NCBI GenBank assembly: GCA_002779825.1
Contig: PEVN01000328.1
Span: 1-33,907 of the forward strand
Length of the DNA stretch: 33,907 bases
From: Armatimonadetes bacterium CG06_land_8_20_14_3_00_66_21
Lineage (GTDB): Bacteria > Armatimonadota > Abditibacteriia > CG2-30-66-41
Direction of reading: 5' to 3'
Below the pieces are notes generated by a model, which saw nothing but the letters and a program-made list of their open reading frames with translations, was not told the DNA's origin and ran no database searches. This document shows, one piece after another, positions 1 through 33,907 of the stretch; positions within the stretch are counted from its first letter, which is position 1; the number at the start of each line of letters is the position of its first letter. The position numbers and the translations under genes were made by a program.

Positions 1-106
1 AGGGAAACCTGCCCACACTGGTGACCCCCCCCCTGGCTACCGATGCTCTTCGGTTCACTGGGCCAGCTTGCGTACCTGAGTAGGTACGGCGATAGAACCA
101 AACTCC

Positions 107-1000
107 ATGGACGCCAGACTCCCCGAAGGAGCGCCGCCGCCGTTGCCCAACACCTTGGGGACGGACGAGGACCTCTTCCGCGTTGAAAAGCGCGGCGAGG
201 TGTGGGTGTTCTTCCACTTTCTGCGGTGCATGCTCCCCTACTGGCGGCGCGCTGCCCTGGCTGCCGTCCTGGTCATGCTCATCGGCACAGTCAACGTGCT
301 TTACCCGTGGCTCAGCAAGTTCCTCATCGACGACGCTTTCCCGACCCAAGACTGGAACCTCTTCTACCGCCTCTTCGCGGCGGTGCTGGTCATGAGGCTG
401 ATGGGGCGCGTGGTCTGGACGATGAACTACCTGTTCCAGATCTGGATCGACTGCCGGGTGATGCTCGACCTCAAGAAGGACTTCTTCTCCCACTTGCAGC
501 GCCTCTCGATGACCTTCATCGAGAACCGCCCCATCGGCGAGCACATGTTCCGCGCCGGCGCCGACATCTGGGCGGTCATGCGGATGATTACCGATGTCCT
601 GCCGCTGATGGCGCGGTCGATCTATGAGTTTGCGTTGATGCTGGCGTTCATGACCTACCTGGACTGGCAGGCCACCGTGCTGGTGCTGTTCTACAGGGTC
701 CCCTACACGTGGATCGCCTACTGGGTCGCCAGCATCCTGCGGCGCCTCGACCGGGAAGCCCGCGAGAAGTGGCAGAAGCGCGACGCCGGGCTGCAGGAAG
801 GCGTCGCCGGCGTTCAAGTCGTGAAGACCTTTGGCCGGCGCAAACACGAGGTCGGCAACTACCTGGCGCTCACCGTGGTCGGGTACCGCGTCGCGATGAA
901 GCAGTACGACCTGCAGATCATCCACGACGAGCTGATCGCGCCTTGGGGGCTGGTGCCTTGGATCAAGTCGATGGCAGTCCACCCATTCGTGACGAACCAT
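107..1000 (+). pseudogene. ABC transporter transmembrane-domain protein, truncated (ATPase domain absent)
   Basis: ORF 107..1195 has several TM segments and ABC_membrane-like text (...LYPWLSKFLIDDAFPTQDW...FFSHLQRLSMTFIENRPIGEHMFRAGADI...GVAGVQVVKTFGRRKHEV...). No Walker A, signature or Walker B follows; near 990 the reading moves to a different gene in another frame. Confidence 0.75.
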
Positions 1001-2144
1001 GACACTCAGACCCGACGACGTAACGCGACCGACCAACCTGCGGCTCCGCCGGTTCATCGCCAAGTACATGCTGGACCTGGAGGTGACCGGCTACCTGTTC
1101 GTGCTGCTGATTGGCAGCACCATCGCGGCCCTATGGATCATCCAGGTCGACGACGTGGCCAAAGGGAGCCGCCTCCAGCCCGACACCGAGCCTGAAGCCA
1201 TTCGAGGAGGTCCTCTCCTGGACCAGAGAGTGCGTCGTTCTCGAGCTGCTTGTCGAAGACGAGCCAACGGAGCCCGCGAAGGCGGCAACCGAGAGCAGCG
1301 ACGAGAGCGCTGCGGGACCAGCCGCGGAGGAAGATAGCACGCCGAGACGGTAGGCCGTGAAGAAGGGCGAGGCGCTCCTCCGCCTCACCGACGATCCGCG
1401 GTGGGTAGAGAAGCAGAAAGACGCCGACAAGTACCAGAAGGTCGTAGACGACCTCAAGGCCGCGGAGAGCCTCGGACCCCTGTCGCCTGCCATGGAAGCG
1501 TCGCGGGCGGAGGCCCAGACCAAGCTGGACGCGTGGAAGGCGGAGCGCAAGCAAGCGCCTGCCAAGACGCTCCGCGCCCCGATTGCTGGGGTGTCGAGCT
1601 GCTCAGCCGCGACCGCGCGGAGGGCTTGGCGGAGCTCCCCAAGGATGAAAAGCAGGTGATTGCCGCCGAGCAGCTCCACGACAAGGAGTACCGCGCCGTC
1701 ATGATCGACGGCTATCACCACGCGAAGGTGAAGCTCACCCGCTTCGACGACGAGAGGCGCAAGGAGATGGTGGACCTGGTGGAGCCCGCAATCGTCGGCA
1801 AAGCCACCGAAATCAGCGACCCCGCGACCGGTGAGAAACACTACTACCGACTCAGCAAGCTTCGCAGCCCGAAGTTCCTCGTCACGATGATCCTGCGGCA
1901 GCCGCGCGCGCCCGCCGACCAGTCCACCAAAGCGCTCTCGAAGCGCCTGAAGCGCGAGGGAGCCGTGATGACCGATCAACTGGAGCGGTTCTACCAGGGA
2001 ACCCTTCGCGTCGTTGACCCGCCCGAAGTGCTGCAGCAGAAGGTCCGCGAGCTGTTCCTCCTTGACACTCCCAAGTACTTGACCGCCGAGGTTGAGTGGA
2101 TCGTCGACAAGCGACGCATTGCCATGCTGCTGTTCAGGCAGTGA
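999..2144 (+). pseudogene. HlyD-family/membrane-fusion-like secretion protein, degraded across several frames
   Basis: Coding-like text moves from frame 3 (MTLRPDDVTRPTNLRLRRFIAKYMLDLEVTGYLFVLLIGSTIAALWIIQVDD) to frame 1 (VVLELLVEDE...[TAG]AVKKGEALLRLTDDPRWVEKQKDADKYQ...LRAPIAGV), then back to frame 3 (VELLSRDRAEGL...YLTAEVEWIVDKRRIAMLLFRQ). In-frame TAG at 1351-1353. Confidence 0.6.
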
Positions 2145-2168
2145 GCCTCCCGGTTGGGGAACGCCCTC

Positions 2169-2414
2169 ATGAAGACACCGAAACGCGCCAACAAACCACC
2201 GGGGCTGGTGGACTGGTCGTGGCTGCGCTGGCGCTGGAGCGGAATGGAGATCCTGATGCTCATCGGAGTCCTGGTTACCCTCGGCGCCATCGCGGTCATG
2301 CTGTGGGGTACCCTCCAGGACTTCAGCGAGCGCGGCCCGGCCGTCGGTGGCGGCACGACCGCTTCAGAAAGCACGGGCAGCGGGGCCGGGGCCGACTCGG
2401 GCGGCGGACAGTGA
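2169..2414 (+). CDS. small single-TM hypothetical protein
   Basis: MKTPKRANKPPGLVDWSWLRWRWSGMEILMLIGVLVTLGAIAVMLWG...: one hydrophobic segment and a Gly/Ser-rich tail. Confidence 0.45.
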   Translation: MKTPKRANKPPGLVDWSWLRWRWSGMEILMLIGVLVTLGAIAVMLWGTLQDFSERGPAVGGGTTASESTGSGAGADSGGGQ

Positions 2415-2443
2415 GGGGGGTGGGCGTTCGCGGCGGCTCCCTG

Positions 2444-3940
2444 CTACGTCAGCTCGACGAACCGCGCGTATGCCGCGTCCCAATCCTGCCCGGTCTGCGG
2501 CTCGTACGCGGCCAAGTCGAACGAGTCGCGCACGATCTGCCGCGCCTCCGCGATTGAGCCGAGGTGCTCTCGGGCAACCGCTTGCACCAGGATGTTGCCG
2601 ATGGCGGTGGCTTCGACGGGACCGGCCAGGACCCGCCGGCCGGTGCAGTCAGCCGCCAACTGGTTGAGGAGAGCATTCTGACTGCCGCCGCCGACGATGT
2701 GGATGGTGTCGAGGGCGTTGTTCGTGACCTCTTCGAGGCGCTCGACGACCCAGCGGTACTTGAGCGCCAGGCTCTCCAGCGCGGCGCGGACGAGTTGTCC
2801 CTTGGTCTCGGGCACAGGCTGGTCGGTCTTCACGCAGAACTTGCCGATCTGGGCGGGCATGTCGCCGGGCTTGAGGAATAGCTCGTCGTCGGGGTCCAGC
2901 AGCGACCGGAACGGCTCAGCCGCCTCCGCCGCCTGGGTCAAGTCATCGTACGACAGCGACTCACCCTCGCGCTCCCACTGCCGCCGGCTTTCCTGCACCA
3001 GCCAGAGGCCCATGATGTTCTTCAGGAACCGGATCGTCCCGTTGACGCCGCCTTCATTGGTGAAGTTCAGCTCAGCAACCCGGTCGTTGATCAACGGCTT
3101 GTCCAGTTCGACGCCCACCAGTGACCACGTGCCGGAGCTGAGGTAGCAGGCGCCCTTCTCCACCATCGGCACGGCGGCGACGGCGGAGCCGGTGTCGTGG
3201 CAGGCGGGAGCGATGACGGGAACTGCACCCAGCCCGGTCTCGTCCCCGAGGGAAGGCAGCAGGTTGCCGATGACGCTGCCGGAGGGAACCAGGCCCTGCA
3301 GAATGCGCGTAGGGATGCCGAGTTTGTCGCACAACTCCCGCGACCAGTCGCCCAGGCGCGGGTCGTACATCTGGCTCGTCGTGGCGATGCTGAACTCCGT
3401 CGCCTTCTCGCCGGTCAGCAGGAAGTTGAACAGGTCCGGCATCATGAGCATGGTCTCGGCGATCTCGAGCTGCGGAGATTCGCTCAGCACCATGGAGACC
3501 AACTGGAAGAGAGTGTTCAACTGCATGAACTGGATGCCCGTGCGGTCGAAGATCTCCGCCTTGGGCACAAGCCGGCACGCCGCCTCGACTATGCCGTCTG
3601 TCCGGCTGTCGCGGTAGTGGAAGGGGGTCCCCAGCAGCTTGTCCTGGCTGTCCAGCAGACCGAAGTCGACCCCCCAGGTGTCGATCCCGATCCCGTCGAG
3701 CCTACCTCCGCGCGCGGACGCCATGCCTCCGCACTTGTCGGCCGCGTGCGCCAGCGCGGTGCGGATGTTCCCGTACATGCCCAGCACGTTCCAGTGCAGC
3801 GAACCCAGCACGTCAACCGGCCCATTGGCGAACCGGTGTACCTCTTCCAGGCTCAACCGGCCGCCTTCAAGCGTGCCCATAAGCCCGCGGCCGCTCTCGG
3901 CGCCCAAGTCAATCGCGAGATACCTGGTTGCTGCTGACAT
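2444..3940 (-). CDS. rhaB: rhamnulokinase (FGGY carbohydrate kinase family)
   Basis: MSAATRYLAIDLGAESGRGLMGTLEGGRLSLEEVHRFANGPVDVLGSLHWNV...DGIGIDTWGVDFGLLD...ACHDTGSAVAAVP...YLSSGTWSLVGVE...IHIVGGGSQNALLNQLAADCTGRRVLAGPVEATAIGN; characteristic rhamnulokinase motifs. Confidence 0.93.
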   Translation of the reverse strand: MSAATRYLAIDLGAESGRGLMGTLEGGRLSLEEVHRFANGPVDVLGSLHWNVLGMYGNIRTALAHAADKCGGMASARGGRLDGIGIDTWGVDFGLLDSQDKLLGTPFHYRDSRTDGIVEAACRLVPKAEIFDRTGIQFMQLNTLFQLVSMVLSESPQLEIAETMLMMPDLFNFLLTGEKATEFSIATTSQMYDPRLGDWSRELCDKLGIPTRILQGLVPSGSVIGNLLPSLGDETGLGAVPVIAPACHDTGSAVAAVPMVEKGACYLSSGTWSLVGVELDKPLINDRVAELNFTNEGGVNGTIRFLKNIMGLWLVQESRRQWEREGESLSYDDLTQAAEAAEPFRSLLDPDDELFLKPGDMPAQIGKFCVKTDQPVPETKGQLVRAALESLALKYRWVVERLEEVTNNALDTIHIVGGGSQNALLNQLAADCTGRRVLAGPVEATAIGNILVQAVAREHLGSIAEARQIVRDSFDLAAYEPQTGQDWDAAYARFVELT

Positions 3941-4103
3941 GCTGAATCCTCCGGCAATGCTCCGGTGATGAAGGTTGAGAGTGTACCGCTCCGCGTGCGC
4001 GAGCGCAACAGGAAGAGCGGTCCCTCTCAGCGAACAATGGAATGCCGCCCGGCCGCGAGGCACCCCCGTGGAACCACGAACCTACGTGCGAAGGACGCCG
4101 AGC

Positions 4104-5639
4104 ATGAACCCCATTTGCCGCCCAAATGAGCGGCACCGCCCCTCCAAAGCTGCTCTGGCGAGGCAGCGTGTGCGCCGTGGTCTGTTGGCGGGAGTGGTCT
4201 TCAGTACGGTCGCCTCGGGGGCAGCCCGACCGGCCACGCCGCCGAGCACGCCCAGCTTCTATGTTGACAGCGCCAATGGGAGCGACGCCAACGACGGCCG
4301 CTCTCGCGACACTGCGTGGAAGACGGTGGCGCCGGTGAACGCGATGGTCTTCCCGCCCGGCAGCCATGTTGTGTTCCGCGCGGGGCAGACGTTCGCCGGC
4401 CCCGTCTCGCTGCACGGTTCGGGCAAACGAACGACCCTCAACGTGGTGGATCGTTACGGGCAAGGACCGAACCCACATGTCGCTATCCCGGCGGGACAGG
4501 GAGCCGTCCTGTCGCTGCTCAACGAAGAGTGCTGGGAGGTGCGGAACCTCGAACTGAGTGGAGGCGCCATCGGGGTCTTCACATACCTCAAGGAGTTCGG
4601 CGTCGCCCACCACTTGCACTTCAAGCACCTCGACATCCACGACGTTCGCGGCGGATTGACGGGCGACGACGGCGGCTTCCTTCTCAAGCGCGAAGGACTG
4701 ACCACGTGGTTCGACGATCTGCTGATCGAGGGGTGCAGTATCAAGCGGGTGGACCGGAACGGAATCCTGCACACGGACTACCCGACGGCGTCCGACCAGC
4801 ACCACAGTACGCACGTGGTGATCCGCGGCAACCACCTCCGCGACATCGGTGGCGACGGCATTTTCATTCTCGGTTGCGATGACGCCCTCATCGAGCGCAA
4901 CGTCTTGCGGTACGCCCACCAGCGCGTCGGCCGGCGGCCGGGAGAGCGCGCCTGCGCCGGTATCTGGCCGCACCGCTGCAACCGGACGATCATCCAACTC
5001 AACGAGGTCAGCCACACCGCGGTGGGTGGGGTCACGGTGTGGGACAGTGAAGCCTTTGACGACGACAACAGTTGCCGTGACACCGTCTTCCAGTACAACT
5101 ACAGCCACGACAACGCCGGCGGATTCCTTCTCCTCTGCGGCGGCGCGAAGGGCACGCTCGTCCGCTACAACGTCAGCCAGAACGACGCCGTCGCCACTTT
5201 CAGCCTGGAGGGCGACGGTGTCGAGGACGTCAGCATCTACAACAACGTCTTCTACGTCGGTCCCGACCTGACTGTGAACATGACCCGCAATACCTTCGGA
5301 CACCCCCGCAACGTCCGGTACTTCAACAACCTCTTCTACGCAGAAGGCACGATGACGTACAACCTCGGCGCGGTCGCAGAGACTGCCTTCGAGGACAATG
5401 CCTTCTTTGGAAACCACCCGGGCCGCCCGGCCGAGGCCCACGCTGTGACGAGCGATCCGCTGCTGGTCCGCCCGGGCAGCGGGGGGAACGGCGCGGCCAC
5501 GGCAGCCGGCTACAAACTCAAGCCCGGGTCCCCCTGTCGCAACGCCGGGAAGGCCGTCGCCAACAATGGCGGCCGGGACTTCTGGGGCAATCGGGTGCTA
5601 CGCGACGGGCCGCCCTCGATTGGCGCCCACAACCCGTGA
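4104..5639 (+). CDS. secreted right-handed parallel beta-helix repeat protein (polysaccharide-lyase-like)
   Basis: Signal-like N-terminus, then FYVDSANGSDANDGRSRDTAWKTVAPVNAM...GSHVVFRAGQTFAG and repeated short N/D-rich beta-helix rungs (IEGCSIKRVDRNGILHTDYP..., VIRGNHLRDIGGDGIFILGCDDALIERNVLRYAH). Confidence 0.85.
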   Translation: MNPICRPNERHRPSKAALARQRVRRGLLAGVVFSTVASGAARPATPPSTPSFYVDSANGSDANDGRSRDTAWKTVAPVNAMVFPPGSHVVFRAGQTFAGPVSLHGSGKRTTLNVVDRYGQGPNPHVAIPAGQGAVLSLLNEECWEVRNLELSGGAIGVFTYLKEFGVAHHLHFKHLDIHDVRGGLTGDDGGFLLKREGLTTWFDDLLIEGCSIKRVDRNGILHTDYPTASDQHHSTHVVIRGNHLRDIGGDGIFILGCDDALIERNVLRYAHQRVGRRPGERACAGIWPHRCNRTIIQLNEVSHTAVGGVTVWDSEAFDDDNSCRDTVFQYNYSHDNAGGFLLLCGGAKGTLVRYNVSQNDAVATFSLEGDGVEDVSIYNNVFYVGPDLTVNMTRNTFGHPRNVRYFNNLFYAEGTMTYNLGAVAETAFEDNAFFGNHPGRPAEAHAVTSDPLLVRPGSGGNGAATAAGYKLKPGSPCRNAGKAVANNGGRDFWGNRVLRDGPPSIGAHNP

Positions 5640-5723
5640 CCGTGTGCCAGCTCGCACGGCCGCGACAGCTCAACGGAGGACAGACCAAGGGTCAGCTTCC
5701 GGCGTTGCGCCTGCAGCCGCTCG

Positions 5724-7076
5724 ATGGTCTTCGCGTTCCTTGCGGTTGCACTGACCGTTTCCCACGGGAGTGAACAGATGAATTGGCAGATCGGTCTCGG
5801 CCGCCGGGTCATCACGCCGCAGACGCCGGTGTGGCTGGCAGGCTACGGAACCAAGCGGGCGCCCGAGGGCAAGCTCCACGACCTCTGGGTCAAGGTGCTT
5901 GCCCTCAAGGCACCCGACGGGAAGCGCGCAGTCCTGGGCACCACCGACCACATGGGCATGTCCAAGACCGTCTACGACAGCCTCTACCGCAAGCTGCGCG
6001 AGCGCTTCGGGCTGGATCGGGCCGGTTTCATGCTCACCTTCTCCCACAACCATTGCGGGCCAGTGCTGAAGGACGACCTCGTGGACTACTACCCGCTGGA
6101 CGAGGAGCAACGACGGTTGGTCGCTGAGTACTCCGACTGGATGGAGGATCAAGTAGTCGAGGCGGTGGGTGACGCGCTGACCAACTGGCAGCCGGCGCAA
6201 CTCCTCAAGGGCGAAGGGAAGTGCACCTTCGCGGTCAACCGGCGGGACAACTCAGAAACGGAAGCCGAGCAACTGCGCGCCGAGGGCAAGCCACTGAAGG
6301 GCGTGGTCGACCACTCCGTCCCCGTGCTGGCTGTGAAGGGCGAAGACGGGCACCTGCTGGCCGTGCTGTTCGGCTACGCGTGTCACCCGACCACGCTGTC
6401 GTTCAACACCTGGTGCGGCGATTACCCGGGCTTCGCGCAGGTCAACTTGGAGGCAATGCATCCCGGTACCGACGCCATGTTCTTCAACGCCTGCGGCGCC
6501 GACCAGAACCCGATCCCGCGCCGGAAGCTCGAGCTGTGCGAACGCTACGGCAAGATGCTCTCCGACGCTGTCGAAGACGTGCTGACCAAGCCCATGCAGC
6601 GGGTATCATCCGGGCTGCGCACCGCGTTCGAGTTCGTCGATCTGGCCTACGATGAGATCGTCACCCGCGGGACGTTGCTGCCAGTCGCCAACGGCACCAG
6701 CGAGTTGCACGCTCGCTGGGCCAAGCGGATGCTGAAGATGATCGACGAGGGCGTGGTCTTCCCGACCTCCTACCCGTACCCGGTGCAAGCCTGGCAGCTC
6801 GGCGACGAACTGCTGTTCCTCGGCATCGGCGGCGAGGCAGTCGTGGACTACTCGCTCCGCTTCAAGCGGGAGTTCGGCCCCACAACCTGGGTCTGCGGCT
6901 ACGCCAACGACATGGCAGCATACATTCCTTCCCGGCGCGTCTGGGAAGAAGCCGGCTACGAGGGTGGTCCGCACCTCGACGAGTACGGCCGCCCGGCCTG
7001 GCGTTGGGCGGGCGACGTCGAGGACCGCATTGCGGGTGCGGTGCAGCGGGTGGTGCGGTCGGTGCGTGGGAGGTAG
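5724..7076 (+). CDS. neutral/alkaline non-lysosomal ceramidase-like protein
   Basis: MNWQIGLGRRVITPQTPVWLAGYGTKRAPEGKLHDLWVKVLALKAPDGKRAVLGTTDHMGM...LTFSHNHCGPVLKDD...LFGYACHPTTLSFNTWCGDYPGFAQ...FFNACGADQNPIPR; ceramidase N-terminal domain motifs. Confidence 0.82.
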   Translation: MVFAFLAVALTVSHGSEQMNWQIGLGRRVITPQTPVWLAGYGTKRAPEGKLHDLWVKVLALKAPDGKRAVLGTTDHMGMSKTVYDSLYRKLRERFGLDRAGFMLTFSHNHCGPVLKDDLVDYYPLDEEQRRLVAEYSDWMEDQVVEAVGDALTNWQPAQLLKGEGKCTFAVNRRDNSETEAEQLRAEGKPLKGVVDHSVPVLAVKGEDGHLLAVLFGYACHPTTLSFNTWCGDYPGFAQVNLEAMHPGTDAMFFNACGADQNPIPRRKLELCERYGKMLSDAVEDVLTKPMQRVSSGLRTAFEFVDLAYDEIVTRGTLLPVANGTSELHARWAKRMLKMIDEGVVFPTSYPYPVQAWQLGDELLFLGIGGEAVVDYSLRFKREFGPTTWVCGYANDMAAYIPSRRVWEEAGYEGGPHLDEYGRPAWRWAGDVEDRIAGAVQRVVRSVRGR

Positions 7077-7250
7077 AGGGTGCAACCTCGGCCGCGCAGC
7101 GCACGCCGAGCAGCACCCGGAGCTCTTCCGGGAGTTCGCGTCACGGGAGGGTCCTTGGGCGGCGTAGGCGACTGGCCGGGGGTTGTGGCGGGAACTCCTC
7201 ATCGTGGGTAGATTGACCGTCAACTGAGGAGAGGGAGGGGAGGCAGCGCC

Positions 7251-7700
7251 ATGGAAGACAGGAAGACAACCGACAACATTCCGAGTGTCCACGAGCCCGT
7301 CGCCGAGTACACCGTGGCGGTCCCTCGCGCCGCGAACGCGCAACCGGGTAGGGAGCTGAGCCAGACCGAGAAGAACGAGGGACTGCTACGACTGTTGGAC
7401 GAATGGATGGCTGACGAGTCGGGCCACGACGAACGGGTGTGGCCAACTCTCGCCGCTGAGACCCGGAAGCGGACCAAGTCCACCACTTCCGGCCAGACGT
7501 TGAGGGAGCTTCAGACAGCGATCCGGGAAGATCCGCGTTCAGTGGAAGACAAGCGGCGCGACCTGTCTGCGCTACTGAACAAGTGGACGACCGACGACTC
7601 CGGCGATGGCGAGCGCGTCTGGCCGCTCGTGAAACGGACCATCGAGGAGAACCGGTCTTCGTACAGGAGCAGATTCGGTGAAGCGGATTGTGATGCTTGA
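7251..7700 (+). CDS. small putative antitoxin-like protein with an internally duplicated motif, upstream of and overlapping a PIN gene
   Basis: Two similar segments: LLRLLDEWMADESGHDERVWPTLAAE and LSALLNKWTTDDSGDGERVWPLVKRT. Overlaps the start of the PIN ORF at 7678. Confidence 0.55.
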   Translation: MEDRKTTDNIPSVHEPVAEYTVAVPRAANAQPGRELSQTEKNEGLLRLLDEWMADESGHDERVWPTLAAETRKRTKSTTSGQTLRELQTAIREDPRSVEDKRRDLSALLNKWTTDDSGDGERVWPLVKRTIEENRSSYRSRFGEADCDA

Positions 7701-7971
7701 TACGGGTCCGCTGGGCAGGCTGGCTCACGCCCACGCGCGCACCGAAGTCGCCGAGTGGGTGGATCAGCTCTTGGCTGCCGAGGTCGTCGTCGTGATCCCA
7801 GAGATCACGGACTACGAACTCAGACGCAACCTGCTTCTCGAAGGACTGTCGGCTTCGGGAATGAGACTTGACGAACTGAAGGACGAGTTGACCTACCTCC
7901 CTCTGACCACCGCTTTCCCGGCTGCGGCAGAGACAGGGAAGACGTACTATGTTGACGGCCCCAACCCGTAG
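7678..7971 (+). pseudogene. PIN-domain protein (VapC-like), N-terminal half only, fused in frame to the beta-helix gene and ended by TAG
   Basis: MKRIVMLDTGPLGRLAHAHARTEVAEWVDQLLAAEVVVVIPEITDYELRRNLLLEGL...LTYLPLTTA, then beta-helix-type text GKTYYVDGPNP*. The C-terminal PIN acidic motifs are missing. Confidence 0.7.
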
Positions 7972-9249
7972 GCGGCCGACAGCAACGCCGGAACGGAGGC
8001 GTCCCCGTGGAAGACCCTCGCCCGCGCCGGCAAGGCGACGGAGCTGAAGCCCGGCGACACGGTGCTCATCAAGACCGGCGTCTACCGCGAGCACGCAGAG
8101 ATCACCGTGTCCGGCGCGCCCGGCAAGCCGCTCACGTTTGCCGCCGCCCCCGGGCACCGGGTGGTGATCAAGGGATCGGAGATCGTGCGCGGCTTCGGTC
8201 TGACCGCCAGCAAGGTCCACGACGTCGTCCTCCGCGGGCTTGAGGTGCGACACAACCGCCAGCCCGGCGGGCAGTGGCCCCTGGCGGCCATTTCCGGGTG
8301 CGAGTGGGTGACGCTGGAAGACTGCGAGGTCCACTTCGCCGACTTCTGCGGACTGAGCCTGCACAGCTCGAAGGACTGCCTCGTCCGGCGCTGCGATTTC
8401 TCGCACAACGGCGCCATTGGGCTGGCCATGGGCGCCACCGAAGACTGCGTAGTGGAAGACTGCACGCTCATGTTCAACAACTACCGGCGCATCGACGGCG
8501 ACTGGGGCGTAGCGGCCGGCACCAAAAACATCCCCGGCAACAAACGGACGACGATGCGCCGGTGCGAAGCTGCCTACAACCTCGACTGCCGCGGCATCTG
8601 GTTCGACACCGACAACGACGACATCCGCATTCTCGACAACGTCTGCCACCACAACGGCGACTGCGGGATCTTCTTCGAGATCAACAAGGGAGGAGGCGTC
8701 ATCGCCGGCAACCTCATCTACGCCAACACCGGCCGGGGCATTTACGTGTCCGGCTCGCAGAACACGTGGGTCGTGAATAACGCCGTTGCCGACAACGCCG
8801 CCGGAATCGTCGTTATGACCCGCGGCGCCGACGAGCCCGCGAAGAACACCAAGGTGCTCAACAACCTGCTGCTCAAGAACTACATCACCGCCGACACCAC
8901 CACCCGCGGTTGCGGCCTCACGCTGGAGATGTCGCCCGACCCGACCTGGCGCGCGGACATGGGCAGCGTGGCCGACTATAACGTCTACGCGAACAACCCG
9001 TGGACGCCCTTCATGCGCCACACCTGGAACGACAACAACCCGCTGGCCCAGTGGCAGGCACGCTACCAACAGGACTTGCACTCGCGCCTCCTGAACGTCG
9101 CCTACGAACGCGTCGGCACCAGGTTCAGCTTGCTCACACAGGAAGGGCTCGACGCGGCAGCGCCGCTGCCAGAAGCGGTGACGCAGGTCTGGAAGCCCCG
9201 CAACCCCAAGCGCGTTGGGGCGGACCTGACGCAGTGGCCCAAGCCGTGA
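7927..9249 (+). pseudogene. right-handed beta-helix repeat protein, interrupted by one in-frame TAG at 7969-7971
   Basis: The same frame reads TGKTYYVDGPNP[TAG]AADSNAGTEASPWKTLARAGKATELKPGDTVLIKTGVYREHAEITVSGAPGKPLTFAAAPG... then N-rich beta-helix rungs to the stop at 9249. ORF 8062..9249 is the uninterrupted part. Confidence 0.75.
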
Positions 9250-9350
9250 ATCGCCGTTCGGCTCGTCCGGAGGGTGAAGACGTTTGTCCACTGCACGTCG
9301 GGTTGCGCCTGGGAACTCCCGGCGCGTGGTGAATCAACAAGGCCACCAAC

Positions 9351-10483
9351 TTGCTCAGTGACGCGTCGCTGAGGGCGGGAACACCTCCTTCCTTTGGCGC
9401 CGGCTTCGTCTCGGGCGAAGCGCCGAGGGCTGTGACGCCGGTCGTTCACAACGTCCGTCTGGGCAATGCCGGAACACACGCACGCGTGGTGAGTCTAAGT
9501 GCCCTTGTGGACGACAACGAACCCCGGAGCCGCTGGCTCCAGATGCTTATGGCGCTCGAACGCCCCTCGGCACGACTTGCGGTGGCGCTGACGGTTGCGT
9601 TGATGGTGTTGGGCACGCTCTGGATCGATCTGGCAACCGGCCCCGGCCGCGAGCCCGCCGCGCTGTACTTCCTCCTTGTCTGCCTCGTCGCCGCTGCGTT
9701 CGGCACCCGTGGCGCCCTGGGCTGCGCGGTGCTCTGCACGCTGACCTACCAACTCATTCTCTGGCGGCACGTGGTCCCGTACTCCGTTGCCGACGTGAGC
9801 CAGACTGTCATCCTCTTTGCGTTGGGTCTGGTCGTGGCCCAGGCGATGGCGGAGTTCAGGCAACTCCGGGAGATCCACGCTCAACTCCGAGAGCTGAATA
9901 CTCGCCTCCAGCGGCAGGTGCGCCAAGCAGTTGCGGCGGAAGGCGAGGCGACCGAGCGACTGCGCCACGGCGAGCGGCTGTCGGCTTTGGGGGAGGCGAC
10001 GGCACACATCGTCCACGAGGTGAAGAACCCGCTGGTCACCATCGGTGGCTTCGCGCGAAGCATGCGCGAGCAGGTGGAGCCAGGCCATCCGGTGGCACCA
10101 AAACTGACGATCATTGCCGAGGAAGTCACCAAGCTGGAGACGCTGCTGCACGACCTGCTGCACTTTTCCCGTCCGGCCGACACCAACTGCACTGCCGTCC
10201 GCGTTGAGGTTCTATTTGAGGAAGTCCTGGTCCTCGTTCGCTCACCGGCGGAACAGGCTGGCGTAACCCTCCGAGTCGACTGCCCGGCGTCACTCCCGCC
10301 ACTGGCTGGCGGGCGATCAGGAGAAGCTCTCGCGCGCCCTGCTCAACCTCGCCCTCAACAGCGTGCAGGCCATGCCGGCGGGCGGCGAACTCAGCCTCCA
10401 CGCCGAAGTTGACGAGGCGAACCAGCGTCTCCAGATCCGAGTGCGGGACACGGGGCACGGCATTCCGCGAACCGGAGCACAAC
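9351..10483 (+). pseudogene. sensor histidine kinase, frameshifted near 10310 and truncated inside the HATPase domain
   Basis: TM segments, HisKA motif LSALGEATAHIVHEVKNPLVTIGGFARSM...LLHDLLHFSRP, then a shift into frame 1 for QEKLSRALLNLALNSVQAMPAGGELSLHAEVDEANQRLQIRVRDTGHGIP (N and G1 boxes). The text then runs into the next gene with no later G boxes. Confidence 0.75.
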
Positions 10484-11305
10484 ATGAGCGAGCAAGTCAC
10501 ACGCAGAACGGACATCGTCTACGGCACAACGGATGGTCCCGAACTCCTGTTGGACCTGTTCCTTCCCAGCAGAGCCGACGGGCTCCGGCACGGGCTGGTC
10601 TTCGTCCACGGCGGTGGCTGGCGGAGCGGGGAGCGGCAGGCGTTCCACTGGCACGCCCAACAGGCGGCGTTGCTGGGCTACGTTGCGGCCACCGTCGACT
10701 ACCGCCTCGTTCCGGCCGCCCAGTGGCCGGCGTGCTTCGACGACTGCCAGCGCGCTGTGCGCTGGCTGCGGCATCACGCAGACGAGTTGTCGCTCGACCC
10801 GACCCGGCTTGGCGCGTTCGGATCGTCGGCCGGAGGGCACCTGGTGGCGCTGCTTGGGACCCGCGACACGCGCGAAGACAGCGACACGGAGCTTGCCGGT
10901 CTGTCCAGCCGCGTCCAGTGCGTCGTTGATTACCACGGCGTCCACGACTTCCCGTCTCTCGTCGACGACGAGATGACGGCGGAGTACTGCGTGCCCCTTT
11001 TCGGCGGCGCACTTGGCGAGAGACGCCAGCAATGGGAAGACGCCTCCCCGAGCCGGTTCGTCGATGGCGAGTCTGCGCCCATGCTCCTGTTCCACGACCC
11101 CGGCGACCCCCTGGTCCCCTACAGCCAGTCCGTCCAGCTCGCCACCCGTCTCATGGAAGCCGCCCGCCCCGTGCAGTTCGAGCCCGTCCCAGGCGCCGGC
11201 CACGGATTCGTCTACGACCCCGGCAACGGGTGGACGCAGCGGACGTGGCCGGTTGCGCTGGGGTGGTTGGCGAGGTTTCTGCGACCGCGGGATGGCGAGT
11301 CCTGA
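10484..11305 (+). CDS. alpha/beta hydrolase, HSL-type esterase/lipase
   Basis: MSEQVTRRTDIVYG...LVFVHGGGWRSGERQAFHW...LGAFGSSAGGHLVALLG...FHDPGDPLVPYSQS...GAGHGFVYD; oxyanion HGGG, GXSXG, and downstream Asp and His. Confidence 0.88.
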   Translation: MSEQVTRRTDIVYGTTDGPELLLDLFLPSRADGLRHGLVFVHGGGWRSGERQAFHWHAQQAALLGYVAATVDYRLVPAAQWPACFDDCQRAVRWLRHHADELSLDPTRLGAFGSSAGGHLVALLGTRDTREDSDTELAGLSSRVQCVVDYHGVHDFPSLVDDEMTAEYCVPLFGGALGERRQQWEDASPSRFVDGESAPMLLFHDPGDPLVPYSQSVQLATRLMEAARPVQFEPVPGAGHGFVYDPGNGWTQRTWPVALGWLARFLRPRDGES

Positions 11306-11449
11306 GAGCGTGGGCTGCCTGAACAGCCACCGGACCGCCGCCTCGCGTGCCGGTTCTGAGTCGCCGGGACAGCGTGCGCCCTCCCTTGAGTCCGCCCCTC
11401 GTCGAGGCTACACTGCAGGCTCTCCACTCCGCCACATAGGGCGTTTGAC

Positions 11450-12187
11450 TTGGACCTCCAGCAGCTCTCAATTGCCGCACTCCTCGCGTTGGTCGCGTAC
11501 ATCGTCAAAGGCTTCACCGGGTTTGGGGCGGGGATCGTCGTGGTGCCACTGCTCAGCTTGTTTCTCGACCTGAAGGTCGTAGTGTTTGCTGCCTGCGTGT
11601 GCGCGGGGACCAATGGGATTGTGTTGGCCCGGACGGAGTGGCGAAATGCGGCTTGGCGCGCCATTGTCTGGATCGGCGTGGCGGCGCTGGCGGGGCTGGG
11701 GTTCGGGACGTACGCACTGGTGTCGCTCAAGACCGAGGCGCTTCGGAAGAGCTTTGGCGCGCTGGTCTGCGTGTTCGCCCTGGTCATGCTGCTCGAGAAG
11801 TCCAGCGACGAAGGGCCGCCGCCGAAACCGTGGCCCGAGTGGCTGGCGCCGGTCTCGGGGTTCGTCGGCGGGGCGCTCCTGGGCCTGTTTGGCGCGGGCG
11901 GCCCGGCCATGGTGATCTACCTGACTCGGCGCCTGCCCTCCAAAGTAGTGCTGCGCGCGTCGATCATCATGCTGTTCCTGTGCATCGACGCCGCCCGGTT
12001 GGGCGCGTACCTCACGGCCGGCATGTTGACCCACGAGTCGGCGCGGCTCGCGTGCTGGACGCTGCCGGCAGCGCTGCTCGGCAGCTCCGCGGGGACGAAG
12101 GCGCAAAACCGGGTGAACCGCCAGGTGTTCCGGAGGATCGTCGCGGCGGTGCTCTTCGCTACGGGGTTGCTGCTGGCGGGGCGGTGA
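11450..12187 (+). CDS. sulfite exporter TauE/SafE family membrane protein
   Basis: LDLQQLSIAALLALVAYIVKGFTGFGAGIVVVPLLSLFLDLKVVVFAACVCAGTNG...SGFVGGALLGLFGAGGPAMVIYL; TTG start inferred; many TM segments. Confidence 0.85.
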   Translation: MDLQQLSIAALLALVAYIVKGFTGFGAGIVVVPLLSLFLDLKVVVFAACVCAGTNGIVLARTEWRNAAWRAIVWIGVAALAGLGFGTYALVSLKTEALRKSFGALVCVFALVMLLEKSSDEGPPPKPWPEWLAPVSGFVGGALLGLFGAGGPAMVIYLTRRLPSKVVLRASIIMLFLCIDAARLGAYLTAGMLTHESARLACWTLPAALLGSSAGTKAQNRVNRQVFRRIVAAVLFATGLLLAGR

Positions 12188-12262
12188 GGAGGGACAGGGA
12201 GACTGGGGGACGGGGAGACTGGGCGACAAGGAGATAGGGGCGATAAGGGGATGAGGGGACAC
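12185..12262. repeat. degenerate G-rich minisatellite (ggggagactgggg/gggacgggg-type units)
   Basis: gtgaggagggacagggagactgggggacggggagactgggcgacaaggagataggggcgataaggggatgaggggacac directly after the TauE stop. Confidence 0.6.
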
Positions 12263-12320
12263 GCAGAAGGGACGGAAGGCCCCACCAGCCATCCACCGTT
12301 CCCGTCTTCCCCCCACTGGA

Positions 12321-13256
12321 TCACGCCCCTGGCCGCAGCCTTGTCGCCTCCTGCCACCAGCCGAGGAACTTGGCGTCGAACCACTTCTCCGGTTCGGCTT
12401 TGAGCGTTGCCAGGAGGGTATCGACCATGTCGCGGGTGCGGATGCCCCGGAGGGTGGCGTTGCCGATGGTGCTGAAGCGGACGAGACCCATGCTGGCGAG
12501 GTACTCGCCCATGTCCTTGAACCCGAAGCCGGGCCACATGAACTCCACGGTGCCGCCCGAGCCCGACTGCCGTTCGCGGTAGTACGCGACCACGGTGTCC
12601 CACCGGGAGATCTGCGCTTCGAGGGCGGCGCGCTTCTCCAGCGGCGCTTGCTGCAGCGCCCACTCCAGGAGCACGCACTGGCAGTAGTGGCCCATGGTGT
12701 TGTAGGTGAAATCGACGCCCAGGAAGCAGTAGTGCGCGTTCCACAAGTAGAAGCGCTCCCACGGGCTGGCTGCCGCGAAGGCGGCGTCGCCGTAGAGGCA
12801 CGGGCGCAGCCCCCACTTGCCGTGGTCGGCCGTGAGTTCCGCCGCTCGCGGGCCGATGGCGGAGACCGAATGGGTGGGGTTGTTGCTGCGGATACTGTCG
12901 GGGCGCAGGCGCAGCGTCTCGGTGATGAGACCCGGGTACGACGGGGAGGCGTCGTAGTCCCAGTCGCTGAGGTCCTGCGTGCCGTTCCACCAAAGCGTGG
13001 GCACGGCGACGGTGCCCTCGGGACCGACGGCATGCAGGAAGCCGTCAATAACAGCGTTGGGGCCGCCGACGACATGCCCCATGCTCTTGAGGGAACTATG
13101 GAACATCACCAGCTCACCGGGCTGCACGCCGACGGCGCGGACGCTGGCGGCGATGTCGGCGGCAGCTACTTGCGTGGTTGTGGCTTTTGGGGGCACGGCG
13201 GTTCCTCTCTGCGGGTCGTGGTCTGCGGCCCTGCCGGATCTGGCGATCCATGGCAT
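12321..13256 (-). CDS. aminoglycoside N(3)-acetyltransferase (AAC(3)) family protein
   Basis: VMFHSSLKSMGHVVGGPNAVIDGFLHAVGPEGTVAVPTLWWNG...RSNNPTHSVSAIGPRA...SPWERFYLWNAHYCFLGVDFTYNTMGHYCE-like region; AAC(3) fold motifs including the PTHS box. Confidence 0.85.
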   Translation of the reverse strand: MPWIARSGRAADHDPQRGTAVPPKATTTQVAAADIAASVRAVGVQPGELVMFHSSLKSMGHVVGGPNAVIDGFLHAVGPEGTVAVPTLWWNGTQDLSDWDYDASPSYPGLITETLRLRPDSIRSNNPTHSVSAIGPRAAELTADHGKWGLRPCLYGDAAFAAASPWERFYLWNAHYCFLGVDFTYNTMGHYCQCVLLEWALQQAPLEKRAALEAQISRWDTVVAYYRERQSGSGGTVEFMWPGFGFKDMGEYLASMGLVRFSTIGNATLRGIRTRDMVDTLLATLKAEPEKWFDAKFLGWWQEATRLRPGA

Positions 13257-13433
13257 GCATGAGTTCGCCGATGCCTGCAAATGACCTCCTGATTCAGTTG
13301 TCCGCAGGCGCGAAAGCACGTATGCTGCAGGGCACCGCACGCGTGGGCGGAGCAATGTGGACGCACGCCCTGCAATCTCGGGCGGCTGTCCCTGAACTGC
13401 CTCCGCAAGCGAACACGCGACTGGACCCCACAC

Positions 13434-14744
13434 ATGAACAGCCCTCCCAGGAGCAGCAGCTTCCTCGCGATTGCCTGCAGTTGCTTCGTCGCCGCGGCGC
13501 GCTGTCCGGCCGGCGACGCGCAGCAGGAGCCCGACTCCGCCGCCGATCACCCTCGCAGCTCCGTTGACACAGCGGCCCTGCAGCGCAACTGGGACGCGCT
13601 CCGCCAGCGCGGCCTGCGGCTCTTGCCCGTCCCCAAGCAGCTTCAGTTCCGGGGCGAGCCGCTGCCGCTATCCGGCGAGGGGGCGCGTCGTGCCGTGGTC
13701 GTGCTCGCAGAGGACTCGCCGCGGGGACGCATTGCTGCAAATGAGATTGTGTCTCGGCTGGAGGACTTCTCCGCGAAGGTGGAACTCCCCGTTGTCGCCG
13801 CTCCGCAGGCCGGCGCCTACAACGTCGTGATCGAGAACCGCTGGCCTAATACTACAACCGTACTTAGCTCGGGGCAGGTCTCCGACCGCCCCGAAACGCT
13901 TGACCGGAAGGTCTCAAAGGGCTGCGAATCCACGGGATTCGAGGAGACCTGTCGGTCCGGGGAGCGGCGGGGTCAGGAGACCCTCGCCGAGCACATTCGC
14001 GCTAAGTACGGTTGTAGTACTAACACGTTCACTCGCGACGAGACGGTGCCCGCCGAGGCGCGCAAGACCGATCAGGCGTATGGCGTGTACCCGCGCGACG
14101 ACGGTCTCTCGTTGGCGGGGCAAGGCGGGGTGGAGATGCTGTACGCAGCGGTTACGCTGTGCTGGTTGATCGAGGAGCGGGCGGGGCAAGTCTTCCTGCA
14201 CCCCGCCGCCGGGGTGGACTGGCCGGACTACAAGCACCGGCACATGGGCTCGCCCCTGGCTCCCTACCAGACCAACACTGTGGGCGGCGACCCGCAGGCA
14301 CACCTGGCGAACATGCGGAAGTACCTGGACTGGCTGTTCCGGATGAAAGCCACCGGCGTCTTTCGCCACACCATTGGCTCCCAGAGCCATTCCAGTCTGC
14401 CTGACAAGCTCGCCAGCACTCCCGCAGCGCGCGCCTGCGCAAAGCTCGTGAGCGACTACGGCCGCGAGCGCGGGATCGTGACCATGCACAACGGCAGCGT
14501 GAGTCTGGGTACGGACCCCGAGGACAAGGATCGACCCGGCTTCGACCAGATGATGAAGGACGAAGACCGCGGGCACTACCACTCCTGGGCGCGGCACGAC
14601 CTCCATCGCAACAAGGCACACAATCTGGCGGCATTCTGCAAGGAGTGCGGCTTCGACCTGGCTTTCATCCACGCCAACGCCCGCCGTCGAGGGGTGCCTC
14701 CACTTCGGCTTCGAGGGCGACTTCCGCGGGCAATTCCGCCTTGA
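13434..14744 (+). pseudogene. secreted glycoside-hydrolase-20/DUF4838-like protein, probably truncated or frameshifted at the 3' end, with an in-frame mobile-element insertion
   Basis: Signal-like N-terminus; LLPVPKQLQFRGEPLPLSGEGARRAVVVLAEDSPRGRIAANEIVSRL...AYGVYPRDDGLSLAGQGGVEMLYAAVTLCWLIEE...FLHPAAGVDWPDYKHRH..., i.e. the GH20 N-terminal-domain to barrel transition. After FDLAFIHANARR the frame becomes R/P-rich, while another frame reads EGCLHFGFEGDFRGQFRLDGDEGVIQGDLGVQGL*. Confidence 0.6.
13850..14019. mobile_element. 170-bp MITE-like or palindromic non-autonomous element with 19-bp perfect TIRs and CTAA target duplication
   Basis: TIR-L tactacaaccgtacttagc (13850-13868), TIR-R gctaagtacggttgtagta (14001-14019), exact reverse complements; flanking ctaa at 13846-13849 and 14020-14023. 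Confidence 0.85.
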
Positions 14745-14844
14745 CGGCGACGAGGGGGTCATCCAAGGAGACCTCGGTGTGCAGGGCCTGTGAGCGTCGA
14801 GGCCGGCGTCGCCCGTGGAGTGGTTGGGCTGAGCGCTGCGCCGC

Positions 14845-15105
14845 CTACTCCGCCTCGATCTCCGCCTCGACCGCCTTCCTGTCGTGCCGCTGGGAATAGT
14901 CGATCAACACGATTCGGCAGTGCGGGCAATGCGCGGCTTTGAAGTACTCGCCCTTCCACGGGAAGAGCTTCTTGAGTCCCGCCTCAGATAGGTCTTTGTC
15001 GAGGAAGGCAAAGGAGCGGAACTGCTCCTCCTCAATCCACGACAGCCCGGTGTTGGCGGAGGAGTAGCCAGACACCATTTCGTGCTGGCACTGGTGGCAC
15101 TTCAT
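14845..15105 (-). CDS. small zinc-ribbon-like protein (CxxC...CxxC)
   Basis: MKCHQCQHEMVSGYSSANTGLSWIEEEQ...PWKGEYFKAAHCPHCRIVLIDYSQRH; paired CxxC motifs. Confidence 0.65.
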   Translation of the reverse strand: MKCHQCQHEMVSGYSSANTGLSWIEEEQFRSFAFLDKDLSEAGLKKLFPWKGEYFKAAHCPHCRIVLIDYSQRHDRKAVEAEIEAE

Positions 15106-15186
15106 CTCTGTTCCTTTCGCCCGGCGCGCTCTCCCGCATTGTACCTGCGGCCGATGTGTGCCCGCTGCTTCCGCCGCTGCAACCAC

Positions 15187-15242
15187 AAAATCCGAAACCC
15201 CAATTCCGAAGTCCGAAACCCAGAACCCGAGGCCCGAAACGC
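15187..15242. repeat. degenerate ccgaaaccc-type short tandem repeat
   Basis: aaaatccgaaaccccaattccgaagtccgaaacccagaacccgaggcccgaaacgc: irregular iterations of (t/c)ccgaaacc/agaaccc. Confidence 0.5.
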
Positions 15243-15249
15243 AGCACTG

Positions 15250-15462
15250 CTACGCCACCACCACCGCCTCACTCGCCGCCTCTTTGCCCATCGTGTCCAC
15301 CGCCACCTTCGCCTCCCGCTTGTCCTCCAGATCGGCAAGCGCGGCGTCGGTGTCCGCCTTCGTGATGCCGCCGAACGCCGTCGTTCCGGTAGCGTACTTG
15401 GTGGCGTGGGCGACGAAGTCGCGCATCCGGTCAGCCAGTTTGGCGGGGTTGATGTGGCTCAC
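15250..15462 (-). CDS. small hypothetical protein
   Basis: MSHINPAKLADRMRDFVAHATKYATGTTAFGGITKADTDAALADLEDKREAKVAVDTMGKEAASEAVVVA; plausible composition and a ggaggtgacc ribosome-binding-like sequence just upstream. Confidence 0.5.
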   Translation of the reverse strand: MSHINPAKLADRMRDFVAHATKYATGTTAFGGITKADTDAALADLEDKREAKVAVDTMGKEAASEAVVVA

Positions 15463-15530
15463 GCTTCAGGTCACCTCCTTTCCTGCACTGCCGACGGATA
15501 TCGGGAGTGGTGGACTGGTGGAGTGCTGCA

Positions 15531-15635
15531 GGCACCTGGTGCCGTGACGAAGGCACGTGGTGCCGTGGCGAAGGCACGTGGTGCCGTGACGGAGGCACGT
15601 GGTGCCGCGACGAAGATACCTCGTTGAGCGCCGAG
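15531..15635. repeat. 21-bp tandem repeat, four good copies plus a degenerate fifth, upstream of the 70-aa minus-strand ORF
   Basis: ggcacctggtgccgtgacgaa / ggcacgtggtgccgtggcgaa / ggcacgtggtgccgtgacgga / ggcacgtggtgccgcgacgaa / gatacctcgttgagcgccgag. Confidence 0.85.
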
Positions 15636-15981
15636 GAATGGCCCTGAGTTGACCCGAAGGTGAGGTGTGGACAGGCGGAAAGACGAGCAAACGAGACAGA
15701 TTCCCAAACTGAGACGCCACCAACTCACAGCCAGCACCCGCCAACGCCGGCTCCCCTCCGCGCGCAAGCGGAGCCAGAAGCCGCGCTACCCACCACCAAA
15801 CGCCGTAGTTGTCGCCGGTACGGTATCATCCAAGCGCCTCAAGCCCAGAGGTAACATGCTCGGAAAAGACCGTAGAAGCACAGCTTGGGCAGCAGAAAGA
15901 GTCAACTACCGGAAGCGCATTCCCGCCGCGCTTCGCCGCCACACAAACAGAAACCGCCCGGCTGCCTCAGCCGAGCGGTCG

Positions 15982-16479
15982 TCAAGACGCGGCCTTGACC
16001 GCTGCACGGAGCATCGCTGCAAACGCGCTCAGTTCCGCTCGAAGCTGCTCGAAGATCTCGGGGAGCCTCCCGAGCAAGTCCCGGACCCGAGCGGGCTTCA
16101 GGGCAAAGCCGTAGACATTTCGGAAGACATGCCGAAAGGCGCGCAGTTCGTCGAGTTCGTCCCGAAGCGACGCGGACACTACAGCCGGGCGCAGGCCGGG
16201 GATCTCCAGGGCCATATCGGTAAGCAACTGCCGATGCCAGTCGGCTCCTTCAGGCAGGCCGCCGTTGAGGTCTTGACCCACCCGACGCAGGACCGACTCG
16301 GCGCCGCAGCAGAAGTCGTGTATCACTGACCCGGCGGCGCGGAGATGGATGGAGGCAGGCGGCTCAGCAGCCAAGTGCGGAAGGAGGTCTGCGCCTTCGG
16401 CGACAACCCGCTGGAGGTTGCCCAACTCGTCCCCAATCTCCGCCGCCAAACGCAACAGCGCCCCCGACTGCGTCTGCAT
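15982..16479 (-). CDS. HEPN/HepT-like putative ribonuclease toxin
   Basis: All-alpha 165-aa protein with LRDELDELRAFRHVFRNVYGFAL, overlapping (TGATG) the 3' end of an MNT nucleotidyltransferase gene. Confidence 0.7.
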   Translation of the reverse strand: MQTQSGALLRLAAEIGDELGNLQRVVAEGADLLPHLAAEPPASIHLRAAGSVIHDFCCGAESVLRRVGQDLNGGLPEGADWHRQLLTDMALEIPGLRPAVVSASLRDELDELRAFRHVFRNVYGFALKPARVRDLLGRLPEIFEQLRAELSAFAAMLRAAVKAAS

Positions 16480-16838
16480 CAGACTCCCTCCAGCAGGTCG
16501 CCTTCAGTCAGCACCCGTTCTCTCAGGGGCGCGGGGCAGTCCTCAAGCTCGATCAGGTCAACTGGCCGAGGCGACTCCCGCAGGACCCGGCCGAGGGCGC
16601 GGAGGTAGAGCTCCGGTGGCAGCCCCTCGACGGCGAGGTCGATATCGGAGTGCTCGCCGAATCGACCTTCCCGGGTCAGCGAGCCGAACGCGTAGACTCG
16701 CTTGGCACCGTAGTCGCCCACCAAAGTCCTCGCGATCCGGCAGGCCTCTTGGCGCGCTGCTGCTGCCGACGCCGCGCGCCGCGCGTCCGTGGCTTCCCGG
16801 CGTGCGCGCCAAGCGAGGGCGAATGCTTGCGGGTCCAT
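16479..16838 (-). CDS. MNT/MntA-type minimal nucleotidyltransferase antitoxin
   Basis: GAKRVYAFGSLTREGRFGEHSDIDLAVEGL...VDLIELEDCPAPLRERVLTEGDLL; the GSxxR...SDIDLxV nucleotidyltransferase signature. Confidence 0.82.
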   Translation of the reverse strand: MDPQAFALAWRARREATDARRAASAAAARQEACRIARTLVGDYGAKRVYAFGSLTREGRFGEHSDIDLAVEGLPPELYLRALGRVLRESPRPVDLIELEDCPAPLRERVLTEGDLLEGV

Positions 16839-17172
16839 TCTCGTCCACTCCACACGAGTCGATGCCCAAGAGCGTAGCCTAGGGAGCCGACACGGTCAAC
16901 CGTCGGTTGCGGCGGCACAGGCACCCCGACCTCTGCTGTTGCACTCAACCATGGGCGCCTGGAGAGACCCTAGGGCCTGGACCACATGGCTGCGATCACC
17001 GAGGCCGCAATACCCCGACGTTCCTGCAAAGCACGAACGGCCAACCGCTGGCAGCCGCGTTGGTTGTCGCCCTTTCGCCGCTGAGCGTTGTGAGTTGACC
17101 GCCGGGCGTTGAGCGCTCAGCCCCCAACAGCCAACGCAGAACGGCCAACGGTTGACAGTCGCCAGCGGCCTG

Positions 17173-19101
17173 TCAGTCTCCCTGCCCCTGCTTGATCGCG
17201 TTGAGCAGCCCGCCCTTGCGGATGACGTCGAGTTGGCGGTCGGTTAGGCCGTGGGTCACCTGGTAGGTAAGGTCCTTGGTGACGTTGCGGACGGCGAGGG
17301 GTTGGTCGGGGGCGAGGGCGGTGGTCAGGCCGGTGAGTTCGAGCTGGTCGCCTTGGTCAATGGTGTCGTAGTCGGCCGGGTCCTCGAAGGTGAGGGGCAG
17401 GATGCGGAAGTTGACTAGGTTGGCTTTGTGGATGCGGGCGAAGGATTTGGCCAGCACTGCTTTCAGCCCCAAGTACATCGGAACCAGCGCCGCGTGCTCG
17501 CGGGAGGAGCCTTGGCCGTAGTTGCCGCCGCCGACGACGAAGCCGCCGCTGGCGTCTTTGGCGCGCTGGGGGAAGGTGCTGTCCACCCCGTAGAACACGG
17601 CCTGCGAGTACGCCGGCACGTTGGAGCGGTACTTGAGCCACGTGCCTGCCGGCATGATGTGGTCGGTGGTGATGTTGTCTTCGAGCTTCAGCAGCACGGG
17701 CCCGCTGAGCTGATCGGGCAGCACCTCCGCCAACGGCAGCGGCGCGATGTTGGGGCCGCGGACGATCTCGACGGAGGCGGGATCGGCCGCGGGCGCGAGG
17801 ACCATGTTGTCGTCGATGGAGAAGCGCTCGGGCATCTCGACCGGCGGCTTGTCGCCGAGGGTGCGCGGGTCGGTGACCACACCCGTCAGGGCGGCGGCAA
17901 CGGCCACTTCGGGGCTGCACAGGTAGACCTTGTCGCCCTCGGTGCCGCTGCGACCGGGGAAGTTGCGGTTGAACGTCCGCAGCGAGACGGCGCCCGAAGG
18001 CGGCGATTGCCCCTGCCCGATGCACGGCCCGCAGCCGGACTCCAGCACCCGCACGCCGGCGGCGATGAGGTCCGCCAGGGCGCCGTTGCGGCCGATCATG
18101 GTGAAGACTTGCTTGGAGCCGGGCGACAGCGTCAGGCTCACGCCGGGGTGCACGCTCTTGCCGGCGAGGGCGTTGGCCACCAGCATCAGGTCCAGGAATG
18201 AGGAGTTGGTACAGCTTCCGACGCACACCTGGGCGACGGGCGTGCCGGCAAGTTCGGTCACCGTCTTGACCGCGTCCGGGCTGGACGGGCAGGCGAGCAG
18301 CGGCTCCAGCTCGCTGAGGTTGATCTCGACGACCTCGTCATACGTCGCGTCGGCGTCGGGACCCAGCTCGCGGTAGGCGTCTTCGCGGCCCTGAGCCTTG
18401 AGGAACGCCTGCGTTGCCGCGTCGCTGGGGAACACCGAGGTGGTGGCGCCTAACTCGGCGCCCATGTTGGTGATGGTCGCGCGCTCGGGCACGCTCAACG
18501 TGCCGACGCCCTCGCCGCAGTACTCCATGATCTTCCCGACGCCGCCCTTGACCGTCAGGCGACGCAGGACCTCGAGGATGACGTCCTTTGCGGCAACCCA
18601 CGGCTGGAGCTGCCCGGAGAGCTTGATGCCCACTACCTTGGGCGTGTTGAGGAAGAACGGCTGCCCAGCCATGGCGCAGGCTACATCCAGCCCGCCGGCG
18701 CCAATTGCCAGGGCGCCGATGCCGCCCGCGGTAGGTGTGTGGCTGTCCGACCCAAGCTGCGTGGCGCCCGGCGCGGCGAAGCGCTCCAGATGCACCTGAT
18801 GGCAGATGCCGTTCCCCGGGCGCGAGAAGTGGATGCCGTACTTCGCGGCGACGCCCTGGAGGTAGCGGTGGTCGTCGGCATTCTCGAACCCGGTCTGCAG
18901 CATGTTGTGGTCGACATAGCTCACGGAGAGCTTGGTCTTCACCCGCGGCAGCCCCATGGCTTCGAACTGGAGGTACGCCATGGTCCCGGTGGCGTCCTGC
19001 GTCAGGGTCTGGTCGATGCGGATCCCGATCTCTTCTCCCGGGGTGAGCGAACCTTCGACGAGGTGCTCTGAGAGGATTCTCTGGACAAGGTTTTGGCCCA
19101 T
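17173..19101 (-). CDS. acnA: aconitate hydratase
   Basis: LVQRILSEHLVEG...EIGIRIDQTLTQDATGTMAYLQFEAMG...SYVDHNMLQTGFENADDHRYL...GSDSHTPTAGGIGALAIGAGGLDVA...CVGSCTNSSFLDL...ESGCGPCIGQGQSPPSGAVSLRTFNRNFPGRSGT...YGQGSSREHAALVPMYLG; full set of aconitase motifs. Confidence 0.95.
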   Translation of the reverse strand: MGQNLVQRILSEHLVEGSLTPGEEIGIRIDQTLTQDATGTMAYLQFEAMGLPRVKTKLSVSYVDHNMLQTGFENADDHRYLQGVAAKYGIHFSRPGNGICHQVHLERFAAPGATQLGSDSHTPTAGGIGALAIGAGGLDVACAMAGQPFFLNTPKVVGIKLSGQLQPWVAAKDVILEVLRRLTVKGGVGKIMEYCGEGVGTLSVPERATITNMGAELGATTSVFPSDAATQAFLKAQGREDAYRELGPDADATYDEVVEINLSELEPLLACPSSPDAVKTVTELAGTPVAQVCVGSCTNSSFLDLMLVANALAGKSVHPGVSLTLSPGSKQVFTMIGRNGALADLIAAGVRVLESGCGPCIGQGQSPPSGAVSLRTFNRNFPGRSGTEGDKVYLCSPEVAVAAALTGVVTDPRTLGDKPPVEMPERFSIDDNMVLAPAADPASVEIVRGPNIAPLPLAEVLPDQLSGPVLLKLEDNITTDHIMPAGTWLKYRSNVPAYSQAVFYGVDSTFPQRAKDASGGFVVGGGNYGQGSSREHAALVPMYLGLKAVLAKSFARIHKANLVNFRILPLTFEDPADYDTIDQGDQLELTGLTTALAPDQPLAVRNVTKDLTYQVTHGLTDRQLDVIRKGGLLNAIKQGQGD

Positions 19102-19221
19102 GGTGGGTGTCCCCTTTCTGATGTGGAGTCGTGGTTGTGGTCGGTCGTTCCGGCGCCCTGATTCTACTGCGGGCGCAGTGACGGGTCAAGGAATGGTGTG
19201 GGAGACGGAGGAGAGCGGCGG

Positions 19222-19321
19222 CCGATCCGAGCCGCGACCGTGAGGGAGCCCGTGACACGCTGACGTGGTGCGCGACTCCGACGGCTCACGCGCTCCCTGA
19301 CACCGTCGCGGCTCGGATTGG
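19222..19321. repeat. about 100-bp palindromic (REP-like) intergenic element
   Basis: Left arm atccgagccgcgaccgtgagggagc (19225-19249); right arm gctccctgacaccgtcgcggctcggat (19292-19318), inverted with a perfect atccgagccgcgac core. Confidence 0.75.
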
Positions 19322-19365
19322 CTACGCGCCCCCGGGCCCTGGGCGAGTTCCCGCCGCAGTCCCCG

Positions 19366-20109
19366 TCAGCCAAGCTCTTCAATGATGTCCCGCAGCCGAG
19401 CGGCTTCCTCGTATCGCTCGGCGCGCACTGCATTGCGGAGCTGGATGTCCAGCCGGTCCCGCTCGCTAAGCGGCGCTCCCGACTCGATCTGCTTCCGCAG
19501 CTCTTGCAGGAAGTGGAACTCAGGCGTTCGGGTGGCAAGCTCGGGGCGCCCGTACTTGGCCAGGAGCTTCCGGAGAGCGCCTTCGCCCTCTTCCACATGC
19601 CGCAGTGCGGGGATCGGCCCGCGCTCATGCAGAACACGCATTGCCCGCGCCTGAGTCAGGTGGCTGATCACGTACGCCCGATGCTGCTCGGAGGAGACCC
19701 AATCCTGGCGGTCTTCCGCGTACTCCTCCAGCAGGTCGATGATGCGGAGGTTGTGTTCGGCGTCGCTTTCGGCCTGCTGGAACTCGCCGATCTGCAGGCA
19801 GCAGAGCCGGCGGTGGAAGTAGAGCATCGACTCATGGTGCAACGCGCCGCAGTCGCCGCTGTCCAGGGAGAACTCCTCGTCGCTGAAGCGGTGCCGCTCC
19901 AGGGCATCTTCGAAGAGTTCGAGCAGAGAGTCGTACCCATAGGGGCGTTGGCCGTCGGGGCGCCCGGTCAGCTCCATCTGCAAAATGCCCATCTCCAGGC
20001 GCATCTGGATTTTGGGCGTTCCGTCGGCGCCGACGATCTTGCGGGCTGTCACCCGCTCGTCTTCGTTGTAGGGCCAGGCATCGAGAGAGGGTCTGAGGTC
20101 CTTGCTCAT
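19366..20109 (-). CDS. UVR (UvrB/UvrC) motif-containing protein
   Basis: The C-terminus DRLDIQLRNAVRAERYEEAARLRDIIEELG is a canonical UVR motif; upstream helical region with FHRRLCCLQIGEFQQAESDAEHNLRIIDLLEEYAED. Confidence 0.8.
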   Translation of the reverse strand: MSKDLRPSLDAWPYNEDERVTARKIVGADGTPKIQMRLEMGILQMELTGRPDGQRPYGYDSLLELFEDALERHRFSDEEFSLDSGDCGALHHESMLYFHRRLCCLQIGEFQQAESDAEHNLRIIDLLEEYAEDRQDWVSSEQHRAYVISHLTQARAMRVLHERGPIPALRHVEEGEGALRKLLAKYGRPELATRTPEFHFLQELRKQIESGAPLSERDRLDIQLRNAVRAERYEEAARLRDIIEELG

Positions 20110-20161
20110 GAGGTACACCGCGAGTCGGCAGGTTCGCCGGTCTCTGTTGATCACCTACATT

Positions 20162-20620
20162 CTACGCAAGGGAGAGCCCCGTCGCCAACTCGCGCGCCGA
20201 CTGCGAGCGGCGGAAGCGGTGCAGCGCCACTCGCTCGGCGTCGGTCTTCGCCTCCCGCGTGAACAGCTCCTTCTCCAGCGCGGACCGCAGGGTCTCCTGC
20301 AGCGTGCCCAGCCAGGCCCGGGAGAGCACCTCTTCGTAGTGCTGTGCCGCATCGGGCAATGCCTCGAGGGGGTCGGCTCGCCCCTCCGCGTCCGCCTTCT
20401 GGCCGTCCAGCGGCTTGGGCTCGTAGCTCTCGTGGGCCAGGAAGTTGCGGATTCGGTTGGCGGAGGACTTCAGGAGATACGCCTCGTCCTGGATCCCGGT
20501 CTGCAGCAGCTCCCAGACCCGCAGGCGGCCCTCCGAGTAGGCGTCTTCGACCAAAGACGGGGAGAATCGGCAGAGCCGTTGTGCCTGGCGGCGGACGTAC
20601 GGGGAGAGTTCGATGAGCAT
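20162..20620 (-). CDS. sigma-70 region-2-like protein, putative small sigma factor-like regulator
   Basis: MLIELSPYVRRQAQRLCRFSPSLVEDAYSEGRLRVWELLQTGIQDEAYLLKSSANRIRNFLAHES...; good RBS (aggaggctggtcATG) on the minus strand. Confidence 0.55.
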   Translation of the reverse strand: MLIELSPYVRRQAQRLCRFSPSLVEDAYSEGRLRVWELLQTGIQDEAYLLKSSANRIRNFLAHESYEPKPLDGQKADAEGRADPLEALPDAAQHYEEVLSRAWLGTLQETLRSALEKELFTREAKTDAERVALHRFRRSQSARELATGLSLA

Positions 20621-20792
20621 GACCAGCCTCCTATGGTTCCCGCAGGCACCGTGGCACCACGGGTGGGCATTCGCACTGCCACAGGCGGGTTCCGCCGGTG
20701 GGTTTGCGGGCAGGAGCGTCGGGCCCAATCCCTTGTGGCACGCCTGGCGTGCTCAGCATCTCCTGCGCTCGTCATAGGTCCCAGAACGACAA

Positions 20793-20817
20793 ACGCCTCC
20801 GCGGGCGGCGGAGGCGT
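20793..20817 (-). terminator. intrinsic-terminator-like hairpin downstream of the SAM-riboswitch candidate
   Basis: Minus strand ACGCCTCCG-CCGCCCG-CGGAGGCGT (9-bp perfect stem) followed by TTGTCGTTC. Confidence 0.55.
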
Positions 20818-20850
20818 CCAAACAACGCATTCGCTCATCCTCGCGGAGAT

Positions 20851-20943
20851 CCGTCTCGTGGGTGTAGCACCTTTCCGGAGCGTTGGCTCCGGGAGGTTGC
20901 CGTGCACCTCGCCACGCCGATTAGTACACTCGCGATGAGACCT
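20851..20943 (-). promoter_or_regulatory. SAM-I/SAM-IV clan riboswitch candidate
   Basis: Minus-strand RNA GGUCUCAUCGCGAGUGUACUAAUCGGCGUGGCGAGGUGCACGGCAACCUCCCGGAGCCAACGCUCCGGAAAGGUGCUACACCCACGAGACGG: conserved GGCAACC...AAGGUGCUA core, P1 GUCUC/GAGAC, P2 GUGUAC/GUGCAC, P3 CCGGAGC/GCUCCGG. Confidence 0.75.
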
Positions 20944-21089
20944 AAGCGCCGGTTCATTACCGACACGCACAGTGTACCATCGCGCCGACGGCTCGTCAAG
21001 CGGCCGAGGCGCCGTGTTGACGGGTGCGCTCGGCACTCCTACAATGGCGACAGAGCTTGCCAGACCCCGCAGACTGGACCACCGCACCT

Positions 21090-22271
21090 ATGCACACGCC
21101 CCCCAACCTCCACACGATGGCGATCCACGCGGGCCAGGAACCGGAACCTGGCACCGGCGCCACGGCGACCCCGATCTACCAGACAGCATCCTTCGCCTTC
21201 CGCGACGCAAAGCACGCCGAGGACGCCTTCGCAGACGGCCGGGACCAGTACGTCTACACCCGCTGGGGCAACCCGACAACAGCGGCCTTCGAGCAGAAAC
21301 TCGCCGCGCTGGAAGGGGCCGAAGCAGCGCTGGCCACGGCCTCCGGCATGGCAGCCGTGTCCACCGCTGTTCTCTCCCAGGTCAAGCACGGCGATCACGC
21401 CATCTGCGCCCGAAATGTCTACTCCGCGTCGTTCACGCTGTTCTACCGCCGGCTCCCGACCATGGGCGTGGAGGTCTCGCTGGTGGACGGCACCGACGCG
21501 GCGGCGTTCGCTGCCGCCGTGCGCCCCAACACGAGACTGATCTACGCGGAGACACCGGGCAACCCAACGCTCCAGCTAACGGATCTGACCGCAGTCGGCG
21601 AGTTGGCGCACCGGGCGGGCGCGGTGCTGCTGGTGGACAACACCTTCGCCACACCGCTCAACCAGCGGCCGTTGGCCTTCGGCGCGACTGCCGTCCTCCA
21701 CAGCACGACCAAGTACCTGGGGGGGCATGGCGACTTGATCGGCGGGGCCATTGCCGGTTCGCACGCGTTTGTCGACTCGCTGTGGTCAACGCAGATCGAA
21801 CTGGGCGGCACGCCGAGCCCGTTCAACGCATTCCTGGGCTTGCGGGGCATGCAGACGTTCCCGCTCCGCATGGAGCGGCACAACCGCAACGCCCAATTGG
21901 TCGCGGAGGCTCTGGAGGCTACCCCCGAAGTTGCGTGGGTGGCCTACCCGGGACTGCCGAGCCACCCCCAGCACGAACTCGCTGCTCGACAGATGACGGG
22001 GTTCGGCGGGATGGTCTGTTTCGAACTCGCCGGCGGTCTGGACGCCGGCCGCAAACTGATCGACGGCGTCCAGCTCTGCACCCGGGCTGTCAGCCTCGGC
22101 GACGTGAAGACGCTGCTCTGCCATCCCGCTTCCTCGACCCATTTCCACGTTCCGGAGTCGGCCCGCCGGGAAGCCGGCATCACGGACGGTCTCGTGCGGC
22201 TGTCTGTCGGCCTGGAAGACCCGGAGGACATTCTCGCCGACCTTCGGCAAGCGCTGTTACGCAGGCGGTGA
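21090..22271 (+). CDS. Cys/Met metabolism PLP-dependent enzyme (cystathionine gamma-synthase / methionine gamma-lyase / O-acylhomoserine sulfhydrylase-like)
   Basis: TMAIHAGQEPEPGTGATATPIYQTASF...YTRWGNPTTAAFEQKLAALEGAEAALATASGMAA...ETPGNPTLQLTDL...VDNTFATPLNQRPLAFGATAVLHSTTKYLGGHGD...HPASSTH; PLP-Lys motif STTKYLGGH. Confidence 0.92.
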   Translation: MHTPPNLHTMAIHAGQEPEPGTGATATPIYQTASFAFRDAKHAEDAFADGRDQYVYTRWGNPTTAAFEQKLAALEGAEAALATASGMAAVSTAVLSQVKHGDHAICARNVYSASFTLFYRRLPTMGVEVSLVDGTDAAAFAAAVRPNTRLIYAETPGNPTLQLTDLTAVGELAHRAGAVLLVDNTFATPLNQRPLAFGATAVLHSTTKYLGGHGDLIGGAIAGSHAFVDSLWSTQIELGGTPSPFNAFLGLRGMQTFPLRMERHNRNAQLVAEALEATPEVAWVAYPGLPSHPQHELAARQMTGFGGMVCFELAGGLDAGRKLIDGVQLCTRAVSLGDVKTLLCHPASSTHFHVPESARREAGITDGLVRLSVGLEDPEDILADLRQALLRRR

Positions 22272-22510
22272 CTCAGTACCCCCTTGCACTCCATTCCTCG
22301 TCTCGGGAAAGCGGAACTTCCCGCCGGACGAAGCGTCGAGACCAGGACCGCCGCGTCACAACTCGTAGGTACAGAGCGCCCTGCCTTCACTGGTGCGGGG
22401 CACTTGCCGGCGTAGCGCGGCGAAGATAAGCTGTTGGAACGCGTTGGCCGGTCGTTCGCGCCAGTCGCTGCCGTTGGTCAGCTCCGCTGACTCGAAAGAA
22501 GGACGTACAG

Positions 22511-23050
22511 ATGTGTTACTCCAGAGGCTCCCTCCGCGGGGGGCTCTTGCTTAGCTGCTTGGCCGGCATCATCGCGGCTTCCGGGTGCGTGGCCGCGGGC
22601 GAGCTGGAAGTGGGCAACAAGATCCCGCCGCTCTTTATCAAAGCGCTTTCGGGGAAGACCGCAAACCTGAAGTCACTGTGCAGTCCGGGCGAGGCAGTTG
22701 TCCTGACGTTTTGGCGCAAGTTCCTTCCGGTCACCGGCGCTCACCTCCCCGCTATGGAGAAGCTCAACACTAAGTACTCGCCCAAAGTCACCCTGGTGGG
22801 CTTCGCGTTGGACATTGAGACGAAGGAAGAGCTGGACGCCTATTTTCAGCGCCTCAAGCCAGCGCCCACCTTTGAGACGTGCGGGAGCGCCGTGAGCAAA
22901 CAAGTCGCGGCGAAGTTCGGCGTGCAGTCGCATCCCACCGTGTGTGTTGTCAACCCGGAGGGAGTGATCACGTACGTGGAGACAGGGTTCGGGGCGAAGA
23001 CGGCCGGTGAGATTGACGAGGCGATCAAGAAGGTACTGGCCGGCAAGTAG
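22511..23050 (+). CDS. redoxin/thioredoxin-fold lipoprotein lacking the CXXC motif
   Basis: Lipobox-like LAGIIAASGC; VGNKIPPLFIKALSGKTANLKSLCSPGEAVVLTFWRKFLPVTGAHLPAMEKL...AAKFGVQSHPTVCVVNPEGVITYVETGFG; the cis-Pro region is kept and the CXXC position reads KFLPVTG. Confidence 0.75.
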   Translation: MCYSRGSLRGGLLLSCLAGIIAASGCVAAGELEVGNKIPPLFIKALSGKTANLKSLCSPGEAVVLTFWRKFLPVTGAHLPAMEKLNTKYSPKVTLVGFALDIETKEELDAYFQRLKPAPTFETCGSAVSKQVAAKFGVQSHPTVCVVNPEGVITYVETGFGAKTAGEIDEAIKKVLAGK

Positions 23051-23183
23051 GCGCGTGCTCTCAGGGGCTGTCCGGTCGCCGGTTCCCCGGTTTCTCTACA
23101 GGCCTTGGAGCGGCTTGGGGCGGCCGCATGGCGGCATGGTTGCAGGTGCGGGCTGACTGCCCGCATGCATTCGGAGGAGCGGC

Positions 23184-23699
23184 TTGATCACTCGCGTCAT
23201 CATTGAGCAGTTCTACGAGAACTTCGAGGAGGCCACCGTCGGCCAATGGCTGAAGGCGGAGGGAGACCGGGTCGAGAACGAAGAGCCTCTGGTCGAGCTG
23301 ATCACCGACAAGGCGACGTTCGAGTACGAATCTCCCGGCGCCGGCGTACTGCGTCGCCTCGTCGCCCAGGAGAAGAGCGCGGTGCCGGTGGGCTATGTCA
23401 TCGGCGTGCTCGGGGAACCGGACGACGCACTGCCCGACGTCGACCAGGAGAACTCGGAGCTGCTCGCCAAGAAGCAGGCCGAGCAGCAACTCGAAGCCAA
23501 CGCTGTCGGCGCGACGCCCCTGATCCGCAAGGCGCGTGCGGGCCGAGGCGTCCGAGCCACCCCGAAGGCCCGCGCGCGGGCACGCGAAGCAGGAGTAGAC
23601 CTCGAAGAGATCGCTCAGACTTCGGACGCGAAGATGCTCTCGGAAGAGGACGTGGAGCGGTTCCTCGTCCAGCGCCAGCAGCAAGGGCAGCCATGCTGA
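23184..23699 (+). CDS. lipoyl domain + E3-binding (PSBD) domain protein, E2-like without the catalytic acyltransferase domain
   Basis: EATVGQWLKAEGDRVENEEPLVELITDKATFEYESPGAGVLRRLVAQEKSAVPVGYVIGVLGE (lipoyl DKA motif) and GVRATPKARARAREAGVDLEEIAQTSDAKMLSEEDVERFL (PSBD); stops at 171 aa. TTG start inferred. Confidence 0.85.
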   Translation: MITRVIIEQFYENFEEATVGQWLKAEGDRVENEEPLVELITDKATFEYESPGAGVLRRLVAQEKSAVPVGYVIGVLGEPDDALPDVDQENSELLAKKQAEQQLEANAVGATPLIRKARAGRGVRATPKARARAREAGVDLEEIAQTSDAKMLSEEDVERFLVQRQQQGQPC

Positions 23700-24079
23700 T
23701 CCACGGCATCGGGACAGACATTGTGGAGATCGACCGGGTGGCGGCACTCATCGCCAAGTGGGATGAACGGTTCTTGGGGAAAGTGTTCTTCCAGGACGAG
23801 ATCGACTACTGCCGCAGTCGCCGCAGCTTTGCCCAGCACTTCGCCGCGCGGATTGCCGCCAAAGAGGCCGCCAGCAAAGCCTTAGGCACAGGGTGGCGAA
23901 ACGGAGTGCACTGGAAGACTGTCCAAATTGCCCGTCAGCCCGGCGCACGCCCGACCATCCAGTTGCACGGTCGCGCAAAGGAGCTTGCGGAGCAGTGGGG
24001 AGTCGGCGCCATTCACCTCACGATGTCCCACAGCAACAGCCACGCGATCGCTGACGTCCTCATGGAGAGGGCGGCCTGA
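23693..24079 (+). CDS. acpS: holo-[acyl-carrier-protein] synthase (4'-phosphopantetheinyl transferase)
   Basis: MLIHGIGTDIVEIDRVAALIAKWDERFLGKVFFQDEIDYC...QHFAARIAAKEAASKALGTGWRNGVHWKTVQI...LTMSHSNSHAIADVLME. Confidence 0.93.
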   Translation: MLIHGIGTDIVEIDRVAALIAKWDERFLGKVFFQDEIDYCRSRRSFAQHFAARIAAKEAASKALGTGWRNGVHWKTVQIARQPGARPTIQLHGRAKELAEQWGVGAIHLTMSHSNSHAIADVLMERAA

Positions 24080-24155
24080 AGTCTCGCCGCACTAGCGCCC
24101 CGTCGCCGCACGCCCCAGTCTGAGGCTCGACCCCGTCACCCAGGTACTCCGCCCC

Positions 24156-24899
24156 ATGATTCTCGACGGAAAATCCGCTCTCGTCACTGGCAGCTCCCGC
24201 GGCATCGGGAAGGCCATCGCGCTTGCGCTGGCGGACGCTGGGGCTGACGTGCTCGTCAACTACCGCGCGCGCGATGCCGAGGCAAACTCTGTGGTGACGG
24301 AGATCGAGAGCAAGGGGCGTCGCGCCATCTGCGTGCAGGCAGACGTGGGCGTCGCCACCGACGTGGACCGAATGGTGCAGGCAGCGCTGGAGGCGTTTGG
24401 CAAGATCGACGTGCTGGTCAACAACGCCGGCATCGTGCGCGACAAGTTCCTGGCATTCATGTCCGAAGCAGACTGGGACGAGGTCCTCGACACGAACCTG
24501 AAAGGGGCCTTCTTCTGCACCAAAGCGGTCAGCAAGCAGATGGTCCGGCAGAAGAGCGGGAAGATCATCAACATCTCCTCCGCTGCCGGTCTCCTGGGCG
24601 ACATGCTGCGGGTCAACTACTCCGCCGCCAAAGCCGGGATGATCGGGATGACGAAGGCCGCGGCGCGTGAGTTGGCGGCACGCGGCGTTACCGTCAACGC
24701 TTTGGCCCCGGGGTTGATCGAGACTGAGATCACCTCGGATATGAAGGACAACCGCCGGCAACAGCTCCTGAGCATGATTCCCGCCGCCCGCTTTGGGGCA
24801 CCGGAGGAAGTCGCGTCCGTGGTCGTGTTCTTAGCCTCCCCCGCAGCGGATTACCTGACCGGACAGGTGCTCTCGGTGGACGGCGGATTGAGGATGTAG
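24156..24899 (+). CDS. fabG: 3-oxoacyl-ACP reductase-type SDR
   Basis: LDGKSALVTGSSRGIGKAIALALADAGADV...VLVNNAGIVRDKFLAFMSEADWDEVLDTNLKGAFFCTKAV...SSAAGLLGDMLRVNYSAAKAGMIGMTKAAARELAARGVTVNALAPGLIETEIT...YLTGQVLSVDGGL. Confidence 0.93.
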   Translation: MILDGKSALVTGSSRGIGKAIALALADAGADVLVNYRARDAEANSVVTEIESKGRRAICVQADVGVATDVDRMVQAALEAFGKIDVLVNNAGIVRDKFLAFMSEADWDEVLDTNLKGAFFCTKAVSKQMVRQKSGKIINISSAAGLLGDMLRVNYSAAKAGMIGMTKAAARELAARGVTVNALAPGLIETEITSDMKDNRRQQLLSMIPAARFGAPEEVASVVVFLASPAADYLTGQVLSVDGGLRM

Positions 24900-24903
24900 C
24901 GCA

Positions 24904-27027
24904 GTGAACAGCATTCGGCAGCGGTTGCAGGGCAAGCTACGCGGACGGGCGATCTGCTGGTTGACCGCCCTACTGGCGGCACTGGTGTGCGCAAGTTTGG
25001 GCGGCAGCCACTGGCTGAGGGCGCAGGAAGAGGACGGACAGGGCGCGGTCGCCCCGAACTCCGCAAAGGCGGAAACAGAGACCGCCAAGAAGCTGAAAGA
25101 CCTCACCGCGGCCACCAACGACTACCTGTCCAACACCGACCCCAAGTCCGCCACCTACCAGATCAATGGGCCGTTCCTCCTTCTCCGACTCGAGAAGGCT
25201 CGGATGCTGGCGGCAAGGAGTTCGTCCTACTATTACAGCTCCGCGCGAGTCGAGGACGAGTTGAAGGTCGTCCAACAGGCGCTCGACTTGAGCAAGCGCG
25301 GCACCCCGATCTACGAAGGCATGACGGGGCTCCAGGAGCGGGCATACGTCTCCGCCGCCGACCGCTCCCCGCAACCCTACTGGGTGAACGTGCCCAAAGC
25401 CTACACCAGAGACAAGCAGTGGCCGCTGGTTGTCTTCCTGCACGGCTACGATCCGTCCATTGACAAGGTCAACGCCTGGCTGCCCTCCCGCGACGTGCTG
25501 CAGGTGTTCGAGGATCGTGGCTACGTGCTGCTGATTCCCTACGGTCGCCGCAACACCGACTTCGTGAGCATCGGCGAGGTGGACACGTTGAAGGCGACCG
25601 CGGAGTGCCGCAAGGTGTTCAACATCGACCCCGACCGGGTCTACCTGGCGGGCGTCTCCATGGGCGGGTACGGAGTTTACGCGGTCGGGATGCACTACCC
25701 GGACCTCTTCGCAGCCATCGCTCCCGCTTGCGGACGAACGGACCACTACTTCTGGCAGAAGCTCAAGCGGGACAAAGTCGCGGGCTTCAAGCGGCCTCTG
25801 ATCGATGCCGACAACCCCCTCGACCTGGTCGAAAACCTGCGCAACGTGCCGACGCACCTACAGCAGGGCCAGCACGATACTCTGGTGGACCCCGAAAACT
25901 CGCACCGCATCCTGAAGGAGTTCGAGAAGCGCGGCTTCAAGGCGAAGTACGAGGAGATCCCCGGGGAAGACCACTGGATCTACTTCAAGACCGACTGCTA
26001 CGTACGGATGCTGGACTGGTTCGACAAGTTCCGCCGCGACCCTGTACCCAAGGTAGTCACGTACACCACGTACCTGCCCAAGTACCGGCGCGCCTACTGG
26101 GTAGCTCTGGACGAGTTCATCAAGTGGGGGCAGCGCACCACCGTTCGCGCCGAAGCCGCTGAGGGCAACGCCCTCGAGATCACCACGCAAAACGTGGCCG
26201 CCCTCACGGTGACTTTCGCCCCCGGTTTGCTGGACTACACGCGCGACGTGTTCGTCAAAGTCAATGGCAAGCAGGCGTTCGCAGGCAAGCCGAAGGCCGG
26301 CGACCATCTCGCCATTCGCGTCGGCACTCCCGACGAAGGCGACGTGCCCAACGGCGCAGTCCCCAAGTCGTGGCGGCTCTCCGGGCCCGTCAGAGAGGCG
26401 TACAACGAGGCGTTCACCTTCGTCTACGGGACGAGTGGTGACGACACCGCGGACACAGACCTGCTGGACCAGGCGAAACGTGCCGCCCGCGAGTGGCAGC
26501 AGTTCGCAGACGGCATTCCCGAGGTGAAGCCCGACACCGCCGTGACCGACGCCGACCTCAAAGGCCGGAACCTCGTGCTCTTCGGCGATGAGGGCACCAA
26601 CTCCCTGGTAGGGCAGATGCGCGACAAACTGCCGTTTCGACTGGAGAATGGAACTGTGTGCCTCGGGGACCGCACCTATGACTACAAGGCAGACCGGCTT
26701 GGCTTCATGCTCTGCTACCCGAATCCCCTGGCTGTGAACCGACTTGCCGTGTTCTGCACCGGCCGGTTCTGGGGCGACGCGCTACCAATCAACCACAAGT
26801 TTGACCTCCTGCCGGATTTCATCGTCTATAGCAGCGAAGTCGACGCCAGCGACAAGACCAATCGGTTCTTGTGTGCTGGCTTCTTCGACAAGGACTGGCG
26901 CTTCGACCCGGACGCCGTATGGCTGGCCTCGGCCAACGGAAAGACCGACGCTGGCGCCCACGAAGGGGACGCACGGCCGGACAAGACGACGGGAGTCAGC
27001 GTCCGCCTGCTGGAACGGAAAAGCTGA
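24904..27027 (+). CDS. secreted alpha/beta hydrolase (prolyl-oligopeptidase/PHB-depolymerase-like esterase)
   Basis: GTG start, signal-like N-terminus (ICWLTALLAALVCASLGGSHWLRAQ), WPLVVFLHGYDPSIDKVNAW...RVYLAGVSMGGYGVYAVGMHYPDLFAAIAPACG...QGQHDTLVDPENSHRIL...GEDHWIYF. Confidence 0.82.
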   Translation: MNSIRQRLQGKLRGRAICWLTALLAALVCASLGGSHWLRAQEEDGQGAVAPNSAKAETETAKKLKDLTAATNDYLSNTDPKSATYQINGPFLLLRLEKARMLAARSSSYYYSSARVEDELKVVQQALDLSKRGTPIYEGMTGLQERAYVSAADRSPQPYWVNVPKAYTRDKQWPLVVFLHGYDPSIDKVNAWLPSRDVLQVFEDRGYVLLIPYGRRNTDFVSIGEVDTLKATAECRKVFNIDPDRVYLAGVSMGGYGVYAVGMHYPDLFAAIAPACGRTDHYFWQKLKRDKVAGFKRPLIDADNPLDLVENLRNVPTHLQQGQHDTLVDPENSHRILKEFEKRGFKAKYEEIPGEDHWIYFKTDCYVRMLDWFDKFRRDPVPKVVTYTTYLPKYRRAYWVALDEFIKWGQRTTVRAEAAEGNALEITTQNVAALTVTFAPGLLDYTRDVFVKVNGKQAFAGKPKAGDHLAIRVGTPDEGDVPNGAVPKSWRLSGPVREAYNEAFTFVYGTSGDDTADTDLLDQAKRAAREWQQFADGIPEVKPDTAVTDADLKGRNLVLFGDEGTNSLVGQMRDKLPFRLENGTVCLGDRTYDYKADRLGFMLCYPNPLAVNRLAVFCTGRFWGDALPINHKFDLLPDFIVYSSEVDASDKTNRFLCAGFFDKDWRFDPDAVWLASANGKTDAGAHEGDARPDKTTGVSVRLLERKS

Positions 27028-28259
27028 TGCGACAGGTAGCAATCACCGGTGTTGGCATCGTTTCTTGCCTCGGCGACAGCGTCGACACCTTCTGGCGCGC
27101 GCTGTGCGCAGGCGAGTGCGGGCTCCGCCCCATCACCAAGCTCGACACCACCGGCTTGCGGAACGAGAATGCCGGGGAGGTGCAGGAGTTCGCACTGAGC
27201 GAGCACTTGCCCGCAGACGCTGCAGCAGGAGCCTTTGGGGATCTCGACGAGGCGTCGCAGTATGCCCTCGCCGCCGCCTGGGACGCTTGGACTGACGCCG
27301 GTTTAACCGCAACTCCGCCAGACCCGGACCGCGTCGGAGTCGCCTTCTCCACCAACTTCGGCGGCGCCGAGTCCTGGGAAGTCTACTGCGCCGACCTCGC
27401 CGGGGGCGACGCGGACCCGGCTCTGTTCAGTAGCTTCGCCTTCAACGACGCGGCTGATCACACGGCACGGCTGCTGCGCGCCGGGGGACCGAAGCTGACG
27501 CTCTCCAACTCGTGCTCTTCCGGCGCAACCGCAATGGGGACCGCGTTCGACCTGTGTCGCGCGGGGCGAGCCGACGTCGTGGTGACAGGCGGCCACGACA
27601 GCCTGGGGCTTTCGAGCCTGGCCGGACTGAGCATCCTGCGGACCATCTCTCCCGACACGTGCCGCCCGTTTGACAAGAACCGAAGCGGAACAGTCTTCGC
27701 TGAAGGGGCGGGGATGCTCGTGTTGGAGGACCTCGAACACGCGCTGCGCCGCGGCGCGAGGATCTACGGACTCATGCTTGGGTACGGCGTCAACAACAAC
27801 GCCTATCACTTGACGGCCCCCGACAAGGGGGGCGCCGGCATGGTCTCGGTGCTTCGGATGGCGCTGGTCAGCGCGCAGGTTGCACCAACCGAGGTCGACT
27901 ATGTGAACGCCCACGCCACCGGCACGCAATACCATGACGTGGCAGAGATGCAAGCCGTCAAGGAGATCCTGGGGCAACGCGCGTACGAAATCCCGATGAC
28001 TTCCATCAAGGGCGCCACCGGCCACGGCATGGCCGCCGCCGGAGCTATGGAGGCGATTGCCACGCTGCTGACGATGCGCGACGGAATTGTGCCGCCCACC
28101 ATCCACTACGAGACGCCCGACCCCGAGTGCGATCTGGACTGCGTCCCCAACGAGGCGCGGGCGCAGCACATTGCGACGGCGGTCTCCATCTCTGCAGGCA
28201 TCGGGGGCAACAACTCGGCAGTTGTGCTGCGGAAGTCACTGGGTGGAGGTGAGGCATGA
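27027..28259 (+). CDS. beta-ketoacyl-ACP synthase (KS alpha / FabF-like) with an intact catalytic triad
   Basis: MRQVAITGVGIVSCLGDSVDTFWRAL...LTLSNSCSSGATAMGTAFDLCRAGRADVVVTGGHDSL...FDKNRSGTVFAEGAGMLVLEDLEHA...VNAHATGTQYHDVAEMQAVKEILG...SIKGATGHGMAAAGAMEAI. Confidence 0.92.
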   Translation: MRQVAITGVGIVSCLGDSVDTFWRALCAGECGLRPITKLDTTGLRNENAGEVQEFALSEHLPADAAAGAFGDLDEASQYALAAAWDAWTDAGLTATPPDPDRVGVAFSTNFGGAESWEVYCADLAGGDADPALFSSFAFNDAADHTARLLRAGGPKLTLSNSCSSGATAMGTAFDLCRAGRADVVVTGGHDSLGLSSLAGLSILRTISPDTCRPFDKNRSGTVFAEGAGMLVLEDLEHALRRGARIYGLMLGYGVNNNAYHLTAPDKGGAGMVSVLRMALVSAQVAPTEVDYVNAHATGTQYHDVAEMQAVKEILGQRAYEIPMTSIKGATGHGMAAAGAMEAIATLLTMRDGIVPPTIHYETPDPECDLDCVPNEARAQHIATAVSISAGIGGNNSAVVLRKSLGGGEA

Positions 28260-29365
28260 TCGCCGAACCGCAGGTCGTCCTCACCGGCGTCGGTCCCGTA
28301 AGCGCAGCAGGCATCGGGCGAGACGAGTTCCTTCGCGGCGTTCGTTCCGGTGAGGACTTCGTTGCTCCCGTTTCCTTGTTCCCGACCGACGGTCTCCCCT
28401 GCTCCGCCGCCGTTGAGGTCAAGGGTCTCAACCTGGGTGAGCACTTGGCGTCGGAGAAGACGTACCTCGACCGGTGCTCGGAGTTCGCCCTTGCCTCCGC
28501 CAGCCTGGCGTTGCGGGACGCCGGTCTCACCCTCACCGACGACAATCGCCACCGAGTCGGCGTCTGTCTCGGCAGCGCATACGGTTGCCTGGGGACGATG
28601 CGGACGTTCTATGAGCGTTTGCTCACAAAGGGCGCGAAGTTCGCGAACTCGCTGCTGTTCAGTCACTCCTACGTGAACACCCCCATCAGCCTCGTGGCCA
28701 TCGAGTTCGGCATCCAGGGATTCCACTGCGCGTACACCAACGGGCTGACCTCCGGGCTGACCGCCATTGCCCATGCGTGCGACGTTCTCCGCAGCGGTCA
28801 AGCCGAGGTGCTCCTTGCCGGTGGCACCGACGCCCTCTGCGAGACGCTGTTCCGCGCTCTCTGCGATGCCGGGACGCTGGCACCCGACGGGAGCGCCGAA
28901 GGGTGGCGGCTCGGCGAAGGCTCCGGAGTGCTTGTGTTGGAGACCGCGGAACACGCCCGGGCGCGCGGAGCCCGCGTGCTCGCGACGTTTGCAGGCTGCG
29001 GGATGGCGAATGACCTCGAGTTCAATGGCGACGGCGTGAGACGCGCGATGCAGCAGGCGCTCGCCGGCGCCGGAATCTCGGCCGCCGAGGTGGACAGCCT
29101 CTACCTCAGTGCCAACGGAACTGGCGTTAGTGATGGAGCCGAACGCCGCGCGGTGGACGAACTGTTCGGCGAGCTGGCACCAAACTGCCACGCCCTGAAG
29201 CAGCGGCTCGGCGAGCCGCTGGCTGCAGGGGGACCGCTCTGCGCGATTGCAGCGCTCGGAGAGACCGAGAGCGGCTCGGCCGCGCTGATCAACTCGGTCG
29301 ACCGCGGTGGCGGCTGCGTTTCGCTGGCCCTCCGGCGTGGCGAGGGGGCGGCTGCCACCTCATGA
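28256..29365 (+). CDS. chain-length-factor-like (KS beta) condensing-enzyme homologue lacking the catalytic Cys/His/His
   Basis: MIAEPQVVLTGVGPVSAAGIGRDEFLRGV...CAYTNGLTSGLTAIAHACDVLRSGQAEVLLAGGTDAL...GWRLGEGSGVLVLETAEHARARGARV...YLSANGTGVSDGAERRAVDELFG...HALKQRLGEPLAAGG; starts by ATGA overlap with the KS. Confidence 0.85.
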   Translation: MIAEPQVVLTGVGPVSAAGIGRDEFLRGVRSGEDFVAPVSLFPTDGLPCSAAVEVKGLNLGEHLASEKTYLDRCSEFALASASLALRDAGLTLTDDNRHRVGVCLGSAYGCLGTMRTFYERLLTKGAKFANSLLFSHSYVNTPISLVAIEFGIQGFHCAYTNGLTSGLTAIAHACDVLRSGQAEVLLAGGTDALCETLFRALCDAGTLAPDGSAEGWRLGEGSGVLVLETAEHARARGARVLATFAGCGMANDLEFNGDGVRRAMQQALAGAGISAAEVDSLYLSANGTGVSDGAERRAVDELFGELAPNCHALKQRLGEPLAAGGPLCAIAALGETESGSAALINSVDRGGGCVSLALRRGEGAAATS

Positions 29366-30318
29366 GCCTGACGACCCAGCAGCTCGTGGACTGCTACCGC
29401 TCGATGCTCCTCATCCGCGAGTTCGAGGACCGCGTGGATGCCCTGTTCAGTCAAGGCGTCATCCGCGGCACCTCTCACCTCTACGCCGGACAGGAAGCCA
29501 TTGCCGTCGGCACCTGCGCCGCGCTGCGCCCGGCCGATCTCATCAGCAGCACCCACCGCGGGCACGGGCACTTCCTTGCGAAGGGCGGCGACCCAAAGCT
29601 CATCATGGCCGAGTTGTTCGGCAAAGTAACAGGCTATGCCGGCGGCCGCGGGGGAAGTCAACACGTGGCGTGCTTCGAGCTGGGATTCCTCGGCTCCAAC
29701 GGCATCACCGGCGGTCTGATCCCCGTTGCCACGGGCGCCGCGCTGGCCATCAAGCAGCAGGGACGCAGCGAAGTCGTCGGCTGCTTCTTCGGCGAAGGCG
29801 CCTCGAATCAGGGAACGTTCCATGAGGCAATCAACATGGGCGCGATCTGGAAGTTGCCCGTGATCTACCTCTGCGAGAACAACCTGTACGCCATGTTCAC
29901 TCCGGCCGAACAGACGATTCCAGTCGCGAGTGTGGCGGACCGCGCCGCAGCCTATGGCATTCCCGGTGTCGTCGTGGACGGCAATGACCTGTTCGCCGTC
30001 TACGACGCCGTCGGCACCGCAGCGGTCCGCGCCCGCGCCGGCGAGGGACCAACGCTCCTGGAGGCAAAGACGTACCGGTTCTACGGACACTCCAAGTCCG
30101 ACAAGCGGGAGTACCGAACCACCGACGAAGAGGCCCACTGGCACGCGCGGGACCCGATCCCGCGCCTTGCGGAGCACTTGCTGACTCACGGCGTCAGCCA
30201 GCCCCAACTCGACCAGCTCCGCGAGGAGATGAAACGCCTCATCGACGAGTCCGTTGACTTCGCCGACCAGTCTCCCGAGCCCGAAGGTGCCACCGCCGCG
30301 GCCGGTCTGTTCGCCTGA
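29362..30318 (+). CDS. TPP-dependent 2-oxoacid dehydrogenase E1 component, alpha subunit
   Basis: LLIREFEDRVDALFSQGVIRGTSHLYAGQEAIAVGTCAAL...STHRGHGHFLAKGGD...GRGGSQHVACFELGFLGSNGITGGLIPVATGAALA...CFFGEGASNQGTFHEAINMGAIWKLPVIYLCENN (TPP motif)...YRFYGHSKSDKREYR. Confidence 0.92.
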   Translation: MSLTTQQLVDCYRSMLLIREFEDRVDALFSQGVIRGTSHLYAGQEAIAVGTCAALRPADLISSTHRGHGHFLAKGGDPKLIMAELFGKVTGYAGGRGGSQHVACFELGFLGSNGITGGLIPVATGAALAIKQQGRSEVVGCFFGEGASNQGTFHEAINMGAIWKLPVIYLCENNLYAMFTPAEQTIPVASVADRAAAYGIPGVVVDGNDLFAVYDAVGTAAVRARAGEGPTLLEAKTYRFYGHSKSDKREYRTTDEEAHWHARDPIPRLAEHLLTHGVSQPQLDQLREEMKRLIDESVDFADQSPEPEGATAAAGLFA

Positions 30319-30374
30319 GCCTGCCCGACCAAGTTACGCAGTCGCCGAGCCACCCCTGCCTCCAATCACCCGCC

Positions 30375-31352
30375 ATGGCTGAACTCTACTACTCCTGGGC
30401 AATCCGCGACGCGTTAGCCGAAGAAATGGCGCGCGACGAACGCGTGTTCTGCCTGGGCGAAGACATCGAGACGTACGGCGGCGCCTTCCGCACCACCGCC
30501 GGTCTATCGGAACGCTTCCCGACTCGCGTGATGAACACGCCCATCTCCGAGAACTCCATCGTCGGCGTAGCCACAGGCGCCGCCCTGCTGGGACAGCGGC
30601 CCGTGGTCGAGATCATGTTCATGGACTTCCTCACCCTTGCCATGGACCAGATTCTCAACCACGCCACCAAATTCCACTACGTCTACGGAGAGCAGGCGAA
30701 GGTCCCGTTGGTGATCCGCACCCCCGCCGGCGGCGGTCGGTGCTACGGACCGACGCACTCGCAGAGCCTCGAGTCCATGTTCCTGAGCGTGCCCGGGCTC
30801 AAGATCGCCGCGCCGGCAACGCCGGCCGACGCCAAGGGCATGCTGAAATCCGCCATCCGCGATGACAACCCGGTCCTGTTCATCGAGGGAAAACTGCTCT
30901 ACAACCGAAAGCGCGAAGTCCCCGACGAGGAGTACCTCGTTCCGCTCGGCAAAGCGCGCGTCGTCCGCGAGGGAGGCGACCTCACGCTCGTCGCCTACTC
31001 CCGGATGGTCGAGGAATGCGAGAAGGCGTGCGACGCTCTGGAGCAGGCCGGCGCCTCCGTCGAACTGATCGACCTGAGGAGCTTGGCGCCACTGGATCTC
31101 GATACGGTTCTCACCTCCCTGGAGAAGACCGGGCGGGTCGTCCTCGTTGAAGAGGGGCCGAAGACCGGCGGCGTCTGCGCCGAGATCTCGGCACAGTTGT
31201 CGGAGCAGGCATTCGACCTGCTCGAAGCGCCCCTCACCCGCGTCGCCGCTTTGGATATCCCAATTCCCAACGCCAACTCCCTCGAGCAAGCGACATTGCC
31301 CAACGCCGCCAAGATCGCCGCGGCCGCGCGCCACTTGCTGGAGGAGTACTGA
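30375..31352 (+). CDS. TPP-dependent 2-oxoacid dehydrogenase E1 component, beta subunit
   Basis: YYSWAIRDALAEEMARDERVFCLGEDIETYGGAFRTTAGLSERFPTRVMNTPISENSIVGVATGAALLGQRPVVEIMFMDFLTLAMDQILNHATKFHYVYG...PLVIRTPAGGGRCYGPTHSQSLESMF...EGPKTGGVCAEISAQL. Confidence 0.94.
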   Translation: MAELYYSWAIRDALAEEMARDERVFCLGEDIETYGGAFRTTAGLSERFPTRVMNTPISENSIVGVATGAALLGQRPVVEIMFMDFLTLAMDQILNHATKFHYVYGEQAKVPLVIRTPAGGGRCYGPTHSQSLESMFLSVPGLKIAAPATPADAKGMLKSAIRDDNPVLFIEGKLLYNRKREVPDEEYLVPLGKARVVREGGDLTLVAYSRMVEECEKACDALEQAGASVELIDLRSLAPLDLDTVLTSLEKTGRVVLVEEGPKTGGVCAEISAQLSEQAFDLLEAPLTRVAALDIPIPNANSLEQATLPNAAKIAAAARHLLEEY

Positions 31353-31415
31353 CACACCCGGTACGTCCGCGCGCACCGAGGGCTCGTGCCAACAGCCCCT
31401 GCTGACAGCCCCGCC

Positions 31416-32285
31416 ATGTTGAACACCGGTCTCGTCTCGATCATCGTCCTCAACCACAACAAGGCCGCCTACTCAGCGGCGTGCCTGGATAGCTTGCTGT
31501 ACTCCACCTACTCGCCGCTGGAGGTCATTGCCGTCGACAACGGCTCTGCAGACGCGACACCCACCGTGCTCCAGGAGTTCCGGGAAAAGGCGCAGCAGCG
31601 GGGCATCCACTGCGAGCTGCTCACCAACGATTCCAATGTGGGCGCCATTGTCGGCCGTAACCAGGCTCTAGAGCGAGCGACCGGCGAGTACCTCGCGTTC
31701 GTCGACAACGACGTGCTCGTGCGCGACCGCGACTGGCTGGAGAAGCTGCGGAGCGCACTGGAGGCGGACCCGCAGACCGGCATCGTCAGCGCCAAGCTGT
31801 TGTTCCCGTGGCCACCACACGCTCTCGAATTCGCCGGGTGCGCCGTCACCCCCAACGGTCGCATCCAGTACCTGGGCCGTGGTGAGGCGGGCGACGCCCC
31901 CGAGCACAACGAGCAGAAGGAAGTGCAGTGCGTTATCAGTGCCTGCCTCATGTTCCGGCGCGCCCTGGTCGAGGAGATCGGCATGCTGGACGAGGTGTTC
32001 AGCCCGGTGCAATACGAGGACCTGGACTTCTGCTACCGGGCTCGGGCTGCCGGGTACCGAGTTCTGTACGTCCCCTCGGCGGCGATGTACCACTACGAGC
32101 ACACCACTACCAGCCGCTCCGTTGACCTCAACTTTCAGTACGTTACGATTAGAAACGGCATGACGTTCAAGAAGCGGTGGCAGCACGTGTTCGCTTCCGA
32201 GGGCGGCCCGACCGACGAGGAAGCAAAGTGGCGCGACCTGCCCCGGAAAACCATCGAGCAGTGCCCGCCGCCGGTTCCGCAGTAG
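31416..32285 (+). CDS. glycosyltransferase family 2
   Basis: VSIIVLNHNKAAYSAACLDSLLYSTYSPLEVIAVDNGSADATP...GRNQALERATGEYLAFVDNDVLVRDRDWLEKL...EYEDLDFCYRA-type region (VQYEDLDFCYRARAAGYRVLYVPSAAMYHYEH). Confidence 0.93.
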   Translation: MLNTGLVSIIVLNHNKAAYSAACLDSLLYSTYSPLEVIAVDNGSADATPTVLQEFREKAQQRGIHCELLTNDSNVGAIVGRNQALERATGEYLAFVDNDVLVRDRDWLEKLRSALEADPQTGIVSAKLLFPWPPHALEFAGCAVTPNGRIQYLGRGEAGDAPEHNEQKEVQCVISACLMFRRALVEEIGMLDEVFSPVQYEDLDFCYRARAAGYRVLYVPSAAMYHYEHTTTSRSVDLNFQYVTIRNGMTFKKRWQHVFASEGGPTDEEAKWRDLPRKTIEQCPPPVPQ

Positions 32286-32384
32286 CCCGGCTTGCTGCGT
32301 CGGGCCACTACGGCTCGGGCGCCCAGCAAGGCGGGCGCGTCTTGTTCGAGAACGTTATGGACTGTGGAGGAGGAAGTGGCACGC

Positions 32385-32648
32385 ATGGCAAGCGATGAAC
32401 TGAAACCCAAACTGAAAGCAATGATCGTCGAGCGCCTGTTCCTCAACGTGGCGCCGGAAGACATCAAGGACGATGAGTCGTTGATGGACACGTACAACAT
32501 CGACTCAGTTGCCCTGTTCGAGGTGGTCGTGGGGCTTGAGGAGGACTTCGGCGTCTCCATGGAAGACGACGAGTTCAGCCTCGACCTGTTTGAGAATGTC
32601 AATTCCGTCGCGGAGTTTGTCGAGAAGAAGCTTGCGGGAGGCGATTGA
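32385..32648 (+). CDS. acyl carrier protein
   Basis: ELKPKLKAMIVERLFLNVAPEDIKDDESLMDTYNIDSVALFEVVVGLEEDFGVSMEDDEFSLDLFENVNSVAEFVEKKL; phosphopantetheine DSV motif. Confidence 0.93.
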   Translation: MASDELKPKLKAMIVERLFLNVAPEDIKDDESLMDTYNIDSVALFEVVVGLEEDFGVSMEDDEFSLDLFENVNSVAEFVEKKLAGGD

Positions 32649-32681
32649 GCGGCGCTCCTCGGCCGCCCCACCGGTAGCCTC

Positions 32682-33812
32682 ATGCGCGTCCTCTACCTCA
32701 ACCACGTTTCCCAGGTGGGCGGCGCGGAGACGAGCCTGCTCTCGATGGTAGCGGGCGCGCGCGGCGCGGGCGTCGATTCGCGCGTTGTCCTCCCGGGGCC
32801 GGGTCCTCTGGCCGACAGGCTCCAAGCGCTGGGAGTGCCGGTTGACCGGGCGCCGCTCTACCGCGTCCACCGAACGAAGAACCCGCTTCGGCTGGCACGC
32901 CTGGGCCTAACCCTCGAACGCGTCGCCCATCGGCTGGAGGGTCTGTCTCGGCGCAATGAGGTCGACGTAGTCCACTCCAACAGTACCACCGCACACCTCT
33001 TCGCCGCCTACGCCCGTCCCCGCCTCGGCGCACCCCTGGTGTGGCACGTTCGCGATCTCGTGTCGCTGGGGCGCTGGGCACCGTGGCTTTCCACCCAAGC
33101 GCGAGCGATCCTCGCGATCTCGCAGGCGGCAGCGGACAAACTCGTCGAAGAGGGCACTGAGAGCGAGAAGATCGCCGTCATCCACCCGGGCGTTGCGGCT
33201 CCCGAGACGCACAACCGACGCGCGGAAATCCGCGCGGAATGGGGGTGCACTGACGAACAGGTAGTCTTCGGGATGGCCGGGCAGATTGTGCCGTGGAAGG
33301 GTCATCGCGACTTCCTCAACGCGGCGACGATCGTGGCCAACAAGTTTGACGAGGCTCGCTTCGCCCTGGTGGGAGACGACCTGTTCGGGGACCATCCGGA
33401 CCTCTGCACCGAAGTGCGGGCCAGGGCAGCCGCGCCGCCTTTGGCGGGCCGAGCAATCGTCACCGGGCACCGGGAAGACATCGGCGACGTGCTGGACGCC
33501 GTAGACTGCCTTGTGCTCCCCTCCCATGGCGAGCCCTTCGGTCGGGTGCTCGTGGAGGCGATGCTGCTGGGGAAACCGGTCGTCGCGACCGGTGCTGGCG
33601 GCCCGAGAGAGATCGTCGAGCAGGGCGCCACCGGTCTGCTCGTCCCCCAGCAAGATCCCGCAGCGCTGGCCGCGGCGATGCTGGAGGTCGCCCGGAACCG
33701 CGCGGACGCAGCGCGGATGGGCGCAGGGGGGCGCCGCCGCGCTCGCCTCCTTTTCAGCGTGGAACGGAACGTCGAGAAAACGGTCGAAGTGTACCGCGAC
33801 CTTCTCGGCTGA
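32682..33812 (+). CDS. glycosyltransferase family 4 (GT-B)
   Basis: MRVLYLNHVSQVGGAETSLLSMVAGARGAG...VVHSNSTTAHLFAAYARPRLGAPLVWHVRDL...VFGMAGQIVPWKGHRDFLNAA...VLPSHGEPFGRVLVEAMLLGKPVVATGAGGPREIVEQGATGLLVPQQDPAALAAAM. Confidence 0.93.
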   Translation: MRVLYLNHVSQVGGAETSLLSMVAGARGAGVDSRVVLPGPGPLADRLQALGVPVDRAPLYRVHRTKNPLRLARLGLTLERVAHRLEGLSRRNEVDVVHSNSTTAHLFAAYARPRLGAPLVWHVRDLVSLGRWAPWLSTQARAILAISQAAADKLVEEGTESEKIAVIHPGVAAPETHNRRAEIRAEWGCTDEQVVFGMAGQIVPWKGHRDFLNAATIVANKFDEARFALVGDDLFGDHPDLCTEVRARAAAPPLAGRAIVTGHREDIGDVLDAVDCLVLPSHGEPFGRVLVEAMLLGKPVVATGAGGPREIVEQGATGLLVPQQDPAALAAAMLEVARNRADAARMGAGGRRRARLLFSVERNVEKTVEVYRDLLG

Positions 33813-33859
33813 GCGGCGCCCGGCAGTCGACACGTATACCCGCGAAGGTTGGGAACACA

Positions 33860-33882
33860 CCGAAGTCCCGGTGCGACTTCGG
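33860..33882. terminator. possible hairpin terminator after the GT4 gene
   Basis: ccgaagtc-ccggtgc-gacttcgg, 8-bp perfect stem about 48 bp past the stop; no clear U-tract. Confidence 0.35.
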
Positions 33883-33907
33883 CTCCGTCTGGGAGAATAC
33901 CCTCTGT

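Follow-up and report, generated by a model that had tools for sequence, protein, structure and literature searches.

A tandem SAM-I-like leader as a candidate control element of a small sigma-70-region-2 protein in Armatimonadota

The usual targets of SAM riboswitches are methionine and SAM genes, which they regulate directly. Several of their classes are built on a common SAM-binding core and are told apart by the elements around it. SAM-I riboswitches have a P4 helix, a first pseudoknot and a kink-turn, SAM-IV riboswitches are without P4, and SAM-I/IV riboswitches have an undivided P2 and are without the first pseudoknot (PMC6890682). Multiple aptamers in one leader have also been described: 164 double SAM-I riboswitches were reported as likely pseudo-cooperative, and bi-mechanism tandems of SAM-II and SAM-V riboswitches, which act at two levels, are known (PMC9481103).

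We analyzed a stretch of 33,907 nucleotides (hereafter the window) from Armatimonadetes bacterium CG06_land_8_20_14_3_00_66_21. At the sequence level, its minus strand holds two SAM-I-like aptamers in series (RS1 and RS2), preceded by a promoter, separated by a terminator-like hairpin, and followed by a Shine-Dalgarno sequence that overlaps RS2 and by a gene for a small sigma-70-region-2 protein, and this layout is conserved together with the gene in three genomes. We consider this to be probably a tandem two-level SAM-responsive leader that controls the sigma-like protein, with SAM repressing both its transcription and its translation. As in the reported SAM-I doubles, two SAM-I-type aptamers stand before one gene; here, however, the first seems to act on transcription and the second on translation, and no sigma-factor target is mentioned in that report (PMC9481103). 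The SAM-II/SAM-V tandems combine two distinct aptamer classes (PMC9481103), whereas both aptamers here are of SAM-I type and the target is not an enzyme. Arrangements of this kind are already known, as tandem SAM-I and as two-level SAM tandems; no report turned up of this target or this combination. A precedent for a SAM riboswitch on a sigma gene was not found in the literature searched (weak evidence, as most subscription papers lay outside its scope), nor were two SAM-I-type aptamers working at two levels on a sigma-type target.

RS1 (20941-20832, minus strand) matched the SAM-I family (S-box, RF00162) at 27.9 bits over the full length of the model. The E-value was 2.9e-4 when 401 nt were compared with all 4227 Rfam families and 1.4e-3 in an RF00162 search of the whole 8.3 Mb genome, where RS1 was the sole match under E 0.1. 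Reciprocally, a covariance model made from RS1 alone (model R1) had as its best match, among 13 riboswitch-bearing loci, a SAM-I riboswitch (L008) in a genome of the same class (30.9 bits, E = 1.6e-5); across 292 genomes of the phylum it returned one extra match only (L086), which was without Rfam support. These results bear out the initial annotation, in which a SAM-clan riboswitch had been placed on this strand. That annotation had tied its proposal to a covariance-model hit above threshold: by E-value RF00162 does match, at a score below the Rfam gathering score of 44.4 bits, as is also true of RS2 (17.8 bits), and no family reached its gathering score when the whole window was compared with Rfam.

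In an alignment with 31 SAM-I riboswitches of the same phylum, P1 of RS1 is formed by CUCAUC (20939-20934) and GAUGAG (20839-20834) and equals the P1 of a relative (L009; CTCTCATC...GATGAGAG). J1/2 (GCGAG) follows directly after the 5' strand of P1 and contains the expected GAG, and P2a pairs GUGUACU (20929-20923) with GGUGCAC (20908-20902). The P3 core is exactly the standard one, GGCAACC (20901-20895) with AAGGUGC (20873-20867), L2 (CGUGG) is complementary to J3/4 (CCACG, 20861-20857) and would form a pseudoknot, and a short P4 (GAGA CGGA UCUC, 20857-20846) is located between P3 and P1. The fold lies near the free-energy minimum with SAM-I topology, and the P1-P4 four-way junction is seen in both the covariance-model alignment and the fold. 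RS1 thus resembles SAM-I riboswitches in P1-P4 topology, core, pseudoknot, terminator platform and expected OFF logic, and differs from them in its score and in P2, where P2b (UCG/CGA) is split from P2a by nothing more than an AA bulge, at a place where the 31 aligned sequences show a kink-turn-type GAGGGA...GA or close variants. A kink-turn is absent from P2 in this alignment, as the initial annotation had already suspected. Because P4 and the L2-J3/4 pseudoknot, features of the class (PMC6890682), are present, RS1 is by its sequence a SAM-I-like aptamer minus the kink-turn and a putative SAM binder.

From the same missing kink-turn, the initial annotation had concluded that the RNA might be a SAM-IV or SAM-I/IV variant, closed by a P1 of GUCUC/GAGAC. 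SAM-IV does share the L2-J3/4 pseudoknot, its turn differs from the kink-turn of SAM-I, and in the sequence of RS1 the CAAC of the P3 loop is complementary to a GUUG further downstream, with which it could form a second pseudoknot. This assignment nevertheless strikes us as extremely improbable, and it was dropped on model matches, P1 and P4. RF00162 is the top match of its clan at RS1, and a genome search with RF01725 (SAM-I/IV) stayed empty at E<=1. The alternative P1 breaks P2, folds worse (-42.1 versus -44.7 kcal/mol) and gives a J1/2 of 7 nt, its GAGAC being mostly the 5' arm of P4. SAM-IV has P5 and a second pseudoknot and is without the P4 that RS1 carries between P3 and P1, and SAM-I/IV is without the first pseudoknot, L2-J3/4, that is present in RS1 (PMC6890682).

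The leader has a sigma-70-type promoter (20999-20971, minus strand), with TTGACG (20999-20994) and TACACT (20976-20971) separated by 17 nt. Three promoter-like sites were found in the region against 0.2 expected in shuffles, and none of them lies in the interval from the terminator to the start of the ORF (ATG 20620). Downstream of RS1, an intrinsic-terminator-like hairpin (20817-20793, minus strand) pairs ACGCCUCCGC with GCGGAGGCGU around a CGCCC loop and is followed by the tail UUGUCGUUCU; the hairpin of the initial annotation is thus present, with 10 bp rather than 9. A consensus terminator scan called no terminator at 20817-20793 because the U tail is weak. The 3' arm of P4 together with J4/1 (CUCCGCG, 20848-20842) may act as an antiterminator by pairing with CGCGGAG (20803-20797; minus strand), an alternative fold that had been proposed at the outset and that is predicted at -80.5 kcal/mol, compared with -79.6 kcal/mol for P1 plus terminator. 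Such near-equal computed energies (a gap of 0.9 kcal/mol) are as expected for a switch. Judging from SAM-I biology, SAM would favor the terminator, switching the gene OFF.

Directly before the gene, between the terminator hairpin and ATG 20620, lies RS2 (20780-20628, minus strand), which the initial annotation had missed; the GGCAACC core, P2, the hairpin, CUCCGCG/CGCGGAG and the ORF that it listed are all present in the letters, at the positions it gave. RS2 aligned end to end with RF00162 (E = 0.11; 4227 families, 186 nt), and an unconstrained fold of the region produced P1, P2, P3 and P4 around a junction. P1 pairs CCUAUG (20778-20773) with CAUAGG (20635-20630), J1/2 (ACGAG) keeps the GAG, L2 (UGGGC, 20727-20723) is complementary to J3/4 (GCCCA, 20668-20664), and P4 is found at about 20662-20649. 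RS2 departs from SAM-I riboswitches in an extra hairpin (20752-20738) inserted in P2 (GCAGGAG/CUCCUGC, with a P2b of GGG/CCC and an asymmetric loop) and in an altered P3 core (CGCAAAC...CAGUGCG versus the standard GGCAACC/AAGGUGC). The Shine-Dalgarno sequence of the sigma-like gene (AGGAGG, 20632-20627, minus strand) has its 5' half inside the 3' strand of P1. In the predicted fold without SAM, P1 of RS2 is not part of the free-energy minimum of leader plus gene start (-70.3 versus -74.9 kcal/mol).

The ORF starting at ATG 20620 (20620-20162, minus strand) encodes 152 amino acids, and coding-type codon composition begins near its start. Residues 6-62 matched Pfam Sigma70_r2 (PF04542) at 18.2 bits, below the cut-off of 24, and both of its close homologues exceeded that cut-off (28.8 and 33.5 bits), in agreement with the sigma-70-region-2-like assignment in the initial annotation. 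The region 2 match is shared with ECF-type sigma factors, from which the window protein differs in being short (about 150 aa), in having no detected region 4 and in belonging to a small subfamily of its own. Region 4 (Sigma70_r4), which binds the promoter -35 element, had no match in any of the three members, and a single-sequence AlphaFold model of the protein had a pLDDT of 55, too low for fold comparison. No homologues of the gene were found in 40 relatives, in the class or on contigs of the same genome; the two close ones came from a search of the whole phylum, in 292 genomes (G249, 45% identity, E = 2e-25; G273, 38% identity, E = 3e-23). A profile of the three proteins recovered exactly these three members (E<=6e-71), the next matches (E>=5e-6) looking like other sigma-type ORFs, and the three genomes represent three different families. 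The protein would act in transcription, plausibly on methionine and SAM genes.

Both homologues are preceded by the same order of elements as the window gene: promoter, SAM aptamer, terminator(s), a second aptamer with P1 over the Shine-Dalgarno sequence, and the sigma-like gene. The leader in G273 (L088) has a TTGACA-16-TATAAT promoter, aptamer 1 (RF00162, 27.2 bits), a terminator and aptamer 2 (27.0 bits), whose P1 (CCUAUC/GAUAGG) lies over GATAGGAGG. That in G249 (L087) has TTGATC-17-TATACT, aptamer 1 (model R1, 21.8 bits, E = 5e-4), two terminators, about 730 nt and then aptamer 2. The latter was picked by eye, with P1 (CCUUAUC/GAUAAGG) over AAGGAG (GATAAGGAG) and an ordinary core (CAACC...CGGUGG), and its match in Rfam was a weak one to SAM-I/IV (RF01725, 17.1 bits). 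Between the two aptamers of L087 (2100-2800) is a tandem array of five copies, with units of about 110-130 nt that each form a long hairpin (ACCACAGAGACACCGAGA.../...TCTCGGTGTCTCCGTGGT); across this spacing of about 730 nt, array included, linkage of the aptamers in one transcript is uncertain. Overlap of the second-aptamer P1 with the Shine-Dalgarno sequence was seen in all three leaders. All seven elements compared, L008 and the six aptamers of the three leaders, show L2-J3/4 complementarity of 4-7 bp by differing sequences, and in a permutation test with loop and junction segments chosen by eye, the true pairing was the one out of 5040 to reach the observed sum. No convincing aptamer came out of a descriptor scan at 17 loci whose sigma-like genes are more distant. 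The initial annotation had called the gene an unusual apparent target and had suggested looking for the same leader before its orthologues; the target stands, and because this tandem leader is also found before both of the gene's close homologues, the only ones in the phylum genomes, it is, as far as sequence conservation can tell, no accident of context.

These comparisons also bear on the role of RS2. It could be a decayed duplicate or a mere structured leader, leaving RS1 as the working SAM switch and termination as the sole means of control, and the lower score of RS2, the hairpin inserted in P2, the altered P3 loop and a P1 that falls outside the minimum-energy fold without ligand agree with this. 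Yet the same CAG loop occurs in aptamer 2 of the distant L088, differing sequences preserve P1-P4 and the pseudoknot, and P1 covers the Shine-Dalgarno sequence in 3/3 leaders, so that we regard control by RS1 alone as unlikely. The pocket-side change shared by the two second aptamers (CAG for AAGG in the P3 loop) may reflect a different ligand or weak binding. A reading in which RS1 senses SAM and RS2 a related compound, such as S-adenosylhomocysteine, draws on the recurrence of this change in two distant genera, which looks like selection over decay. It seems quite improbable to us: the core of aptamer 2 in L087 is the ordinary one, and the residues that we take to be the SAM contacts (GAG in J1/2, CAA, UG) are retained. 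We infer that RS1 and RS2 both bind SAM.

Under the preferred reading of a two-level leader, transcription would start at the promoter at 20999-20971. With plentiful SAM, P1 of RS1 would be stabilized, the terminator at 20817-20793 would form and the transcript would end. Transcripts that escape would carry RS2, in which P1 can pair over the 5' half of AGGAGG, and SAM bound to RS2 would keep the ORF at 20620 from being translated. Under SAM scarcity, both aptamers would be open and the sigma-like protein would be made. Counting against the tandem reading are aptamer scores that all fall below the gathering score, the lack of a kink-turn in RS1, the altered P3 loop of RS2 in the window and of aptamer 2 in L088, a P1 of RS2 outside the free-energy minimum without SAM, the weak U tract of the window terminator, the long spacing between the aptamers in G249, pseudoknot segments picked by eye and a sigma-like protein without detectable region 4.

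On the opposite strand, a Cys/Met metabolism PLP-dependent enzyme gene (21090-22271, plus strand; PF01053, E = 1.6e-137) lies behind a promoter of its own (TTGACG-17-TACAAT, 21017-21045, plus strand), back to back with that of the leader. The enzyme is of the methionine gamma-lyase/O-succinylhomoserine sulfhydrylase type, its best NCBIfam models all scoring below their cut-offs. In G273, the sigma-like gene is followed by NDK and then by an AdoMet synthetase (PF01941 family). Both neighborhoods, the SAM synthetase in G273 and the divergent PLP enzyme in the window, fit a role in SAM and methionine metabolism. In another reading, the leader would be a remnant from the control of a methionine gene (the PLP gene having been inverted) or a trans-acting terminated RNA, with the sigma-like gene a bystander. 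A classical SAM-I riboswitch and terminator stand directly before a homologous PLP enzyme gene in three other genera of the phylum (L011, L012 and L013 in G007, G034 and G021); here that gene is divergent. We judge this highly improbable, as both sigma-like homologues have tandem aptamers, aptamer 2 overlaps the Shine-Dalgarno sequence of the sigma-like gene itself, and the PLP gene has a promoter of its own. Downstream of the sigma-like gene on the minus strand is a gene for a UVR-motif protein (19366-20154), homologues of which occur in MAGs of Gemmatimonadota, Latescibacterota and Planctomycetes and as a second copy in the same genome. It was considered as a conserved partner and rejected, its homologues elsewhere being without a sigma-like neighbor and its own promoter-like site (20188-20159) overlapping the end of the sigma-like ORF.

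SAM-I riboswitches above the cut-off were detected in 54 of the 292 phylum genomes, and at the loci examined they mostly precede SAM synthetase genes and also PLP-enzyme genes. An RF00162 search of the three genomes with the sigma-like gene revealed no other convincing SAM-I riboswitch, a search that at genome scale also missed the two aptamers of G273 and so may have passed over further divergent copies; the window genome assembly is fragmented (578 contigs) with 6.6% contamination. It is conceivable, if rather doubtful at present, that a SAM-controlled sigma-type regulator replaces distributed SAM riboswitches in these bacteria, being made at low SAM and turning on methionine and SAM genes. 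The genomic pattern allows for such a replacement of direct riboswitch control by a sigma-type protein and does not show it. Both SAM-I and SAM-I/IV are present in the phylum, the latter above the RF01725 gathering score in G017, a genome of another family (L015:1499-1595, 52.6 bits; L019:1499-1611, 55.6 bits). The SAM-I riboswitch of G006, in the class of the window genome (L008:299-412, 62.4 bits, on a contig of 1767 bases), precedes two ORFs without a significant Pfam or PHROGs match, and not the sigma-like gene; a Shine-Dalgarno sequence (AGGGAGG) is contained there in a downstream hairpin that resembles the riboswitch P1 in sequence.

The leaders described here offer natural aptamers of SAM-I type in which P4 and the pseudoknot are present and the kink-turn is missing, a core change, seen more than once in second aptamers, by which ligand choice can be tested, and, as three orthologous leaders, a direct experimental handle. 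For the biology of these organisms, the recurrence of this arrangement before both relatives of the gene found in 292 genomes of the phylum suggests that a bacterium can couple a transcription regulator to the level of SAM, in place of a direct coupling of methionine enzymes. If true, SAM would serve as a wider transcription signal by way of one regulator, and the locus would be an example of the rewiring of a riboswitch regulon.

Follow-up and report, generated by a model that had tools for sequence, protein, structure and literature searches.

Where does the acyl group go when an E2-type protein carries a lipoyl arm but no acyltransferase domain? The question is raised by a 171-aa protein, here called LipE3, encoded at 23184..23699 (plus strand) of the window, i.e. 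the whole stretch of 33,907 nucleotides analysed from Armatimonadetes bacterium CG06_land_8_20_14_3_00_66_21, whose end (33907) is also the contig end. The initial annotation described LipE3 as a stand-alone lipoyl and E3-binding "E2" lacking the acyltransferase domain. It also proposed the acyl carrier protein (ACP) or ketosynthase (KS) of the neighbourhood as acyl acceptor.

The short protein LipE3

Pfam finds two domains in LipE3: Biotin_lipoyl at residues 15-75 (41.9 bits, cut-off 22.1), with Lys43 in an ITDK motif, and E3_binding at residues 123-144 (24.6 bits, just above the cut-off of 23.7), which is a divergent peripheral-subunit-binding domain (PSBD). No further domain is given, neither the catalytic domain 2-oxoacid_dh (CAT) nor the GCV_H-type domain of the lipoate proteins GcvH and LbpA. 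The E3_binding match spans only positions 1-22 of the 36 of the model because LipE3 lacks the usual GTGxxGR loop. The PSBD residues R130 and R134 are nevertheless invariant across alignment A1, which comprises 16 relatives of LipE3. In the AlphaFold2 model (mean pLDDT 91.8) the lipoyl domain is a beta-barrel, residues 86-107 form a helix and the PSBD is helical (127-166). Foldseek matches include biotin carriers too, as the fold is common, but a biotin carrier identity is rejected: the T[DE]K motif stands in a lipoyl context, and among solved sequences the closest are E2 lipoyl domains.

The gene starts with TTG at 23184, 4 bases after a ribosome-binding-site-like motif, GGAGGAG, read in the sequence at 23173..23179 (plus strand), and its stop overlaps by 7 bases the start of acpS (ATG 23693). 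Immediately upstream lies a gene for a TlpA/ResA-like thioredoxin-fold protein with a lipoprotein-signal-like N-terminus (22511-23050), for which a non-systematic search of the compared relatives' loci gave no match.

A search of the phylum with alignment A1 separates two populations. Short LipE3 forms match with E-values no higher than 1e-41 and occur in 48 of the 291 Armatimonadota genomes, whereas the E-values of full E2s are about 1e-35 or higher. The 46 distinct short sequences measure 160-182 aa, the full E2s 345-480 aa. After the PSBD match the chain continues for 0-12 aa in the former versus 198-385 aa in the latter, and the C-terminal catalytic/core domain is absent from all 46. The lipoyl lysine, within T[DE]K, is present in all of them, and 45 lack the GTGxxGR loop. 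The sole short protein with the usual loop (GSGPDGMI; L212, G190:C160, 9494-9976) may represent an early-diverging lineage or have been truncated independently. By organism titles, in a pattern-limited scan, the relatives are placed in Armatimonadota, plus one Planctomycetota MAG (L121) and one Brocadiaceae MAG (L128).

A frameshift or an assembly error hiding a downstream CAT domain is rejected because 48 genomes share the short form. A CAT profile search of the loci of the short proteins (L044-L145) found no such domain, so that the relatives in this gene context all lack it. LipE3 is thus a genuine, conserved short E2, and its first description as stand-alone and without catalytic core was right.

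The genome of the window also encodes three full E2s, all on other contigs and each with its own lipoyl domain. A stand-alone CAT protein elsewhere in this genome is rejected, the three CAT matches being these same proteins. One full E2 adjoins E1 alpha/beta genes and the two others lie near a dihydrolipoyl-dehydrogenase-type gene; ordinary complexes therefore exist apart from the LipE3 cluster.

The gene cluster and its dedicated E1

LipE3 lies in a co-directional run on the plus strand in which several joints overlap by 4-7 bases. It is followed by the holo-ACP synthase AcpS (23693..24079; Pfam ACPS, TIGR00516 above cut-off), a FabG-type 3-oxoacyl-ACP reductase (24156..24899; TIGR01830 above cut-off), an esterase/PHB-depolymerase-like protein (24904..27027; Pfam and locus comparison), two ketosynthase-type proteins, KS1 (27021..28259) and KS2 (28256..29365), and the E1 alpha (29362..30318; Pfam/NCBIfam) and E1 beta (30375..31352; NF006667 above cut-off) of a 2-oxoacid dehydrogenase. 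Next come a family 2 glycosyltransferase (GT2, 31386..32285; Pfam PF00535), an ACP with the motif DSVALFE (32385..32648; Pfam PP-binding) and a GT4-type glycosyltransferase (32682..33812; Pfam). The cluster contains no E3, malonyl transferase or dehydratase. Among the compared loci the esterase gene, between FabG and KS1, has an equivalent only in L062; it is thus lineage-specific and outside the core set. Elsewhere in the window, one protein of 642 aa (17173-19101, minus strand) is aconitase-like by eye, and two others (3975-5639 and 8062-9249) resemble by eye right-handed beta-helix, pectate-lyase-like proteins.

Alignment of the active sites indicates that KS1, assigned like KS2 by Pfam, retains Cys-His-Lys-His. 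None of the relatives checked has kept the active-site Cys of KS2, and the His is gone wherever the region aligns. The pair fits the residue pattern of type II KS and chain-length factor (CLF), i.e. a competent KS and a partner without active Cys, and by this loss of active-site residues KS2 resembles chain-length factors. E1 alpha keeps both its ThDP motif (GEG...ENN) and the GHSKSD loop motif.

The order LipE3-(AcpS)-FabG-KS1-KS2-E1 alpha-E1 beta-GT2-ACP is repeated in loci from many Armatimonadota families. The ACP gene is often followed by GT4 and by HYD2-HYD1, two conserved alpha/beta hydrolases. These resemble TIGR03101 and TIGR03100, with scores below the NCBIfam cut-offs in L062 (148 vs 202.75 bits for hydrolase 2, 123.5 vs 168.45 bits for hydrolase 1). 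In the genome of the window the HYD2-HYD1 pair lies on another contig with no detectable ACP adjoining (L304, G000:C428, 10498-12065). Genome G246, which carries an E1/LipE3/KS set, also has a second HYD2-HYD1-ACP set beside a TIGR03098-related AMP-binding ligase (L305, G246:C11, 7935-11655).

In some genomes the set is split, LipE3-FabG-KS1-KS2-E1 alpha being in one place and E1 beta-GT2-ACP-HYD2-HYD1 in another, and in some LipE3 and E1 sit on different contigs. Four loci (L054, L056, L060 and L071) have AcpS-FabG-KS1-KS2 sets with no adjoining LipE3 or E1; two genomes with sets of this kind, G214 and G216, encode LipE3 and E1 alpha on other contigs. That E1 is simply absent where the LipE3 locus has none is rejected, since 13 of the 14 such genomes searched encode a cluster-type E1 alpha elsewhere (the exception is G212).

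In a tree of 80 E1 alpha sequences the cluster-type proteins form a clade of 37 rows (support 100/98), apart from the other E1 alphas of the same genomes, though some long branches meet and deep placement is unsure. This clade includes the E1 alpha of the window and takes in scattered copies from LipE3 genomes. At a threshold of 350 bits a cluster-type E1 alpha is found in 41 of the 48 LipE3 genomes versus 11 of the 243 others (p about 2e-32, uncorrected for shared ancestry). The mismatches at this threshold are thus 7 LipE3 genomes without a strong E1 alpha match and 11 E1 alpha genomes without LipE3, several of them incomplete. That LipE3 and the cluster-type E1 alpha travel together is well supported, and we infer that they act together.

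Fate of the acyl group

In the scheme that we propose, the PSBD of LipE3 would dock the cluster's own E1 (alpha and beta), which would decarboxylate a 2-oxoacid and reductively acylate the lipoyl arm. The KS1/KS2 pair or the ACP, rather than CoA, would then receive the acyl group. A malonyl transferase recruited from the fatty acid pathway would allow its extension with a malonyl unit, and FabG would carry out the reduction. The resulting acyl or hydroxyacyl group on the ACP may finally be attached to a glycan or lipid of the cell surface that the linked glycosyltransferases and hydrolases would build, while an E3 from another complex of the cell would reoxidise the lipoyl arm. LipE3, a natural didomain of lipoyl domain and PSBD, would thus act as a dedicated coreless E2 that feeds E1-made acyl groups to a KS1/KS2-ACP line. 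Lipoylation, docking to E1, the acyl acceptor, the borrowed E3 and malonyl transferase, and the product are the predicted parts of this scheme, which as a whole we judge slightly on the probable side. With less confidence, we consider it plausible that this coreless dehydrogenase uses the E1-charged free lipoyl-PSBD protein as a shuttle that loads the type II KS/CLF directly, lipoate replacing CoA or ACP as starter donor, in a hitherto undescribed Armatimonadota pathway to a surface product.

An isolated lipoyl domain is a substrate of E1 (PMC6270654), so that, by analogy, a lipoyl-PSBD didomain would in principle be enough for the first half-reaction. The missing PSBD loop could mean that docking is altered or lost. 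For the second half-reaction we favour the KS (or the ACP) as acceptor because the CAT domain is missing and a KS/CLF pair is part of the gene set. The product may be a surface glycan or lipid, as suggested by the linked glycosyltransferases and by the MurJ-like flippase that L072 encodes.

The acceptor put forward by the initial annotation, ACP or KS, fits the conserved linkage with KS, CLF, ACP, AcpS and the dedicated E1, but an alpha/beta hydrolase or a full E2 in trans could serve too. The hydrolases are the main alternative: E1 and LipE3 would make acyl-lipoyl and a separate acyltransferase, most likely HYD1 or HYD2, would move the acyl group to the ACP. HYD2 and HYD1 do come after ACP and E1 beta in the second gene block of many genomes, and their likeness to TIGR03101 and TIGR03100 also speaks for such a role. 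However, the pair is on another contig in the genome of the window, and the second HYD2-HYD1-ACP set of G246 adjoins an AMP-binding ligase instead of E1/LipE3. This arrangement suggests that the hydrolase-ACP module can take acyl groups from different sources, and that HYD1 and HYD2 more likely act after the ACP has been loaded; we thus regard transfer by a hydrolase as rather unlikely. In 2-oxoacid dehydrogenase complexes lipoyl domains are known to pass acyl groups to one another, and with three full E2s in the genome LipE3 could pass its acyl group to one of them in trans. Acyl-CoA would result, and the short protein would only widen the supply to ordinary metabolism or to a KS using acyl-CoA. 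But LipE3 has no core-binding segment after its PSBD, and such a relay leaves unexplained both the dedicated E1 clade and the fixed link to KS, CLF, ACP and AcpS, which makes it improbable.

Two other readings take LipE3 away from acyl delivery to KS or ACP. As an accessory subunit of a normal pyruvate dehydrogenase complex it would act like an E3-binding protein (E3BP), with which it shares the two domains of protein X/E3BP; PDHX is among its sequence matches. E3BPs nevertheless have a C-terminal core-binding domain (PMC10156792), whereas LipE3 has at most 12 residues after the PSBD match, and neither an E3 nor a full E2 is encoded near it. This reading is very improbable. Alternatively the lipoyl arm could have a redox or other role, e.g. 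by serving E1 in an acyl-anion reaction on a substrate bound to the ACP, and carry no acyl group to KS or ACP. There are lipoyl proteins with non-canonical roles, e.g. LbpA, which takes part in sulfur oxidation (PMC6067878), but here E1 retains its usual ThDP and GHSKSD motifs and the PSBD is kept, which indicates ordinary reductive acylation; we give a redox role a low probability.

If delivery to the KS1/KS2-ACP line is true, acyl groups can enter polyketide or fatty-acid-type chemistry directly from a lipoyl arm, and the short protein is a genetic handle for finding such clusters.

Comparison with known systems

LipE3 has in common with the E2s of pyruvate and other 2-oxoacid dehydrogenase complexes the order of lipoyl domain and PSBD and the linkage to E1 alpha/beta. 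It differs from them by the absence of CAT and hence of a core, by a PSBD without GTGxxGR loop, and by its single short chain; the E2 catalytic core has been described as the invariable scaffold of such complexes (PMC10156792). E3BP/protein X (mammalian PDHX, fungal PX) also combines lipoyl domain and PSBD without acyltransferase activity, but it has a core-binding C-terminal domain and resides in the PDH core, whereas the chain of LipE3 stops after the PSBD and its gene is linked to a KS cluster.

The KS pair and the ACP recall the cispentacin system, in which the KS-CYF pair AmcF-AmcG likewise associates a KS, a partner without functional motifs and one ACP (PMC10698177). There the starter is loaded by a ligase, AmcH, in contrast to the LipE3 cluster, which has E1/LipE3 and no ligase. 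AmcB is the best NCBIfam match of the ACP (59.1 bits, below the cut-off of 80) and KS1 also matches AmcF (236.7 bits, below the cut-off of 325). HYD1 and HYD2 are, like the exosortase-A-associated hydrolases 1 and 2 (TIGR03100 and TIGR03101), side by side near an ACP and glycosyltransferases. This likeness remains below the curated cut-offs, and the E1/LipE3/KS set replaces the AMP ligase that adjoins the second copy in G246.

Feeding of an ACP by a PDH-type E1 and a lipoyl domain has a precedent in the quinocarcin (QncN/QncL/QncM) and scleric acid (SclQ1-4) systems, where a two-carbon unit goes to an ACP instead of CoA to give glycolicacyl-ACP (PMC6335953). Like the present cluster, they combine an ACP and a lipoyl domain with alpha and beta subunits of PDH/transketolase-like type. 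QncL and SclQ4 nevertheless retain the acyltransferase catalytic domain that LipE3 lacks, and the Qnc and Scl proteins include no KS/CLF, whereas the LipE3 cluster has KS, CLF, FabG and AcpS. Lipoyl-dependent acyl delivery to an ACP is therefore known, but the open-licence literature that we searched gave no match for a dedicated E2 that has no core and is linked to KS/CLF.
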